Shown piece after piece: positions 1-64,000 of a stretch of DNA of 64,000 bases. Source of the DNA: Natrinema salsiterrestre (GTDB lineage: Archaea; Halobacteriota; Halobacteria; Halobacteriales; Natrialbaceae); contig NZ_JAMQOT010000005.1 of NCBI RefSeq assembly GCF_029502005.1, positions 186,001-250,000 of the forward strand, read 5' to 3'. Made by a program: the position numbers and the translations under genes. Position 1 is the first letter of the stretch, and each line of letters begins with the position of its first letter. Below the pieces are notes generated by a model that worked only from the letters and a program-made list of their open reading frames with translations, ran no database searches and was not told the DNA's origin.

Positions 1-195
1 GCTTCGTCGACGCCCGGTAGCCGCGGCCCGTCGGACATTCGTCTATCGGTCGATTCGTCCGGACCGACGTGAACGTTGCGCCCGCGACGTGCCCGCCGGA
101 AGTAGCGTCCGCGCGACCGATACCGCAGAATACCGGCGTGGAAAACAACGCTCGTCAGTTTCGCCAGTTTTGGGCGGCCGGCACCCATCTTCGAT

Positions 196-1488
196 CTACT
201 TCCCGTCGACGTCGTCCTCGGCGGTAACGACGGCCTCATCGACTACCGTTTGGTCGTCGGCTGTGCGGTACGGTCCGTCTTCTTCTCCTTCGGTTTCGAG
301 CAAGTCGAACTCCTGATTGTCGTTCGTATCGCGATGGGCGACCGCGATCAGCGTCTCGTCCGCTTCGATGGACTCGTCGAGTTCGATTTCGCTATTCTCC
401 CGTGTTCCCGGATCGTGGAAGTCGGAGACACCGCGGAAACTGGCCGTGATTTGTCCCTCGAGCAGCCCGCTGTCGTAGACCGCTACGAACCCACCGTCGG
501 GTAGCGTCGCGGTTTCGATATCGATCGTGTCGCCGTCACTCGTCTGGTCGCCGAAGGTCACGCTGGCCTGTCCGCTGTCGCCGTCTTCGTCCCGGGCGTC
601 CACCGCATCGGCGTCCTCGTCCGCGGCCTCTTCATCGTCGACATCTACTTCTTCGCCGTCGTCGCCGTCCTCCTCTTTGGGACCGGTCGGTCCTTCGGGT
701 CCCGTGAGTTCTTCGTCGGTTTCGCTGGGTTCCGCTTCGATTTCGGTCTCTTCGTCGGTTTCGTTTGGCTCGTCTTCGGTCTCTTCGTCGGGTTCCGCTT
801 CGGCTTCGCTCTCCCCGATGACGAAGACATCCACCCGTTCGATGAGGATTTCGAGGAAGCGGTCGCCGTCCACGGTTCTCTCATCGTCTCCGAGCATCTC
901 TTCCGCCGGTTCGTCCTCGACACCGTCGAGGGAGACGACGGCGTCGTCGGTCACCGGTTCGTCGTCGGGCGTTCGGTACGGGACGTCCAGTCGTCCCTCA
1001 GTTTCGACGAAATCGTATTCCCGATTGTCGTTCGTGTCGCGGTGTGGCATCGCGAGCAGCGTCTCCGCGTCCGTGAGCGGCTCGTCGAGGGTCACCGCGA
1101 CGTTCTCGTGCGTTCCCGGCCCGAGAAACGCCGACACGCCGATGACACTGCCGACGACCTCGCCCTCGAGCAGCGTACTGTCGTGGATCACCACGAACCC
1201 CCCACTGGCCATCGTGACCTCGTCGACGACGACCGAGTTGCCGTCGCTCGTTTGATTTTCGAACGTCACTGTCGCTCCTTGCTGTTCGTGATCTCGCTCC
1301 ACGTCTCGGTCGTCCGCAAGCGCCGCGTCGTCGGCCGCCGATCCCCTGTCATCGGTTTGTTCAGCATCCCCGATCCCGTTTCCACTGACGGCGTTCGTCC
1401 CGGACGCCGTGCCGGCGGCTATCGCCCCGCTCGAGCACGCGACCAGTAACGCGACGGTCAGCGCCAGTGCCTGTTTGCGTGTATTCAT
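196..1488 (-). CDS. Secreted protein with two DUF7282 domains
   Basis: The 430-residue product begins with a Sec-type signal (basic MNTRKQ, then a hydrophobic stretch to about residue 25). Two homologous domains follow, at about residues 70-215 and 310-425. Each begins with a VTF-x-x-QTSDG motif, contains GGFV and STLLEG/SGLLEG, and ends in HRDTNDN followed by a DGPYRT-like segment, as expected for DUF7282. They are separated by an acidic low-complexity linker with a short GPEGPTGP collagen-like run. No membrane anchor is visible at the C-terminus, so it is probably secreted or loosely bound to the S-layer. DUF7282 proteins are common in haloarchaeal surface loci and have no known activity. 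The gene is on the opposite strand to the acidic array that follows. Confidence 0.85.
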   Translation of the reverse strand: MNTRKQALALTVALLVACSSGAIAAGTASGTNAVSGNGIGDAEQTDDRGSAADDAALADDRDVERDHEQQGATVTFENQTSDGNSVVVDEVTMASGGFVVIHDSTLLEGEVVGSVIGVSAFLGPGTHENVAVTLDEPLTDAETLLAMPHRDTNDNREYDFVETEGRLDVPYRTPDDEPVTDDAVVSLDGVEDEPAEEMLGDDERTVDGDRFLEILIERVDVFVIGESEAEAEPDEETEDEPNETDEETEIEAEPSETDEELTGPEGPTGPKEEDGDDGEEVDVDDEEAADEDADAVDARDEDGDSGQASVTFGDQTSDGDTIDIETATLPDGGFVAVYDSGLLEGQITASFRGVSDFHDPGTRENSEIELDESIEADETLIAVAHRDTNDNQEFDLLETEGEEDGPYRTADDQTVVDEAVVTAEDDVDGK

Positions 1489-1653
1489 GGTGGCGTCCGG
1501 TACTCATCCTCGAGACAGCAAATGATAAACTGAGGTCACCTTTCCAGTGAGAAACCGAAAAATGCGGTCGGGAAGCGGTTCGTCGGGTACCTCTTTCGAA
1601 TCCGGAAAACGACTCTTATCGATATTTCTCCGCATCGCATCCGACCGTTGTAG

Positions 1654-1880
1654 CTGGCCTACGAGAACCTCACCGTTTCGAACGGCGAACCGACGGCGAC
1701 CTGCGGTGCCGTCCCGGTCGAAGATGCCGACCCCTCGGTCGGTGAAATCGCGGTTACCGCCGAAGGAGTGCCGGCATATCCGAGATCGTCGATACGGGTA
1801 TCGGAGACGAGATCGGCGAATTCGAGGACGTCACGCTCGAGCAGGCGCACCCATCCGAACTCCAGAACGCCGCCTGCTAA
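1654..1880 (+). pseudogene. Frameshifted remnant of an unidentified coding sequence
   Basis: From 1654 one frame reads LAYENLTVSNGEPTATCG and continues to about 1780. The +1 frame then takes over at 1782 with EIVDTGIGDEIGEFEDVT and ends at a TAA at 1878-1880. Both halves have protein-like composition and third-position GC, whereas every single frame through the region is broken or gives arginine/serine-rich nonsense. An in-frame TAG sits at 1651 and no start precedes it. I infer a decayed gene with one frameshift; the family is not recognised. Confidence 0.4.
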
Positions 1881-2100
1881 CCGAGTCACCGCTCGGGTGA
1901 CCCGTTCGAGCTTGTCCTGTAGTACCGTTTCACACGATTTATCGTGACCAACGCAAAATTGCCATCGAGTGACGCCCGCCGATCCGCATCGCAATTCGAC
2001 CGTGGGTCCGCTGCTCGGCCGTATCAATCGGTTCCAACGCCGGATTAGCAGTGAACGATCGCTGCGATTTATTCGACCTTTTCCTGAACGGCGCGGTGGA

Positions 2101-2973
2101 ATGGCACACCGAACAGCACACGCGATCGGACTGGTAACGCTGCTGCTGATCGCGACCGTCGCCTGGGGGATCGCCGCACCCGTCGGAGCGACGACGGACG
2201 CGGACGAATCAGCCGCGGATGAACAGCTCGAGGAGAGGAAGCAAACGATCGACCCGACGGCGACCGAGCGAGCGATCGTCCAGGGCGACAATGAGTCGGC
2301 GGACGACGAGTCGGAAGAAGCGAACACCTCTCGGATCCGGATCGTTCACCTGTCACCTCTCATTCCGGAGATTACGGCCGATGTCGGCTTCGAGACGGTA
2401 GCCGAAAACCTGAGTTTCGGGACGGTCTCCGATTACGAAGTCGTCGAAGCCGGCGAGACGGACCTCGAAGTGGAGACGACCGAAAACGGGGACGAGATTC
2501 TGGAAACCGAGCAGACTCTCGAGCCGGCGGGCAGTTATTCGTTCGTCGTGATCGGCGACGTCACGGCGAACGAGACGGTTCAGTTCCAGCCCGCGCTCCT
2601 CCGGGACGAGTTCGAGGCACCGAACGAATCCGAGGCATCGATTCGGTTCATACACGGGTCGCCGGACGTGTCAGCGGTGGACGTCACGGTCGCCGAGACG
2701 AACACGACGATCGCGGAGAACGTGAGCTACCGGGAGGACAGCGACTACGTCACGGTCCCGGCCGGTAACGTCACGCTCGAGGTTCGCGAAGCGGCGGACG
2801 ACAATTCCGGCGAGATCATCCGTCACGTAAACCTCTCACTCGAGTCCGGAACGATCTACTCGGCGGCCGTCACCGGATATCGCAACCCCGACGAGACGCC
2901 GGTCGACGTACCGCTGAACGTCGGAGTATTCGAAGACGCTCGCCTCGAAAACGAGTCGAACGAGTCCGAGTGA
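2101..2973 (+). CDS. Secreted DUF4397 domain protein
   Basis: The start at 2101 is chosen because it gives MAHRTAHAIGL followed by a hydrophobic core and APVGA, a clean signal peptide; upstream in-frame sequence is arginine-rich. The 290-residue product has two consecutive beta-rich units. Each opens with R-(I/F)-(V/I)-H-x-SP (IRIVHLSPLIPEITADV and IRFIHGSPDVSAVDV), the hallmark of DUF4397, and spans about residues 80-280. The remainder is acidic with NES/NET sequons. DUF4397 domains are extracellular, often in cell-surface or biofilm-associated proteins, and no enzymatic role is known. Its position next to the DUF7282 gene and the acidic array suggests a surface-protein neighbourhood. Confidence 0.85.
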   Translation: MAHRTAHAIGLVTLLLIATVAWGIAAPVGATTDADESAADEQLEERKQTIDPTATERAIVQGDNESADDESEEANTSRIRIVHLSPLIPEITADVGFETVAENLSFGTVSDYEVVEAGETDLEVETTENGDEILETEQTLEPAGSYSFVVIGDVTANETVQFQPALLRDEFEAPNESEASIRFIHGSPDVSAVDVTVAETNTTIAENVSYREDSDYVTVPAGNVTLEVREAADDNSGEIIRHVNLSLESGTIYSAAVTGYRNPDETPVDVPLNVGVFEDARLENESNESE

Positions 2974-3158
2974 GACCGCGGCGAAACGCTGCCAGTATCG
3001 ACCACCATGCCGTGCTCGGTCACGGTGGTCCCGCGGACCGATCCACCGAATAAGTCCATAATTATACATAATCGAATAATTCGTATCTCATCGGCCGTCG
3101 AGTATCCGAGCGGTAAGAGGCCCACCGAGGAGTTACAGGCTTACCACAAGTGCACTAA

Positions 3159-3190
3159 CTGACCAGTCACTCACATGACCTTTATGGGCG
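3159..3190 (+). promoter_or_regulatory. Putative promoter with TATA-centred imperfect palindrome
   Basis: Around the TATA-like TTTAT at 3181-3185 the flanks CTCACATGACC and GGGCGTGTGAC are inverted repeats matching at 8 of 11 positions. An ACTGACCAG word lies just upstream; the same word occurs in the upstream region of the paralogue at 11517-12101. The box is about 85 bases before the chosen ATG at 3270, implying a leader of roughly 60 bases. The regulator is unknown. Confidence 0.35.
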
Positions 3191-3269
3191 TGTGACCGGT
3201 AGTTGCCGATACTGTCACGGTCCGGGCCTGACCGCCTCCCTTCCCGGGACCTGTGACGACCATCCACAT

Positions 3270-4268
3270 ATGAACAGAACAATACAGACTGCAGTCGTCG
3301 CATTCCTGGCGCTAGTGGTAGCGGTGGGAATGACGATGCCGGCGGCCGCCCAGGACGACGGCGTCGACATCGAAAACGACGACTTCGACATCGAATTCGA
3401 CGGTGACACCGCCGACATCGAGTACGACGACCTCGAACTCGAGACCGAGGACGACCGCGACGTGGTCGACCTGGAGGTCGAGGACACCGAGATCGAACAG
3501 GACGGTAGCAACTCGGCGGTCGAAGCCGGTGATACCGACTTCGAGGGCGAGGAGGGCGGTGACGTCGTCGACCTCGAGGCCGCCGATTCCGAGATCGAAC
3601 GGGACGGCGACGACGCCGAAATCGAGAGCGACGAGATCGACTACGAGAGCGAAAGCGCCGGTGAGGTCGTCGACCTCGAAGCCGCCGATTCCGAGATCGA
3701 ACAGGATAGCGGTGATATCGAGGTCGAAGACGACGTCCTCGACGTCGAAGCAGACGGCACCGGGACCGACGACGTCGACATCGAAACCGACGGCGCCGGT
3801 GGAGTCGACCTCGACCTCGCCGACGACGAAACCGAACTCGAGACCGACGATCGCGAACTCGAGTTCGACGACGAGAACAATCTCGAGGTTCAGAGCGAGG
3901 ACGTCGACTTCGAGAACGACGAGTTCGGCACCGAACTCGTGACCAGCGACGCCGAAATCGAACATGCGGAAGGCGAACTCGAGGCGTTGACTAACGACGT
4001 CGAGTTCGACCAAGACGAGTTGGAAACCGAAGCGCTGACCACCGACGCTGACATCGAACAGAGCGAAGACGGACTCGAAGCGTTGACGAACGCCGTCGAC
4101 TTCGAGAACGATGACAGCGAGCTGGAGGTCGACGACAGCAACGTCGTCATCGAACTCGACGACGAGACCCTCGAAATCGAGAACGACCTCGATATCGAGA
4201 CCGACGGTGAAGACGTCGAAGTCGAGGACAGCAACGGTGGAAACGACGGGGACGACGGAGATGACTGA
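3270..4268 (+). CDS. Secreted hyper-acidic repeat protein 1
   Basis: The start at 3270 gives MNRTIQ followed by a hydrophobic core and a PAAAQ signal-peptidase site; upstream residues do not look like protein. The mature part (about 305 residues) consists of consecutive 7-11-residue units in which hydrophobic and acidic residues alternate, for example VDIENDD, FDIEFDG and LELETEDD. It ends in NGGNDGDDGDD. Lysine is essentially absent and arginine rare. Alternation of this kind suggests short beta-strands with one acidic face, perhaps a beta-solenoid. There is no anchor or catalytic motif, and no GGxGxD calcium nonapeptide of the RTX type. Its signal region, first repeats and last 60 or so bases are nearly identical to the next gene. 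Function unknown; an extracellular polyanion or cation-binding matrix role is only inference. Confidence 0.85.
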   Translation: MNRTIQTAVVAFLALVVAVGMTMPAAAQDDGVDIENDDFDIEFDGDTADIEYDDLELETEDDRDVVDLEVEDTEIEQDGSNSAVEAGDTDFEGEEGGDVVDLEAADSEIERDGDDAEIESDEIDYESESAGEVVDLEAADSEIEQDSGDIEVEDDVLDVEADGTGTDDVDIETDGAGGVDLDLADDETELETDDRELEFDDENNLEVQSEDVDFENDEFGTELVTSDAEIEHAEGELEALTNDVEFDQDELETEALTTDADIEQSEDGLEALTNAVDFENDDSELEVDDSNVVIELDDETLEIENDLDIETDGEDVEVEDSNGGNDGDDGDD

Positions 4269-4533
4269 CTAGCCGCGACCGGTTAGTCCATTTTTCGCGT
4301 TATTGACGACCCGACCCAGCGACCGGTAGCCGCTGGTCCGCCGACGACCCACGGGTTCAGCGGATTTCGATCGCGTGGCCACGCGGTAGTTTACCGACCA
4401 CGCAGTTATGTACTAACCGTGTTTCAACCTACTAACGTACCCGTTGGCTTGAACTTATATGGTCGACAATCGTATTTATTCGTAGTCACAGTTTGCCACG
4501 CTCCCTGTGCAAAGACGCTGTGATGACAATCCG

Positions 4534-5535
4534 ATGAAGAAAACAATACAGACAGTGTTTGTCGTAATCTTGATATTCGCGGTGGCAGTGGGGATGACGA
4601 TGCCGGCGGCCGCCCAGGACGACGGCGTCGACGTCGAGGGCGACGACTTCGAGATCGAATTCGACGGGGACGCTGCAGATCTCGAGTACGACGACCTCGA
4701 GCTCGAGACCGAGGACGACCGCGACGTGGTCGACCTGGAGGTCGAGGACACCGAGATCGAACGGGACGGTGACACCGTCGAGGTCGCGGCGGACGACACT
4801 GACGTCGAGAGCGAGGACGACGGGACTGTCATCGATCTCGACGCCGCCGAGACCGAGATCGAGCGGGACGATGACGATACCGAGATCGAGGTCGACGATA
4901 CCGACTTCGAGAGCAACGGCGACGTCGTCGACCTCGAGGCCGGCGATTCCGTGATCGAACAGGACGACGGTGAAATCGAAGTCGAGGACGACGTGATCGA
5001 CGTCGAAGCTGACGGATCCGGTGATCTCGACATCGAGACCGACGGCGCCGGATCGGTCGCGCTCGATCTCGGCGACGGTGAGATCGACCTCGAGACCGAT
5101 GACCGCGAGGTCGAGCTCGATGACGACGAGCTCGAGGCCGAACTCAACGATATCGACTTCGAAAACGACGCCTTCGGTGTCGAAGCGCTGACCGGCGACG
5201 CCGATATCGAATTCGACGAGGACGACCTCGAGGTGCTGACGAGCGACGTCGACTTCGAGAACGACGAACTCGAAACCGAGGCAGTGACCAGCGACGCCGA
5301 CATCGAACTCGACGAGGACGACATCGAGGTGCTGACGAGCGACGTCGACTTCGAGAACGACGACCGCGAACTGGAAGTCGACGATGGCAACGTCGACATC
5401 GAACTCGACGACGAAACCCTCGAAGTCGAGAACGACCTCGATATCGAGACCGACGGCGAAGACGTCGAAGTCGAGGACAGCAACGGCGGAAACGACGGAG
5501 ACGACGGGGACGACGGAAACGGCGATGACAACTAA
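4534..5535 (+). CDS. Secreted hyper-acidic repeat protein 2
   Basis: This 333-residue product is the closest paralogue of the preceding gene. ATG at 4534 gives MKKTIQTVFVV, a hydrophobic core and MPAAAQ, then DDGVDVEGDDF. Long stretches are nearly identical in DNA to gene 1 (4595-4629 with 3331-3365; about 4687-4763 with 3423-3498; about 5434-5500 with 4189-4250), while the middle differs in repeat order. That fits recent tandem duplication with repeat shuffling or gene conversion. Units such as VLTSDVDFEND occur twice in the C-terminal third. No membrane anchor. A TATA-like TTATAT at 4455 and a second AT-rich box near 4475 lie upstream. Expected to be exported by Sec; function unknown. Confidence 0.85.
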   Translation: MKKTIQTVFVVILIFAVAVGMTMPAAAQDDGVDVEGDDFEIEFDGDAADLEYDDLELETEDDRDVVDLEVEDTEIERDGDTVEVAADDTDVESEDDGTVIDLDAAETEIERDDDDTEIEVDDTDFESNGDVVDLEAGDSVIEQDDGEIEVEDDVIDVEADGSGDLDIETDGAGSVALDLGDGEIDLETDDREVELDDDELEAELNDIDFENDAFGVEALTGDADIEFDEDDLEVLTSDVDFENDELETEAVTSDADIELDEDDIEVLTSDVDFENDDRELEVDDGNVDIELDDETLEVENDLDIETDGEDVEVEDSNGGNDGDDGDDGNGDDN

Positions 5536-5914
5536 CTAGCCGTCCCGTCAGTCCAGTTCCGTTTTTTGAATGGATACGACGACTGGAACGTGATTCGCGA
5601 GCGGGTGCGACCTCGCCGTCGAAACGTATTCGCGAGCGGGTACGGTTCTGCCGCGCGAGATCGTCACTAGGGCGCGGTACCCCTGCTATCGAATCGCCCC
5701 GCTCGGTCGGTATCGGTGGATTCTCTTGCCGATCGTCCGGTCGTTGCCGCCCAGTTCGCGGAACTCCGTTCGACGGGTCGGACCTGACCGGTCGTCGTCC
5801 GCTCACTCGTGATCGGTGTCAGGTCTCCGCGACCGATCAGCTATCGTGGCAGTTCACATCCCATTCCCGTGGCGAGAATTATGGTGCTCACCCCCATGCG
5901 AGAGAATACCACAT
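5536..5914. other. Intergenic, no gene recognised
   Basis: This 379-base gap between acidic-repeat genes 2 and 3 shows no convincing reading frame. A short direct repeat (ATTCGCGAGCGGGT at about 5593 and 5630) is the only structure noticed. It presumably holds the promoter of gene 3, but no clear TATA box at leaderless spacing is visible. Confidence 0.5.
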
Positions 5915-6571
5915 ATGACGAGACGGACTGCATTCGTCGCGCTCCTCGCGCTGGCCGTGGTGGCCGGTCCGGCGATGCCGACGGCCGCTCAGGAGGGCGA
6001 TCTCGATATCGAGTTCGACGGTGACGCAGCGGGCGTCGAGTACGACGATCCGGATTTGGAGACCGAGAACGACTCCGAGGAGATCGATCTCGAGATCGGA
6101 GACTCCGAAATCGAACGGCGCGGCGAGGACGTCGACATCGAGGTCGGCGACACTGACTTCGAACACACCGAAAACGGAGCGGTCGACCTCGAGACGGGGA
6201 GCATCGACATCGAACAGAACGGCGACGCCGTCAGGGTCGAAGACGACATGATCGATTTCGAACGACACAGCGACGGCAGCGTCGACCTCGAGACGGACGG
6301 TGCGGGACCGGTCGACGTCGACACCGACGACGGGAGCATCGAGATCGAGACCGACAACCACGATATCGAACTCGACGACGGCGAACTCGAGGTCACGACT
6401 GACGAGGTCGACTTCGAGAACGACGCGTTCGGGATCGACGTGGTGACCGACGACGTCGACATCGAATTCGATCACGAACTCGAGGTCACGACCGCCGACG
6501 TCGATGTCGAACTCGACGGCCGGGAGCTTGAGGTCGAAACGAGCGGTCAGGACATCGGCGCCGACGGCTGA
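5915..6571 (+). CDS. Secreted hyper-acidic repeat protein 3
   Basis: At 218 residues this is the shortest tandem copy. The start at 5915 gives MTRRTAFVALLALAVVAG, then MPTAAQ and EGDLDIEFDG; the first mature repeat matches FDIEFDG of gene 1. Repeats alternate hydrophobic and acidic residues throughout, with a few histidines (HTEN, ERHSDG, DNHDIE) not seen in copies 1 and 2. It lacks the NGGNDGDDGDD tail and ends in DIGADG. Sec export is likely; there is no anchor. Codon use is the same GAC/GAG/GTC/CTC-dominated style as its neighbours. Confidence 0.8.
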   Translation: MTRRTAFVALLALAVVAGPAMPTAAQEGDLDIEFDGDAAGVEYDDPDLETENDSEEIDLEIGDSEIERRGEDVDIEVGDTDFEHTENGAVDLETGSIDIEQNGDAVRVEDDMIDFERHSDGSVDLETDGAGPVDVDTDDGSIEIETDNHDIELDDGELEVTTDEVDFENDAFGIDVVTDDVDIEFDHELEVTTADVDVELDGRELEVETSGQDIGADG

Positions 6572-6760
6572 TAGCCGGGTACGGTCGCTCGATTTCTGCC
6601 GAGCGGATACCCTCGACGTAACGTCCCTTCGGAGTAGTTACGATGTTACCATACGTCCATACAGTGACTAGTTAGTTACCTTACCTTTATTCACACGCGC
6701 CGCCTAGGAGAGCACGTTACCGCCACGTACGGCCACACCGCGGTATGTACAGAGGAAAGA

Positions 6761-7567
6761 ATGAAACTAATACGAATATTGATAGTAATCGGACTCGTCT
6801 TCGTCGTGATCGCCGGATCCGGACTCCCAGCGACAGCACAGGAGGACGTCGACATCGAGAGCGAGGACGTCGACGTCGAACACGCTGCCGATCGGGCCGA
6901 GGTCGAGAGCGACGACGTCGACTACGAGCGTGACGCCGACCGCGTCGATGTGGAGAGCGGGGACTACGACATCGAACAGGACGGCGACGCCGTCGACGTC
7001 GAGACCGACGAATTCGAGTACCAGCGGTTCAACGGAACGATGGAACTCGAAACGACGGACGGAAACCTCGAGATCGACAAGCGGTCGTTCGGCGTCGAAA
7101 TCGACTTCTTCGGGGTCGAAATCCAGCAAGTCGGTGACGAACTCGAGGTCGAAGACGACAGTCTCGACTACGACAACGACGGTCGGGAGGGAGACGTCGA
7201 CGTCGATACCGACGACTACGAGATCGAACAGGCGATCAACGACACCGAAGTGAAGTCCGACGCGCTCGAGTACGCGTTGACCGACGACACGTTCGAGTTC
7301 GAGACGACTCGAGGAGCGGATATCGACGTCGAAGTGACGGGCGACAACGACGTCGATATCGAGGTCAACGGCCAGGACCTCGAGCAGGTCGACGACGAAC
7401 TCGACCTCGAGAGCGACGAGATCGACTTCGAGAACGGGGACGGTCGCACGGAGTTCGAAACGGGCGACTACGACATCGAACAGGACGATACCGATCTCGA
7501 GGTCGAAGACGGGACCCTCGACATCGAAAGCGACGGTGAGGACGTCGAGGTCGAAGGCGACGGCTGA
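6761..7567 (+). CDS. Secreted hyper-acidic repeat protein 4
   Basis: The 268-residue product starts MKLIRILIVIGLVFVVIAG with a LPATAQ cleavage site, then EDVDIESEDVDVEH. It is the most divergent of the tandem set. In addition to the alternating units it contains more aromatic and non-acidic segments (YQRFNGTMELETTDG, RSFGVEIDFFGVEIQ) and a partial internal duplication ending in YDIEQ (YDIEQDGDAVDVETDE versus YDIEQDDTDLEVEDG). It ends DGEDVEVEGDG, close to the ends of copies 1 and 2. A CTTTATT TATA-like box near 6685 lies about 75 bases upstream, a leader length similar to copies 1 and 2. Function unknown. Confidence 0.8.
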   Translation: MKLIRILIVIGLVFVVIAGSGLPATAQEDVDIESEDVDVEHAADRAEVESDDVDYERDADRVDVESGDYDIEQDGDAVDVETDEFEYQRFNGTMELETTDGNLEIDKRSFGVEIDFFGVEIQQVGDELEVEDDSLDYDNDGREGDVDVDTDDYEIEQAINDTEVKSDALEYALTDDTFEFETTRGADIDVEVTGDNDVDIEVNGQDLEQVDDELDLESDEIDFENGDGRTEFETGDYDIEQDDTDLEVEDGTLDIESDGEDVEVEGDG

Positions 7568-7666
7568 AATCGACACCGAGTCGTGATCGCGGTTTCCCCC
7601 GGTCACCGCTCGCGCGAGTGCGAACCGCTCGTCGAACGAGTTGCGGTCGACAGCTGCTACGAACCA

Positions 7667-8575
7667 ATGAGTAAGATACCCAGACGAACGATACTGAAAC
7701 AGGCCGGAGTGACGGCAACTATCGTTGGCGGCATCGGCATCGCGGGAGCGAACCCGGCAATTCAGGAGGACGACGCGGTCGACGTTCTCGAGGAGATCAG
7801 AGACGCGCTGGTGGATCTCGATGACGAAGTCGAAAGCATAGCCGAAACCCTCGAAGAGGTCGTCGACGAGGGCGAGGATACCGACGATGACGAAGACGGA
7901 GTGAATGGCCCGGATTTCGACGGTCTCGACGACGGCTCCGACGGCGGAAACGGGATCGACGGTCCCGACTTCGACGGCGGCAACGACGATGACGACGAGG
8001 AAACTGACGAAACACCCGACCTCGAGGACATCGATGACCTCACGATCGACGGTATTTCGATCGGCGACGCGGAATCGATCGAGGATCTGAACGAATCCGC
8101 TCTGGAGGGATTCGAGGGAACGATCCTGATCGACGGCGTTCCGATCGACGTCGACGACGAGAGCGACAACGGAAGCGACGAAGACGACGGGGATGAGAGC
8201 AACGGAGACGAGGATGACGATGACGACGATGATCTCCTCGAGGACGTCGAAGAAAGCATCGAGGAGGCGGAAGGGTTCCTCGAAGATGCGGAAGACGCCC
8301 TCGACGACGGGGAGGACGCCCTCGACGACCTCGATACCGACGATCAGGAGACCGTCGAGGAGGAAATCGAGGAGACGGCGGAGTTGCTGGACGAAACCGA
8401 AGGCGACCTCGCCGACGCTGAAGACGAACTCGATGACGACGCAGACAGCGCCCTCGAGACGGTCGACGGAATCGACGAGAATCTCGACGATCGAATCGAA
8501 GAACTGGAAGCCGTCGTGGAAGACCTCGAGGAGGACGAGGAAGACGACGCGGAGGACGGAGAGGACGAATCGTAA
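7667..8575 (+). CDS. Acidic coiled-coil protein with Tat-like signal
   Basis: The start at 7667 gives MSKIPRRTILKQAGVTATIVGG, a twin-arginine motif plus hydrophobic region, so export by Tat is likely (302 residues). The mature protein has a short helical segment (about residues 30-65), a D/G/S-rich flexible section, a small folded-looking patch (ISIGDAESIEDL, about 125-160), then an acidic tract. A long run of acidic heptads with E/D, A and L follows, at about 190-295, predicted to form coiled coil. It lacks the alternating beta units of the four preceding genes but shares their orientation and extreme acidity, so it may be a partner. No known family recognised. Confidence 0.75.
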   Translation: MSKIPRRTILKQAGVTATIVGGIGIAGANPAIQEDDAVDVLEEIRDALVDLDDEVESIAETLEEVVDEGEDTDDDEDGVNGPDFDGLDDGSDGGNGIDGPDFDGGNDDDDEETDETPDLEDIDDLTIDGISIGDAESIEDLNESALEGFEGTILIDGVPIDVDDESDNGSDEDDGDESNGDEDDDDDDDLLEDVEESIEEAEGFLEDAEDALDDGEDALDDLDTDDQETVEEEIEETAELLDETEGDLADAEDELDDDADSALETVDGIDENLDDRIEELEAVVEDLEEDEEDDAEDGEDES

Positions 8576-8831
8576 CCCGTTGAGAGCCGAATTCGAGTGG
8601 TCGTCGAGCGGATGTATACGTTCCTGGAACCCGTCGAACCGGCTGGACAGTCGGCGTACTCGGAATCGCAGACGTCGGTGTGCGGGCCGAGTGGGAGGCG
8701 ACAACGGTGGTCGACGTCTCGGAGTGGTCCACGCGTAACTCCCTCACTGGTCGGTAATCGAACGCTTATACCCGTTCGTCCGCTATCGTAGATTGAGAGA
8801 TAATTGATATCATACCGCAAGGGGCGTTACT

Positions 8832-9764
8832 ATGAACGACGAACCGCGACACAGTTCCGTGATTGCCGACGAGGTGGCCGCAGTCTACGATTCGCTTGCT
8901 CGAACGGTCGATACCGTCGACGGCGGTATCGAGCAGCCGTCAATCGATGGTCTCGATCTCGCCGTTCCCCCCGTCGCGGGGCAGCTACAGTTACCGCTGG
9001 ATCTCTGGGATAGCGGCCGGAAACCCACGCGGACGGTGCCCGCACTCGTCGCGTACGACCGTCGACTCGAGCCGGACGACGCGGACGAGCTCAGGCGTCT
9101 CCTGGTGGGGCTGGACGTCCTCGTGACGATGCTCGACGAGTTCGTCGATCGCTCCGACGGCCACTCTCGCCTCCAGTTGACGGTCAACGTCGCGTTCGGG
9201 AGTTTCCTCTCGTTCGCGAACCTGCCCGACGACGAGCCGGCGGCCACCGACGCCGTGCTCCAGTACCTCGTCGAGACGGCCCGAATCCCCACGGTCGAAC
9301 GAGCGGTCCAACGGGAACTCGAAACGATCGACACGTGGGAGCGAGCGCGAGAAGCGATCCGATTCGTGTACGCCTACCGGGCCCGAGACATCTCCGTCTT
9401 CGGTCGTCTGCCGGCGCTCGTCGCCGACATAGACGATCGAACCGCCGAGCGGATCGTGAGCGACCTCGAGACGTACAGGGCCCACTATCTCCTGTTCGAC
9501 GATATCCGAGACGTTCTCGAGGACGTCCGAAACGGCACCGAGACGCCCATCGTGTGGTTGTTGCGGACCCACGACGACCCGGACGAAATCGTGGACTCGT
9601 TCCTCGAGATAGTCCGGGAGTTCGAGTACGCTGAGACGCCATATCGAGCACAGCTCCGGGAACTGGAACGCGAACCCGACGACGTACGCGCGGAGCTCGA
9701 GGTCGCGATGGCCGAGGTAGATGCGGTTCCGGATCCGGTGAAACCGGACCGAAATCCGCGCTGA
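8832..9764 (+). CDS. Class I isoprenoid-synthase-like protein, function unknown
   Basis: The 310-residue all-helical product has two aspartate-rich motifs in the positions expected for trans-isoprenyl diphosphate synthases: MLDEFVD near residue 100 and FDDIRDVLED near residue 222, about 120 residues apart. The second contains an intact DDxxD (DDIRD) followed by a G-x-x-TP segment like the KPTLP region of these enzymes; the first is only DExxD. Other conserved lysine and arginine substrate-binding motifs are not obvious. I infer a divergent superfamily member, possibly a terpene-synthase-like enzyme or a catalytically altered relative. The gene is preceded by a TATA-like CTTATACC at about 8764 and lies directly after the acidic array. 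Confidence 0.55.
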   Translation: MNDEPRHSSVIADEVAAVYDSLARTVDTVDGGIEQPSIDGLDLAVPPVAGQLQLPLDLWDSGRKPTRTVPALVAYDRRLEPDDADELRRLLVGLDVLVTMLDEFVDRSDGHSRLQLTVNVAFGSFLSFANLPDDEPAATDAVLQYLVETARIPTVERAVQRELETIDTWERAREAIRFVYAYRARDISVFGRLPALVADIDDRTAERIVSDLETYRAHYLLFDDIRDVLEDVRNGTETPIVWLLRTHDDPDEIVDSFLEIVREFEYAETPYRAQLRELEREPDDVRAELEVAMAEVDAVPDPVKPDRNPR

Positions 9765-9819
9765 GAAAAGACCGCCTCCCTGTGCAGTTGATGGACGATC
9801 GGCACGTCGACCCCGCGTC

Positions 9820-9981
9820 TCACTCCGTCCAGTCGTCGCGGCACTCCTCGCTACAGAAGGAGTGTATCTCCGTCTCCTCGTCGGTCGTCGCAATGTGCCA
9901 GTCGTTTACGGGGATCCGGTCTCCACAGACCGCACACTCTTCGACGGTGTCACATGTAGCGCGCTCTGGTCTATCACTCAT
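9820..9981 (-). CDS. Small zinc-finger protein (53 aa)
   Basis: The reverse strand reads MSDRPERATCDTVEECAVCG, continues with an IPVNDWHIATTDEET segment and ends HSFCSEECRDDWTE. It has a CxxC pair (CAVC) and a CxxxC pair (CSEEC), giving a treble-clef or zinc-finger-type fold as in many haloarchaeal micro-proteins. A second ATG directly upstream (9982-9984) would add one methionine. The reading frame is short but its cysteine spacing and tryptophan positions look like a conserved family. Role unknown. Confidence 0.7.
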   Translation of the reverse strand: MSDRPERATCDTVEECAVCGDRIPVNDWHIATTDEETEIHSFCSEECRDDWTE

Positions 9982-10153
9982 CATGTCGATCAGGTGCCGG
10001 TGCCCGTTCGTCGATACGGACCGCTCGTACGTTACTTTCCCGAGTCAGACCCGGGTACGATCACGAGCGAGTCCGACGCGTCGAACCATGGTTCGCGTCG
10101 CAACGCACGGCCGCCTCGGGGCCCTGACGACGAACTGTGGGTATCGTCGATCG

Positions 10154-10951
10154 TCACTCGAGCGAGTCTATCGAGGGCGAGCTCGCGCCGGATCGGTACC
10201 GTTCCCACTGTTCGCGTCCCCAGTGGTACGCTCGTTCGGTGTCGTTCGAAATAACTCCCATGAGGGCACCCGAACTCTCGTAGACGATGATCGCGACTCT
10301 TCGCGTCGGTTCCTCGATGACGAGCAGTCCGTACGGCAGTTCCGCGTCGGTGACCCACACGTCGAGGTTGTCGCTCTCGATCGCCCGCTGGAAGTACTCC
10401 TCGTAGTCGGTCCGTAGGTGATCGAACACCGGCCGTTCGAACACGAGTTGGGCCTCGAGCTCGTCCGACGCGAGTTGGTCCGAAAAGAATTGGGCGTAGC
10501 GGGGCAAGACGACTGGGCCGGTGCCTTTTACCGCCGACGACTCGTCGACGAGGCGTTCGACCTCGCGGACGGGTTCGTTGGGAGCGTGGCGGTCGGAAAC
10601 GGAAACGGCTGCGTCTGCGAGAGCCGCGAACGGAAGTTCGGTCTCGCGGGGGAGAGCGGCGAGCAAGCGTCCGGGACGACAGATGTCCGTAATCCGATCG
10701 AGGAACCGGCGATACTCATCGAAGAGGAGTCTCCCCAGCGGGGTCAGCTCGTAGCCGTCGTCGCCTCGACGAGCCATGCCCAACTCTTCGAGTTCGGAGA
10801 CTGCTTTGTACGCGGTCGACCGAGAGACGTCGAGTTCGTCCCGTATGTCTCGGTTGTACTTCGGACCGTTCAGCAGGGCTTCCATTATCAGTGCGCGACG
10901 CGAGACGATATCGAGCGCCTCGTCCGCGTCGAGTCCGGTATTTTCGGTCAT
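10154..10951 (-). CDS. Winged-helix regulator with FilR1-type effector domain
   Basis: The 265-residue protein has an N-terminal ArsR-like winged helix (about residues 12-80; RDIRDELDVSRSTAYKAVSE is the recognition-helix region). A C-terminal alpha/beta domain (about 125-250) includes the LPYGLLVIEE and VYESSGALMGVISND segments, typical of haloarchaeal regulators related to the methanogenesis regulator FilR1. No signal or membrane segment, so it is a cytoplasmic DNA-binding protein. A near-palindrome at 11031-11045, about 80 bases before the start, is a candidate operator. Its targets are unknown. Confidence 0.8.
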   Translation of the reverse strand: MTENTGLDADEALDIVSRRALIMEALLNGPKYNRDIRDELDVSRSTAYKAVSELEELGMARRGDDGYELTPLGRLLFDEYRRFLDRITDICRPGRLLAALPRETELPFAALADAAVSVSDRHAPNEPVREVERLVDESSAVKGTGPVVLPRYAQFFSDQLASDELEAQLVFERPVFDHLRTDYEEYFQRAIESDNLDVWVTDAELPYGLLVIEEPTRRVAIIVYESSGALMGVISNDTERAYHWGREQWERYRSGASSPSIDSLE

Positions 10952-11516
10952 AACTCTTCTAACGTCCGTGTCGAGTGCAGTGTCTCAAGTCACCGCCGTC
11001 CTCTAGAATGTGGTCACTCGAACGTAAATTTGTTTGGCCAAAACATAGCACGAAGGGGTGAAAAAAATCGACATTTGTGTATTATTTCAACTTATTTCAC
11101 CACTAGTCAAACCATATTCGGGCGAATATCGTAATTCGATTTGCCGTCCGTAACGACTGACGTTGCGGGCGATCGGATCGCTCTGAATCGAATTCTTCGG
11201 CGGTCGGCGCGACAGGTACCCGAATCGTCGGTCGAAACCGACTGGCCGGCAAGGTGGCCCGGCGACGGCCAGCGGGAACGGCGCGCCGTCCCCGCGACTG
11301 TTCCGGCACCGCCCTCGAGGTATCGCGGGGTATCGAGCCGAAATCCGGCGTCTGGCCCCGCGATCCGCGGGTCATAGTCGGAGCGAGATGACCCGCTCGA
11401 GCGAGCGAGTATCGAACGGACCACTCCGACCGTCGCGGTACGTACCGCGGAAATCCGGTCTATTGTCCGACGCCAAAAATTACGACGGATCGGTGGCGAA
11501 ACCCGCGCCGCGACGC
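10952..11516. other. Intergenic, no gene recognised
   Basis: This 565-base stretch lies between a winged-helix gene and the 3' end of the acidic-repeat paralogue. It includes an unusually AT-rich block at about 11025-11110. The frames that remain open here are short, arginine-rich and unconvincing. Confidence 0.5.
11031..11045. promoter_or_regulatory. Near-palindromic putative operator
   Basis: TGTTTGGCCAAAACA contains a perfect 10-base palindrome (TTTGGCCAAA) inside an AT-rich stretch upstream of the winged-helix gene that starts at 10951. It is a plausible binding site for that regulator. Evidence is sequence symmetry only. Confidence 0.3.
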
Positions 11517-12101
11517 TCAGTCGACGTCGATATCGAGGCCGTCACCCTCGTAGTCGACGTCCGCGTCCTCGCCGTCGATGTCGACGTCGACGTCGTCGGT
11601 CTCGACCTCGACGTCCTCGCCTTCGGTCTCGAACCCACCGTCGCCGTAGTCGAACTCGGCGTCGTCGTCGATATCGACGTCGATATCGTCCCGCTCGAAC
11701 TCGAGATCGTCGTCGCCGTCGGCTTCGAATTCCTCGTCGGGTTCGTACTCGGCGTCTGCGTCGTCGTCGAGCCCGAACTCGGTCTCTTCGCCATCGAATT
11801 CGACGTCTTCACCCTCGACCTCGAGTCCGTCATCGGCTTCGTAATCGGCCGCCGCATCGTCGTCGATATCGAGATCGAAGTCGTCGCGGTCGACCTCGAT
11901 ATCGTCACCGTCGATCTCGAGGTCGTCGGCCTCGTCGTACTCGAGATCGGGGTCGTCTCCGTCGACGTCGAACTCCTCGTCGTCGGTATCGACCTGGACG
12001 TCGTCTTGGGCGCTGGCGGTGCTGACGGCCAACCCGCTCGTCGCGACGACGAGCAGGACGACCGCGAGTATCGAACCGATCTTGTGTCGTGTCGTGTGCA
12101 T
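11517..12101 (-). CDS. Secreted hyper-acidic repeat protein 5 (dispersed paralogue)
   Basis: The start at 12101 gives MHTTRHKIGSILAVVLLVVATSG and a STASAQ cleavage site, then DDVQVDTDDEEF. By hand count 89 of the 163 mature residues are D or E, with two arginines and no lysine. Units such as IDVDIDDDAEFDYGDGGFE recur, with more glycine and tyrosine than in the tandem copies. The AQ cleavage junction and alternating hydrophobic/acidic pattern mark it as the same family as the array at 3270-7567, but on the opposite strand and 4 kb away. Its promoter carries an inverted repeat over the TATA box. Function unknown. Confidence 0.8.
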   Translation of the reverse strand: MHTTRHKIGSILAVVLLVVATSGLAVSTASAQDDVQVDTDDEEFDVDGDDPDLEYDEADDLEIDGDDIEVDRDDFDLDIDDDAAADYEADDGLEVEGEDVEFDGEETEFGLDDDADAEYEPDEEFEADGDDDLEFERDDIDVDIDDDAEFDYGDGGFETEGEDVEVETDDVDVDIDGEDADVDYEGDGLDIDVD

Positions 12102-12616
12102 AGTGTGTGATCGGTAACTCGGTGACATTTAAGTCACCTCTGGTCAGTGGGTTACTCTTCGTAACCCAAATCAACCGAAGCGGTGTACGATATTCACGTT
12201 ACTGACTCGGACGTGGGTCGGCAGTCGACCCGTGACCGAGTTCGGTACCCAACCGAAACGGTCCCGGACAGCGACTCCGTTCCGCGAGATCACGAACGGG
12301 ATGGCGGCGACCGGATACTCGTCTCTCACGCGCAAAATCGCCTGCACCGACGTACGTAGGGTTGCGTATTTACGTTACCGAGCCGGTCGTGTTTCGAGAC
12401 TCGGACCGGTACTGCGAGGGTACGTCCCCGTGGGATCGAATTATCGATGGCTCACCGGATCACGCCGGATCCGAGTCGTCGCTCTCGCGGGGCGTCACGT
12501 CCGAAGCGAGTCCCCGTCCGCTCTTTCGGTATCCAAGCCACGTCGGGTGGACACCCACGAGATACCTCGGGACGAAGTCTATGCTACGATACCGCATATC
12601 AACGTACGAGATATCA
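12102..12616. other. Intergenic with two inverted repeats
   Basis: The divergent gap between acidic protein 5 and the HxlR-type gene is 515 bases. Apart from the inverted repeats at 12121-12138 and 12149-12167 no gene or RNA was recognised. An open frame continues upstream of 12617 but its residues do not resemble protein and family members start near 12617. Confidence 0.45.
12121..12138 (-). promoter_or_regulatory. Inverted repeat embedding the TATA box of acidic protein 5
   Basis: GGTGAC-ATTTAA-GTCACC has perfect 6-base arms around a TATA-like spacer. The spacer lies about 26-31 bases before the start at 12101, the usual position for a leaderless haloarchaeal promoter. A repressor bound here would block TBP/TFB. 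A second perfect 7-base inverted repeat (GGGTTAC...GTAACCC) lies at 12149-12167. Confidence 0.5.
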
Positions 12617-13003
12617 ATGTGCCCAGCATCGAATCAGATCGCGGTGGCGAGCGGGGAATCGAGCGAGTTCTCGAAGCGCGAGCCCGATCGAATACAGGCG
12701 GAGCTTACTGCACTCTCGAACGTCCTCGGCCGGAAGTGGAATCTGGTCATTATCGAGCGGTTGCTCGCGAACGGTCCGCTCGGTTTCAGCGGCCTGCTCG
12801 AGGACATCGACGGCATCTCGAGCAAGGTACTCTCGGAGAGCCTCGACGATCTGGAAGCGAGCGGACTCGTCGACCGCGAGATCGTCAACGAGCGACCGAT
12901 CCGGGTCGAGTACTCGCTGACACAGCAGGGAGCGGCGCTCGAGTGGATTATCGAAAAAGTCCGCGAAGGGTCTCTGACGGTCACCGCGCACAGTGAGAAG
13001 TGA
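12617..13003 (+). CDS. HxlR-family winged-helix regulator
   Basis: The 128-residue protein shows the HxlR/MarR-like core: LSNVLGRKWNLVIIERLLANGPLGFSGL, then a helix-turn-helix (DGISSKVLSESLDDLEASGLV), followed by the wing (EYSLTQQGAALEWII). The core spans about residues 30-115. HxlR proteins are small dimeric DNA-binding regulators that often respond to redox or aldehyde stress. No cysteine is present in the core apart from Cys2, so a thiol sensor is unlikely. The next gene (start 13070) is close and codirectional. Confidence 0.85.
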   Translation: MCPASNQIAVASGESSEFSKREPDRIQAELTALSNVLGRKWNLVIIERLLANGPLGFSGLLEDIDGISSKVLSESLDDLEASGLVDREIVNERPIRVEYSLTQQGAALEWIIEKVREGSLTVTAHSEK

Positions 13004-13069
13004 AGAGAGACGTCCCCAGAACAGGTACCACAGAGATCCGACGCGAAATACGCCCCGAAATAGAGTATA

Positions 13070-13246
13070 ATGACTACAGAAACGGACGGCACGGATTATC
13101 TGCGACCGGATGACAACGAGTTGCCGTCGCTCGATCGATACTCGGTCGTCGTAACGCAGACGGACGCCCTGATCATTTACGACGAAGCCGAGAGAGACGC
13201 ATGGATCCAGTCGGACAGGTGGCTGTCCCTTCTGAGACGCGAGTGA
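13070..13246 (+). CDS. Small DUF7331-type protein (58 aa)
   Basis: The product begins MTTETDGTDYLRPDDNELP and carries the pattern YSVVVTQTDALIIYDEAERDAWIQSD. This matches the haloarchaeal DUF7331 micro-protein family, in which a short beta hairpin ends in an AWIQ(S/A)D segment. It lies 66 bases after the HxlR gene and may be cotranscribed with it. Function unknown. Confidence 0.7.
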   Translation: MTTETDGTDYLRPDDNELPSLDRYSVVVTQTDALIIYDEAERDAWIQSDRWLSLLRRE

Positions 13247-13636
13247 GGCCGCGTCCGAGCGGTGTCTTCCAGTCCCGACTGCCGGCGCAGCACCGGGCTA
13301 CAGGGCGACGCTCGAGGAGCCGAAACCGATGGTATAGAGGGAATACCATCGAAAATCTGGAGGGGAACGGTGCTCGAACTCGATCGGGGAGCGGTGACGC
13401 TCGCTCGTCGACGTATCGAAACCTGGTATTGATCGCACAATCCACGGACATAATTCGATTGTACCCGACTCGTTCGCTATCAGAAAGAGGTCTCACCGAA
13501 GCAGAACTGTCACAACCAGTTACTGCGATATCCGACCACAGTCGGACGACCGCGATCCGTTGGCTCCAATTTACGGGAGGGTTCTCCGACGCTGACGGAG
13601 AACAGTATTATACAAACCCGCGTCGGATCCCATCTC
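13247..13636. other. Intergenic, contains promoter of the PAS/GAF regulator
   Basis: There is no credible gene in this 390-base gap. TATTATA at 13606-13612 ends about 25 bases before the ATG at 13637, the spacing of a leaderless haloarchaeal promoter, and supports that start. Confidence 0.55.
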
Positions 13637-16600
13637 ATGGGGATAGTGTCACCGATCATAGACGATCCGTTCGTCGAGGATATCCTCGCGACCGTCTCGG
13701 ACGGAATCGTCGTCGTCGACACGGACGGGTCGATCGCGTTTGCAACGCCCCAGATCACGGACGTAATCGGTTATACGCCCGACGAGGTGGTGAATCGGTC
13801 GATCGAACTGTTGGCTCCGACGGAGAACGCGGAACGGCCCCTGTTCGACGTCGTTCGAAATCGGGCGAGCGAAACGGAAGGAAACCCCGGCCGGGAGACC
13901 GACGACGTCCAACTCAGCCACAGCACTGGCCGATACGTGCCGGTCTCCCTTTCCGTTAGAGAGACGTACTCCGACGACCGACGATATTTCGCGGTATCCC
14001 TCCGCGAGGTTTCCGACCGTCTCGAGCGAGAACGAACGATCGAGGAGTGTGAAAGCAGATTCCGGACCACGTTCGAACACGCGTCGGATCCGTTTCTGAT
14101 CGTCGATCCGGCGGCGGACGTGATCAGGGCGTGTAATCCGAAGAGCTGCGAGCTGCTCGGATACGACGAGGCGGAACTGCGCTCGCGGAGCCCGTCCGAT
14201 ATCTATCCCCGCGACGAAGACGCGTTCCGAGCGTTCGTCGAAAGTACCCTCGAGGACGGAGAGAGCCGGACTGACGGGATCCGTTGTCGTCGCGCTGACG
14301 GCGAATTGTTTTCGACGGCGGTCTCCGGGACGGTCCTCGAACTCGACGGGCGGCGTCACGTACTGGTTCGAGTGTGCGAGACCGCCGACGACCGCGAACG
14401 GGATCCCCGGGACACCGACGAACTGTTCCGGGCGATCTTCGAGAACTCGAACGACGCGATCCTCATCTTCGATCCCGAGGGGGACGAGTTCCTGGAGGTC
14501 AACCCGCGGGCGTGCGATCTGTTGGGCTACGACGAAACAGAACTACTGCGTCGAGGACCGTCGGACGTCCACTCCCACGAGTTAGACGCGTTTCGGGAGT
14601 TCGTCACTGAAGTCCTCGAGCAGGGGGACGGCTGGACACGCGAACTCAGCTGTTCCACGCGCGACGGAGGGGTCGTTCCGGCGGAAATCTCCATGGCACG
14701 GATCGAGTTCGACGGCGAGCCGCGCGTCCTCGCGAGCATTCGGGACCTCACCGAGCGGCGAGACCGGGAACGGAAACTCGATCGCTACCGGACGATCGTC
14801 GAGACGGTCCAGGACGGCATCTACACGTTGGATTCCCGCGGTCGATTCACCCAGGTCAACGATTACATCGTCGAGCGAACGGGATACACGCGGGACGAAC
14901 TCGTGGGGAGTCACGCATCGACGGTGCTCGATCAGACGGACCTCGAACGGGTCCGAGAGGTAATCGGGGGACTGCTGCGGACGGACCGAACGGTCGGAAC
15001 GTGCGAGGTGACCGTACACAGGGCGGATGGAGGGACGGTTCCCGCCGAACTTCACATCGCATCGCTGTCCGACGGGGAGGAGTCGTTCCGGGGAACGGTC
15101 GGCGTCGCTCGAGACGTCAGCGAGCGAAAGGAGCGGGAACGGGAGCTGGAATGGTACGAGACGATGGTCGAAACGATCGGGGAGGGGGTGTACGCGCTCG
15201 ACGAGGAGTTCCGGTTTACGACCGTCAACCAGGGGATGGCGAACCTGACGGGATACCCGAAAGCGGAACTGACGGATATGCACCTCGACGCGTTGCTCGT
15301 CGGTGAAGCCGACGACCGGACCGCGACGGAACACGTCGACAGACTGAGCGGTGATCGGCCCGCAGTCGTCGACCTCGAGTCGGCACGAGCGGCGCGAGAG
15401 CAACTCCGGCGGTCCGATCGCGATATCATGAAAGTAGAGTGCCTCATCCTCTCGGCCGACGACGAAGTGATTCCCTGCGAAGTGCGATTCAGCGCGCTCT
15501 CGGCCGACGAGGACTTCGCCGGTACGGCGGGCGTCGTCATGGACATCTCCGAGCGACTCGAACGACGACGGCGCCTCCGCGAGGAACGCGACCGGCTGTC
15601 TGCACTGTTCGAGAACACGACCGACCCGATCGTGGAAACCGCTTACGAGGACGGAACGATGGTTATCAAGGAGATCAATGCCGCGTTCGAAGAGACGTTC
15701 GAGTACGGCCCTGCGGACGTGATCGACCGACCCGTTCCGGACGTCCTCGTTCCGGACGAGACCGAAGAGAGTACCACCCACGAGAGAATCGTCAGACGGG
15801 TACTCGACGGCGAGAAAGTCGAGGCGGAAGTCGAACGCAAAACCGTCTGCGGGGCTCGCGAGTTCTGGCTGCGTGCCGTTCCGTTCACGACGGTCGACGA
15901 CACCCTACGGGCCTACGGTATCTACACGGACATCACTGATCGAAAGGAATACGAGCGCCGACTCGAGGCCCTCAACGACGCGAGTCGGGAGCTGATGAGC
16001 GCCGACACCGAGACGGAAATCGCTGACACGGCCGTCAGCGTCGTCCACGAAGTACTCGATCGATCGCTTACCGCCCTCTGGCGGAACGATCCCGAGTCCG
16101 ACGAGAAACTACTGCGACCGCTGGCCGCCAGCGACGGCGCGACCGCGTTACTCGATTCGGACGATCGGCCGGACGTGTTCCCACCGATTCCGGACGGATC
16201 CGACGAGATGGCGGCTTTCCGCGCCGGAGAACCCCGCCTTCTCGAGGACTACGAAAACCGAGCGAACCCGGCGCATCCGGAGCTACGGATTCAACAGCGG
16301 CTGATCGTGCCACTCGACGGCCACGGAGTTCTGGCCGTCGGAGCGACGAGCGACGAAGAAATCGATGCCGGGATGCGGAATCTGGTCACTATCGTGGCAC
16401 AGAGTACCTGCGCGGCGTTCGACCGACTCGACCACGAGCGGGAGATCCGTCGGCGTTCGGCTGCCATGGCGGCGGCGATAGACGGGATGGCAGTGCTCGA
16501 CGAGACCGGAGAGTACGCTCACGCGAATCAGGCTCATGCGAACATCTACGGCTACGACGACCCCGAAGAACTGATCGGCGAACAGTGGCGGCGTCTCTAC

Positions 16601-18472
16601 GACGACGACGAAACGGAACGGTTCGAGCGTGAAATCCTCCCGGCCGTCCGAGAAGAGGGATCCTGGCGCGGTGAAGCCGTCGGTATGCGTGCCGACGGTT
16701 CTCGATTCCCACAGGAAGTATCGCTGGCCCCGCTCGAAAGCGGTGGGCTGGTCTGTATCGTTCGCGACATCACCGACCGGAAGGAGTACGAGGAGCGCCT
16801 CGAGGCACTCAACGAGGTGAGCCAAGGGTTAGCGGAGGCCGAAACCGCAGCAGAGGTCGCACGAACGGGCCTCCGAGCGGTCGAACGGATTTTCGGTTTC
16901 GATATCGGTTGCGTGCGGTTGTTCGACACCGAGACGAACGCGCTCGAGATGGCCGTGATGACCGACGCGGCGGCGGATCTGACGGATTCCAGACCCGCAT
17001 TCGATCTGGACGCGACCCTCGCCGGACGCGCCTATCGGCAGAACGATCTCGTCGTCACAGATCCGGAACAGGAGCAAGACAGAACGCTCGAACTGCGGAG
17101 CCTCCACCAGTCGCTCGGCGAGTACGGCGTTTTGACGGTATTTGTGCCCGCTGACGAGGGTATCGATACCCTGGAACGTTCGCTCCTGAAGACGTTGGCG
17201 GCCAGTATCACGGCGGCACTCGGTCGCGCGAATCGGGAACAGATGCTCCGCACCAACGAGCGGGAACTCCGGAGACAACACGAACAGCTCGACACGCTGT
17301 ACCGGATCACCTCGCTCATACAGATGGTTCAGGACAACCTCCTCGAGGCGACGACGAGACAGGAACTCGAGCGGACCGTCTGCGAGCGGCTCGTCGAATC
17401 GGATCTCTACCGGAGTGCGTGGATCGCCGAAGTCGGCGTCAACGCCGACCGAGTGGACGGTCTCGTGGGTGCCGGCGTCGACGATTCTTACCTCGACGCC
17501 CTCGACGAGATACCCCTCTCGATGCTCGGATCCGGGACCGTCGAAGAAGTCATCGAGACGAAAAAGACGCAAGTCGTGCAGCAATACGAACGGAGGGGGT
17601 TCGCCCTGGAGGAAGACGACGAGCAGCACATCGAAGCGATAGCGGCAATTCCGCTCGTGTTCGGGGATCGAATCTACGGTGTACTCGTCGTAAACGGCGT
17701 TCACGAAGACGTTTTCAGTGAGAACGCGGTCGCCGGATTCGAATCGCTCGCCAAATTGATCGGATTCGCGATTCTGGCGCTCACGAACAGAAAAATTCTC
17801 TTATCGGATACGATCGTCGACCTCGAACTGCAGGTGGCTGATCCGTCGATCTTCTATCTCTCAGTGACGGACGAACTGGATTGTCAGTGTCGGTTCGAAC
17901 GGTCGGTTCCAGTCGAAGAGGGAAACGTCCTCGAATATCATCGGATCGAGGGCGCCGATCAGGAACGTGTGCTCGACCGAGCGGCGGACGCCGATCACAT
18001 CGCGGACGCGCGGATCGCCGCGAATCGGGACGACGGATTCGTCCTCCAGACGATCACGGACCGATCGTTGAGTCAGGTCGCCCTCGAGGCCGGTGCGACG
18101 ATGCAGTCGGCGATAATGGTGGACGGTGAAGCACGGGTGACGCTCGAAGCGCCTCGATCGGCCGATCTCCGCGAAATTATCGATGCGCTCGATTCGGTGT
18201 TCGCCGACACCGAACTGGTCGCGAAGCGAGAACACGAGCAGGAAGTACGGTCGTCCACGACGTACCGCGAGCGCGTCGACGAGCGACTGACCGAGAAACA
18301 GCGGTCGGCGCTCGAGGCCGCCTACGCGTCGGGATACTACGACTGGCCGCGCGAGATCACCGCGGAGGAACTCGCCGAGTCGATGGGAGTCTCCTCGTCG
18401 ACCCTGCACCAGCACCTCCGGAACGCCGTCCGGAGCCTGGCCGCGGCGTTGTTCGATGAACAGCAAGTGTGA
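13637..18472 (+). CDS. Giant PAS/GAF sensor regulator of the bacterio-opsin activator type
   Basis: This 1611-residue cytoplasmic protein has about seven PAS domains (roughly residues 10-130, 142-260, 262-378, 382-500, 503-640, 653-772, 940-1050). GAF domains lie at about 775-935, 1055-1200 and 1216-1380. A BAT-type GAF-HTH-associated domain (about 1393-1545) and a C-terminal HTH_10 (about 1552-1608; LTEKQRSALEAAYASGYYDWPRE) complete it. There is no histidine kinase or receiver domain, so sensing is coupled directly to DNA binding. The PAS domains show the usual N-x-x-G-Y core (CNPKSCELLGYDE, VNPRACDLLGYDE), and the first copies are clearly duplicated from one another. Such proteins may sense light, redox or oxygen. 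Ligands and targets cannot be told from sequence. A TATA box 25 bases upstream supports the start. Confidence 0.9.
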   Translation: MGIVSPIIDDPFVEDILATVSDGIVVVDTDGSIAFATPQITDVIGYTPDEVVNRSIELLAPTENAERPLFDVVRNRASETEGNPGRETDDVQLSHSTGRYVPVSLSVRETYSDDRRYFAVSLREVSDRLERERTIEECESRFRTTFEHASDPFLIVDPAADVIRACNPKSCELLGYDEAELRSRSPSDIYPRDEDAFRAFVESTLEDGESRTDGIRCRRADGELFSTAVSGTVLELDGRRHVLVRVCETADDRERDPRDTDELFRAIFENSNDAILIFDPEGDEFLEVNPRACDLLGYDETELLRRGPSDVHSHELDAFREFVTEVLEQGDGWTRELSCSTRDGGVVPAEISMARIEFDGEPRVLASIRDLTERRDRERKLDRYRTIVETVQDGIYTLDSRGRFTQVNDYIVERTGYTRDELVGSHASTVLDQTDLERVREVIGGLLRTDRTVGTCEVTVHRADGGTVPAELHIASLSDGEESFRGTVGVARDVSERKERERELEWYETMVETIGEGVYALDEEFRFTTVNQGMANLTGYPKAELTDMHLDALLVGEADDRTATEHVDRLSGDRPAVVDLESARAAREQLRRSDRDIMKVECLILSADDEVIPCEVRFSALSADEDFAGTAGVVMDISERLERRRRLREERDRLSALFENTTDPIVETAYEDGTMVIKEINAAFEETFEYGPADVIDRPVPDVLVPDETEESTTHERIVRRVLDGEKVEAEVERKTVCGAREFWLRAVPFTTVDDTLRAYGIYTDITDRKEYERRLEALNDASRELMSADTETEIADTAVSVVHEVLDRSLTALWRNDPESDEKLLRPLAASDGATALLDSDDRPDVFPPIPDGSDEMAAFRAGEPRLLEDYENRANPAHPELRIQQRLIVPLDGHGVLAVGATSDEEIDAGMRNLVTIVAQSTCAAFDRLDHEREIRRRSAAMAAAIDGMAVLDETGEYAHANQAHANIYGYDDPEELIGEQWRRLYDDDETERFEREILPAVREEGSWRGEAVGMRADGSRFPQEVSLAPLESGGLVCIVRDITDRKEYEERLEALNEVSQGLAEAETAAEVARTGLRAVERIFGFDIGCVRLFDTETNALEMAVMTDAAADLTDSRPAFDLDATLAGRAYRQNDLVVTDPEQEQDRTLELRSLHQSLGEYGVLTVFVPADEGIDTLERSLLKTLAASITAALGRANREQMLRTNERELRRQHEQLDTLYRITSLIQMVQDNLLEATTRQELERTVCERLVESDLYRSAWIAEVGVNADRVDGLVGAGVDDSYLDALDEIPLSMLGSGTVEEVIETKKTQVVQQYERRGFALEEDDEQHIEAIAAIPLVFGDRIYGVLVVNGVHEDVFSENAVAGFESLAKLIGFAILALTNRKILLSDTIVDLELQVADPSIFYLSVTDELDCQCRFERSVPVEEGNVLEYHRIEGADQERVLDRAADADHIADARIAANRDDGFVLQTITDRSLSQVALEAGATMQSAIMVDGEARVTLEAPRSADLREIIDALDSVFADTELVAKREHEQEVRSSTTYRERVDERLTEKQRSALEAAYASGYYDWPREITAEELAESMGVSSSTLHQHLRNAVRSLAAALFDEQQV

Positions 18473-18641
18473 CGGAACTCCGCCGGATACGTCACCCCTG
18501 TAGAACGTTCCCGCACGAATACGGATCGAACCGGTCGGCTCTCTTGCGTTCTCCTCGCGTCGCTCGCCGGGCTACTCGCCGCGCGCTACTCGGCGGGTCG
18601 TTCGAAGCCCGAATCCGGCATCCGAGGGGAGCACCACCGAT

Positions 18642-18971
18642 TCAATTGTACTCCCTCCACCTGTTACCGCAGTCCGTACACTTGAAAAAGCGAGTCGGCG
18701 GTTCGTCGGCCGATGCGGTCTGTTTGAGCGTGTACCACGCCTCTTCGGCACCGCACTCGTCGCAGATGACGTCCGTCGCCTTCGGTTTCCCTTCGAAGTT
18801 CGCCTCCTCGCTGGACTCGATTACGTCGTCGTCGGTCTGGGATTCCGTCGTGACGAACGCGTCCTCCTGCTCGCGGTCCCGTTCGTTCGACGCCCCGCAA
18901 TCGTCGTTCGTACAGACCATGCGGTCGCCCTTCGCTTTCATCATGGAGCCGCAGTCGTCACAGAATTGCAT
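18642..18971 (-). CDS. Transcription factor S (archaeal TFIIS-like cleavage factor)
   Basis: The 109-residue protein has an N-terminal zinc ribbon (CDDC...CTNDDC, residues 4-25) and a C-terminal zinc ribbon (CDEC...CTDC). The acidic hairpin ADEPPTRFFKCTDCG carries the DE pair that enters the RNA polymerase funnel. TFS stimulates RNA cleavage by backtracked archaeal RNA polymerase. Length and both ribbons are typical of TFS rather than of polymerase subunit M paralogues lacking the hairpin. It follows the three-gene minus-strand cluster at 19039-21299 by 67 bases, so it could be transcribed with it or alone. Confidence 0.9.
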   Translation of the reverse strand: MQFCDDCGSMMKAKGDRMVCTNDDCGASNERDREQEDAFVTTESQTDDDVIESSEEANFEGKPKATDVICDECGAEEAWYTLKQTASADEPPTRFFKCTDCGNRWREYN

Positions 18972-19038
18972 ATCCGTCGCCTACGATTTCGGCACGCAAA
19001 AATACACCACTTGACGGCGTGACGATCGGGCGGGCGCG

Positions 19039-19521
19039 TTAGCGCTCCCCCTCGAGCGCCTCGTCTTCGAGCACGAACGGACAGTCCGCGACTCGGAACG
19101 TCGTCATCGTCGGAACGGCGAGGATGTCGGTCCCCTCGCGACCGCAGGCGACGTCCGGCGGGTCGGAGAAGTGTTCGCAGTCCTGGCAGTACGATCGCTT
19201 TTCGACCTCCCGGATCTCGCGCTCCGCCGACCGGGGCTGCTCGTCCAGTTCGTCGCCCTCGAGTCGCTCCCAGAGGCGATCGCCGTCGATCTCGGTCGTC
19301 TCCTGGCGGTCGAATAGATCGTCGAAGTCGGGCGCGCTCGACTGCGAGCGATCCGAGCCGTCCGACTCCCCGACGGTCGCGGCGAGCTCTCCGAGCGGGG
19401 CGGATCGATCCGGCGTCTCCGGGGATCGGCCGGCGTCGGCATCGGCCGCTGAGTCCCGATCGTCGTCGTGAGTGAATTCGGTGCCCTCGGTGTCGTCGTT
19501 CGGGTCCGATCGGTCAGTCAT
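19039..19521 (-). CDS. Uncharacterised haloarchaeal protein with C-terminal cysteine cluster
   Basis: The start at 19521 is chosen because its ATG overlaps the TGA of the upstream gene (ATGA), a sign of translational coupling. The first 60 or so residues are acidic and disordered. A central helical section (DFDDLFDRQETTEIDGDRLWERLEGDE) follows, and then RSYCQDCEHFSDPPDVACG with a later ADCPF. The four cysteines (CxxC, C, C) suggest a metal-binding module. No catalytic motif is seen. It probably works with the coiled-coil/zinc-ribbon protein encoded just upstream. Confidence 0.65.
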   Translation of the reverse strand: MTDRSDPNDDTEGTEFTHDDDRDSAADADAGRSPETPDRSAPLGELAATVGESDGSDRSQSSAPDFDDLFDRQETTEIDGDRLWERLEGDELDEQPRSAEREIREVEKRSYCQDCEHFSDPPDVACGREGTDILAVPTMTTFRVADCPFVLEDEALEGER

Positions 19522-20378
19522 CGGGTGTCGCCTCCGGAATCGGTGTTCGTCGACCCGTCGGGATCGGCATCTCCGGGTTCGGCGTTCGCTTCGACGGCAT
19601 CGAAAATCGCGTCCGGCGGCGACTCGTCCGACGGGTCGATCCGTCCCTCGAGCGCCGGCGGATCGCCGGTCAGGAGCCGACTCGAGCCGAAGAGAGACGT
19701 CTTTTCCTCGACATCGACGAAGCCGCTCGCACAGTGAGGGCATTCGGGCGCGGTCAGCAGCGCGATATCGACGCTCGAGCCGCAGTCCGCACAGGCCGCC
19801 GTTCTGATTCCGAGTCGGTTGGCGGCCAGTTTGAGATCGTCGGCGACCGCACGATCCCGCTGGCGGGTAGCGAGTTCGTCCCGCCGATCTCTGAGGCCGA
19901 CCACCGCCCGGGCCAGGAGCGTCGAGCGCTCGGCGAGTTCGTCGGTCTCCCCGAGGACCTCCTCGAGGACGGTTTCGAAGTTATCGAAGCCTCGTTCGAC
20001 GGTGCGCTCGAGCGCGGTGAGTTCGTCGCGGATCGACTCGAGGTCGTCGTCGGACGGATACTCCGGATGCTCGTGGTCCGCCGGTGCCTTCGCGTCGGTC
20101 TCGCGTTTGACCTGGATCACTCGAGACCGGACGTCCTCGAGCAGCTCCTCGAACTCCTCGCGCTGGGCCTCGAGTTCGTGTTGCAAGTCGACGAGTTCGT
20201 CTCGATCGGCGAGCTCGAGTTCGTCGTCGGTTGCGACGGTCTGTGCAGCGGTCACCAGCCGACGACAGATCTCGTCGCGGGTCTCGCCGCGTCGCGTCGC
20301 TTCCTCGGTCAGCCAGTCGTCGACGTCGGCGGGGAGTGCAAACGAGACGCCGCCGTCGTCGTGGTCCTGGCTCGACAT
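19518..20378 (-). CDS. Coiled-coil protein with N-terminal CopG-like helices and a zinc ribbon
   Basis: The 286-residue protein starts with a short ribbon-helix-helix-like part (VSFALPADVDDWLTEEATRRGETRDEICRRL, residues 9-40). About 110 residues of predicted coiled coil follow, rich in E, L and R. A CxxC...CPHC zinc ribbon lies at about residues 205-235, and the C-terminal tail is acidic. It is translationally coupled to the downstream gene through an ATGA overlap. CopG-like domains bind DNA as dimers, and the long coiled coil suggests an elongated dimer. The lack of a transmembrane segment places it in the cytoplasm. Specific function unknown. Confidence 0.7.
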   Translation of the reverse strand: MSSQDHDDGGVSFALPADVDDWLTEEATRRGETRDEICRRLVTAAQTVATDDELELADRDELVDLQHELEAQREEFEELLEDVRSRVIQVKRETDAKAPADHEHPEYPSDDDLESIRDELTALERTVERGFDNFETVLEEVLGETDELAERSTLLARAVVGLRDRRDELATRQRDRAVADDLKLAANRLGIRTAACADCGSSVDIALLTAPECPHCASGFVDVEEKTSLFGSSRLLTGDPPALEGRIDPSDESPPDAIFDAVEANAEPGDADPDGSTNTDSGGDTR

Positions 20379-20462
20379 CTGCCTGTACTAGGGAGATCAG
20401 TCGTATAAGCGTTGGTCCAAACTCAGCCGGTGAGTCACGCGATCGAACGGCGATACACCACG

Positions 20463-21299
20463 TCACCGGATCTTTCGGACGTTGCTGATATCGAAGCCGC
20501 CGTCGTGGATCTCCGTTTCGAACCGAACGATATCCTCGTCCTCGAGCCGGGAGAGGACGCCGCGGAACTGTTCGACGACGAGCGTGCGGGCTCGCTCCGA
20601 GCCGCCGCTCTCCCACTCGAACAGCAGCGTCCCGTCGGTGGCTTCCTTGAGCTGCCCGAGCTGCGTCGAACCGAGTAGCTCCGCGTTGACGAGCAGGAGG
20701 ATCACGCCGCCCCAGCGATGGGATGCCCGTTTGAGTCCCTTCAACAGCACGGTCAGGTCCGACCAGCCGAGTCGGTCGTCGGCCGCCGCGACCAGATCCG
20801 TTATCGAGTCGATCACGACGAGGTTCCCCGTCGCGTGCTCGGTCAGGTACTCTCCGAGGGCCTCGAGGACATCCGTGCGGTCGTTGTGACTGCCGAGTTC
20901 GGTGATATCGGCCATGCCGTCGGCGTACCAGTTCGTCGGAACCGGTGTCAGCTGGAAGTACTCCTCGGCGAACTCGACGAACCGAACGTCGTCCATCCCG
21001 GCACCGACGAGTTCGTCGTCCATGACGAACTCCATCTCGCTGACGACGGCGCTCCGTTCGTCGGTGAACGAGACGTAGTGGACGTCCTCGGGGGTCGTCA
21101 CCTCCGGCTCCAGATCGCCGTAGTAGAGGTCGAACAGGTCGGGATCCGCGTCGACGAGTCCGTTCATCGCGGCGCTCGTGTAGCAGAACTCCCGCGCGCC
21201 GGCACCGGATTCGCCCGCGAGGAGGACGACGCTGCCGGCGGGTGCACCGCCGCCGATCATCCGGTCGAGCCGTGAGATTCCGAGCGGCATCCGCTCCAT
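20463..21299 (-). CDS. RAD55/KaiC-like ATPase-fold protein with altered Walker A
   Basis: The 278-residue protein opens with MERMPLGISRLDRMIGGG, the typical RAD55/KaiC start, then LLAGESGAGAREF where a P-loop is expected. Relative to GxxxxGK(S/T) the lysine is Ala and the next position Arg. A Walker B-like NLVVIDSITDL (about residues 160-170) is intact. The C-terminal half has a KaiC-like beta core and ends with IHDGGFDISNVRKIR. It may bind nucleotide poorly and act as a scaffold or sensor, as suggested for haloarchaeal HTR-like proteins. It heads a minus-strand cluster with the coiled-coil pair downstream. Confidence 0.75.
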   Translation of the reverse strand: MERMPLGISRLDRMIGGGAPAGSVVLLAGESGAGAREFCYTSAAMNGLVDADPDLFDLYYGDLEPEVTTPEDVHYVSFTDERSAVVSEMEFVMDDELVGAGMDDVRFVEFAEEYFQLTPVPTNWYADGMADITELGSHNDRTDVLEALGEYLTEHATGNLVVIDSITDLVAAADDRLGWSDLTVLLKGLKRASHRWGGVILLLVNAELLGSTQLGQLKEATDGTLLFEWESGGSERARTLVVEQFRGVLSRLEDEDIVRFETEIHDGGFDISNVRKIR

Positions 21300-21403
21300 A
21301 AGGGTTCGTTCGGTCGAACCCGTTTACCTGTTGTGGCGGAGAGAGTCCGGCTGCAATCGTCCCTCGGATCGGGGACTAAGACGGTGCGGACCGTATCCGC
21401 GAC

Positions 21404-22063
21404 ATGGCAATCATCGCCGAGATATCGATCGCGGCCGACGAGTTCCTCCTCGGACAGATCATCGCCGAGTACCCGGGACTCTCGGTGGAGATCGAACGCG
21501 TCGTGCCCGCCGCAAAGCGGGTCATGCCGTACATCTGGGGGTACGGAACCGACCTGAAATCGTTCGAAACGGCCATGGACGAGAGCCCGAACGTCAAATC
21601 GATCGCCGTTCTCGACGAGTACGAAGACAGGGCGCTTTACAAAATCGAGTGGGAAGATCCCGCCGAACAACTGATCACCGGAATCGCCAGGACCGACGCG
21701 ACGATCCTCGAGGCCCACAGCGACGACGAGTGGCTCTTTCGGATTCGGTTCGCGGAACACACCGGGTTGTCGCGGTTCAACCGGTACTGTGCCGAGAACG
21801 ATATCGCGTACCGACTCAACCGCGTCTCCTCGCTCGCGGATCTCGGAACGGACGGGGACGAGTACGGACTGACGGAACCGCAGTACGAGGCGCTCTCGCT
21901 GGCCGTCGAGCGGGGTTATTTCAAGGTCCCGCGCGAGGTGGAGTACGAGGAACTGGCGGACGAACTCGGCGTGTCCGTTCAGGCCTTCTCCGAGCGGGTG
22001 CGCCGCGGGGCGGACAAGGTCCTCGAATCCGTTTTCCTCCGGCCGGGACCGCGAAACGCTTAA
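21404..22063 (+). CDS. HTH_10 (bacterio-opsin activator type) regulator
   Basis: The 219-residue protein has an N-terminal sensory domain (about residues 1-150), beginning MAIIAEISIAADEFLLG as in this family. The C-terminal HTH_10 lies at about 158-210 (LTEPQYEALSLAVERGYFKVPREVEYEELADELG). Such single-domain-plus-HTH regulators are abundant in Halobacteria and some control pigment or stress genes. It is divergent from the RAD55-like gene with a 104-base gap, so the two may share a control region. Confidence 0.9.
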   Translation: MAIIAEISIAADEFLLGQIIAEYPGLSVEIERVVPAAKRVMPYIWGYGTDLKSFETAMDESPNVKSIAVLDEYEDRALYKIEWEDPAEQLITGIARTDATILEAHSDDEWLFRIRFAEHTGLSRFNRYCAENDIAYRLNRVSSLADLGTDGDEYGLTEPQYEALSLAVERGYFKVPREVEYEELADELGVSVQAFSERVRRGADKVLESVFLRPGPRNA

Positions 22064-22154
22064 CACCGATATTCAGGGAGACCATTACCACTGCGATAAA
22101 GACCATGAGTAGCCCGGAGGGGAAGCTTTCGTAGTTCGATTCCACCGAGTGACC

Positions 22155-22547
22155 ATGGTAAAACGACTGCGACTCGAGCAGGTCGACACGTCCGAATTCC
22201 TCGACACGATACACGTGTTGTTGGCCGATTCGGTCAGGCGGAACGCGCTCCGGTATCTGACGACTCACCGAGAACCGGTGAGCCTCGATCGGCTGGCGAT
22301 CGAACTCGCAGCGGCCGACGAGGAGTGTGACGCTGCGGAGATCCGACCCGAACAGCGCCGAGACGTCGTTCTGCGCTTGCGACACGTAGATCTCCCGATG
22401 CTTCATGACGCGGGCGTCGTCGACTGGAATCGAGACGCGGATCTGATCACGCTGACGCCGCTGGTGGAGCACCTGTCGGTTACCGCCCCGAACTCCCGCG
22501 GCTTGCTCGGCGTCTCCGTCTCAGTCCGTCCGGAGCCGAACCACTGA
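22155..22547 (+). CDS. DUF7344 winged-helix domain protein
   Basis: The ATG at 22155 gives MVKRLRLEQVD (130 aa); a GTG six bases upstream is an alternative. The core FLDTIHVLLADSVRRNALRYLTTHREPVSL, then RRDVVLRLRHVDLPMLHDAGVVDW, matches the haloarchaeal DUF7344 pattern of an ArsR-like winged helix with a conserved H-x-x-LP-x-L-x-x-x-G-V-V/I segment. The C-terminal 30 residues are free of obvious features. Probable DNA-binding regulator; partners unknown. The next reading frame (22564) is a broken HalOD1 gene. Confidence 0.75.
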   Translation: MVKRLRLEQVDTSEFLDTIHVLLADSVRRNALRYLTTHREPVSLDRLAIELAAADEECDAAEIRPEQRRDVVLRLRHVDLPMLHDAGVVDWNRDADLITLTPLVEHLSVTAPNSRGLLGVSVSVRPEPNH

Positions 22548-22563
22548 CGACCGCCCGAATACC

Positions 22564-22801
22564 GTGCGCGACGATTCCCGATCGAAGCCGCCGAGCGAGC
22601 TCGTCGTCGAAGCGGTCGCGACGGACCGCGGGGTCGACCCGACCGAACTCGAGAACCTGCTGGCGGACGCGATCGACCCCACCGCTCTTGACGCGCTGTT
22701 CGAATCGACTGCAACCGGCCGCGACCCTCCGGATTCGTCGAATTCGCCTACGTAATCGCGTGGTCACGGTCCGCGCAGACGGGACCGTCGACGTTCGGTA
22801 G
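22564..22801 (+). pseudogene. HalOD1 output-domain gene with two frameshifts
   Basis: A GTG start gives MRDDSRSKPPSELVVEAVAT and then the diagnostic GVDPTEL...DAIDPTALDALF of the HalOD1 domain. The expected strand pair is then split. From about 22725 a second frame reads SGFVEFAYV, and from about 22751 a third frame reads NRVVTVRADGTVDVR before the stop at 22799-22801. Joined together these reproduce the full F-x-Y-x(4)-VTV ending of the family, so at least two indels have occurred. In the present frame translation would stop after 63 residues with a foreign tail. Confidence 0.6.
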
Positions 22802-22834
22802 CCACCGTCGGCGTTCTCCGGACTCGAAACGGCA

Positions 22835-23809
22835 TCACCGCTGGTCACCGCGCACTCGAGCCCCTGTCTCTGCCGTCGACGCGAGAATAACACGTCCCTC
22901 GAGCCCGCAGTCCGCGAGGGCGTCTTCGGCGGCGGCTTCGGCTTCCGGCGCATGTGCGACATCGGTCACGCCGTAGACGACCGGCCCCCACGACGACTGG
23001 CCGACGCCGGAGAGGACCTGACAGTCCTCGAGCGCTTCGACGAGTTTGCCCGCCGGCGGTCGGAAGACGCCCCCCTGCGCGTCGGCGTACCACGCGCCGT
23101 TCTTGCGGCCGATTTCGGCGATCGCCTCGCCGAAGGGCTCGAGGCGGCCGGCGGCGGCGGCCGGCAGCAGTTTGCGGGTGACGACGCCGGCGATCTCGTC
23201 GGCGATCGCGGGATCGGCGCGTTCGACGACGGCGCGCATGCTCGCGTCCTCGTCGTCGCCGCTGCGACCGGGGTCGGCGTCGGGGACGACGACCAGGAAC
23301 CGCCACTCCGCCGGGAGGGAGTGTCGCGCGACGACCGGCGGCACCGTCCAGTCGCCCTCCGCCGGGGGCTCGGTGGTGAACCGGTTCGTCGGATGGCCCG
23401 CGTCGACGACGAACCCGCCGCCCTCGAAGGTGGCGACGCCGACGCCGCTGCGACCGCCTCGGCCCATCGCCGGCGCGTGCTCCCGGACCCGCGGCTCGAG
23501 CCCGTGTGCCCGCGCCGTGGCCGTCAGCACGGCGAGGGCGAGCTGGGTCCCGCTGCCGAGGCCGACGTGTCGCGGCAGTGATTCCTCGAGCGTGACTGCG
23601 ACACCGGAGACGTCGAGAACCTCGACGGCCCGGCTCGCGTAGGTCCCGACCAGCGGATCGTCGGCCGCGACGCTCGCGGCGGGTTCGGCGGTCACGGTGA
23701 CGCGTGGCTCCGCGAGCCCGACGCCGATGCCGCCGTAGAGTCGCTCGCGGGCGAGCGAGAGGTTCTGGAAGCCGACGTGGAGTCGCGCACCCGCGCTGAC
23801 GGTCGCCAT
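22835..23809 (-). CDS. Beta-RFAP-synthase-like GHMP family protein
   Basis: The start at 23809 gives MATVSAGARLHVGFQNLS, which matches family N-termini; upstream sequence is arginine-rich. The 324-residue protein has the glycine/serine-rich GHMP nucleotide motif (SLPRHVGLGSGTQLALAV, about residues 78-96), an RGGRSGVGVATFEGGGFVVDAG block and a C-terminal GQSSWGPVVYGV segment. The family includes beta-ribofuranosylaminobenzene 5'-phosphate synthase of tetrahydromethanopterin synthesis, which joins 4-hydroxybenzoate or p-aminobenzoate to PRPP. Haloarchaea use folate-type carriers, so the exact pterin substrate here is uncertain. It is divergent from the glycosyltransferase gene. Confidence 0.8.
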   Translation of the reverse strand: MATVSAGARLHVGFQNLSLARERLYGGIGVGLAEPRVTVTAEPAASVAADDPLVGTYASRAVEVLDVSGVAVTLEESLPRHVGLGSGTQLALAVLTATARAHGLEPRVREHAPAMGRGGRSGVGVATFEGGGFVVDAGHPTNRFTTEPPAEGDWTVPPVVARHSLPAEWRFLVVVPDADPGRSGDDEDASMRAVVERADPAIADEIAGVVTRKLLPAAAAGRLEPFGEAIAEIGRKNGAWYADAQGGVFRPPAGKLVEALEDCQVLSGVGQSSWGPVVYGVTDVAHAPEAEAAAEDALADCGLEGRVILASTAETGARVRGDQR

Positions 23810-24015
23810 GTCGCGGCGTAGGGGAAGCGTCGTCAAGGGGATTTCGACGGTGGCAACGAACGACGGCGATACGACCGCGTCGAGTCGGCACTCCGTACCA
23901 AACGGCGACCGTGCGCCGGCTGAACGATACCGCGCGCAGGCCAACGGACGATAGGGACTCGAGGACGCCCGAATGGACACAGCGGTTATGGTACTCCCGC
24001 CGCCAGTCTCCGACG

Positions 24016-24723
24016 ATGCCGGACCCCGACGCCTCGGTCGTCGTCCCCGCTCGCGACGAGGGGCCACGCCTCGAGCGAACGCTGGCATCCCTCGCCGCAC
24101 AGCGGTTCGAGGGACGCTTCGAGGTGATCGTCGTCGCCAGCGGCGCGCGAACGGTGGCCGTCGCTCGAGCGCATTCGATCGTCGATCGGGTCGTGATCGA
24201 CGACCGGCAGGCGGGCCCCGGTCCGGCGAGAAATCGGGGTGCGAGCGCGACAGATGGGGAGGTGTTGCTCTTCACGGACGCCGACACGGTCGTTCCGCCG
24301 TCGTGGGTTCGTCGTCACCGGCGGCATTACGCCACGCCCGACGTGGTCGGCGTCGGCGGTCCGCTCCGGCCGCTCGAGGACGGGCTCCGACACCGCGTCC
24401 TCTTTCGGCTCCTCTCGGACTGGTGGTATCGGGCGTGCTGGCCGACCGGCTTCGTTCAGCAACCCGGCTGTAACTGCAGCGTGCGTCGGACGGCCTTCGA
24501 GGCGGTCGACGGCTTCGACGACTCGCTCGGCTTTCTCGAAGACACCGACCTCTCCTTGCGACTGCGCCGCGAGGGGACCCTCGTGTACGATCACGCCTGC
24601 CCCGTCGACACCTCGAGCCGGCGGCAAGAGCGCGTCGGCTACGGGCGGCTGTGCTGGATCTACCTCGTCGGCTACCTCGAGTACGTCCTGCCCGGCCGGT
24701 CGCCGACGCGGGACTACTTCTAG
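24016..24723 (+). CDS. Family 2 glycosyltransferase
   Basis: The start at 24016 gives MPDPDASVVVPARDEGPRLE, the canonical GT2 beginning (VVVPARDEG). Further motifs are PGPARNRGA, the DxD-like LLFTDADTVVPPSW (about residues 85-98), and the acceptor-side FLEDTDLSLRLRREG with the ED pair. The 235-residue length is that of soluble GT2 enzymes; no clear transmembrane helix is present, although an aromatic WIYLVGYLEYVL segment near the end could associate with the membrane. It would transfer a sugar from a nucleotide donor to a lipid, glycan or protein acceptor. The specific pathway is not indicated by neighbours. Confidence 0.85.
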   Translation: MPDPDASVVVPARDEGPRLERTLASLAAQRFEGRFEVIVVASGARTVAVARAHSIVDRVVIDDRQAGPGPARNRGASATDGEVLLFTDADTVVPPSWVRRHRRHYATPDVVGVGGPLRPLEDGLRHRVLFRLLSDWWYRACWPTGFVQQPGCNCSVRRTAFEAVDGFDDSLGFLEDTDLSLRLRREGTLVYDHACPVDTSSRRQERVGYGRLCWIYLVGYLEYVLPGRSPTRDYF

Positions 24724-24820
24724 GTCGTTGTCGATGGTCTCCCGATGGACTATCTGCGTTCTCTGACGAATATGTTCGGACGAGACGTCCTCGCGGGAAC
24801 GATTGACCGAGAAAGGACGA

Positions 24821-24827
24821 CTTATAC
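24821..24827 (+). promoter_or_regulatory. TATA box of ilvD
   Basis: CTTATAC centred about 27 bases before the ATG at 24851 is the spacing of a leaderless haloarchaeal promoter. It supports the 24851 start over the in-frame upstream codon at 24803. Confidence 0.6.
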
Positions 24828-24850
24828 GGGTTCCGAGTCAAGGGACGGGC

Positions 24851-26578
24851 ATGAGTAGCGACGACCAGTTCGACTACGGGAAAGACGAGCAGTTGCGGAG
24901 CCGCGAAGTGACGGAGGGGCCGGACAAGGCGCCACACCGCGCGATGTTCCGCGCGATGGGGTTCGACGACGAGGACTTCGGCTCGCCCATGATCGGCGTC
25001 CCGAATCCGGCGGCGGACATCACGCCGTGTAACGTCCACCTCGACGACGTCGCGGACTCGGCCCTCGAGGGGGTCGACGAGGCCGGCGGCATGCCCATCG
25101 AGTTCGGGACGATCACGATCTCCGACGCCATCTCGATGGGGACCGAGGGGATGAAAGCCTCGCTGATCTCCCGTGAACTCATCGCCGACTCCGTCGAACT
25201 CGTCTCGTTCGGCGAGCGCATGGACGGGCTGGTCACCATCGGCGGTTGTGACAAGAACATGCCGGGGATGATGATGGCGTCCATTCGGACGGATCTCCCC
25301 TCCGTCTTCCTCTACGGCGGCTCCATCATGCCCGGCGAACACGAGGGCCGAGAAGTCACCGTCCAGAACCTCTTCGAGGGCGTCGGTGCCGTCGCGGACG
25401 GCGAGATGTCCGGCGAGGAACTCGACGAGATGGAGCGCAACGCCTGCCCCGGCGCGGGCTCCTGCGGTGGCATGTTCACCGCCAACACGATGGCCTCGAT
25501 CTCGGAGGCGCTCGGCTTCGCGCCGCTCGGCAGCGCCAGCCCGCCCGCCGAGGACGAATCGCGCTACGACGTCGCCCGGAAAGCCGGTGAACTCGCCGTC
25601 GAGGCCGTCGAAGCGCAACGCAAGCCGTCCGACTTCCTCAGCAAGGAGTCGTTCGAGAACGCCATCGCCCTGCAGGTCGCCGTCGGCGGGTCGACCAACG
25701 CCGTCCTCCACCTGCTGGCGATGGCCGCCGAGGCCGGCGTCGACCTCTCCATCGAGGAATTCGACGAGATCAGCCGGCGCACCCCGAAGATCGCCGACCT
25801 CCAGCCCGGCGGCTCGCGAGTGATGAACGACCTCCACGAGGTCGGCGGCGTCCCGGTCGTTCTGAACGCCCTTTACGAGGCCGATCTCCTCCACGGCGAC
25901 GCGCTGACCGTGACGGGGGACACGATCGGCGAGGAACTCGAGCGAATCGACCCGCCGGCGATCGAAGACCTCGACGTCGACTTCCTCTACACCGTCGACG
26001 AGCCGAAGAACGAGCAGGGAGCCATCCGGATCCTGACGGGCAACCTCGCGCCCGGCGGCTCCGTTCTCAAGGTTACCGGGGACGACGACCTCCACCACGA
26101 AGGACCCGTCCGCGTCTTCGAGGAGGAAGAGAACGCCATGGCGTACGTCCAGGAGGGCCACGTGGAGAGCGGCGACGTGATCGTCATCCGCAACGAGGGG
26201 CCACAGGGCGGCCCCGGAATGCGCGAGATGCTGGGCGTCACGAGCGCGGTCGCCGGGCAGGGCCACGCCGAAGACGTCGCGCTCATCACCGACGGTCGCT
26301 TCTCCGGCGCGACGCGCGGATTCTCGATCGGCCACGTCGCCCCCGAAGCGTTCGCCGGCGGCCCCATCGGCCTCATCGAGGACGGCGACGTGATCACGAT
26401 CGACATCGCCGAGCGCACCCTCGAGGTCGACCTCGACGACGAGGAACTCGCGGCCCGACGCGAGGAGTGGGACCAGCCCGAACCCAACTACGAGAACGGC
26501 GTCCTGGCGAAGTTCGGCCGCGCCTTCGGGTCGGCGGCCAACGGCGCTGTCACCAACCCCGGTGTGAAGGAAGAGTGA
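24851..26578 (+). CDS. ilvD: Dihydroxy-acid dehydratase
   Basis: The 575-residue enzyme removes water from 2,3-dihydroxy-isovalerate and 2,3-dihydroxy-methylvalerate in valine, leucine and isoleucine synthesis. Family motifs are NPAADITPCNVHL, GGCDKNMPGMMM, CPGAGSCGGMFTANTM, VGGSTNAVLHL, GRFSGATRGFSIGHVAPEA and a C-terminal ANGAVTN. The three cysteines in PCN, GCDKN and SCGGM are the expected Fe-S ligands. No truncation is seen. It stands alone, away from other ilv genes, with its own TATA box and a terminator-like hairpin immediately after the stop. Confidence 0.95.
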   Translation: MSSDDQFDYGKDEQLRSREVTEGPDKAPHRAMFRAMGFDDEDFGSPMIGVPNPAADITPCNVHLDDVADSALEGVDEAGGMPIEFGTITISDAISMGTEGMKASLISRELIADSVELVSFGERMDGLVTIGGCDKNMPGMMMASIRTDLPSVFLYGGSIMPGEHEGREVTVQNLFEGVGAVADGEMSGEELDEMERNACPGAGSCGGMFTANTMASISEALGFAPLGSASPPAEDESRYDVARKAGELAVEAVEAQRKPSDFLSKESFENAIALQVAVGGSTNAVLHLLAMAAEAGVDLSIEEFDEISRRTPKIADLQPGGSRVMNDLHEVGGVPVVLNALYEADLLHGDALTVTGDTIGEELERIDPPAIEDLDVDFLYTVDEPKNEQGAIRILTGNLAPGGSVLKVTGDDDLHHEGPVRVFEEEENAMAYVQEGHVESGDVIVIRNEGPQGGPGMREMLGVTSAVAGQGHAEDVALITDGRFSGATRGFSIGHVAPEAFAGGPIGLIEDGDVITIDIAERTLEVDLDDEELAARREEWDQPEPNYENGVLAKFGRAFGSAANGAVTNPGVKEE

Positions 26579-26618
26579 GGAATTCACCCCGCGGCTAAAG
26601 CGGGGGTTTTCTCCCGCC
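26579..26618 (+). terminator. Hairpin after ilvD, terminator or IS605-type palindrome relic
   Basis: Immediately after the ilvD stop, GGAATTCACCCCGC-GGCTAAA-GCGGGGGTTTTCTCCC forms a stem of CCCCGC with GCGGGG followed by a T-rich run. This could be an intrinsic-type terminator. The GGAATTC-CCCCGC-hairpin-TTCTCC layout also resembles palindromic ends of haloarchaeal IS200/IS605 elements, so it may be a solo end left by such an element. No transposase remnant is adjacent. Confidence 0.45.
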
Positions 26619-26753
26619 ATCTGTCATCCCTCTCCCCGTGTCCGGCATCGTCCGTTCACCCGCTCACGTGTGACAGTTTTGCGGCAGTCTGCCCTTCGAT
26701 TTCCTGCACGAGTCTTTCCCGCCTTTGTGACCGACTACCAGTTAGAGCCACGT

Positions 26754-26909
26754 ATGTGTAAATACTGTCTCGAATGCGACTGGCAACTCAGCACTGCCGA
26801 CGGCTACACCGAAAAGGAGGTCTCGGAGAAGGCCATCGAACACTTCGTCGAGACGGGGCACACGGTCGATTCGCTGCGACTGCCGCCCCCGGTCGTCCTC
26901 GAGAACTGA
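26754..26909 (+). CDS. Small CxxCxxC protein (51 aa)
   Basis: The ATG at 26754 starts MCKYCLECDWQLSTADGY, a CxxCxxC motif right at the N-terminus. A helical middle (EKEVSEKAIEHFVETGHTVD) and LRLPPPVVLEN follow. The histidines in EHFVETGH could complete a C2H2-like zinc site, as in several haloarchaeal micro-proteins. The reading frame extends upstream, but those residues do not look coding. Function unknown. Confidence 0.65.
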   Translation: MCKYCLECDWQLSTADGYTEKEVSEKAIEHFVETGHTVDSLRLPPPVVLEN

Positions 26910-26945
26910 TCGAGCCGCACTGAGAACACGCGATCGAGGTGCGTC

Positions 26946-27377
26946 TCACCCTCGTCGCTCGAGGATCCGATCGATGATCAGTCGGGTCGAGAGCAGTTGG
27001 TCGTCGGCAGCCGACTCTCGAGCGCTCGCCCGGCGAACCTCGCAGTCGATCCCGCGGCGGTCCAGTTCGGCTCGGATCGCATCGTCGTCGTGGTGTTGGT
27101 CGTGGCCGAGCGCGATCACGTCCGGATCGATCTCTTCGATCGGGACGAAGATGTCCTCCTCGTGGCCCAGCAGGGCCTCGTCGACCGCCTCGAGCGCGCC
27201 GACCACGTCGCGGCGCTGCGTGGCCGGACAGATCGGTTGCTCCTTGTGGTCGACGTTGGCCGACCGGGCGACGATGACGGACAGCTCGTCGCCCATCGCG
27301 GCGGCCTCCTCGAGGTAGTGAACGTGGCCGGGATGGAGGATGTCGAACGTTCCCTGGGCGATGACCCGCCGCGTCAT
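26946..27377 (-). CDS. ribL: Archaeal FAD synthetase (RibL-type nucleotidyltransferase)
   Basis: The 143-residue protein is a cytidylyltransferase-fold enzyme with the signature [17 protein letters not shown] (HxGH at about residues 15-18) and a [11 protein letters not shown] segment near residue 91. Archaeal RibL transfers AMP from ATP to FMN to form FAD, unlike the bifunctional bacterial RibF, and its length of about 140-150 residues fits. A short ISTRxx-like block near the end ([12 protein letters not shown]) replaces the classical ISSTRI. It lies downstream of the JAMM gene on the same strand; as far as I recall, the same pairing occurs in Haloferax volcanii. Confidence 0.85.
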
Positions 27378-27477
27378 GCGTGCCTCGCCGTCGATCCGGT
27401 CGCGTGCGGTTTCTGTGGCGATCCCGTCGTCGGTCGTGCGGTAGTCACTGGTGCCATCGTCTCGAGTAGCGAAACGC

Positions 27478-27975
27478 TCATCGTCGCAGTTCCTCGTCGA
27501 TATCCGCCTGCGTGAAGTCGAAGAAGTCCTCGGTGTCCGGCAGGTCGACGTCGATCACGTTCAGCGTGGCCGGCTTCCCCTGTGAGTCGAACGCCTTCCA
27601 GTCCGTCCGCCGGTAGGGCGCGCCGATGATGATATGGACGCTCCCTCGACCGAACGTGTCCAGATCCGCATTGCTGGGCTTGATGACGCCGTTGGGATGG
27701 GAGTGAATGCTCCCGAGTGCCTTCACGTCGTTCGGAATCTGGTTCGTCTTGACGGTCGCGCTGACGCTGTTGGTCTCGGTCCCGGGAACCACGAGAACGT
27801 CCGTGATCACCAGGCCGTCCCGGTCCAGATCCAGGCGATCGGCCTCGGTCCCCCGGAGGAATCCCATGTACTCGTTCGGATGGGTCTCCTCGGAGGACTC
27901 GAGGGCGAACTCGAGGGTCTCCTCGGCGATGCCGAGAATCTCGCTCGAGCGAAACAGCGCGTCGAACAGCCCCAT
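27478..27975 (-). CDS. JAMM/MPN-type metalloprotease (JAMM2-like)
   Basis: The start at 27975 gives [19 protein letters not shown] and a 165-residue protein. The JAMM zinc motif is visible: [18 protein letters not shown], i.e. HxH with a downstream S-x-x-D, and an upstream glutamate in the [11 protein letters not shown] segment. The family removes ubiquitin-like SAMP proteins in haloarchaea (desampylation) or processes cofactors. It differs from HvJAMM1 in length and context and is most like the JAMM2 paralogue encoded beside FAD synthetase in Haloferax; this orthology is from memory. Likely cotranscribed with ribL (gap 100 bases). Confidence 0.8.
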
Positions 27976-28043
27976 ACACCCCTCTGGGGCCTTGCGGTTG
28001 CTAAACGTTCCGATGGCCGTCCCATCGGCCGGGACGGACGACG

Positions 28044-28454
28044 CTATTCGTCGTCGGAAACCGCGTTTTTCGGGATGAGGCCGTCGATTTCCGCTCGTAG
28101 CACGTCCTCGCCGTTCTCGTTCGTACAGACCGCCGAGCTCTCCACGTCGTAGTAATCGTCGCGTTCGGTCACCGACTCGAGGCGACACGTGCAGGTGATT
28201 CGCTCGCCGGTGTAGACCGGCTTGCGGAACTCGAACGCCATGCTGCGAGCGATGTAGTTGAGATCGCCGCCGATCTTGGTCGGCAAGGTCGCGGTGAGCA
28301 GACCTTGAACGGTCAGCCGACCCGCCTCGTCCGGCTCGGTGTGGATCGGCTGCTGGTCGCCGGACAGCTCGCCGAACTCGCGGACGTCCTCGTGATCGAA
28401 TGTTCGTTCGAAAACGTACTCGTCACCTTCCGCTGGCGGATGTGAGACGTCCAT
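28044..28454 (-). CDS. MaoC-like hot-dog dehydratase domain protein
   Basis: The 136-residue single hot-dog domain contains the hydratase-2 signature region FGELSGDQQPIHTEPDEAG (about residues 28-46), with the catalytic-type D/H pair, then the central LTVQGLLTATLPTKIGG helix and strands to KPVYTGERITC. MaoC proteins hydrate enoyl-CoA thioesters. The small size and isolated setting leave the acyl substrate open. It is upstream of the JAMM gene on the same strand (gap 68 bases) and divergent from the DHH exonuclease gene. Confidence 0.8.
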   Translation of the reverse strand: MDVSHPPAEGDEYVFERTFDHEDVREFGELSGDQQPIHTEPDEAGRLTVQGLLTATLPTKIGGDLNYIARSMAFEFRKPVYTGERITCTCRLESVTERDDYYDVESSAVCTNENGEDVLRAEIDGLIPKNAVSDDE

Positions 28455-28557
28455 GTGCGGACATCCCGCCGAGGTCGTTTGTAGCTATTGCTCGAGTGGG
28501 CAGGGACCGTTCGGGGCCCAGAACAGCGCCTCGAGTCGCCAGTACGTCTTGACAAGG

Positions 28558-28565
28558 GTTATACG
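28558..28565 (+). promoter_or_regulatory. TATA box of the DHH exonuclease gene
   Basis: GGTTATAC lies about 27-30 bases before the ATG at 28591, consistent with a leaderless transcript and with the chosen start. Confidence 0.5.
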
Positions 28566-28590
28566 CGACCGTCTCGAACAGCGAACCAAG

Positions 28591-30495
28591 ATGACGCGTG
28601 ACTCCGCCGGGGAACCCGGCGCAGACGACGGGGATTCCGTCGTTTACGATCTCGCATCCGATTGTACCGCCGACGACGTCGAACAGGACACGTCCTATCT
28701 CGCCGAAATTAACGGCATCGTCGACTACGGCGTCTTCGTCGATCTCTCCGATTCCGTCTCCGGGCTCGTCCACGAATCCGTCCTCGAGGGCACCTACGCC
28801 GTCGGCGACGAACTCGTCGTCGAACTCGAGAGCATCCGCGATAACGGCGACATGGCCTTCCAGCCGGTCGATATCGATGACTACACGATCGAGGAAGTCG
28901 GCCACGACTACTCGCTGACCGGCACGGACCGTCTCGAGGGCAACATCGGCGAGCAGATCCACGTCGAGGGAACGGTCACCCAGGTCAAACAGACCGGCGG
29001 CCCGACGATATTCCACGTCTCCGACGAGTACGGCGTCGTCCCCTGTGCCGCCTTCGAGGAGGCCGGGGTCCGCGCCTATCCCACCATCGAGGTCGGCGAC
29101 GTCGTCCGCGTCACCGGGACGCCGGAACACCGCGAGGGATCGGTCCAGATCGAGGTCGACGGCCTCTCGAAGCTCGAGGGCGAGGACGCCGAAGAGGCCC
29201 GCCAGCGACTCGAGGAGGCCCTCGACGAGCGCGCCGAACCCCACGACGTCGAGCCGCTGATCGACTGGCCGGCCTTCGAGAAACTGCGGCCGAATCTCGA
29301 GGAAGTCGCCCGACTGCTCCGACGGACGGTCCTCGAGGGGCGGCCGATCCGCGTGCGTCACCACGCCGACGGCGACGGCATGTGCGCCGCCGTCCCCGTC
29401 CAGATCGCGCTGCAGCGGTTCATCGCCGACGTTCACGAGGACGAGGAGGCACCCCGCCACCTCATCAAGCGGCTGCCGGCGAAGGCCCCGTTCTACGAGA
29501 TGGAAGACGCGACGCGAGACCTCAACTTCGCGCTCGAGGATCGCGAGAAACACGGCCAGCAACTGCCGCTCCTGCTCATGCTGGACAACGGCTCGACGGC
29601 CGAGGACGTCCCGGCCTACGAGACGCTGGCCCACTACGACATCCCGATCGCGGTCGTCGACCATCACCATCCCGACCCCGACGCCGTCGAGGATCTCCTC
29701 GACGCACACGTCAATCCCTACCTCCACGACGAGGACTACCGGATCACGACGGGGATGCTCTGCGTCGAACTCGCGCGGATGATCTACCCCGAACTGGGCG
29801 ACGAACTCCGTCACATCCCCGCCGTCGCCGGCCTCTCGGACCGCTCGAAGGCCGACGCGATGGACGACTACCTCGCGCTCGCCGCCGAAGAGGGGTACGA
29901 CGAGGACCGCGTTCAGGACGTCAGCGAGGCGCTGGACTACGCCGCCTTCTGGCTGCGCTACAACTCCGGCGACCAGCTGATTCAGGACCTGCTGCAGGTC
30001 GACAGCGACGACGAACAGCGCCACCGCGACCTCGTCTCCTTCTTCGCCGACCGCGGCCGCGAGGAAGTCGACGAGCAACTCGAGGACGCGATGCCCCACC
30101 TCGAGCACGAGACGCTCGAGAACGGCGCGCACCTCTACCGGATCGACGTGGAGAACCACGCCCACCGCTTTACCTACCCCGCACCGGGGAAGACGACGGG
30201 CGAGATCCACGACCGCAAGATCGAGGAGACCGGCGATCCGGTCATCACGGTCGGCTACGGGCCTGACTTCGCCGTGCTCCGCAGTGACGGCGTCCGACTC
30301 GACATTCCGAACATGGTCACGGAACTCGAGGCCGAGATCGCGGGCGGCGGCGTCTCCGGCGGCGGCCACCTCGTCGTCGGCTCGATCAAGTTCGTCTCCG
30401 GCAAGCGCGAGGAAGTGATCGACGCCTTAGTCGAGAAGATGGCCGAGGCCGACATCGACGAAGCGCTCTCGAGTGCCGCGCCGATCGACGACTGA
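28591..30495 (+). CDS. RecJ-like single-strand exonuclease (S1-OB-DHH-DHHA1)
   Basis: The 634-residue protein has an S1-like domain (LAEINGIVDYGVFVDLSDSVSGLVHES, about residues 35-80), an OB domain (about 115-190) and then a DHH phosphoesterase core. The core shows VRHHADGDGM (about 252-262), LLMLDNGS, VVDHHHPD (DHH, about 350-357) and AGLSDRSK. A DHHA1 domain ends in GGGVSGGGHLVVGSIKF. This is the haloarchaeal RecJ-like arrangement related to the GINS-associated nuclease or RecJ3/4 group. It would degrade single-stranded DNA or RNA with divalent metals in replication or repair. All metal ligands appear intact. Confidence 0.9.
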   Translation: MTRDSAGEPGADDGDSVVYDLASDCTADDVEQDTSYLAEINGIVDYGVFVDLSDSVSGLVHESVLEGTYAVGDELVVELESIRDNGDMAFQPVDIDDYTIEEVGHDYSLTGTDRLEGNIGEQIHVEGTVTQVKQTGGPTIFHVSDEYGVVPCAAFEEAGVRAYPTIEVGDVVRVTGTPEHREGSVQIEVDGLSKLEGEDAEEARQRLEEALDERAEPHDVEPLIDWPAFEKLRPNLEEVARLLRRTVLEGRPIRVRHHADGDGMCAAVPVQIALQRFIADVHEDEEAPRHLIKRLPAKAPFYEMEDATRDLNFALEDREKHGQQLPLLLMLDNGSTAEDVPAYETLAHYDIPIAVVDHHHPDPDAVEDLLDAHVNPYLHDEDYRITTGMLCVELARMIYPELGDELRHIPAVAGLSDRSKADAMDDYLALAAEEGYDEDRVQDVSEALDYAAFWLRYNSGDQLIQDLLQVDSDDEQRHRDLVSFFADRGREEVDEQLEDAMPHLEHETLENGAHLYRIDVENHAHRFTYPAPGKTTGEIHDRKIEETGDPVITVGYGPDFAVLRSDGVRLDIPNMVTELEAEIAGGGVSGGGHLVVGSIKFVSGKREEVIDALVEKMAEADIDEALSSAAPIDD

Positions 30496-30842
30496 AGATT
30501 ATTTGCCGTTCGTTTTTCGGGTCTAAACCAGCACACCAGAAGTGTCAATAGCGTTCAATTGTCTCCCAGAGAGGACTCGGTTGCACCTCACTCCTCGTCA
30601 GCTACGTCGCTGGTCAGTTTCGAAAGCGCGTTCCGATCTTTCCGCAACTGTTCTTTGAACTGCCCAGTGACTTCGGCAAGGTCATCGATCGTGGGAATAT
30701 TCGTCAGCACTATTTCGTCATCCAATGTTCCGGTTCATAGACAGATATAATTGCTGTGCTCGATACTCGCCTGCCCCGATTGCGCAGTACTGACGACGAC
30801 CCGACCCGCAAAAAACGGGTCCGTCGCACCCCAACCCTTCCC
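30496..30842. other. Gene-free stretch with a coding relic
   Basis: After the exonuclease gene there are 347 bases of mixed composition, lower in GC near 30520-30760. Only the minus-strand remnant at 30588-30735 looks like former coding sequence. Confidence 0.4.
30588..30735 (-). pseudogene. C-terminal remnant of an unidentified gene
   Basis: On the minus strand a clean frame reads LDDEIVLTNIPTIDDLAEVT, then GQFKEQLRKDRNALSKL, and stops with TGA at 30588-30590. It is cut off upstream by a TGA in the same frame, and the +1 frame upstream continues plausibly (ISVYEPEHW). The DNA is visibly poorer in GC and less codon-biased than its neighbours, suggesting a decayed acquired gene. No family recognised. 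Confidence 0.35.
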
Positions 30843-31067
30843 TTAGTCGGAGCTGGGCCCGGTCTTCTCGAGCAGGCTCCCCGAAACCGGACAGCCACAG
30901 GGCGTGGCCCTGTGCGTCGTCGGGCCGTAGCTCACGACCACCGCGACGGGCGTGTCACACCGCGGGCACGGAACCGGCTGTCGCCGTCGCGACGAATTGC
31001 TGGGAGCGATCGAGTCGGCGTCCATCGTCAGTTCGTCGGCCAGCGGCGACTCGTCGTCGCTGCTCAT
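30843..31067 (-). CDS. Small zinc-ribbon protein (74 aa)
   Basis: The start at 31067 gives MSSDDESPLADELTMDADS, an acidic lead, followed by PVPCPRCDTPVAVVVSYGPT and then CGCP. The CPRC and CGC cysteines form a probable zinc ribbon of the kind common in haloarchaeal micro-proteins. It ends SLLEKTGPSSD. Upstream in-frame methionine at 31106 is possible but adds a poorly conserved-looking tail. Function unknown. Confidence 0.65.
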   Translation of the reverse strand: MSSDDESPLADELTMDADSIAPSNSSRRRQPVPCPRCDTPVAVVVSYGPTTHRATPCGCPVSGSLLEKTGPSSD

Positions 31068-31498
31068 CGATCGCTCCGAGTTTGCGTCTTCCGATGGCGT
31101 CGCCACTCGAGCGATAGTCGATCGACCGTAGTCGATACTTGAGTCCGATGCCGTCGTCGTGCGAGACGTTTATGTCTCGGTGGGAGTAAGTGAAACATGG
31201 CTTCGAGCCGTTGCGGTTGGAAGCCAGTCTCGGGTGTCTCAGCACCCGGGGCGTTTCGACGCACGCCCCCGCTGGAGCTGACTTCCAGCTATTCATACGA
31301 GAAAGTTAAACTTATATCTATTGGAATTTATTCGCGGATAGAATGCTGTTCGTCTGGGAGGGAGACAGCGTCTGCCCTCTGTGCGGTCTGAATCAACAGA
31401 TTCCCTTTCCACCTGTTAGATGATCGCTACTCGACCATTGACTCCTACTATTTATCGTAGTAAATTTTTAGTGACCGTATGGGCATGTATGAGGTGGC
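31068..31498. other. Gene-free stretch with structured element and AT-rich promoter region
   Basis: These 431 bases hold the three-way-junction element (31218-31287), an AT-rich part (about 31290-31340) and, just before the glycosidase gene, TAAATTTTTAG at about 31461, which may be its TATA region. No reading frame is convincing. Confidence 0.45.
31218..31287 (+). ncRNA. Three-way-junction RNA-like element
   Basis: A 10-base closing stem (31218-31227 with 31278-31287, one C-A mismatch) encloses two perfect 6-base hairpins. One pairs CGGGTG at 31231-31236 with CACCCG at 31243-31248. The other pairs GGGCGT at 31249-31254 with ACGCCC at 31263-31268. The compact layout is unlikely to be chance. 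It might be the structured right end (omega-RNA-like) of a lost IS200/IS605 TnpB element, or a small RNA or leader element for the glycosidase gene 210 bases downstream. No matching transposase frame was found. Confidence 0.4.
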
Positions 31499-34400
31499 AT
31501 GGTTGATGAGAAATCACACCAAACATTGAAAACGTACGGGCGACGCGGGGTACTCGGCGGCATGGCGTCGCTGCTCGCCGCGTCGGCCTATTCGCTGAAC
31601 GTATCCGCGGAGGCCGCATCGCCGGTCTGGGAGGGTGACGATTCGCTGACCCGAGTCGTCCCCTCGCCCGACGGGCGGGTGCTGGTAATCATCGACGTCG
31701 AGGACGGCACCCCGACGTACAGCGTGCGGTTCGACGGGCGAACCGTCGTCGACTCGTCGCGTATCGGGTTCGAGTTCCAGAATCAGCCCGCCTTCGGCGT
31801 CGGCAGCGACGCGGCCGATCTCGAGGTCACGGGCAGCGAGTGGGACCGGGTCGACAGCACCTGGGAACCGGTCTGGGATCAGTACGACGAGATCGAGGAA
31901 CGGTATACGGAACTCCGGATCGGCCTCGAGGAGACCGAGGGACCGGGCCGGGGCGGCACCCTCGAGATCCGGGTCTTCGAGGACGGGTTCGGGTTCCGGT
32001 TCCTCTTCGACGAGCGCTTCGGTGACGAGTTCGTCATCACCTCGGAGCGAACGGAGTACTCCTTCGCGGGCGATTACGACTCGTGGTGGGTGCCCGGCGA
32101 TTACAACAGCTTCGAGTACGAGTACGAAGCGACACCCCTCAGCGAAATCGGCTCGACGCTCGAGTCGGAATTCGGCGGTTCGTTCGACGGCGTCCACACG
32201 CCGATGACGATGCGGACCGACGACGACCACTACGTCAGCGTCCACGAGGCGAACCTCGACGACTACGCGTCGCTGGCGATCACACCGCAGGCGGACGGCT
32301 CCACCGATTTCGAGGCGGCGCTGGCCCCGCTTCCGGACGGCACAAAGGTGTCCGCGTCCGCGCCCCACGTCACTCCGTGGCGGACGATCCAGCTCGGCAG
32401 GCGGCCGGGCGACCTCATCGAGTCGAACCTCATCGTCAACCTCAACGAGGACTACAGCGACGACGTGTTCACGCGGGGCACCGACTGGATCGAGCCCCAG
32501 AAGTTCATCGGGGTCTGGTGGCTGATGATCACCGGCCGCGCAGACTGGGAGTACCAGGGTCCCCAGACCGGCAACCACGGCGCACAGACCGGCCGCGCGA
32601 AGCAGTACATGGACTTCGCCAGCGAGCACGACATTCCCGGAGTCCTCGTCGAGGGCTGGAACCAGGGCTGGTCGAGCTACCCGGGCGACGGCAGCGAGTT
32701 CAGCTTCACCGAGTCGTATCCCGACTTCGATCTCGAGGGCGTCACCGACTACGGCTCGGGCCTCGAGCCGGCGACGCAGATGACGATGCACAACGAGACG
32801 GCGGGGGACTTCCGGAACTACGAGTCCCAGCTCGACGAGGCGTTCGGGCTGTACGACGACCTCGGTATTCGGACGATCAAGAACGGATACGTCTCCGACA
32901 GCGGTGATCTCTCCGGGGAGGGATACAGCCACCACAATCAGGTGCTGGTCAACCACCACACGCTGGTCGCGGAGACGGCGGCGGCCAACCGGCAGCTGCT
33001 CGACGTACACGAGCCGATTCACCCGACCGGTCGCCGGCGAACGTACCCCAACCTGATGACCCGCGAGGGCGTGAAAGGCCAGGAGTACGACGCGTTCGGA
33101 AACGTCAGTCCGGACCACCACGTCACGTTCCCGTTCACGCGCATGCTCGGCGGCCCAGTCGAGTACACGCCGGGGATCTTCGACATGGAGTCGGGCTCGG
33201 GCGGCATCGAGACGACGCGAGCGAAACAGCTCGCGATGTACCCGACCTACTTCAGCGGCCTCCAGATGGTCGCGGACCTGCCGAGTTCCTATCTGGCCGA
33301 CCAGCCCGCCACGCTGGGCGTCGGCGAGGTCGCGCAAGCCCAGCACGCCGACCTCGACGGGTTCGTCACCCAGTCGGAGTGGGCCAACGCGCAGGGCGAG
33401 GCGTACGTTCCCTTCGACGCCAACAGCGTCGACAGCGGGTCGACGGCCACCTGGACGCTCGAAGACGCCCCCGCCGGCGAGTACGACGTCCACCTCCGAG
33501 CGGCCAACTACGAAGCCGACAACGGGCTCGGCTTCGAGGTCGACGCGACCGCCACGCTTCAGGTCGACGGGGAACCGGTCGAACAGCTCTCGATCCCCGG
33601 AACCGACTACTGGGACGACTGGACCGCGACGGCGACGACGGTTTCGCTCGAGGACGGCGATACCGAGCTCTCCCTCGCGCTCACGGACGAGGACACCGGC
33701 GGCTTCAACCTCGATGCGATCGCCGTCACGGAGACCGGCGCGCCGATGCCGGAACCCGACGAGCCGCCGATCACCGGGCCGACCGTCCCCGCGTTCCAGT
33801 TCGTCGAAGACGTCCCGGCAGCGGGCTGGGACGACACGCGCGTTCTGGATTCGTCGATCGGCGACTACATGATCACCGCCCGCCAGAAGGGCGACGAGTG
33901 GTACGTCGGTGCGATGACCGACGAGAACGGCCGCGCGCTCGAAATCCCGCTCGACTTCCTCGATTCCGACTCCGGTCACTGGTGGGAGGACGGCGACCAC
34001 GGCTGGTGGGACGATGACGACGACCGCGGCTGGTGGGAGGACGACGATCACGACTGGGGAGACGACGACGGCCCCGGTTGGTGGGACGACGATGGCCACG
34101 GCTGGGGAGACGATGACGACGAGGGCCACGGCTGGGGCCGCGGCAACGGTCACCGGAAAGAACGCGCTCGTGGCCAACGAAACGGACGCGGGGAGCATCG
34201 AGGCCGTGGACACGGGAACGACAAGTACGTCGCGGAGATCTACTCCGACGGCGTCGATGCCGACTACGACGGCAACCTCGAGGACGTCCGCATCGACGAG
34301 GCAATCGTCGACGCATCCACGACGCTACTGGCCTCGATGGTCGGCTCCGGCGGCACCGCCGTTCGGCTCCGTCCGGCGACGGAGGAGGACCTCGAGCAAC

Positions 34401-35401
34401 TCCCGAATTACGAACGGCCCACCCAGGAGGTCGACGTCTCGATCGACGACGAGACCTTCGTGCGGGAGCCGTTCGTTTCGGCGACCGGCTCCAACAGCGG
34501 CGACTACATCGGCGGGACGACCGTCGAGCTCGTCGTCGACAGTGACGTCCGCAGCCTCGAAAACGTCCGGTTCGGTCCGGGCGCGACCGACGAGTCGTTC
34601 GGGTTCGGAACGACGATCGACACCGCAGGTACCTACGACGTGACCGTCCGGACGATCGACGGCGAACCCCTCGCCAGCCGAACCGTGACGGTGACGCCGC
34701 CGGAGACCGTCGCATCGTTCGCCGACTCGAGCGGCGACGATTACGGCCCCGGGGAGTACACGTACCCGACCGCCGGCGCGTTCGAGGACGGCGTCTTCGA
34801 CCTCCGGTCGTTCGAGGTCACGCGAACCTCGAGCACCGTCCAGTTCTCCTTCGCGGTCGAGACGCTGAACAACGCCTTCGGAAGCGATCGCGGCTTCTCG
34901 CCGCACATGTTCGTCCTGTGGCTCCGCGATCCGGCCGCAGACGGCGGGGGTACGACCGAGGTCGGCGACCTCGGACTGGCTGCGGAGTTCGAGTCGGATT
35001 GGCACTACCGCCTCGAGGTCAGCGGCTTCACGAAGAGCGCGGTCGACGCGGGCGGGAATCCGCTGACCGACGCCGATGGCGACGAAATCAGCGTTCGGGA
35101 CGACGTAGACACGGAGGCGAACACCGTAGCGATCTCGGTCGATCGGGCCGCGTTCGGCGGAACCGATATCTCGGACCTGGAAGTCGTGGCGATGGTCCAG
35201 TCGGAGGACCGCGGGACGCTCCGTCCCGTCGCCGAGGACGCCGCGGACTACGTGTTCGGCGGTGCCATCCCCGGCGCGGCCGAGAACGCGCCGCGCATCA
35301 TGGACATGGTGACGCCGGACGACACCAGTCAAGCCGACGCGCTGGCCTACTCGGCCGACCAACCGGCGGTGCTGCCGTTCGTCCCGCTGGGCGACGGCTG
35401 A
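31499..35401 (+). CDS. Secreted GH97 alpha-glucosidase-like multidomain protein
   Basis: This 1300-residue protein begins with a twin-arginine signal (KTYGRRGVLGGMASLLAAS). A GH97 N-domain (about 45-310) and catalytic barrel (about 330-610) follow. Glutamates 385 (VEGWNQGW), 433 (HNETAG), 505 (VHEPI) and 529 (GQEYDAF) line up with the catalytic and calcium-binding glutamates of SusB, suggesting an inverting alpha-glucosidase. A CBM6/35-like beta-sandwich (about 620-750) is inserted before the GH97 C-domain (about 765-960). That C-domain is itself interrupted by a W/D/G/H-rich tract (about 823-908). An Ig-like stretch and a glucodextranase-type C-terminal domain (about 1078-1295) complete it. 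No sugar transporter or regulator sits next to it. It is expected to cleave alpha-glucans outside the cell. Confidence 0.88.
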   Translation: MVDEKSHQTLKTYGRRGVLGGMASLLAASAYSLNVSAEAASPVWEGDDSLTRVVPSPDGRVLVIIDVEDGTPTYSVRFDGRTVVDSSRIGFEFQNQPAFGVGSDAADLEVTGSEWDRVDSTWEPVWDQYDEIEERYTELRIGLEETEGPGRGGTLEIRVFEDGFGFRFLFDERFGDEFVITSERTEYSFAGDYDSWWVPGDYNSFEYEYEATPLSEIGSTLESEFGGSFDGVHTPMTMRTDDDHYVSVHEANLDDYASLAITPQADGSTDFEAALAPLPDGTKVSASAPHVTPWRTIQLGRRPGDLIESNLIVNLNEDYSDDVFTRGTDWIEPQKFIGVWWLMITGRADWEYQGPQTGNHGAQTGRAKQYMDFASEHDIPGVLVEGWNQGWSSYPGDGSEFSFTESYPDFDLEGVTDYGSGLEPATQMTMHNETAGDFRNYESQLDEAFGLYDDLGIRTIKNGYVSDSGDLSGEGYSHHNQVLVNHHTLVAETAAANRQLLDVHEPIHPTGRRRTYPNLMTREGVKGQEYDAFGNVSPDHHVTFPFTRMLGGPVEYTPGIFDMESGSGGIETTRAKQLAMYPTYFSGLQMVADLPSSYLADQPATLGVGEVAQAQHADLDGFVTQSEWANAQGEAYVPFDANSVDSGSTATWTLEDAPAGEYDVHLRAANYEADNGLGFEVDATATLQVDGEPVEQLSIPGTDYWDDWTATATTVSLEDGDTELSLALTDEDTGGFNLDAIAVTETGAPMPEPDEPPITGPTVPAFQFVEDVPAAGWDDTRVLDSSIGDYMITARQKGDEWYVGAMTDENGRALEIPLDFLDSDSGHWWEDGDHGWWDDDDDRGWWEDDDHDWGDDDGPGWWDDDGHGWGDDDDEGHGWGRGNGHRKERARGQRNGRGEHRGRGHGNDKYVAEIYSDGVDADYDGNLEDVRIDEAIVDASTTLLASMVGSGGTAVRLRPATEEDLEQLPNYERPTQEVDVSIDDETFVREPFVSATGSNSGDYIGGTTVELVVDSDVRSLENVRFGPGATDESFGFGTTIDTAGTYDVTVRTIDGEPLASRTVTVTPPETVASFADSSGDDYGPGEYTYPTAGAFEDGVFDLRSFEVTRTSSTVQFSFAVETLNNAFGSDRGFSPHMFVLWLRDPAADGGGTTEVGDLGLAAEFESDWHYRLEVSGFTKSAVDAGGNPLTDADGDEISVRDDVDTEANTVAISVDRAAFGGTDISDLEVVAMVQSEDRGTLRPVAEDAADYVFGGAIPGAAENAPRIMDMVTPDDTSQADALAYSADQPAVLPFVPLGDG

Positions 35402-35532
35402 TCGGCGCGCCGTGATCGCAGCGACCGTCCCGTGACGGTCGTGATCATCACGTTCTCACGGACTACCGGAGAGACGCGCTTGACCGGATTGGTTCGAATC
35501 GAAACGGAAATCTGAGAGAGGAGAGCGTTCGG

Positions 35533-35661
35533 TCAGTCGGCGCCGTGACGCGGCGTGTACCCGCAGTCGTCGCAGGCGAGCGACTCGTATCGAGTTGCCA
35601 GCGGAGCCGAGCATTCGGGACAGTGGTAGTCGGTTTCGAGGGAATGTTGACTGGTAGTCAT
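35533..35661 (-). CDS. Small zinc-ribbon protein (42 aa)
   Basis: The minus strand encodes MTTSQHSLETDYHCPECSAP, then a LATRYESLACDDCGYT segment and PRHGAD, with two CxxC pairs (CPEC and CDDC) 18 residues apart. This is a rubredoxin-like or zinc-ribbon micro-protein typical of haloarchaea. The DNA upstream is AT-rich and may hold its promoter. Function unknown. Confidence 0.75.
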   Translation of the reverse strand: MTTSQHSLETDYHCPECSAPLATRYESLACDDCGYTPRHGAD

Positions 35662-35802
35662 GTAAAAGACGAGGGTGCGAGCAAGCTTAAGCACACCTAG
35701 TATGCAGCTAAAAGTGTTCTCTGTGACTAGAACACGTATCGATATCGCTGTCGAAGCGAGCCGAGGACGCGGGACGGCGGGAGACGACTGATCCCGTGGC
35801 CG

Positions 35803-36126
35803 TCAGAACTGGTAGCGTCGCTCGTCGTCCATCGACGGGTACTGGTCCGCACCGGTCATCTCCTCGAAGGTCATGCCCGACAGATACTCGTCGTAAGTCA
35901 CGTCGTAGGCCGACCGGAGCTGGAAGTCCAGCTTACCGGTGTCGACGGTCGACTGAAAGAGCATGTGAATCGCCCGCCGGACGAGCTCGTCCGTCTCCTC
36001 GGGCTCGAGCGCCGTCTCGAGCAGGGCCAGTTCGTTTCGCGCCTCGCGGTCGAGCGAGACGGTGAGGTCGTCGCCAATGTCCGTGTACGACTCCGTCACT
36101 TCGTCGTTGAGGTCGTCGAGACTCAT
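35803..36126 (-). CDS. Conserved haloarchaeal hypothetical, small helical protein
   Basis: The 107-residue acidic protein has a predicted strand (DDLTVSLDREARNEL) followed by two helices (TDELVRRAIHMLFQSTV), a layout resembling a ribbon-helix-helix DNA-binding domain. A tyrosine-rich C-terminal part follows (AYDVTYDEYLSGMTFEEMTG). No enzymatic motif or membrane segment. It is divergent from mutY; a regulatory role is possible but not shown. Confidence 0.65.
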   Translation of the reverse strand: MSLDDLNDEVTESYTDIGDDLTVSLDREARNELALLETALEPEETDELVRRAIHMLFQSTVDTGKLDFQLRSAYDVTYDEYLSGMTFEEMTGADQYPSMDDERRYQF

Positions 36127-36286
36127 ACGAGAGGGGACTCGAGCGGGCCGGATAGGCCTTTCTGGTTACGGTGATCGACCGGTGGCCCTCCGTGAGCGCC
36201 GGCGGTCACGTACCGACCCGAAAGTCGGCGTCGAAATCGCCCGCTCGACCAGCACTGATAAACCGCCGCTTCCCTAATCTCCGCCG

Positions 36287-37213
36287 ATGACAGCAGAGGC
36301 CGAGGAGTGGGCGTTACCGGCCGACCGCGAGGCCGTTCGCGAGGCGTTGATCGAGTGGTACGAGGACGACCACCGCGAGTTTCCGTGGCGACGGACCGAC
36401 GATCCCTACGAAATCCTCGTCAGCGAGGTGATGAGCCAGCAGACGCAACTCGGCCGCGTCGTCGAGGCCTGGGAGGAATTCCTCGAGCGGTGGCCGACCA
36501 CCGCAGCGCTGGCCGACGCCGATCGCGCGGACGTCGTAGGATTCTGGACGGACCACAGCCTGGGGTACAACAACCGGGCGAAGTACCTCCACGAGGCGGC
36601 CCAGCAGGTTCAGGAGGAGTATGACGGCGACTTCCCCGGCACGCCCGACGAACTCCAGGAACTGATGGGCGTCGGCCCGTACACGGCCAACGCGGTCGCG
36701 AGCTTCGCGTTCAACGACGGCGACGCGGTCGTCGACACGAACGTCAAACGAGTGCTCTACCGGGCGTTCGATGTCCCGGACGACGACGGCGCGTTCGAAG
36801 CGGCGGCGAGCGAACTCATGCCCGCGGGGCGGTCGCGAGTCTGGAACAACGCGATCATGGAACTGGGCGGCGTCGCCTGCGAGCAGACGCCCCACTGCGA
36901 CGAGGCCGGCTGTCCGTGGCGGGAATGGTGTGGTGCGTACGCCAGCGGCGACTTCACCGCTCCCGACGTTCCCACCCAACCGAGCTTCGAGGGCAGTCGC
37001 CGGCAGTTCAGGGGTCGGATCGTCCGAACGCTCAAGGAGTACGACGAACTCGAGCTCGACGCGCTCGGGCATCGCATTCGCGTGGACTACGCTCCCGACG
37101 GCGAGTACGGCCGAGCGTGGCTCGAGGGCCTCCTCGACGATCTCGAGTCTGACGGACTGGTCGACCTCGAACGCGACGATACCGACGGCCCAGTGGCGCG
37201 GTTACAGCGGTAG
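36287..37213 (+). CDS. mutY: A/G-specific adenine DNA glycosylase
   Basis: The 308-residue protein removes adenine mispaired with 8-oxoguanine. It shows the MutY entry FPWRRTDDPYEILVSEVMSQQTQ, a helix-hairpin-helix (ELMGVGPYTANAVASFAF) and the catalytic aspartate in VVDTNVKRVLYR. A cysteine cluster, CEQTPHCDEAGCPWREWC, supports the Fe-S site. Cysteine spacing is C-x5-C-x4-C-x5-C rather than the classical C-x6-C-x2-C-x5-C. The C-terminal 70 residues look like a small winged domain (LEGLLDDLESDGLVDLE) and not the NUDIX-like domain of bacterial MutY, so 8-oxoG recognition may differ. Confidence 0.88.
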   Translation: MTAEAEEWALPADREAVREALIEWYEDDHREFPWRRTDDPYEILVSEVMSQQTQLGRVVEAWEEFLERWPTTAALADADRADVVGFWTDHSLGYNNRAKYLHEAAQQVQEEYDGDFPGTPDELQELMGVGPYTANAVASFAFNDGDAVVDTNVKRVLYRAFDVPDDDGAFEAAASELMPAGRSRVWNNAIMELGGVACEQTPHCDEAGCPWREWCGAYASGDFTAPDVPTQPSFEGSRRQFRGRIVRTLKEYDELELDALGHRIRVDYAPDGEYGRAWLEGLLDDLESDGLVDLERDDTDGPVARLQR

Positions 37214-37703
37214 TGACGGTCGGTCGCTCCCGAGCACCCGGGTATCGGGCACGGAATATCTCGGACGTCTCTCTGCTCCGTCAGCGACTGTCCACTCGAG
37301 GAATCGATCCGAGAGATTCGACCGGCACGGTCGACGACGCCGTTCGCGAGAACGACGGACGGCGGTCGTCGCGCATTCCCTGTCGGCCAGTGCTCGTCGA
37401 TGGCCACTCGAACGGAGGCGGTGAGGATACTTGTAGCTGGCCGGGAGTTACAGGGACTGAAAATACGACCGACTGCGCCAGTGAAGCGTTCCCGTCGCTC
37501 GAATAAAATGTTAGATAAGACCCATAACGAGCGGCGTAATCGAATTGCGATAGCAGAAATCGGCGCGATTGTAGTACAGGGGCCTCGCGGACGGATATAT
37601 AATTATCCGGCACCCTCGAGCAAACGTGACGGTCATCGGAATTGGGTGGCGGGAAAGGCTACCGGAAACACAATCCGTGTATACGTCTCTGTGGTGGCTT
37701 TCG
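37214..37703. other. Intergenic, promoter of the HTH_10 regulator
   Basis: No gene was recognised in these 490 bases. The distinctive element is an inverted repeat around a TATA box at 37592-37609. Short arginine- or serine-rich frames here are not credible. Confidence 0.5.
37592..37609 (+). promoter_or_regulatory. Inverted repeat embedding a TATA box
   Basis: CGGATA-TATAAT-TATCCG has perfect 6-base arms around a TATA-like spacer, the same geometry as at 12121-12138. Its distance of about 25 bases to a GTG at 37626 would suit a leaderless start, while the family-like ATG at 37704 would leave a leader of about 75 bases. It may be an autoregulatory operator. Confidence 0.45.
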
Positions 37704-38405
37704 ATGATGACCACAGTCGTCGAACTCGGGATCCCGACCGATCGACTCGGATTCGCTCGCACGTTCGATCGAGTGTCGACGTTCGAGTTCCAGGTCGGCG
37801 GCATGATCGGTGGCTCACCGCCGCTCGTCTGGACGAGTGGACCGGACCGGGATTCCGTTCGGCGGGCGCTCGAGGAGGATCCGTCGGTCGACGTGATCGC
37901 GAGCGTCGCCGACGACGCGGGAAGGTCCACGACCGACGAGGAGACCGCCGTCGGCCCGAACGACCGCTGGCTGTTTCGGCTCGCGTTCGGTGACGGCGTC
38001 AAGCTATTCGAGGAGATCGTCACGGAAAACGACGGTGCAATACTGACCGCTCAGGGCCGAGACGAACGCTGGATGGTGAAATTACTGTTCCACGATCGGG
38101 AATCGGTCTCGGCGTGTCACGAGTTACTCGAGCAGTACGACTTCGCGGCGGACGTCTGTCGAATCAGTGGCGTGAACGATCTCGCGACCGCGCGGACTCC
38201 CCTGACAGATACCCAGTACGAGACGATCTGTAAGGCCCACGAGCTCGGCTATTTCGACGTGCCCAGAGGAGTGACGCTCAAGGAACTGGCCGCGGAACTG
38301 GGTATCTCACATCAGGCGCTGTCCGAACGACTCCGTCGGAGCCACGCCGCGCTCGTCAGCGCGGAACTCTCCGATCGAAGCGCACCGATGGAGATCGATC
38401 CCTGA
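37704..38405 (+). CDS. HTH_10 (bacterio-opsin activator type) regulator
   Basis: The start at 37704 (MM, with 37707 equally possible) gives TTVVELGIPTDRLGFARTFD, as in other family members. A leaderless GTG start at 37626 would add 26 residues. The sensory region spans about residues 1-160 and the HTH_10 lies near the end (LTDTQYETICKAHELGYFDVPRGVTLKELAAELGISHQALSERL), about 168-215. It is the third HTH_10 gene of the window. The palindrome over its upstream TATA box hints at autoregulation; targets unknown. Confidence 0.85.
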   Translation: MMTTVVELGIPTDRLGFARTFDRVSTFEFQVGGMIGGSPPLVWTSGPDRDSVRRALEEDPSVDVIASVADDAGRSTTDEETAVGPNDRWLFRLAFGDGVKLFEEIVTENDGAILTAQGRDERWMVKLLFHDRESVSACHELLEQYDFAADVCRISGVNDLATARTPLTDTQYETICKAHELGYFDVPRGVTLKELAAELGISHQALSERLRRSHAALVSAELSDRSAPMEIDP

Positions 38406-38819
38406 GCGTTCGGCCGTCGTCACCTCGAGCCACACAGATCGGTAAATCGAGCGGCCGACTCTGTTTATATCTGATTGTGTGGGATGATATGCGCCCTGTT
38501 TTAGCTCGATCGTTGGTGTATTCTCCATACTATGAGGTATTTGACCCAATAAGTAGCTTTATTATCGGACAAGACAACAGTTAGATGTCGGCGTGGTCCG
38601 ACCACCCGACGCGCTAGCATCGCTGTCAACGCCGGTGGATCACCCGTGCTCAATCACCGATCCGCGGTCATTCGTGGCTGTGTGACCGCCTCGATGCCGG
38701 ACTGCTGATGGGGTGACTACCCACCCCCTGCTCCTCTGTTACTCGTCGATGAGGAATCACGTTCCGGACGAGCCACTAGTTTTATATATTCAACATGAAT
38801 ACCCTCCAGAAGAGTCGAC
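38406..38819. other. Intergenic, no gene recognised
   Basis: These 414 bases are AT-rich around 38460-38580 and contain TTTATATATT at 38781-38790, a probable TATA box about 35 bases before the GTG at 38820. Nothing else was identified. Confidence 0.45.
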
Positions 38820-39386
38820 GTGTTCGGACGCAGTCGGACAACCGCCTCGAACGAACCGACTCGCGAAACCGAGACAGTCGCTTCCTCGCCGGAGTTGTCG
38901 CTGGACGACGTCTATCACTTGCTTCAGACGAAACGCCGTCGGGACGTGCTCCGATACCTCCGCGAGGCAGAGGAACCCGTCCGATTGCGCGAACTCGCCG
39001 AACAGGTCGCAGCCTGGGAACAGGAGACGACCATCGACGAGCTCAGTTCGGACGAGCGCCAGCGCGTGTATATTTCGTTGTATCAATCCCACCTTCCGAA
39101 ACTCGACAATCACGGAATCGTCGACTACGACAAGGACCGCGGTCGGGTCGAACCGACGGCACGGACGCCGCTACTCGATTCGTATCTCGAGCCGCCCACC
39201 GGAGCCGATTCCTCCGACCGGTGGCCGCGGCGGTACGCCGGGACGATCGTCTGCTGTACACTGCTGATCGGAGCGATCGCGACGGGACTCGTCCCGGTCT
39301 CCGGTCTCGTCGGGTCGGGACTCGTTCTCGCCGCGTTTGCTATCGTTACGGGCGCACATGTCTGGTCGACCGGTGCCTATCGGTAG
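38820..39386 (+). CDS. Membrane-attached DUF7344 winged-helix protein
   Basis: A GTG start at 38820 fits the TATATATT box upstream. The 188-residue protein has an N-terminal DUF7344 winged helix (about residues 27-115; VYHLLQTKRRRDVLRYLREAE and RVYISLYQSHLPKLDNHGIVDYD). It then has two transmembrane helices (TIVCCTLLIGAIATGLVPV and GSGLVLAAFAIVTGAHVW). This places the DNA-binding domain on the cytoplasmic side and suggests signalling from the membrane. The 3' end converges with the metalloprotease gene. Confidence 0.8.
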   Translation: MFGRSRTTASNEPTRETETVASSPELSLDDVYHLLQTKRRRDVLRYLREAEEPVRLRELAEQVAAWEQETTIDELSSDERQRVYISLYQSHLPKLDNHGIVDYDKDRGRVEPTARTPLLDSYLEPPTGADSSDRWPRRYAGTIVCCTLLIGAIATGLVPVSGLVGSGLVLAAFAIVTGAHVWSTGAYR

Positions 39387-39436
39387 TAGTCCCCGAGGGA
39401 GCGGCCCGGCCGAACCCGGGAGCCGATCGACGACCG

Positions 39437-39937
39437 TCAGTCGGCGCGGGAAGCGAGTGGCGCGGTCGATTCGGCGGACCGCTCGAGGAGTCGGCGGGCG
39501 TGAAACGCGACCGAAAAGTCCTGCGGGCTCGGGAGGGCGCAGGCGAGCCAGCCGATCGCCGCGCCGGCGACGACCGGCGTGTCGGTCGTCACGTGGCCAG
39601 CGATTCCCAGTCCGAAGACGGGAACCGCGAGCGAGAGAGGCGCGAGCGCCGCGACGCGGAGAACCCAGGCGGGCTCGCTGCCGGTCGGGCGGGGAGAGAC
39701 GGCAGCCCAGGGACGGGTCAGGAGGAGCGCGATGACTCCGTCGGAACGGCCGGGGAAATAGGAGACGGAGTACTCGACCCGCGCGAATCGCAGGACGATC
39801 GCGTGTGCCCACTCGTGGACCACCAGTCCGACCGCTACCGCGAGGAGCAAGGCACAGCCAGCAACCACCACGTTCGGTCCGATCATGCGGAACGCGAGAC
39901 GCACACTGTCAGATGCCAACGGGTGGACAGCGCTCAT
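39437..39937 (-). CDS. Membrane-embedded HExxH metalloprotease-like protein
   Basis: The start at 39937 gives MSAVHPLASDSVRL and a 166-residue protein with about four hydrophobic segments. The second, VVVAGCALLLAVAVGLVVHEWAHAIVL when read with its flanks, contains HEWAH (HExxH, about residues 41-45), characteristic of M50 or DUF3267-type intramembrane proteases. A further AAIGWLACALPSPQDFS segment near residue 125 could carry the third metal ligand (D140). Such proteins may cleave membrane-bound regulators; the DUF7344 membrane protein next door is a speculative substrate. Confidence 0.7.
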   Translation of the reverse strand: MSAVHPLASDSVRLAFRMIGPNVVVAGCALLLAVAVGLVVHEWAHAIVLRFARVEYSVSYFPGRSDGVIALLLTRPWAAVSPRPTGSEPAWVLRVAALAPLSLAVPVFGLGIAGHVTTDTPVVAGAAIGWLACALPSPQDFSVAFHARRLLERSAESTAPLASRAD

Positions 39938-40157
39938 CTCACGCACTCGAGTCGATGAGCTACCCGTGCAAGGTCCTCCGCCTGTACCAGTTGTCCGTTT
40001 AAGATCCACGGAGCGGACGGAGCGTATCGATCTCGAATCGACCGAATCCGTTCGCCCGTGAACCGCCGACGAGGACGGAACGCCCTTCCGTACGCCCGGT
40101 TCCGGCGTGGCTATCGACCGGACAAGGATTAAGTATTGTTTCGTGGTAGCAGTTATC

Positions 40158-40889
40158 ATGTCGTCAACTGATACGCTCGAGTTCGGCCACGCGGACCGCA
40201 AGGAGATCTACGAGTACGTCGAGCGACACGGGGCGGTCGACCCGGAGGAGACCCAGGAGCACCTCAATCTCGATCCGAGCGGGTTCCGACACCACGTCGC
40301 GATCCTCAAACGCGACGGCCGGATCGAGGAACAGGACGGCACGCTCAGGGTCACGATCGATGCGGGTGCCGAGGAGGAGTACCTCTCCGAGGACCTCGAG
40401 TTCCACATCCGTCCGGCGCGCCAGGAGGACCTGACGGGCATCGTCGGCGCGATCCGACAGGTCGCGGAAGAGAAGACGTACATCGAGGCCGAGAGCGTCG
40501 CCGACGAGATCGACCACGAGGACGCGCTGCTCCGGCACAACGAACTCGAGTCTCGGATGTTCTTCGTCGCCACGGTCGAGGACGACGTCGTCGGGTGGGT
40601 CCACCTCCACGCGCCGGAACTGGAGAAGTTGAGTCACACCGCCGAGCTCACCGTCGGCGTGCTGGAAGAGTACCGCGGCCACGGGGTCGGCTCGCACCTC
40701 CTCTCGCGGGGCCTCGAGTGGGCCGGCTCCAACGGCTACGAGAAGGTCTACCAGAGCGTCCCGTCGACCAACGAGGAGGCGATCGCGTTCCTGGAGGAAC
40801 ACGACTGGGAGACCGAGGCGATCCGGGAGGACCACTACAAACTCAACGGCCACTACGTCGACGAGGTGATGATGGCCGTCGAGCTGTAG
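40158..40889 (+). CDS. GNAT acetyltransferase with N-terminal winged helix
   Basis: ATTAAGTATT about 27 bases upstream of 40158 supports this start. The 243-residue protein has a winged-helix segment (about residues 1-70; KEIYEYVERHGAVDPEETQEHLNLDPSGFRHHVAIL) joined to a GNAT domain (about 83-240). The GNAT core shows the acetyl-CoA loop VLEEYRGHGVGSHLLSRGLEWA and the C-terminal EKVYQSVPSTNEEAIAFLEEHDW. It would transfer acetyl from acetyl-CoA to an amine, and the added helix domain could target DNA or regulate its own gene. Substrate unknown. Confidence 0.85.
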   Translation: MSSTDTLEFGHADRKEIYEYVERHGAVDPEETQEHLNLDPSGFRHHVAILKRDGRIEEQDGTLRVTIDAGAEEEYLSEDLEFHIRPARQEDLTGIVGAIRQVAEEKTYIEAESVADEIDHEDALLRHNELESRMFFVATVEDDVVGWVHLHAPELEKLSHTAELTVGVLEEYRGHGVGSHLLSRGLEWAGSNGYEKVYQSVPSTNEEAIAFLEEHDWETEAIREDHYKLNGHYVDEVMMAVEL

Positions 40890-40930
40890 CCCCGTTCCGA
40901 TCGGTGAACGTGTCGGGCAGGAATCAGTCC

Positions 40931-40938
40931 GATTTATA
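40931..40938 (+). promoter_or_regulatory. TATA box of the four-helix DUF7344 protein
   Basis: GATTTATA centred about 27 bases before the ATG at 40963 fits a leaderless promoter. Confidence 0.5.
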
Positions 40939-40962
40939 CGACAGTCCCCGGAACTGAGAGGC

Positions 40963-42054
40963 ATGCGTTTCGCCACCCCCGTACAGTACCGGTGGGAGGG
41001 ATGGGGGGAATCGACCGCTGCCATCGTCGCGATGGGGCTCGCACTGGCGGTCGCCGGAATCGTCCGGACGCTCGAGACGCCGGTCTCGCAACCGGCCCTC
41101 GCGTTCGAACTGTTCGTTTCGTTGCTCGTCCCGACGGGGCTAGCAACGGGCGGCGTCTGGCTGGCGGGTCGTGACGTTCCGTCCGACGCGCGCGCCAGAG
41201 TCGCGACTCGCGTTTCGATCGGGATCGTCGCCGCCTGCGCGCTCGCACTCTGGCTCGTCGGCTACGTAACGCTCGAGGGCGGCGCGGTCCGGGATCCGAT
41301 CGCGCTGGTGACGATCCTCACCGCGGTCGGCGGCGCGACCGGCTTCGCGACTGCGGTTCGGCCGTCGCTCGAGGGTGCCAGTGCGAACGCGACCGGCGCG
41401 CGTGAAAATCCTCCGGACGGCGAAACCGAATCGTCGTCGGCGACGGCACCGAAGGCGACACCGCCAGCCGATCGGCCGACCGAGACGCCCGCCGGAGTGA
41501 CCGAGTTGACCGGTCCGGCGGTCTCCGACGCACCGACGTCGGCCCGCGCCGCGGCAACCGACGGTGAAACGGCGACCGCGAGTGCGTCGACGACGGCACC
41601 GGCGTCGCACCCTCGTCCGTCGCCGAACGCCGAGGCGGGCCCCCGTTCCGGAGATTCCGCAAGGTCCCCGTCGACCACCACGACCGTTCCGACGGCGACT
41701 CGGGAGCCGGGCGTCGTTACCGTCGCGTCGGTCCCCGCGACCGCGGACGAGGTCCTCGACGTGCTTCGGAACGAACGCGCCCGAATCGCTCTCGCCGTCC
41801 TCTACCACGAATGGGACGACGAGACGCGGTCGGTGGACCATCTCGCCAGCGCCGTCTCGTATCACGTCGACGACTCCGCCGACGCCGTCGAGGCCGGCCT
41901 GCGACACGCGACGCTTCCCCGACTCCGAGCGATCCGGGCCGTCGACTGGGATCCTCACGCGAATCGCGTCTCGGCGTCGGACTACGCCGTCTTCGAAGAA
42001 GGGGTTCGGGAGGCGTCGATCCTCCTCGAGTCGTTCGAGCCGGGAACCAGATAA
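40963..42054 (+). CDS. Four-helix membrane protein with C-terminal DUF7344 domain
   Basis: The 363-residue protein has four transmembrane helices (about residues 18-37, 44-69, 83-106, 112-132). A long T/S/A/P-rich disordered linker follows (about 135-255). The C-terminal winged-helix DUF7344 unit lies at about 258-345 (EVLDVLRNERARIALAVLYHEWDDETRSVDHLASAVSYHVDD). Domain order is the reverse of the 38820-39386 protein, but the topology again leaves the winged helix in the cytoplasm. It may link a membrane signal to transcription. The linker could span 100 residues, allowing reach to DNA. Confidence 0.8.
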   Translation: MRFATPVQYRWEGWGESTAAIVAMGLALAVAGIVRTLETPVSQPALAFELFVSLLVPTGLATGGVWLAGRDVPSDARARVATRVSIGIVAACALALWLVGYVTLEGGAVRDPIALVTILTAVGGATGFATAVRPSLEGASANATGARENPPDGETESSSATAPKATPPADRPTETPAGVTELTGPAVSDAPTSARAAATDGETATASASTTAPASHPRPSPNAEAGPRSGDSARSPSTTTTVPTATREPGVVTVASVPATADEVLDVLRNERARIALAVLYHEWDDETRSVDHLASAVSYHVDDSADAVEAGLRHATLPRLRAIRAVDWDPHANRVSASDYAVFEEGVREASILLESFEPGTR

Positions 42055-42186
42055 CGATCGGCCGGGGCGCTCCCTCGAGCGAGCTGCGGTGCGGCCGATT
42101 CTGAGCGATGAAACGGTCCGTCGTCATTTCCGACCCGGAGTTGCGGAATCGAAAGGTAGTTTTCCCGGACCCTGCTACCCAGAGTC

Positions 42187-43368
42187 ATGCTCTCGATTGC
42201 GCTTGCCGGGAAACCGAACGCCGGCAAGTCCACGTTCTATACCGCGGCGACGATGGCGGAGGTAGACGTCGCCAACTATCCCTTCACGACGATCGACGCC
42301 AACCGCGGCGTGAGTTACGTCCGGACCGAGTGTCCCTGCCTCGAGCGCGAGGAACGCTGTAACGCGGACAACTGCGAGAACGGCAAGCGTTACGTCCCGA
42401 TCGAACTCCTGGACGTGGCGGGGCTCGTCCCCGGTGCTCACGAGGGGAAAGGCCTCGGCAACCAGTTCCTCGACGAACTCACGAACGCGGACGTAATCGT
42501 CAACGTGGTCGACGCCTCCGGCGGGACCAACGAGAAGGGCGAACCCGTCGACATCGGCGACCACGATCCGCTCGAGGACATCGACTTCATCGAGGAGGAG
42601 ATGGACCTCTGGCTGGCGGGCATCGTCGAGCGAAACTGGGAATCGGTCGAGCGCAAGTCCCGTTCACCCGACTTCGACATCGACGACGCGCTGGCGGACA
42701 TGCTCTCGGGCTTCGGCGCGTCACCGAAACAGATCGCGATGGTCCTCCGCGAGGTCGACTACCCCGACGACCCGATTCAGTGGGAGGACGAACACCGCGA
42801 GGCGCTGGCACGCGACGTTCGCCGGCGAACCAAGCCGATCGTCGTCGCGGCGAACAAGATCGATGTCGCCCCCGAGGAGAACGTCGAACGCTTGCTCGAG
42901 CTCGACAAACCGGTGATTCCGACGACTGCAGAGGGGGAACTCGCGCTCCGCCGGGCGGCCGACAACGACCTGATCGAGTACGACCCCGGCGACGAGACGA
43001 TCGCGATCGGCGACGGCGTCAACGACGCACAGCGCGGGGCGCTCGAGGACCTCGCGGACACGATGGCCGAGTGGGGCGGCACCGGCGTGCAGGCGGCGCT
43101 CGATCATGCGGTCTACGACCTGCTCGACCACCTCACCGCCTACCCGGTCGAGGACGCCGCAAAGTGGTCCGACGGCAGCGGCAACGTCCTCCCCGACGCG
43201 TTCCTGCTTCCCCAGGGATCGACGCCCGTGGATCTGGCGTACAGCGTCCACTCCGATATCGGCGACGGCTACCTGCACGCGGTCAACGCGAAATCGAACC
43301 GGGAGATCGGCGAGGAGTACGAACTCGAGGAGGGCGACGTGATCAAGATCGTTTCGACCGCCTCTTGA
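42187..43368 (+). CDS. YchF/OBG-type GTPase with TGS domain
   Basis: The 393-residue cytoplasmic P-loop protein has G1 AGKPNAGKST, G2 in YPFTTIDANRGV, G3 DVAGLVPGAHEGKGLGNQFL and G4 NKID, with a cysteine-rich insert (CPCLEREERCNADNCENG). The C-terminal TGS domain (LLPQGSTPVDLAYSVHSDIGDGYLHA) lies at about residues 335-390. It belongs to the YchF branch, which hydrolyses ATP or GTP and associates with ribosomes in stress adaptation. The archaeal type retains NKID, favouring GTP. The six-residue-spaced cysteines in the insert might bind metal or be redox-active; this is not usual in bacterial YchF. Confidence 0.9.
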   Translation: MLSIALAGKPNAGKSTFYTAATMAEVDVANYPFTTIDANRGVSYVRTECPCLEREERCNADNCENGKRYVPIELLDVAGLVPGAHEGKGLGNQFLDELTNADVIVNVVDASGGTNEKGEPVDIGDHDPLEDIDFIEEEMDLWLAGIVERNWESVERKSRSPDFDIDDALADMLSGFGASPKQIAMVLREVDYPDDPIQWEDEHREALARDVRRRTKPIVVAANKIDVAPEENVERLLELDKPVIPTTAEGELALRRAADNDLIEYDPGDETIAIGDGVNDAQRGALEDLADTMAEWGGTGVQAALDHAVYDLLDHLTAYPVEDAAKWSDGSGNVLPDAFLLPQGSTPVDLAYSVHSDIGDGYLHAVNAKSNREIGEEYELEEGDVIKIVSTAS

Positions 43369-43478
43369 CGAACAGACGTGAGTCGGAGTTCGTCCAGCAC
43401 CGAGTCGTCACGAGGACGGAAGCCGATTCGTAGAGGGGTTCTCTCGTCCTCGAGCGCCCCAGTTCATCAGGGGTACGA

Positions 43479-43485
43479 TTTATTT
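43479..43485 (+). promoter_or_regulatory. TATA box of the amphi-Trp gene
   Basis: TTTATTT lies about 28 bases before the ATG at 43510, the usual haloarchaeal leaderless spacing. Confidence 0.5.
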
Positions 43486-43509
43486 GAGGGTTCGTGGTGA
43501 GAGCCATCC

Positions 43510-43779
43510 ATGGCCGAAAAGCAACTCTCGGAGGAACAGCTCACTCGTGACGAGGCCGCCGACCGACTGCGAGCGCTGGCCGACGAGCTCGAGGGTGATG
43601 GATCGGCGCAGGTCCGGACCGGGAACAAGACGGTCGAACTCCGGCCGCCGACCACGATCGCCTACGAAGTGGGAATTCGCGAGCGATCATCGATCCTGCG
43701 CGGGGGGCGTGAGACGGTGACAATCAAGATGGACTGGAAGCCAGCGAACGTCTCCGAGGAGTCCACAGCGGCGGAGTAG
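43510..43779 (+). CDS. Amphi-Trp domain protein (89 aa)
   Basis: The 89-residue protein begins with helical LSEEQLTRDEAADRLRALAD, continues with strands (VELRPPTTIAYEVGIRER) and ends with VTIKMDWKPANVSE. The amphipathic strand pattern with a tryptophan in the last strand (MDWKP) matches amphi-Trp domains. These occur widely in archaea and bacteria and may act as small chaperone or regulatory proteins; no activity has been shown to my knowledge. It stands alone after ychF. Confidence 0.8.
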   Translation: MAEKQLSEEQLTRDEAADRLRALADELEGDGSAQVRTGNKTVELRPPTTIAYEVGIRERSSILRGGRETVTIKMDWKPANVSEESTAAE

Positions 43780-43884
43780 CGGCCGTCGCCGTGAGTGCCA
43801 CCGCCGAATCCGATAGAGTTCCGCAGTATCACGGCTGCTATCGGATAGAGATGCAGTTTTGCCTGCTGGCGTCCTATAGCGGCC

Positions 43885-44136
43885 ATGACCCCCCGTCCCA
43901 CCCGCGTTTCCCACCCCCGGCGCGAACGAGACACCGCGGTACAGTTAGCCGTCCTCAGCGACCGTCTCGAGGCCGCCGAACGCCGACAGCGCCAGCTGCA
44001 GAACACCATCGCCGCGATCGGCCGGGAGGCCGGCGTTTCGGTCGGCTGCCTGTGCGGGCACTGCGAGGAGAGCTATACGCTCATCAAGAACGGAGACATG
44101 TACTGTCCGCGGTGTGGGCACCGCCGGTCGCTGTAG
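43885..44136 (+). CDS. Small coiled-coil zinc-ribbon protein (83 aa)
   Basis: The protein has a basic N-terminus, a helical part (VQLAVLSDRLEAAERRQRQL, about residues 20-45) and a zinc ribbon CLCGHCEESY...CPRCGHRRSL. Four cysteines in two CxxC pairs support zinc binding. The start could be a few residues later because the first 15 residues (MTPRPTRVSHPRRER) are unusually basic. Function unknown. Confidence 0.65.
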   Translation: MTPRPTRVSHPRRERDTAVQLAVLSDRLEAAERRQRQLQNTIAAIGREAGVSVGCLCGHCEESYTLIKNGDMYCPRCGHRRSL

Positions 44137-44189
44137 CGCCGCCTCGAGCGGCTCCGTTTCGAGCGATCCTCCCTCGAGCCCACTAGTGA

Positions 44190-45050
44190 TTACACCAGCC
44201 GACCGATCGGATCGAACCGGACGGCGGCGACGAGCACGGCGAGGAAGACGTACGAGCCGCGGATGAGCAGCATGGTCGCCAGTTCAGGGTCGGCTCGCCG
44301 CGCGATACCGGCGACCGCCGCGAACGCGAGGGCCGCCACGAGCGCCGTCAGCGGGAAGATGCGAGCGGCCGCGAAGGCGACCACGGCCACTAACGCGACC
44401 GTCATCAGCCCGTAGGCGATGTCGTAGGCGCGGTCGGGACCGAACGCCACTGCGACGGTTCGCTTCTCGATCGACCGGTCGTAGGCGTAGTCCTGTGCGT
44501 CGTCGATCACCTTGATCCCCGAGAGGAGCGTGAGGAAGACGAGCGCGAACCCGAGAGGGACAGCGGTGATCGTCCCCGCCTGCACGTAGAATCCGCCGAG
44601 CACCGACAGGGCGATGCCGAGCGGATACCCCGTCGTCGCCGTCAGGGGATTCGTATCGAGCTGTGGGGCGTGATGGTAGGCGATCAGCCACGTCGGAAGC
44701 GTCACCGCGACTGCGAGCGCGTCGACGAGGAGTCCGAGGGCGAGACAACACAGCGCGAACGTCGCCGTCGAGAGCGCGAGCGCGGTCCGACACCCGGTCT
44801 CGGTCAACGGGTGGTCATCGTCCTCCCCGCGGACGTGAAAGTCGACGTAGCCGTCTTTCACGTGCGCCGTGTAGACGGCCGCGAACATCGCGACCACGTG
44901 AACCGCCGCGACGACTGGATCGACGTCGCCGGCGAGGATCGCGCCGAACAGCGACGCGGCAAGCGGCGGGGTCATGAAGACGGGATGGACCTGCGACCAG
45001 AGGGCTCGAGCCGTCGGCCCGACGCCGCTGTCGTCTCTCGCGATAGCCAT
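44190..45050 (-). CDS. UbiA-superfamily prenyltransferase-like membrane protein
   Basis: The start at 45050 gives MAIARDDSGVGPTARALWSQ and a 286-residue protein with about eight to nine transmembrane helices. The second UbiA motif is clear (IDDAQDYAYDRSIEKRT, about residues 191-207). The first, which should be NDxxDxxxD, is replaced by KDGYVDFHVRGEDDDHP. UbiA enzymes transfer isoprenyl chains to aromatic or lipid acceptors in the membrane. The altered first motif leaves the substrate uncertain but keeps several aspartates. It is divergent from the thiamine-enzyme gene. Confidence 0.75.
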   Translation of the reverse strand: MAIARDDSGVGPTARALWSQVHPVFMTPPLAASLFGAILAGDVDPVVAAVHVVAMFAAVYTAHVKDGYVDFHVRGEDDDHPLTETGCRTALALSTATFALCCLALGLLVDALAVAVTLPTWLIAYHHAPQLDTNPLTATTGYPLGIALSVLGGFYVQAGTITAVPLGFALVFLTLLSGIKVIDDAQDYAYDRSIEKRTVAVAFGPDRAYDIAYGLMTVALVAVVAFAAARIFPLTALVAALAFAAVAGIARRADPELATMLLIRGSYVFLAVLVAAVRFDPIGRLV

Positions 45051-45159
45051 ACACCGAGCGACAACGAACTGACCTATAATACTCCGGTCGGGGCCGCGGA
45101 GCTGGGATCGAGCTTCCGAGACACACAGTTTGATGTGCCGTGCAGTACCACGAAAAAGC

Positions 45160-46851
45160 ATGACAGATGGCTACACCGGTGCGGATCTCTTCACTGACGC
45201 CCTCGAGTCCTACGGGGTCGACTACGTCTTCGGCAACCCGGGGACGACGGAACTGCCGATCATGCAGGCGATCGGCGAGAGCGACCTCGAGTACAGGCTC
45301 GGACTCCACGAGGACATCGCGGTCGGGATGGCCGGCGGCTACGCCCAGCGGCGGCGGTATCACGCCCACCACGACGACTCGGTCACGCCGGTCGGCGTGG
45401 CGAACCTCCACATCGCTCCGGGGCTGGCTCACGGGCTGGGCAACCTCTACGCGGCCAAGATCGCCGGCGCGCCGCTGGTCGTGACGGCGGGCAACCACAG
45501 CACCGATTTCCGCCACGAGGAGCCGATCCTCTCGGGCGATCTGGTCGACATGGCCGACCAGTTCTGCAAGTGGTCCGACGAGGTGCTCGACGTCTCGGCG
45601 CTGCCGACGATGCTCCGGCGGGCCTTCCGCGTCGCGATGACGCCCCCGACCGGGCCGGTCTTCCTCGGCCTGCCACTCGACGTCATGCTGAGCGAAACCG
45701 ACGCCGAACCCGAACGACTCGGCTCGATTCCGAACGCCGGCAGCGGCGATCCGGTGCAGCTCGAGCGCGCGGCCGAACTGCTGGCCGAGGCCGACGATCC
45801 GGTGATGGTGGTCGGCGATCACATCGCTCGTTCGGGGGCCGACGCCGTCGCCGCGGCGGTCGAACTCGCGGAGACGACGGGAGCACGAGTTCACGGCGAG
45901 ATCCTCTCCTGCGAGGTCGACTTCCCGACGGACCACGAGCAGTGGGTCTCCTACCTCCCGACCAGCGAGGACCTCGCGGCGATGTTGATGGACACCGATA
46001 CCATCCTCTTCGCTGGCTGTTCGACGAACACGACGCTGACTCGCCACGAGGAGGCGCTGGTCGACGACGACACGACCTGCATCCACCTGAGCGACGATAC
46101 CTGGCAGATCGGCAAGAACCAGCCCGCTGACGCTGCCGTGATCGGCGATCCCGGACTCGTCATGGACGGGATCACCGAACGCGTCCGCGGGAAGCTCGCC
46201 GACGACGTCGTTGCCGACCGACTCGAGGCGGTCGCGGAGGTCAAGGAGATGGTCGAGGCCAAGATGGCGGGCTACGGCGAGGGCGGCGGAGAAGACGACC
46301 CGCGCTCCTCGAAGGCCGAACTGGTCGACGCCATGGAACGCGTCGCGGGCGATGCCGCCATCGTGGACGAGGGCGTCACCTCAAAGTACGCCATGTTGAC
46401 CCGGTGGGATCTGGCACCCGAACAGTACATCTCGAACAAGGGCGGCGGCCTCGGCTACGGGCTCCCGGCTGCGGTCGGTGCCGCCGTCGCCGAGGAACAA
46501 CGCGACGACCCTCGCGACGTCGTCGGCTTCATCGGGGACGGTTCCTACCAGTACTACCCCCACTCGATCTACAGCGCTGCTCGCTACGATCTGGACCTGA
46601 CGGTCGTCATTTCGGACAACCGCAACTACCGCATCCTGAAGGACAACACGCTCAATATCATGGGCGGCGAGGAAGACGACTACGAGTTCGTCGGGATGGA
46701 CTTCGACCCCGCCGTCGACCTCGTCAAGAACGCCGAGAGTCACGGTGCCCGCGCCGAACTCGTCGAAACGCCCGACGGGATCGAGGGCTCGATCGAGGAC
46801 GCGCTCGATCGCGAGGGGACGGACGTGCTCGACGTGCTGGTTCACGACTGA
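45160..46851 (+). CDS. Thiamine-diphosphate-dependent decarboxylase/synthase
   Basis: The 563-residue protein has the three-part acetolactate synthase/benzoylformate decarboxylase layout. The Pyr domain starts GADLFTDALESYGVDYVFGNPGTTELP with a catalytic glutamate in LGLHEDIAVGMAGGYA. A central NAD/FAD-like domain lies at about residues 190-330. The C-terminal PP domain has the ThDP motif GDGSYQYYPHSIYSAARYDLDLTVVISDNRNY. The enzyme would decarboxylate a 2-oxo acid or join it to an aldehyde. The HEDIAV segment resembles decarboxylases more than acetolactate synthase, and there is no small regulatory subunit nearby, so a decarboxylase is the better guess. Confidence 0.85.
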   Translation: MTDGYTGADLFTDALESYGVDYVFGNPGTTELPIMQAIGESDLEYRLGLHEDIAVGMAGGYAQRRRYHAHHDDSVTPVGVANLHIAPGLAHGLGNLYAAKIAGAPLVVTAGNHSTDFRHEEPILSGDLVDMADQFCKWSDEVLDVSALPTMLRRAFRVAMTPPTGPVFLGLPLDVMLSETDAEPERLGSIPNAGSGDPVQLERAAELLAEADDPVMVVGDHIARSGADAVAAAVELAETTGARVHGEILSCEVDFPTDHEQWVSYLPTSEDLAAMLMDTDTILFAGCSTNTTLTRHEEALVDDDTTCIHLSDDTWQIGKNQPADAAVIGDPGLVMDGITERVRGKLADDVVADRLEAVAEVKEMVEAKMAGYGEGGGEDDPRSSKAELVDAMERVAGDAAIVDEGVTSKYAMLTRWDLAPEQYISNKGGGLGYGLPAAVGAAVAEEQRDDPRDVVGFIGDGSYQYYPHSIYSAARYDLDLTVVISDNRNYRILKDNTLNIMGGEEDDYEFVGMDFDPAVDLVKNAESHGARAELVETPDGIEGSIEDALDREGTDVLDVLVHD

Positions 46852-46900
46852 TCTCACCGTCGAACGGAACCGACTGGAATCCGACGCGGACTCAGCGGCG

Positions 46901-48448
46901 TCAGGACCGCCAGTACGCCGGCGTCAGGATCACGAGTACCGAGAGGATCTCGAGCCGGCCGATCCACATGAGAAAGATCATGTACAGCTTCGCCGCCCTC
47001 GAAAACGGCTCGTAGCTGTTCATCGGGCCGACGACGCCGACGCCCGGACCGACGTTCCCCAGCGTCGCGATGGTGGCACTGATCGCCTCGAGCGCCGATA
47101 GCTCGAGCCCGGGCGTGCGATAGGCGTCGAGGAAGAGCAGGACGGTCGAGACGGCAAACAGCGTCAGAAAGACGAGGATGAAGACGAAGATGCTGTAGAC
47201 GGTGTCATCGTCGATGACCTCGCCCGTGGTGCCCATTCGAACCGGCTGGATCACACGCGGGTGGACCATTCGGAACAGCTCCTGTCGCATCGACTTCCCG
47301 ACGACGTACCAGCGGACGATCTTGATCGAGCCGGCCGCGGAGCCCGCCGAGCCGCCGAGGAACATCGCGAACAGGAGAATCACCTGCGTCGACTCGCTCC
47401 AGGTGTTGAAGTCCATGCTGGCGTACCCCGTCGTCGTCACGATCGCGAGCGTCTGGAAGAGCCCGTGGCGCAGCGAGCGCTCGAGGCTCCCCGGGATCGG
47501 GCCAACGTTTTCGGGACCCGCGGCGAGGCCGACCCCGAGGAACAACAGGAGCGAGAGGAGCCCGCCGACGATCCCCATCGATAGGACGTACGACCTGAAC
47601 TCGGCGTTGTCCGTCAGTCGTCTGGGTTCACCCCGCCAGACGTACCAGTAGAGGGCGAAGTTCGTCCCGGCGATGACCATGAAGGGCATGAACGCCCACT
47701 GGACGATCGGTCGGAAGGCCTCGACGCTGCGGCCTTCCGGCGAAAAGCCCCCGGTCGGCAGCGTCGTGAGCGCGTGGGCGACGGCGTTGTAGAACGTCAT
47801 GTTCTCGGCCAGTCCGACCAGCTGAAGCCCGTAGTAGACGACCACCGCGGCGAGCGTGAACCAAGCGTAGATCAGCCAGAGCGCTCGCGCGGTCTGCCTG
47901 ATCCGCGGCGTCAGTTTCTCGACCTGGATCCCCGGGGATTCCTCCCGGATGAGCTGCGTGCCACCGACAGAGAGCTCCGAGAGGATCGCGACCATGAGCA
48001 CGAGGATCCCCATGCCGCCGAGCCACTGAGTCAGCTGTCGCCACATCATGATCGACCGCGAGTGAGTCTCCACCGAGATACTCCCCATGACGGTCGCGCC
48101 GGTCGTCGTGAACCCGCTCATGCTCTCGAAGAAGGCGTTCACGGGATGGCCGATCGTCCCCGTTCCCGCGACGAGATACGGAATCGTTCCGACGAGGGGA
48201 ACCACGAGCCACGTCAGCGCCACCATGAGGAACGCCTCGCGGTGCTCGAGCGAGGGCTCCGGCTCGAGGCGCTCGAGGGCGATCCCGACGGCGACGGCGA
48301 CGACGAGGGCGACGAGAAACGGCAGCGGACTCTCCCGGTAGTACAGCGCGACGAGGGTCGGAAACGACAGCGAGAGGGAGAGATACTTCAGTACGGTTCC
48401 GAGGAGGCTACAACTGGACCGGACGTCGACGTGAATCCTGCGTGTCAT
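46901..48448 (-). CDS. trkH: TrkH-type potassium uptake channel
   Basis: The start at 48448 gives MTRRIHVDVRSSC and a 515-residue protein with about ten or more transmembrane helices. Four selectivity-filter loops are recognisable: SGFTTTGATVM, TLPTGGFSP, TTTGYASM and TLGNVGPGV. It is a complete K+ transporter subunit of the high-salt lifestyle. The usual cytosolic gating partner TrkA is not encoded next to it in the window, so one is presumably supplied elsewhere. Divergence upstream leaves about 145 bases to the GlcD-type gene, which is on the same strand. Confidence 0.9.
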   Translation of the reverse strand: MTRRIHVDVRSSCSLLGTVLKYLSLSLSFPTLVALYYRESPLPFLVALVVAVAVGIALERLEPEPSLEHREAFLMVALTWLVVPLVGTIPYLVAGTGTIGHPVNAFFESMSGFTTTGATVMGSISVETHSRSIMMWRQLTQWLGGMGILVLMVAILSELSVGGTQLIREESPGIQVEKLTPRIRQTARALWLIYAWFTLAAVVVYYGLQLVGLAENMTFYNAVAHALTTLPTGGFSPEGRSVEAFRPIVQWAFMPFMVIAGTNFALYWYVWRGEPRRLTDNAEFRSYVLSMGIVGGLLSLLLFLGVGLAAGPENVGPIPGSLERSLRHGLFQTLAIVTTTGYASMDFNTWSESTQVILLFAMFLGGSAGSAAGSIKIVRWYVVGKSMRQELFRMVHPRVIQPVRMGTTGEVIDDDTVYSIFVFILVFLTLFAVSTVLLFLDAYRTPGLELSALEAISATIATLGNVGPGVGVVGPMNSYEPFSRAAKLYMIFLMWIGRLEILSVLVILTPAYWRS

Positions 48449-48592
48449 AGATAGCTGGGTTCGCAGCGAAGCGCACACTCGTCGCTTTCCCGATCGTGCG
48501 AGGCCATTCGGTCGGAGCCGGGGAAACTCAATAAAAACTGCGTTACGACCGCCTCACACGACTCGGCACGACGGTCGGCGACTCGCGCTATG

Positions 48593-50020
48593 CTACTGGT
48601 CGGGCCTGCGGATCCGCTCACCGTCGGCCGTCTCGGGGAATATCTTCCCCGGATTGAGCGTGTCGGTCGGATCCAGCGCTCGCTTGATCGTTCGCATGGC
48701 CTCGACCGCGCCGGCGCCGTGTTCCGGCTCGAGGTACGCCTGTTTACCCTCGCCGATCCCGTGTTCGCCCGTCGCGGTCCCGCCCATCTCGATCGCGAGT
48801 TCGACGAGCCGTCGATAGAGCTCCTCGCCGCGCTCGACCTGCTCGGGATCGTCGGGATCGACGAGCACGCTGTAGTGGAGGTTGCCGTCGCCCGCGTGGC
48901 CGAAGCACGGAACGAGGAGGTCGTACTCGTCGGCGAGCCGCTTCGCCTCGTGAACGGTCTCAGGGTAGGAACTGATCGGGACCGTGACGTCGCCGGGGTG
49001 GAGCGACTCGAGGTCGGGGTCGTAGCTCGCGACGGCGAACGCGAGCTCCCGGCGCGCCTCCCAGAGCTCGTCCATCTCGTCGTCGTCGTCGCTCATCTCG
49101 AATCGGACGACGTCGTGGTCTTCGAAGATCGTCCGACAGAGCTCGATCTCCTCCTCGACGCCGTGGTTGGCGTGGAACTCGAGGAAGACCATCGGTGCGT
49201 CGGGCAGGTCGCTGCCGAGGTAGTCGTTGGCCATCGTCGCGCTCAGCCCGTCGACCAGTTCGATCCGGGCGACGCCGACGTCGGTCCGGACCGCGTCGAA
49301 GACGGCCTCCGCCGCGTCGTCGAGCCTCTCGAAGATCGCCCGGCCGCCGCGGATCTGTTCGGGCCGGCCGGCGAGCTCGAGCGTGGCTTCGGTGACCACC
49401 GCGAGGGTCCCCTCGCTGCCGACGATCAGATCGGTCAGGTTGTAGCCGCTCGAGGTCTTGATCGCCCGCGATCCCGTCCGGACGACGGTGCCGTCGGCGA
49501 GCACCGCCTCGAGGCCGAGCACCCAGTCGGCGATCTCGCCGTAGCGGACGGTCTGCATCCCGCTGGCGTCGGTCGCGATCATCCCGCCGATCGTCGAGAT
49601 GTCGCCCGAGGATGGCAACGGCGGGAAGAAGAGGCCGTCACCGGCGACGTACTCGTCGACGTCCGAGCCGATGATCCCCGGGCCGACGTCGATCTGGAAG
49701 TCGTCGGGCCGGTAGTCGACGACGTCGTCCATTCGCGTGAGATCCAGGCTAATTCCCCCGTGGGCGGGGACGGCGTTGCCCTCGAGTCCGGTCCCCGCGG
49801 CGTAGGGCGTCACCGGAACGCCGCGGTCGGTTGCAGCGGCGAGCACTGCCGACACGTCGGCCGTACTCTCGGGCCAGACGACGGCGTCGGGCACCACGCC
49901 GCCGTCCTCGCTCTGCTCAGTCCCCCAGTCGGCCGCGTGCGATTCCCGGCGTCCGTCCGCGAACGATAGCTGGTCGTCCGCGAGGTCGACCTCCTCGAGG
50001 AACGAACAGTCGTGTGTCAT
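48593..50020 (-). CDS. GlcD-type FAD-linked 2-hydroxy-acid dehydrogenase
   Basis: The 475-residue flavoprotein has the PCMH-type FAD domain (PDAVVWPESTADVSAVLAAATDRGVPVTPYAAGTGLEG, about residues 43-85) with GDISTIGGMIATDASGM. The C-terminal GlcD domain shows GHAGDGNLHYS and a metal-type TGEHGIGEGKQAYL, ending RTIKRALDPTDTLNPGKIF. These motifs place it with D-lactate or glycolate dehydrogenases that pass electrons to quinones or ferredoxin. No iron-sulfur subunit GlcF is adjacent, suggesting a single-subunit D-lactate-type enzyme. Confidence 0.88.
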   Translation of the reverse strand: MTHDCSFLEEVDLADDQLSFADGRRESHAADWGTEQSEDGGVVPDAVVWPESTADVSAVLAAATDRGVPVTPYAAGTGLEGNAVPAHGGISLDLTRMDDVVDYRPDDFQIDVGPGIIGSDVDEYVAGDGLFFPPLPSSGDISTIGGMIATDASGMQTVRYGEIADWVLGLEAVLADGTVVRTGSRAIKTSSGYNLTDLIVGSEGTLAVVTEATLELAGRPEQIRGGRAIFERLDDAAEAVFDAVRTDVGVARIELVDGLSATMANDYLGSDLPDAPMVFLEFHANHGVEEEIELCRTIFEDHDVVRFEMSDDDDEMDELWEARRELAFAVASYDPDLESLHPGDVTVPISSYPETVHEAKRLADEYDLLVPCFGHAGDGNLHYSVLVDPDDPEQVERGEELYRRLVELAIEMGGTATGEHGIGEGKQAYLEPEHGAGAVEAMRTIKRALDPTDTLNPGKIFPETADGERIRRPDQ

Positions 50021-50144
50021 ACCATCACGTTAGTCACTGGCAGTATCAACGTTTCCCACCGGTTCGAACGATGAGGGAACGCCCGGCGCTCCTGACCGGG
50101 CGGCAGCGGAAACCGTCACGGTGCTCGGGACCGAACGCACGACC

Positions 50145-50486
50145 GTGAGCGACGACGCATCTCCAGCTTCAGCCGACGATGACATATCCGCGTCCCTCGA
50201 GGTCCGAATCCGCGCGCTCTCCCGCCACCTCGAGGCGACCGCCGAACTTCCGATCGATCGCCGGACGAACCGCTGGCTCGGCGAGGCCGAGGCGGTCGCT
50301 CGCGACCTCGCGACGAGCGACCTCGATAGTGAAACCACCGTGGAGCGCGTCGAAACGGTCCGACGCCTGCTCTCCGAAGTCGACGAAACCGGCCATCCAG
50401 GTGGTGACGATCACCTCGAGGCGGCGACACGGATCTGTACGGAGGTTCTCGAGGACGACGATCAGGAAGACCCGACGAGTTCCTGA
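50145..50486 (+). CDS. Conserved haloarchaeal hypothetical (113 aa)
   Basis: The GTG start at 50145 gives MSDDASPASADDD; another GTG at 50121 is possible. The protein is helical: SLEVRIRALSRHLEATAELPIDRRTNRWLGEAEAVARDLA, then ETVRRLLSEVDETGH. Helices pack as two hairpins without catalytic motifs and may form a dimer. It diverges from the GlcD-type gene. Family name not certain; function unknown. Confidence 0.7.
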   Translation: MSDDASPASADDDISASLEVRIRALSRHLEATAELPIDRRTNRWLGEAEAVARDLATSDLDSETTVERVETVRRLLSEVDETGHPGGDDHLEAATRICTEVLEDDDQEDPTSS

Positions 50487-50704
50487 CCCCGGCCGCGCTC
50501 GAGGGCAGCCGTGGGTATTTGTCTCAACGTACCGCTCAGTCCGGTACACAGCTATCGACGGCTCCCGCTGGCGAGGACTGGACTCAGGCGCGACGGCTAC
50601 TCGTGACTGGACGGAAACGCTACAATTTTATGTGAATGCGTGACGCGGTCAAGGATGATGACACGTCGAGACGAGACTCGAGCGCCGACGCGGAGGGGAG
50701 CACT

Positions 50705-51712
50705 GTGAACGCCGAACTGGACTTGCTGGTCAGACTGGGCGACTACGATCGGCCGCAGGGCGTCGCCGATCGCGCCGTGCAGGCGGAAGAGCTGGGCTTC
50801 GACCGGATCACGGTCGGGGAGACGACGGGCTGGAACATCGTCCCGCCGCTGACACTGGCGGCCGACCGAACCGAGGACCTCGGCATCTCCAACGACGTCA
50901 TCTCCCCGTACGGACGAACGCCCTCGATGCTCGCCCAGACGGCGCTGACGATGCAGGCCGCCGCCGACGGCCGGTTCCGGTTCGGGATCGGCCCGAGTTC
51001 GCCCGCGATCACGGAGCGCTGGCACGGACAGGAGTTCGACCGGCCGCTCCGGCGCACGCGCGAAGTGATCGAGATCATGCGCGCGGTCTACGACGAGGGC
51101 AACCCCGCGTACGACGGCGAGATTTTCGAGATTCCCGGGCTGGACTACGAGCGCGGCCCGAGCGAGAACCCGCCGCCGATCGACGTCGGCACGCTCGGCC
51201 CCAAGGCCACCGAGATGGCCGGTCGCTTCGGCGACGGCTGGGCACCGCAGCTGTTCACGAGAGACGGGCTTCGGGATCGGCTCGAGGACCTCGAACGCGG
51301 CGCCGAACTCGGCGGGAAAGAGCTCTCGGATCTGCGAGTGGCCCCGATCGTCCGCGGCATCGCATCGGAGGACCGAGAGACGGCGCGGGCGAAAGCGCGT
51401 AGCACCGTCGCCTTCCTGCTCGGAGCCTACGGCCCCTATTACGGGAACTCGGTCGCCGAACAGGGCTATCCGGACGTCGTCGACGAGATCCGTGCCGCCT
51501 GGGAGGAACGGGACACCGACGCGATGGCCGCGGCCCTTCCCGAAGACGTGCTCGACGAACTGGCTCCGGCGGGCACGCCCGAGGAGGTCCGCGAGTGGGT
51601 CGAAGCGTACAGCGAGATCGAGGGCGTCGACGCCGTTCGGCTGGGATTCGTCAACGGGATGGACGAGGCGGACAAGCGGACGACGATGGAAGCGGTCGCC
51701 GAGCTGTCCTGA
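50705..51712 (+). CDS. F420-dependent oxidoreductase of the NP1902A type
   Basis: The GTG start at 50705 gives MNAELDLLVRLGDYDRPQ, matching the family start; a 23-residue acidic extension from ATG 50636 cannot be excluded. The 335-residue luciferase-like barrel shows RAVQAEELGFDRITVGETTGWN, ISPYGRTPSMLAQTALTMQAAADGRFRFGIGPSSP and GTLGPKATEMAGRFGDGW. The family binds coenzyme F420 and oxidises or reduces unknown substrates. An AT-rich box at about 50622-50631 could serve as its TATA region. Confidence 0.85.
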   Translation: MNAELDLLVRLGDYDRPQGVADRAVQAEELGFDRITVGETTGWNIVPPLTLAADRTEDLGISNDVISPYGRTPSMLAQTALTMQAAADGRFRFGIGPSSPAITERWHGQEFDRPLRRTREVIEIMRAVYDEGNPAYDGEIFEIPGLDYERGPSENPPPIDVGTLGPKATEMAGRFGDGWAPQLFTRDGLRDRLEDLERGAELGGKELSDLRVAPIVRGIASEDRETARAKARSTVAFLLGAYGPYYGNSVAEQGYPDVVDEIRAAWEERDTDAMAAALPEDVLDELAPAGTPEEVREWVEAYSEIEGVDAVRLGFVNGMDEADKRTTMEAVAELS

Positions 51713-51857
51713 CGCCGCCCCGTTCTTCCACTCGCGCTTATTACGGTATCGAACGGGTTCGATGATCGACGAGACGATCCTCGACGATGACAACAGGAGG
51801 TAGTGTTTCGATCAGACTCACACGTTGTATATATACGAGCCGAGGCTTACCGACCGT

Positions 51858-52250
51858 ATGATCCCACTACTGAATTCCCCCGAAAGCCTCACTGCGTTCG
51901 GTGAAGGTGCCGACGCCGTAGATACGGCACTGGATCTGTTGGCGAATCAGCGACGGCGCGGGGTACTGGAATACCTCGAGGAGAGCGGCGGCTCCGCCCC
52001 GCTCACCGAACTCGCGGTGGAGATCGCGGCACAGGAGGCGGGCGCGGAACCGAACGCGATTTCGGATCACGGCGACGTCTCCGCGCGGGATCGACGGGCC
52101 GTCCGCATCTCGCTGCACCACACGCACATCCCGAAGTTAGCGAACGCGGACGTGGTCGACTACGACACTGCGACGGAGACGGTCACGCTACGCGAACGCG
52201 GACGGACCCTGCTCTCCCGACGAGAGTCCGTTCAGGGGCCGCCCCGGTAG
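51858..52250 (+). CDS. DUF7344 winged-helix protein
   Basis: The ATG at 51858 gives MIPLLNSPESLTAF and a 130-residue protein; a TATA-like TATATAC lies about 25 bases before it, suggesting leaderless transcription. The domain core is ALDLLANQRRRGVLEYLEESGGSAPL, then the characteristic RRAVRISLHHTHIPKLANADVVDYD. No membrane helix. This is the fourth DUF7344 gene of the window and closely resembles stand-alone regulators found throughout Natrialbales; target unknown. Confidence 0.8.
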   Translation: MIPLLNSPESLTAFGEGADAVDTALDLLANQRRRGVLEYLEESGGSAPLTELAVEIAAQEAGAEPNAISDHGDVSARDRRAVRISLHHTHIPKLANADVVDYDTATETVTLRERGRTLLSRRESVQGPPR

Positions 52251-52451
52251 CCGAGCGGCGGCCCGGCGTACACGGGCTATATACCCGACGGCGTTTGCTG
52301 GAACCGCCGTCCGCTGCCGGTCGAGTCTCACGCGGTGTGATCCCTCGAAGAATTCGGCCTGACCGAGTCGGAGACTCGCAGCTCCGTTGCCCTTGCGCGT
52401 CCAGAACGGTTCGCCACGCGAGCGGATCGCAGCGGCGTGTTCCGTCGGTCG

Positions 52452-53417
52452 CTACGGCTCGATGACGAGTTTTCCGAGGAAGCTGTCGTCCATGACGGCC
52501 CGCTGTGCGTCGGCGGCGTCCTCGAGGTCGTAGCTCCGTGCGACGTCGATCGAGAGATCTCCAGTGTCCATGAGGTGAGCAGCGCCGCGGAGCGGGACGC
52601 GCAGATCCGGCGTGTTGAACATACTCATGAACTGGTAGGAGACGTCTTTCGATCGGGCAGCGCCGTCGTTCGTAAAGGCGGGATCGGGACTGTTCTCACC
52701 GATTCCGACGACGCGCGCACCCGTCGCCGCGACGTCCGCGTCGAACTGCAGGTAGTCGTCGAGGCGGTGGTCGAGGATCGCGTCGACGCCGCCGTCGGCG
52801 GCCTCGCGGACGGCGTCGGCCAGATCGTCGCGACCGTAGTCCAGTACCGTCTCGGCTCCGTAGTCGGCGATCGCGTCGTGGTACTCCTCGGCGGCGGTCG
52901 TAATCACCCGCGCGCTCACGGCGCTCCCGATCTGGACGGCCGCGTGGCCGACGCCGCCGGAGCCGCCGTGGATCAGACAGTACTCCGCCGGCTCGAGGTC
53001 GGCGTGGTCGATCAGCGCGCGCCAGGCGGTGACGGCGGCGACGCCGGCGGCACCCGCTTCGGTCGCGTCGGCACCGTCGGGGAGGTGGACGACGCGGTCG
53101 GTCGGCACCGTGGCGAACTCGGCATAGGATCCCTGGAACCCACCGTTTCCGATACCGGTTCCGTAGACGCGGTCGCCCGCTTCGAACGCCTCGACGGTGT
53201 CGCCCATCTCCACGACGGTACCCGCGAAGTCGACGCCCGGCGTGAACGGGACGTCGACCGGCGTGTACGACCCGTCTCGGAAGTACGTATCGACGGGATT
53301 GACGCCCGCGGAGGCGACCTCGATCAGGAGTTCGTCCGCGGCCGGGTCCGGTCGATCGATCTCGTCTACCTGCAGGACGTCGGCGTCGCCGTGCTCGTGA
53401 AGGCGGACAGCTCGCAT
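52452..53417 (-). CDS. Zinc-independent NADPH:quinone reductase (MDR family)
   Basis: The start at 53417 gives MRAVRLHEHGDADVLQVDE and a 321-residue quinone oxidoreductase. Motifs are GVNPVDTYFRDGSY, FTPGVDFAGTVVEMGD and the nucleotide-binding IHGGSGGVGHAAVQIGSAV at about residues 140-160. Zinc ligands of alcohol dehydrogenases are missing, placing it with Qor. It would reduce quinones using NADPH and so protect against redox cycling. It diverges from the DJ-1 gene, possibly sharing a control region of about 140 bases. Confidence 0.85.
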   Translation of the reverse strand: MRAVRLHEHGDADVLQVDEIDRPDPAADELLIEVASAGVNPVDTYFRDGSYTPVDVPFTPGVDFAGTVVEMGDTVEAFEAGDRVYGTGIGNGGFQGSYAEFATVPTDRVVHLPDGADATEAGAAGVAAVTAWRALIDHADLEPAEYCLIHGGSGGVGHAAVQIGSAVSARVITTAAEEYHDAIADYGAETVLDYGRDDLADAVREAADGGVDAILDHRLDDYLQFDADVAATGARVVGIGENSPDPAFTNDGAARSKDVSYQFMSMFNTPDLRVPLRGAAHLMDTGDLSIDVARSYDLEDAADAQRAVMDDSFLGKLVIEP

Positions 53418-53560
53418 GATACTGGAGTCGACGGACCGATACCGTATAATGGTACACGTGTCGGCAGTCGCCGGGAGCGACTCCACTGATCCGAGTGCGT
53501 AGAGTCCGCTGTTGCATTAGCAAGTAGCACCCTTGTCCACGCGACGGTCCTCGCATTCGT

Positions 53561-54127
53561 ATGAGTGAAGCAGAAAGCAGGCGGCTCGAGGACATCACGG
53601 TCGGGATCTTCCTCGCGCCCGAAGGCACGGAGGAGATCGAGTTCACCGAACCGAAGGCGACCGTCGCCGAGGCCGGCGCCACCGTCGACGTGCTCGGCAG
53701 CGAGACGGGCGAGGCAGCGACGGTGAACGACGATCTCGAGGGAAGCGAGAGCTACGAAGTCGAGAAGACCTTCGCGGACGTTTCCGCGGACGACTACGAC
53801 GCGCTGATCGTCCCCGGCGGGACCGTGGGCGCGGACACGCTTCGCACCGACGAGGACGGCGTGGAGCTCCTGCGACGGCATCTCGAGGACGGCAAGCCCG
53901 CGGGCGTGATCTGTCACGGTCCGTGGACGCTGATCGAAGCGGACGTCGTGGACGGACGAACGCTGACCTCTTATCACAGCTTGCAGACCGACGTTCGCAA
54001 CGCCGGCGGCGAGTGGGTCGACGAGGAAGTCGTCGTCGACGGCGGGCTCGTGACGAGTCGGAATCCGGACGACCTCGAGGCCTTTTGCGAGGCGATTCTC
54101 GAGGAGTTCGCTTCTCAGAGCGGTTAA
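53561..54127 (+). CDS. DJ-1/PfpI family protein
   Basis: The 188-residue protein has the PfpI fold: TVGIFLAPEGTEEIEFTEP, DYDALIVPGGTVGADTLR and the nucleophile elbow AGVICHGPWTLIEADVV with a cysteine at about residue 115. A catalytic glutamate is in TEEIEF near residue 29. Members are proteases, glyoxalases or deglycases; the HGPWTL variant is typical of stress-related PfpI. Its neighbours (quinone reductase) also point to stress protection. Confidence 0.85.
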   Translation: MSEAESRRLEDITVGIFLAPEGTEEIEFTEPKATVAEAGATVDVLGSETGEAATVNDDLEGSESYEVEKTFADVSADDYDALIVPGGTVGADTLRTDEDGVELLRRHLEDGKPAGVICHGPWTLIEADVVDGRTLTSYHSLQTDVRNAGGEWVDEEVVVDGGLVTSRNPDDLEAFCEAILEEFASQSG

Positions 54128-54168
54128 TCCATCCGAAGATGAGCTAATCGGGTTCTCGAGGAACAGCG

Positions 54169-54175
54169 TTTTATT
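54169..54175 (+). promoter_or_regulatory. TATA box of the DUF433 gene
   Basis: TTTTATT lies about 26 bases before the ATG at 54198. It would drive both the DUF433 gene and the overlapping DUF5615 remnant. Confidence 0.5.
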
Positions 54176-54197
54176 GAAAGCACGCTAATGAGTTGAT

Positions 54198-54521
54198 ATG
54201 GCACAGGCGGCTCGCCGAATCGTCACGGAGGTACACGACGAGCCCCACGTCGAAGGGCATCGCGTGACGGTCCGCCGACTGCAGGGGCTCGTCGAGGAGA
54301 CCGGAAAGTCAGCGACGGAAGTAGCCAAACAGTTCAATCTCGACGCAGCGGACGTCTACGCTGCCCTCCAGTACTATCATACCCATCCCGATGAGATGGA
54401 TCGAGCCGAGGAGACGCGGCGGTCTCGAGAAGATGATGCCAGGCGAGCGGGTGCGAAGTCGCTCACTGAGATCCGGCAGGAACGAGATGAGGGGTCGAAT
54501 GGAGTACCGGATTCTCGTTGA
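54198..54521 (+). CDS. DUF433 antitoxin-type protein
   Basis: The 107-residue protein shows the DUF433 helix-turn-helix-like core: EPHVEGHRVTVRRLQGLVEE, then AKQFNLDAADVYAALQYYHTHPDEM, about residues 15-70. DUF433 proteins commonly act as antitoxins for PIN-like DUF5615 toxins. Here the 3' end overlaps the start of such a toxin gene (54499) by 23 bases, as in an operon. The toxin is frameshifted, so the antitoxin may be orphaned. It would bind DNA and repress its own promoter. Confidence 0.85.
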   Translation: MAQAARRIVTEVHDEPHVEGHRVTVRRLQGLVEETGKSATEVAKQFNLDAADVYAALQYYHTHPDEMDRAEETRRSREDDARRAGAKSLTEIRQERDEGSNGVPDSR

Positions 54522-54833
54522 CGAAAATACCAGCCTCGGGTCGCCGAATTGCTTCGTGGAAAGGGCCACGACGCGGTTCACGTTCATGACGTGCTCGAAG
54601 AAGGGGCAACGGACGAGCGTATTGTCGCGCACGCCGACACGAACGGGTATCTCGTTTTGACCCACGACGACGATTTCCTCCGTCCCGAATATCGCCGCGA
54701 GATTCGGATTCTCTACTATTCCAGTGATAGTATAGACAGCTACGAGATCGCGGATCGCGTCGACCGTGTCACTCGATACGTTCCAGATCCGATCGATCTC
54801 CCTCGAGTGACGAATATCGGCGAGTGGTCGTGA
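54499..54833 (+). pseudogene. Frameshifted DUF5615 PIN-like toxin gene
   Basis: The ATG at 54499 gives MEYRILVDENTS, the standard DUF5615 opening with the first catalytic aspartate. After 54533 this frame becomes unlike protein, while the adjacent frame continues PRVAELLRGKGHDAVHVHDV, then LTHDDDFL and stops at 54833. Adding a single C near 54534 would restore a typical toxin of about 112 residues. A one-base deletion or a sequencing error is therefore inferred. The PIN-like acidic residues (D in VDEN and in THDDDF) are otherwise preserved. Confidence 0.75.
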
Positions 54834-54884
54834 ACGCAGTCACCATCCGGAGTGGAGTGAACGAAGAGACGGCTCCAGTCGGTA

Positions 54885-56006
54885 CTATCGAACCGCCCGG
54901 GTCGCGTCGGCCATGATCTCGAGCGCTTCCTTCAACTCCTCCGTCCCCGTCGCGTACGAGAGCCGCGCGTAGCCCTCGCCGTTCGCGCCGAAGGCGTCGC
55001 CGGGGACGACGACGACGCCGCGCTCGAGGACTTCCTCGCACCAGCCCTCGGGGACCTTCGGCATCGCGTAGAAGGCCCCTTCGGGGGTGGGAACCTCAAG
55101 GCCGGCGTCGGTCAGTCCGTCGAGCACGAGGTCGCGACGCTGCTCGAACGTCTCGACCATCTCCTGCACTCGATCCTGCGGCCCGGTCAGGGCGGCCTCG
55201 GCGGCGTACTGCGCGGGCGCGGAGGCGCAGGCCTGCCCGTACTGGTGGACCCGGAGCATGCGTTCGATGCGGCGATTGGAGCCGACGACCCAGCCGAGCC
55301 GCCACCCCGTCATCGAGTAGGTCTTCGAGCAGGCGCTGACGACGACGACGTTGTCCGTCTCGGCGAACTCGAGGGGCGAGTGATGGTCGCCCTCGAAGAC
55401 GATGTGTTCGTACACCTCGTCGGAGATGCAGAGCACGTCGTGCTCGTCGGCGATGCGGGCGAACTCGCGCATGTCGGCCTCGCTCTGGACCGCGCCGGTC
55501 GGGTTCGCCGGACTGTTGACGACGAACGCCGCCGTCTCGTCAGTGATCGCGTCCTCGACCGCCGCGGGATCGAGGGTGAGATCCTCCCGGAGCCCGACCG
55601 GCTTGGGCGTGCCGCTGGCGATGTGCGTCAGCGCGTCGTAGGAGACGAAGCCGGGGTCGGGGAAGACGACCTCCTCGCCCGGATCGACGTGGGCCTCGAG
55701 CGCGAGGTGGAGCGCCTCGCTGCCGCCCGACGTCGCGATCACGTCCGCCGGATCGACCTCGAGACCGTAGTCCCGGTCGTACTTCGCCGAAATCGCCTCC
55801 CGGAGCTGCGGGGTGCCCTTGTTCGACGTGTAGGCGTCGGCCCGCCCGGCCTCGATGGCCTCGATCGCTCCGCGGCGGGCGTGGGCGGGCGTCGGGAAGT
55901 CCGGCTGTCCGAGTCCGAGATTGATCGCGTCGTCACCGGCGGCCTCGAACACTTCGCGAATGCCGCTGATCGACACCTGCTCGACCCTGTCTGCGAATTC
56001 GGTCAT
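54885..56006 (-). CDS. Class I/II pyridoxal-phosphate aminotransferase
   Basis: The start at 56006 gives MTEFADRVEQVSISGIREVF and a 373-residue enzyme. Landmarks are INLGLGQPDFPTP, the NSPANPTG loop (about residue 165), DEVYEHIVF and the PLP lysine in SACSKTYSMTGWRLGW (about residue 232), followed by RLSYATG. It transfers amino groups between amino acids and 2-oxo acids, most like aspartate or alanine-type aminotransferases of haloarchaea. The specific amino donor cannot be fixed. It is divergent from the following lipoprotein. Confidence 0.9.
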   Translation of the reverse strand: MTEFADRVEQVSISGIREVFEAAGDDAINLGLGQPDFPTPAHARRGAIEAIEAGRADAYTSNKGTPQLREAISAKYDRDYGLEVDPADVIATSGGSEALHLALEAHVDPGEEVVFPDPGFVSYDALTHIASGTPKPVGLREDLTLDPAAVEDAITDETAAFVVNSPANPTGAVQSEADMREFARIADEHDVLCISDEVYEHIVFEGDHHSPLEFAETDNVVVVSACSKTYSMTGWRLGWVVGSNRRIERMLRVHQYGQACASAPAQYAAEAALTGPQDRVQEMVETFEQRRDLVLDGLTDAGLEVPTPEGAFYAMPKVPEGWCEEVLERGVVVVPGDAFGANGEGYARLSYATGTEELKEALEIMADATRAVR

Positions 56007-56152
56007 GACTAAGTGGGAGGGGGCGATCCCGATAACTCTTGATGTGTTCGTCAGCCCCGATCCGGCACCGGCTGTCAGGAGTTCGTGACGTTCTTGTCTA
56101 CGAAACCGAACGTGCCACAAGGAATATACCGCTCGTACCGCATTCTCGGACA

Positions 56153-56818
56153 ATGACACCCTCTCGACGATCGCTGCTCGCTGCGGGCGCGACAGGGACG
56201 ATCGCGCTGACCGCCGGCTGTCTCGGGTTCGTCCTCGGCAACGAGCCGCTCGAGTTCGACGCCGACCGCGTGGCGCCCACTGATCGAAAACTCGACGAAA
56301 CGGGCTACGAAGAGCAAGAGGTCAACGAAGAGACCATAGAGCGGTCCGAAGAGATCGGCGGCGTCGAACGGGATTTCAGAGCGTCGCTCTGGACGTCGGT
56401 CTACACGAAGACCGTCGAGTACGGCGGCCAGGAGCGCGAGGGAAGCGCGTTCGCCGCCGTCTCGATACCCGGGATGACGGTCGCCGGCCGATCCGTCAAT
56501 CCGCTCGCGGATATGTCGAACGAGGAGCTCCTCGAGGAGTTCCTGAGCCAGCTCGAGGGAGAGAACGGCAATATCAGCGATATCCAACACGACGAGACGT
56601 TCTCGCTCGATATCCTCGGTGAGAGCCGCGACGTCGACGCCTTCACGGGCGAAACGGAGATGGACGGGCAGACGGTCGAGATCGATATCAAGGTCACGTC
56701 GTTCGATCACGAAGACGACCTGCTCGTCTTGCTCGGGGTCTACCCGAAGCGACTCACCGAGGAGTCGGCGAACGTCGAGGAACTGATGGAGTCCGCCGAA
56801 CACCCGCTCGATAGCTGA
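56153..56818 (+). CDS. Tat lipoprotein, DUF6517-like
   Basis: The start at 56153 gives MTPSRRSLLAAGATGTIALTAGC: twin arginines followed by a lipobox with the invariant cysteine at residue 23, so it is a Tat-exported lipoprotein on the outer face of the membrane. The remaining 200 residues have a YGGQEREGSAFAAVSIPGMTVAGRSVNPLADMS core and an alternating strand region typical of DUF6517. Role unknown. The 3' end converges with korB. Confidence 0.8.
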   Translation: MTPSRRSLLAAGATGTIALTAGCLGFVLGNEPLEFDADRVAPTDRKLDETGYEEQEVNEETIERSEEIGGVERDFRASLWTSVYTKTVEYGGQEREGSAFAAVSIPGMTVAGRSVNPLADMSNEELLEEFLSQLEGENGNISDIQHDETFSLDILGESRDVDAFTGETEMDGQTVEIDIKVTSFDHEDDLLVLLGVYPKRLTEESANVEELMESAEHPLDS

Positions 56819-56937
56819 TCCGCACGGCTCGCTGGCCTCGCTCAAAACCGCGCGTTTCGGCGGCCTGACTTTCGTTCGGTATCCCCATAGCTGCTCGCAC
56901 GCGGAAAAACGAAAAATGCGAAGACGGAAGACCGCGG

Positions 56938-57801
56938 TTAGTAGAACTCGCGGACGAGGTCCATCGCGTCGTCGGGCGCGCCGTCGGGGATTTCGGACAT
57001 GTCCTCGGTGACGCCGTGTTCTTCGTGGTAGGGCACCGAGTTTTCGTTCTGGTACATGACTCCCTGATACTCCTTATCGGAGTCCAGAATGACTCCCTTG
57101 GCGGCCTCGTAGTCGTTCGGATCGTGGTCCTCGTCCTGGAGGTCCACGAGGTTGTCGCGGAAGTAGTCGTACGTGTCGACGTCGTTGAACGTGACACACG
57201 GGCTGAAGACGTTGACGAAGCCGAAGCCGTCGTGCTCGATGGCCTCCTCGATGATCTCGGCGTGGCGCATCGCGTCCGAACTGAACGACTGAGCGATGAA
57301 GCTCGCGCCGGAAGCGAGCGCGAGCGCGAGCGGGTTGACCGGCGGCTGCTTCGGGCCTTCGGGGGTCGTGCTGGTCTCGAAGTCCGACCGCGAGGTCGGC
57401 GAGGCCTGTCCCTTCGTCAGGCCGTAGATGCGGTTGTCCATGACCACGTAGGTCATGTCGACGTTCCGGCGGACGGCGTGGACGAAGTGGCCGGCACCGA
57501 TCGAGTAGCCGTCACCGTCGCCGCCGGCGACCATCACTTCGATGTCGGGGCGGGCCATCTTGACGCCGGTGCCGACCGGGAGCGCACGGCCGTGGACCCC
57601 GTGGAGGGCGTAGCTGTGCATGTAGGTCCCGATCTTGCCGGAACAGCCGATCCCGGCCACGACGAACGTGTTGTCGGGATCGTTGCCGGTGTTCGCGAGG
57701 GCTTTCATCATGCCGTTCATCGTCCCGAAGTCGCCGCATCCGGGACACCACGTCGGCTGCTTGTCGGACTTGAAGTCGGTGAATCGTACGTCGGAGCTCA
57801 T
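56938..57801 (-). CDS. korB: 2-oxoacid:ferredoxin oxidoreductase, beta subunit
   Basis: The 287-residue beta subunit binds thiamine diphosphate: WCPGCGDFG (about residues 18-26), VVAGIGCSGKIG, GVHGRALPVGTGVK and GGDGDGYSIGAGH (the GDG motif, about 92-104). It acts with KorA to convert 2-oxoglutarate (or pyruvate-like substrates) to the CoA ester and CO2, reducing ferredoxin in the haloarchaeal citric acid cycle. Its start overlaps the korA stop as TAATG, so the two are translationally coupled. Length and composition match the 2-oxoglutarate-type KorB rather than PorB. Confidence 0.9.
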   Translation of the reverse strand: MSSDVRFTDFKSDKQPTWCPGCGDFGTMNGMMKALANTGNDPDNTFVVAGIGCSGKIGTYMHSYALHGVHGRALPVGTGVKMARPDIEVMVAGGDGDGYSIGAGHFVHAVRRNVDMTYVVMDNRIYGLTKGQASPTSRSDFETSTTPEGPKQPPVNPLALALASGASFIAQSFSSDAMRHAEIIEEAIEHDGFGFVNVFSPCVTFNDVDTYDYFRDNLVDLQDEDHDPNDYEAAKGVILDSDKEYQGVMYQNENSVPYHEEHGVTEDMSEIPDGAPDDAMDLVREFY

Positions 57802-59555
57802 TATGCTGGTACCTCCTCGGTGAGTTTCTCGGTAATCGCGTCTGCGAGTTCGTCCGCCTTGAATCGGACGCCTGTATACTTGTTAATGCGTTTCACACGG
57901 GTAAGGACGTCGCGTTCGATCACGTCCGCGAACTGCCCGGTCGCGTTACACTCGACGACGATCGTGTCGGCGGCGGCCTCGATCTCTTCCGTCAGATCCG
58001 GCCGCGGATAGATATAGGGTACCGAGATGACGCGAACGTCGATCCCGTCGTCCTCGAGGTACTCGAGCGCTTCGACGAGCGCGCCTTCGTTCGAGCCCCA
58101 CGAGATAATGAGGTTCTCGGCGTCGGCGTTTCCGAACTCCCGGTAGTCCCAGTCTTCCTGTTCTCGGGCGGTCTCGACCTTCCGATACCGCTTGTCAACC
58201 TGATGAACCCGTTCGTCTTCCTCCTCCGTCCGGCGGCCGAGCTCGTCGTGCTCGAGGCCGGTGGACATGTGGGCGGCGTCGGTCGTGCCGGGGATGGCTC
58301 GGGGGCTGACGCCGTCCTCGGTGACGGCGTGGGCCCGGAAGTGGCCCTGCGCGTCGAGCCACTCGTCGACCTCGTCGTCGTCGACGAGCTTGCCGCGGTC
58401 GATCTCGACCTCGTCCATGTCGAACGCTTCCGGCGGGAACGTCTGTTCCGTGACGGACATCGCCAGGTCGGAGACCAGGAAGACGGGCGTCTGGTACTTC
58501 TCGGCGAGGTTGAACGCCTCGACGGTCTTCCAGAAACACTCGGTGATCGACGTGGGGGCGACGACGAACCGCGGAACCTCGCCGTGGCCGCCGTACAGCG
58601 CCATGTTGAGATCGCCCTGCTCCTGTTTCGTCGGCATCCCGGTCGAGGGGCCGGATCGCTGGACGTCGGTGATGACCAGCGGCGTCTCGCTGGTCGCGAC
58701 CAGACCGAACGTTTCGGTCATGAGGTCGATCCCGGCGCCCGACGTCGCGGTCATCGATCGGGCACCGGACCGCGCGGCACCGAGCGCCATGTTGATCGCC
58801 GAGAGCTCGTCCTCGGCCTGCACGACGTGGCCGCCGTAGTCGTCGATCCGGCCCGTCAGGTATTCCATGATCGACGTCGCGGGCGTGATGGGGTAGCCGG
58901 CGTAGAACCGACAGCCGGCCGCGAGTGCGCCCATCCCGATCGCCTCGTTCCCGTTGAGCAGCACGTAGTCGCTGTCCGTCGTCTCGATGTTGTAGCCGAG
59001 GTGGTCAAGATCGTAGTTCTCTCGAACGTACTCCTGCCCCACTCGGGCGGCTTCCTTGTTGTTCTCGACGATCTTCGAGCCCTTCCCGCCGAAGCGCTTC
59101 TCGAGGGCTTCGTCGAGGTACTCGACGTCGAACCCGGTGATCTCGCAGGCGGCACCGAGCGCGACGATGTTGCGCATGATCGCGCCGCCGGCCTCCTCGG
59201 CCAGCGACTTCAGCGGCACGTCGACGGCGGTCATCTCGTCGGGAATCTCGGCCTCCCAGGAGCGCTCGCCGTCGTAGATGATGGCGCTGCCCTCGTGGAG
59301 CTCGTCGAGGTTCTCGTCGATGGTCCGCTGGGTGAGCGCGACCAGAATATCGAGCCGATCGACGACACTCTGGACTTGCTCGACGGAGGTGCGGATCTTG
59401 TAGGAGGTGTAGCCGCCACGGATCCGCGACGCGAAGTCTTTGGAGGTGAATACGTGCCGTCCGGCTCGGGAAAGTGCCTGAGCGAAGATTTTCCCCGTGG
59501 AGTCGATACCGTCGCCGGCCTCGCCTCCGACCGCCCAGTTGAGATCCTCAGCCAT
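57801..59555 (-). CDS. korA: 2-oxoacid:ferredoxin oxidoreductase, fused gamma-alpha subunit
   Basis: The start at 59555 gives MAEDLNWAVGGEAGDGIDST and a 584-residue protein. The N-terminal gamma domain (GGEAGDGIDSTGKIFAQALS, about residues 1-180) is fused to the alpha domain (YPITPATSIMEYL, EDELSAINMALGA, about 215-584), as in haloarchaeal KorA. Together with KorB it forms the heterodimeric 2-oxoglutarate:ferredoxin oxidoreductase. No Fe-S delta subunit is encoded, as expected since the cluster lies in KorB. The TAATG overlap with korB supports an operon. Pyruvate as substrate cannot be excluded. Confidence 0.9.
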   Translation of the reverse strand: MAEDLNWAVGGEAGDGIDSTGKIFAQALSRAGRHVFTSKDFASRIRGGYTSYKIRTSVEQVQSVVDRLDILVALTQRTIDENLDELHEGSAIIYDGERSWEAEIPDEMTAVDVPLKSLAEEAGGAIMRNIVALGAACEITGFDVEYLDEALEKRFGGKGSKIVENNKEAARVGQEYVRENYDLDHLGYNIETTDSDYVLLNGNEAIGMGALAAGCRFYAGYPITPATSIMEYLTGRIDDYGGHVVQAEDELSAINMALGAARSGARSMTATSGAGIDLMTETFGLVATSETPLVITDVQRSGPSTGMPTKQEQGDLNMALYGGHGEVPRFVVAPTSITECFWKTVEAFNLAEKYQTPVFLVSDLAMSVTEQTFPPEAFDMDEVEIDRGKLVDDDEVDEWLDAQGHFRAHAVTEDGVSPRAIPGTTDAAHMSTGLEHDELGRRTEEEDERVHQVDKRYRKVETAREQEDWDYREFGNADAENLIISWGSNEGALVEALEYLEDDGIDVRVISVPYIYPRPDLTEEIEAAADTIVVECNATGQFADVIERDVLTRVKRINKYTGVRFKADELADAITEKLTEEVPA

Positions 59556-59827
59556 GTTATGCTGGGCCTTGCCTCCCATAAATGAAAAGGCTTCTGAAAC
59601 CCCAGTCGGACGGCCGCAACAGCGGGAGATATGTTCGATAGCGGGGGTCAGTTCCATTAACCAGTATGGATTTCGGCGATAACGTTTCGCGGCGATAAAC
59701 TGACAACTTCGTGTGCGTGTATCCCCGCAGCCCAGGATATGTGACGGTCCAGATTCGTAACTGCTGTCACCACGGGGTCGCGGAGGGAACGGAACGTCTT
59801 TTCAACCGGCCGCCGAACCGGTTCGAT

Positions 59828-60466
59828 ATGGAAGGGACGCCAGTCAGCGTCGAATCGGTCAGCGAAGTCGGTCCCGATACGGTCACACTCGAGCTGGAGA
59901 CGCCCGAGGGGTTCGACGCCCTGCCGGGGCAGTTCGTCTTGCTCCGGGCCGAACCAGACGACGAGGTACTCTCCCGCCACTACACGCTCTCCTCGCCGTC
60001 CGTGGGTGAGACGTTCGAACTCACCGTGGGCGTCGATCCCGACGGCGATCTCTCGCCGTGGCTCGCCGACCTCGAGGCCGGCGAAACCGTCCACATCGAC
60101 GGACCGTTCGGCCGGATCACCTACGAGGGCGAGAGCGATATCGTCGCGGTCGCCGGCGGCCCGGGAATCGGCCCCTCGGTCGCGGTCGCCGAGGCGGCCC
60201 GCGACGCGGGCCACGAGGCCGTCGTGATCTATCAGGCGGACGAGCCGGCACACACCGCTCGGCTCGACGCGCTCGAGTCGGCGGGCGCGACGGTCGTCAT
60301 CGTCGACGGGGACGCGACGGACGAACTGGTCGATGCGATCGCGACGCACCGCGATGCGGGGCAGCTGTACGCGTTCGGGTTCGACGATTTCGTCACGGTC
60401 GTCGCCGACGCGATCGAGGACGCCGGCGGCGACTCGGAGGACGCGCTGATCGAAAACTTCGGGTAA
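59828..60466 (+). CDS. Ferredoxin-NAD(P) reductase-like flavoprotein
   Basis: The start at 59828 gives MEGTPVSVESVSEVGPDTVT and a 212-residue FNR-like protein. The FAD motif LSRHYTLSSPSVG (RxYS-like, about residues 49-60) is followed by a NAD(P)-binding glycine loop AVAGGPGIGPSVAVAEAA (about 110-127) and an acidic C-terminus ending LIENFG. No iron-sulfur cluster or extra domain is present. It would shuttle electrons between ferredoxin (as made by KorAB next door) and NAD(P)H, though this link is inferred from position. Confidence 0.85.
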   Translation: MEGTPVSVESVSEVGPDTVTLELETPEGFDALPGQFVLLRAEPDDEVLSRHYTLSSPSVGETFELTVGVDPDGDLSPWLADLEAGETVHIDGPFGRITYEGESDIVAVAGGPGIGPSVAVAEAARDAGHEAVVIYQADEPAHTARLDALESAGATVVIVDGDATDELVDAIATHRDAGQLYAFGFDDFVTVVADAIEDAGGDSEDALIENFG

Positions 60467-60517
60467 CGACCGGCGGGAACCTCGCTCGGTCTCCTTCGAG
60501 TCACCGACGCGACGGAC

Positions 60518-60985
60518 TCACTCCTCGGACGCTTCGGACAGTCCCAGTTTCAGGAACGCGAGCGCCGCCCCGAGCAGCGCGGTGTTCTTGGCGAAGTGGA
60601 AGAACTCCTGTTGTCGCATCTCGGGATCGTCCATCTCCCAGAAATCGTGCATTAGCGGGGTGGTACCGGCGAAGAACGCCGCCACCGCAGCGGCCGACGC
60701 GACGGGCACTCGCCACAGCGCAACGCCGAGACCGCCGAACAGGAGCCCCCCGCTCGCCGCCGGGACCGAAAGCGCCGGGACCGGCGCGTCCTTCGACTCG
60801 GCGTACTGAATTCGGCCCTCGAGGTTCCGGAAGTTGTCCGTCGCCATGACGGCGAGGACGGCACCGAACAGGACGCGTCCGAGCCGAAACAGCCCGCTCT
60901 CGCCGATTGACTCGTCCGCCGGTTCCGACTGACGGAGCGGCGTTCGCTCGTCGGTCCCCGTCTCACGCTGTATCAGGCTACGCAT
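60518..60985 (-). CDS. DoxX-family membrane protein
   Basis: The 155-residue protein has four transmembrane helices typical of DoxX: LFRLGRVLFGAVLAVMATDNFRN, GGLLFGGLGVALWRVPV, AAAVAAFFAGTTPLMHDFWE and ALLGAALAFLKLG. The HDFWEMDDPE motif after the third helix is characteristic. DoxX proteins have been linked to quinone-dependent oxidation and membrane stress, but the role in haloarchaea is unknown. The first 35 residues are acidic and disordered. Confidence 0.85.
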   Translation of the reverse strand: MRSLIQRETGTDERTPLRQSEPADESIGESGLFRLGRVLFGAVLAVMATDNFRNLEGRIQYAESKDAPVPALSVPAASGGLLFGGLGVALWRVPVASAAAVAAFFAGTTPLMHDFWEMDDPEMRQQEFFHFAKNTALLGAALAFLKLGLSEASEE

Positions 60986-61089
60986 GGTCGGAATAGACGC
61001 GCGACGGCTTTCAGTCCGGTCGTGACATATGCCTGTCTCGGGAAAGCTGACTAACGTGCGAAATGATGGGTTAGAGTGCCTGACAAAGG

Positions 61090-61096
61090 TGTTTAT
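61090..61096 (+). promoter_or_regulatory. TATA box deciding the lipoprotein start
   Basis: GTTTATC lies about 27 bases before the ATG at 61120. This spacing favours 61120 over an in-frame GTG at 61105 as the start of a leaderless transcript. Confidence 0.5.
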
Positions 61097-61119
61097 CCCT
61101 CATCGTGGTTGAACCAGGT

Positions 61120-62082
61120 ATGCGACGCCGAACCCTCCTCGCCGGGACGACCGGCGTGCTCTGCGGGCTGGCCGGGTGCACGAGTTCGGAGTTCGAGCGG
61201 CTCCGTACCGCGAGCGGTACCGATGGAGGCGACCCATTCGGAACCTCAAGCAACGAATCCGACCGGAGCGGGACGGATTCCGAGTCGGACACGCCGATCG
61301 AAGTCGGGGATCCCGACGACGTTCCGTTCCCATCCGCACACCCGCCGCACGAAGTCGTCCTCCGGAATCCGGGTGACACCGAACGAGCGGTTTCGGTAGC
61401 GATCACGACCAACGGGGACGAGCGACCCGATGGGAGCGGCGATGATACCGGTGATGACGGCAGCGGCGATGACGATCCGCTACTCGAGCGCGAGTTCGAC
61501 CTGCCGGCGGGAGACCGGCTCGCGTTCGTCCTCGTCGAACCGCGTTCGTACGCGATCACTGTTCGAACCGACAGCGACGATGGGACGGGCGAGTCGACCG
61601 TGACGAGCGGGGTCGACCGACAGCCGTTCGATTGCATCCGATCTCGAACGACCATGACGCTCCGCGAAACCGGCGTTCGAACCGAGTCGGTCTCGACGTC
61701 CGTTCCCTGTCCGGTACCGGCGGTCGCGGACGCGTCGCTCGAGGTCGACGATCGGACGTGTGCGGGCCGGATGGACGGCCATCAGGCAGTCGTCGAGTTC
61801 GCCGACGAGGCCGTGATCGTCGACGGCGAGATCACGATTCCGACGCCCTGTCACGGCGTCTCGTTGACGGAGACGGCGTACGACGAGCGTCGCGACGTCC
61901 TCGCGATCACCGTCGCCGTCGGCGACCGGGAAGGTGACACCTGTATCGACTGTCTCGGCGTCGCCGATTATACGGCCCGAATAGCACTCGAGGGCCGCTA
62001 TCCCGGCCGCGTCGCGGTCTCCCACGAGACCGTTGCAGAAACGAACGAAATCACGACGGTCGAGTATCCCGGGGACGAGTGA
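61120..62082 (+). CDS. Lipoprotein of unknown function
   Basis: The start at 61120 gives MRRRTLLAGTTGVLCGLAGC, a Tat-like signal with a lipobox cysteine at residue 20. An S/D/G-rich spacer (about 21-70) is followed by a beta-rich domain (about 75-320) interrupted by an acidic SGDDTGDDGSGDDD loop. Four to six cysteines (such as CIRSRT, CPVPAV, CAGRMDG and TCIDCLG) may form disulfides or bind a metal outside the cell. No family recognised. It probably sits on the extracellular face of the membrane. Confidence 0.75.
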   Translation: MRRRTLLAGTTGVLCGLAGCTSSEFERLRTASGTDGGDPFGTSSNESDRSGTDSESDTPIEVGDPDDVPFPSAHPPHEVVLRNPGDTERAVSVAITTNGDERPDGSGDDTGDDGSGDDDPLLEREFDLPAGDRLAFVLVEPRSYAITVRTDSDDGTGESTVTSGVDRQPFDCIRSRTTMTLRETGVRTESVSTSVPCPVPAVADASLEVDDRTCAGRMDGHQAVVEFADEAVIVDGEITIPTPCHGVSLTETAYDERRDVLAITVAVGDREGDTCIDCLGVADYTARIALEGRYPGRVAVSHETVAETNEITTVEYPGDE

Positions 62083-62145
62083 CGCGCATCGATCGACCGT
62101 CGATTTCGGGGCCCCGAACGCGGGTACGGCCGCCGGCCGATCCGA

Positions 62146-62529
62146 TCAGTGTTCGACGAGTTCGATCAGGATGCCGCCAGTGTCTTTCGGGTGCAGGAAC
62201 GCGACCGAGTGGCCCCACGCGCCCGGTCGGGGCTCCTCGTCGATCAGCGCCACCTCGTGATCGCGGACCGTCTCGAGGGCCCCCTCGATGTCGTCGGTCG
62301 CGAGCGCGAGGTGATGAATTCCCGACCCGTTGTCCTCGAGGTACCGAGAAATCGTTCCCTCCTCGAGCGGTTCGAGCAGTTCGAAGTAGCCGTCGCCACA
62401 CTCGAGGAAGACGACGCGGAGCCCGTCGAACTCCTCCTCGTGGGCCACCTCGAGGCCGAAGAGGTCGCCGTACAGTTCCGCAAGCGCCTGTGCGTCGTCG
62501 GTCGCGATTCCGGCGTGATCGAAGTGCAT
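62146..62529 (-). CDS. mce: Methylmalonyl-CoA epimerase
   Basis: The 127-residue vicinal-oxygen-chelate protein shows MHFDHAGIATDD (metal His at residue 5), FLECGDGYFELLEPL, NGSGIHHLALATDDI and a C-terminal GILIELVEH. These residues include the His, Gln/Glu ligands expected for methylmalonyl-CoA epimerase, which interconverts the R and S isomers of methylmalonyl-CoA in propionate metabolism. A mutase gene is not in the window. It diverges from the lipoprotein. Confidence 0.9.
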   Translation of the reverse strand: MHFDHAGIATDDAQALAELYGDLFGLEVAHEEEFDGLRVVFLECGDGYFELLEPLEEGTISRYLEDNGSGIHHLALATDDIEGALETVRDHEVALIDEEPRPGAWGHSVAFLHPKDTGGILIELVEH

Positions 62530-62730
62530 CTGGTTGTACTGGTCGGAGCGTCCGTGTTACTGTTATGATTTTTCGTGGTGTTCGTACGGGGGACGACGGT
62601 GGCGGCGCGTCAGTCGAACTACGAGTTCAGTAGCGACCGTCTCGATTCGAATCGATGGGTGGCGATCGGTCCGATGCGGCTCCGGCGGTTCGAAAAAAGG
62701 CGGTAATCGAACGACTCGTCGGTCGGACGG

Positions 62731-64000
62731 TTACTCGTCGACCGTCGCGTTCGATTCGTTGTCCGTCTCGTTCTCGAAGCCCTCCTCTTCGATTTCGGTC
62801 TGATTCGCCGTCTCGTTTCCGGCATCGGTCTCGTTGCCCTCACTGTCACCGGCATCGGCTCCGCCATCGCCTTCCTCGGGCGGCGACAGCGACTCACCCT
62901 CACCCGGCGGAACGATCTGCATGACCGCACCGGTGTCGCCTTCGGGGACGCCCGCCTGGTTCGCGAGCACGTAGACGTTGCCGTCGTCGTCCTGTCCGAA
63001 CTGCCGGACGAAGTACGGGAACGAGCCGTCTTCGGTTCCCGCGACCTGAAGTTCTTCCATGTCCCAGAGCTCGTCTCGCGGGACGACCTGTTCCTGACCG
63101 TCACCGTCGGCGGTCGGCATGTCGCCACCGGCCGTCTCGTTGGTAGCGTTGGTTTCGTTAGTCTCGTTCTCGAGGCCTTCCTGTTCGACATCCGGGGCGT
63201 CGGTCGCGTTGGTGGCGTTGGTGTCGTTAGTCTCGTTCACGAAGCCTTCCTGTTCGATTTCCGGGACGTCGGTCGCGTTAGTAGCGTTGGTGGCGTTGGT
63301 TTCGTTGCCGCCGGCGTCCTCGGCCATTTGTCCGCCTCCGCCGTCGGGCTCGGTGGCAGCGAGGAGCCGTCCCTGCGGACTCTGCCGGGCCGGATCAGCC
63401 GTCCAGTCGCCGAAGATGTACTTCCCGTTCAGCTCCTGCACGGCGTCGGCCTCGTAGACGTGACCGCCGACGATCGCGATGCCGACGATTTGCTCCTGAT
63501 ACGTGTGGGGGTACTCGACGATCGGGTCCTGAAGCTCCTGCCCGTCATAGGGCGCTTCGTCCGGGGCCGAGTCGGGACAGTCTTCGGGCGGACTGCCGGG
63601 GTTCTCCGTGCTGAAGCAGTGAGTCCCTTCCTTGACGTTCCAGCCGTAGTTCCCGCCCGACTCGACGATGTCGACTTCTTCGAAGAGGTTCTGTCCCACG
63701 TCGGCGACGAACAGTCGGTCGTCGCTGTCGAACGAGATGCCGAAGGGGTTCCGGAAGCCCCACGCGTAGTGTTCGGGGTATGCCTCCTCGGAATCGGCCA
63801 GCGGGTTGTCGTCCGGAATGCCGTACGGTCGATCGTCGCCCTCGGAATCGACGTCGATCCGCAGGATGCTCCCGAGCAGGTTCTCGCTGACGTCCTGCCC
63901 GTTTCCGCCCGCGTTGTCGTCGTACCAGTCCTCAACGTGGCCCTCCATGTCGTCGTTCGCCCCGCCGCCGTCACCCATGGGGACGTAGAGGTAGCCGTCG
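62731..64000 (-). CDS. Soluble sugar/sorbosone dehydrogenase-like protein, partial
   Basis: The gene runs past the right edge, so the N-terminus is missing; the visible part is about 423 residues. The beta-propeller hallmarks of PQQ-type glucose/sorbosone dehydrogenases are present: YLYVPMGDGGGAND at the cut edge, GSILRIDVDSEGDD, YPEHYAWGFRNPFGISFD, DVGQNLFEEVDIVESGGNYGW and IVGIAIVGGHVYEA. An N-glycosylation-rich repeat (about 63131-63310) is inserted between two propeller segments, and a second sequon-rich tail ends the protein. This suggests a secreted, heavily N-glycosylated oxidase. Signal peptide not visible. Confidence 0.8.
   Translation of the reverse strand, partial: DGYLYVPMGDGGGANDDMEGHVEDWYDDNAGGNGQDVSENLLGSILRIDVDSEGDDRPYGIPDDNPLADSEEAYPEHYAWGFRNPFGISFDSDDRLFVADVGQNLFEEVDIVESGGNYGWNVKEGTHCFSTENPGSPPEDCPDSAPDEAPYDGQELQDPIVEYPHTYQEQIVGIAIVGGHVYEADAVQELNGKYIFGDWTADPARQSPQGRLLAATEPDGGGGQMAEDAGGNETNATNATNATDVPEIEQEGFVNETNDTNATNATDAPDVEQEGLENETNETNATNETAGGDMPTADGDGQEQVVPRDELWDMEELQVAGTEDGSFPYFVRQFGQDDDGNVYVLANQAGVPEGDTGAVMQIVPPGEGESLSPPEEGDGGADAGDSEGNETDAGNETANQTEIEEEGFENETDNESNATVDE
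63131..63310 (-). repeat. Tandem sequon-rich repeat in the sugar dehydrogenase
   Basis: Two copies of a roughly 70-base unit encode EIEQEGFVNETNDTNATNAT-like and DVEQEGLENETNETNATNET-like segments. A third, diverged copy lies at the C-terminus (about 62740-62830; EIEEEGFENETDNESNAT). By hand there are about 18 N-x-S/T sequons in this protein's visible part. In-frame duplication of a glycosylation module is inferred. Confidence 0.55.

Follow-up and report, generated by a model that had tools for sequence, protein, structure and literature searches.

Within the 64,000-nucleotide stretch of Natrinema salsiterrestre DNA analysed here (the window), an uninterrupted open reading frame of 1300 residues (31499–35401, forward strand, as are all features described below), identified by ORF inspection and aligned to haloarchaeal relatives, encodes a secreted GH97 enzyme. 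The gene lies between those for a DHH/OB-fold protein (28.4–30.5 kb) and a MutY-type glycosylase (36.3–37.2 kb), an order common to the Natrinema loci L003, L004, L005 and L008. The protein opens with a putative Tat-type signal (GRRGVLGGMASLLAASAYSLNVSAEA; 31499–31615, cleavage point approximate), read from a twin-arginine N-terminus that is also present in L026. There follow the GH97_N domain (residues 54–317, 31658–32449, Pfam E = 8e-60), the GH97 (beta/alpha)8 barrel (residues 328–604, 32480–33310, Pfam E = 1.8e-83), an inserted CBM35/CBM6-type beta-sandwich (residues ~609–745, 33323–33733), and a GH97_C domain that a tract rich in Trp, Asp, Gly and His splits in two, both in Pfam and in the alignment to PspAG97A. 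The first part of GH97_C spans residues 764–825 (33788–33973; the Pfam match starts at 777) and the second, the third segment of the PspAG97A alignment, residues 909–962 (34223–34384). Strands in the second structure model suggest an Ig-like all-beta linker domain at residues ~975–1068 (34421–34702), and a glucodextranase C-terminal domain (residues 1071–1291, 34709–35371, Pfam E = 4.5e-51) completes the chain. GH97_N, barrel and GH97_C each score above their Pfam cut-offs, as membership of GH97 (CAZy) demands, and a sequence-only reading of the gene as a GH97 enzyme with an inserted carbohydrate-binding module and a glucodextranase C-terminus proved right by Pfam, the PspAG97A alignment and VIA alike. 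The product is a secreted enzyme of a known family, and the tract is a local elaboration of it, not a new kind of enzyme.

The active site is conserved. E206 (codon 32114–32116, within GH97_N) and E385, E433, E505, E523 and E529 (all within the barrel) are invariant across 51 haloarchaeal alignment rows; four of these glutamates (385, 433, 505 and 529) had been recognized from the sequence at the outset, and E206 and E523 are two further active-site residues. By alignment to PspAG97A and SusB, with BtGH97a/SusB residues as the reference for base, acid and calcium glutamates (PMC2670981), E433 is the predicted base (equivalent to SusB Glu439), E529 the predicted acid and E385 a putative sugar-binding residue, while E206, E505, E523 and E529 would ligate calcium as equivalents of SusB Glu 194, 508, 526 and 532; the HE motif containing SusB Glu508 falls at residues 504–505 and does not vary in the 51 rows. 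GH97 requires calcium, and its inverting members have been described as absolutely conserving HHET and K(T/S)GY (PMC2670981). The window protein and every haloarchaeal row listed in the alignment carry HNET around the base (32792–32800, residues 431–434) in place of the bacterial-type HHET, a variant also seen in one of six unexplained outliers of the same study (PMC2670981). The second motif reads KNGY, as in many haloarchaeal rows, with KTGY or KSGY in some relatives. The substitution of HHET by HNET could mean changed activity, but an inverting mechanism is still likely because the aligned catalytic base, E433, is retained. No Asp nucleophile occurs in any listed row of the haloarchaeal GH97 alignment. 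Assignment as a retaining alpha-galactosidase (NCBIfam NF053844) was rejected, with 212 bits against a cut-off of 800 and the Asp nucleophile lacking.

Among enzymes of solved structure, PspAG97A, FjGH97A and SusB are nearest to the window protein. PspAG97A of Pseudoalteromonas sp. K8 (5hq4/5hqc) aligns over GH97_N, barrel and GH97_C (E = 2e-128) with its active-site glutamates kept, but it has neither the CBM insertion nor the glucodextranase C-domain, bridges the site of the tract with a one-residue turn, and carries HHET where the window protein has HNET. FjGH97A of Flavobacterium johnsoniae (8wg0–8wg2), the closest in its catalytic segment, belongs to a Sus-type locus and lacks both the accessory domains and the loop. 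BtGH97a/SusB has base, acid and calcium glutamates in common with the window protein (PMC2670981), yet shows HHET and K(T/S)GY rather than HNET and KNGY. The Arthrobacter glucodextranase 1ug9 (GH15) contains the same C-domain, which there follows a GH15 catalytic domain and here a GH97 one.

Because barrel and C-domain are contiguous in PspAG97A (in the alignment to 5hqc the former ends at residue 540 and the latter starts at 542), the carbohydrate-binding module is a true insertion. Its Pfam CBM_6 match (residues 642–744) stands exactly at the cut-off, and CBM_35 exceeded its own cut-off in L010 only, of five relatives scanned; a 22-sequence profile matches the CBM35-type modules of GH31 6-alpha-glucosyltransferase, cycloalternan-forming enzyme and isomaltodextranase. 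In the second structure model the predicted fold is a CBM35/CBM6 beta-sandwich, superposing on 5f7u at 2.3 Å over 123 residues (VIA Z 15.6), with similar Z scores (~15.6) for 4kwu and 5x7o and 14.3 for the CBM35 4qb1; Foldseek and VIA searches with this model recover cycloisomaltooligosaccharide glucanotransferase, cycloalternan enzyme and 6-alpha-glucosyltransferase at Z 15–16. Glucodextran_C (PF09985, described in Pfam as SLH-like) scores 174 bits against a cut-off of 22, and the C-terminal domain has the fold of 1ug9 (VIA Z 20.3, 3.2 Å over 217 residues), in agreement with the profile match (E = 3.5e-20). Elsewhere in the genome, on contig C20, a GH15–Glucodextran_B–Glucodextran_C–CARDB protein (L002) displays a glucodextranase-type architecture.

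These relationships bear on the substrate. The best PDB match of the barrel segment 32060–33120 (residues 188–540) is 8wg0, titled as the GH97 glucodextranase of F. johnsoniae; FjGH97A is exo-acting with a preference for alpha-1,6 links, and PspAG97A attacks dextran and links of the isomaltose type (PMC10316084). GH97 glucodextranase kin, a binding module of the kind found in alpha-1,6-active enzymes and the glucodextranase C-domain together suggest an alpha-1,6/alpha-1,4 exo-hydrolase, and most likely the enzyme is exo-acting and releases glucose from the non-reducing ends of alpha-1,6- and alpha-1,4-linked glucans, with the CBM35-type module and the C-domain probably holding it to alpha-glucan. 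An alpha-1,6-linked glucan or isomalto-oligosaccharide, beside starch-type links, is a reasonable guess for the substrate. In a salt-lake survey no haloarchaeal isolate used dextran, and amylopectin, starch and glycogen supported the growth of a Natrinema isolate (PMC9726719); these observations argue that the natural substrate is a branched glucan of the starch type and weaken the alpha-1,6 guess. A literature search found no papers characterising haloarchaeal GH97 activity, and one list includes secreted GH97 from the genomes of haloarchaea (PMC13260240).

The GH97 gene stands alone at its locus, yet within an alpha-glucan-using genome. It had been noted at first that no sugar-uptake genes are nearby, in contrast to bacterial GH97 loci. 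The scanned flanking ORFs (~19.5–43.4 kb of the window) indeed contain no transport domain, and none of the eight SBP_bac_1 matches in the genome falls inside the window. However, a TrmB–GH15–MalK-type ATPase–SBP–permease–GH13 cluster, by its gene content a putative maltodextrin-uptake-type island, lies ~41–51 kb upstream on the same contig (~166.4–176.5 kb; L064, C23:166370-176458), ~10–20 kb before the window start, and its GH13 gene is the sole PF00128 match in the genome. The lack of neighbouring sugar genes depends on where the window ends, and the contrast with bacterial loci was overstated. A GH13 alpha-amylase-like gene is found ~6–9 kb from GH97 in five of eight genus relatives, with no copy in the window; the only two that were read (L065, 13205–14551, and L066 of genome G067), roughly 7–9 kb from GH97, both begin with a twin-arginine signal. 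Neighbours differ in other genera, with MFS transporters in L024 and a beta-galactosidase in L010.

The tract itself (residues 826–908) is an in-frame minisatellite followed by an R/G/H tail, matching the position in the C-domain and the composition first read from the sequence. Its W/D/G/H part (residues 826–881, 33974–34141) is built on a tandem repeat at 33979–34120 with a 24-bp period, a 48-bp higher order and 5.8 copies, and the R/G/H/K-rich remainder (residues 882–908, 34142–34222) is like the loops of other Natrinema relatives. Codon shuffling reached the periodicity of the DNA in 3 of 5000 trials, and the amino-acid periodicity was reached in 23 of 20000 shuffles. Eleven tryptophans fall in one 55-residue stretch, by far the richest in the window, where no other exceeds five. 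A mobile or genome-wide repeat was rejected: in this genome the pattern GGNTGGTGGGANGANGANGAN is confined to the tract. Five of 392 genomes of the order contain the pattern; where it matches beyond the GH97 gene, the hit is either an isolated motif or part of a W/D-rich tract in L055 that has no relation to this one. The window holds other repeats, namely a long series of degenerate 21/48/96-bp tandem repeats at 3355–8558, apparently coding for acidic repeats, and a 69-bp tandem repeat (2.5 copies, 87% matches) at 63134–63306.

The site of the tract is variable throughout the haloarchaeal family. In PspAG97A the C-domain strands LDFLDNG and QFEAHIY are joined by ~1 residue in a tight beta-hairpin turn. 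A loop of 16–100 residues (median 36.5) occupies that turn in all 50 locus-derived rows (the relatives plus the window's own copy, with a few species fetched twice), so that more than 40 orthologues carry such loops at the same position of the fold; in L042 and L043 the loop has 16–17 residues. Nowhere else in the protein does length vary as much: the standard deviation is ~11–12 residues on each side of an anchor that happens to fall within the loop, and at most 4.1 elsewhere. Most loops are G/N/K/R/H-rich and neutral or net basic; tryptophan is confined to the window and its relatives L025 and L026, apart from a single residue in L003/L030 (the same sequence). The comparison of orthologues that had been proposed as a check shows a loop in every haloarchaeal relative examined and the W/D form in three genus members alone, the window included. 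L025, an independent assembly that is 96% identical, carries the same tract, and L026, at 82% identity, a shorter version. In a tree built without the loop, the window and L025 are sisters with L026 nearby, and a topology that unites the W/D carriers in one clade survives testing (p-AU 0.163), leaving independent gains of the tract unneeded; the shared strings HDWGDD and HGWGRG favour one origin followed by loss. Two orthologues are broken, by a stop in L038 (genome G053) and across three open frames in L014 (Haladaptatus halobius), each a pseudogene or a sequence error.

Comparison of the window with L025 places 13 gapped codons within the tract and none in the remaining 1213 codons. For the W/D part pN/pS is 0.11/0.40, a ratio of ~0.28 (from few sites), and for the sequence outside it 0.014/0.16, a ratio of 0.09; because the former is below 1, some constraint on W/D composition is possible, and this part may be relaxed yet not wholly free. 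Structure prediction, suggested earlier as a way to see whether the tract forms a surface loop, agrees: the loop replaces the tight beta-turn, and two AlphaFold models render residues 825–906 as coil with pLDDT ~24–33 between confident strands, so the loop is probably disordered in the real protein. The barrel of the first AF2 model, made from a shallow alignment, is unreliable (mean pLDDT 58.5).

Repeat expansion within a permissive loop is the simplest and best-fitting reading of these data. A 24-bp minisatellite would have expanded in frame, and recently, inside a hypervariable glycine-rich loop at the C-domain hairpin turn, a point where repeat growth may be tolerated; the tract would then drift by repeat gain and loss under weak constraint on composition and, lying outside the catalytic machinery, could be functionally dispensable. 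We regard it as probable, taking both parts together, that the product is exported by the Tat route and acts, with calcium, as an inverting exo-alpha-glucosidase of alpha-1,6/alpha-1,4 glucans, similar to glucoamylase or glucodextranase, and that it carries a minisatellite-expanded, tolerated loop. Tandem repeats that yield fast-evolving disordered stretches in archaeal proteins are likewise described for Borgs (PMC9879509), as against the single haloarchaeal chromosomal locus and degenerate 24-bp units seen here.

The sequence-only reading had instead proposed that the tract may bind metals, polysaccharide or the S-layer. With the W/D form in three genus members only, tryptophan nearly absent from other loops and most of these neutral or basic, such a role finds no support as a family property, though one private to the W/D form is conceivable. 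In one version of the proposal, the tract works in this lineage as an element that binds carbohydrate or attaches to a surface: regularly spaced Trp pairs would stack on glucan, Asp would keep the chain soluble in brine, and avidity would be set by the number of repeats. The WW/WG spacing is regular (every 8–9 residues), the repeat-core tryptophans are retained between the window and L025, the tract sits in an extracellular glucanase beside other binding modules, and a WWEDDSPWWEDDDDD tract seems to have arisen separately in a secreted CARDB-like haloarchaeal protein (L055); yet the tract is missing from almost all orthologues, other Natrinema included, is disordered in the models and changes length fast, and shared descent would by itself preserve TGG codons over so short a time, which leaves such an element unlikely. 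The tract of L055, an unrelated protein, reads WWDDDDD/SPWWEDDSPWWEDDDDD and appears to be a W/D-rich stretch of independent origin. Somewhat more doubtful still is the broader proposal that the loop serves as a repeat-tuned extracellular binding bristle, in which minisatellite change rewrites charge and aromatic content and the Natrinema W/D form adds a glucan- or surface-binding arm; if true, a dextran-active enzyme would have gained a new binding arm. Binding of Ca, Ni or Zn through Asp, Glu and His of a low-complexity region is improbable: in prokaryotes, low-complexity regions rich in His and Asp are over-represented among metal-binding proteins (PMC6821194) and GH97 needs calcium, as noted above (PMC2670981), but the predicted ligands of the catalytic calcium are four conserved glutamates distant from the tract in sequence, and orthologue loops are mostly neutral or basic. 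Finally, although repeats are easily miscounted in draft assemblies and this genome is in 27 contigs, a sequencing or assembly artefact or a frameshift product, the origin that the sequence-only reading had said would undo its case, is excluded as to the tract's existence and scarcely credible overall, given units that are multiples of three, a C-domain that resumes in frame, the same tract in L025 and a related shorter one in L026; any remaining error could concern no more than the precise number of copies.

Two points are of wider interest. Haloarchaeal enzymes for branched and alpha-1,6-linked glucans are poorly known (PMC9726719), and because HNET is conserved among them and their accessory modules are of the alpha-1,6 type, haloarchaeal GH97 proteins may be such exo-acting enzymes. 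The orthologues, in turn, form a natural series of loop lengths that may reveal how a secreted enzyme in brine is affected by disordered inserts.
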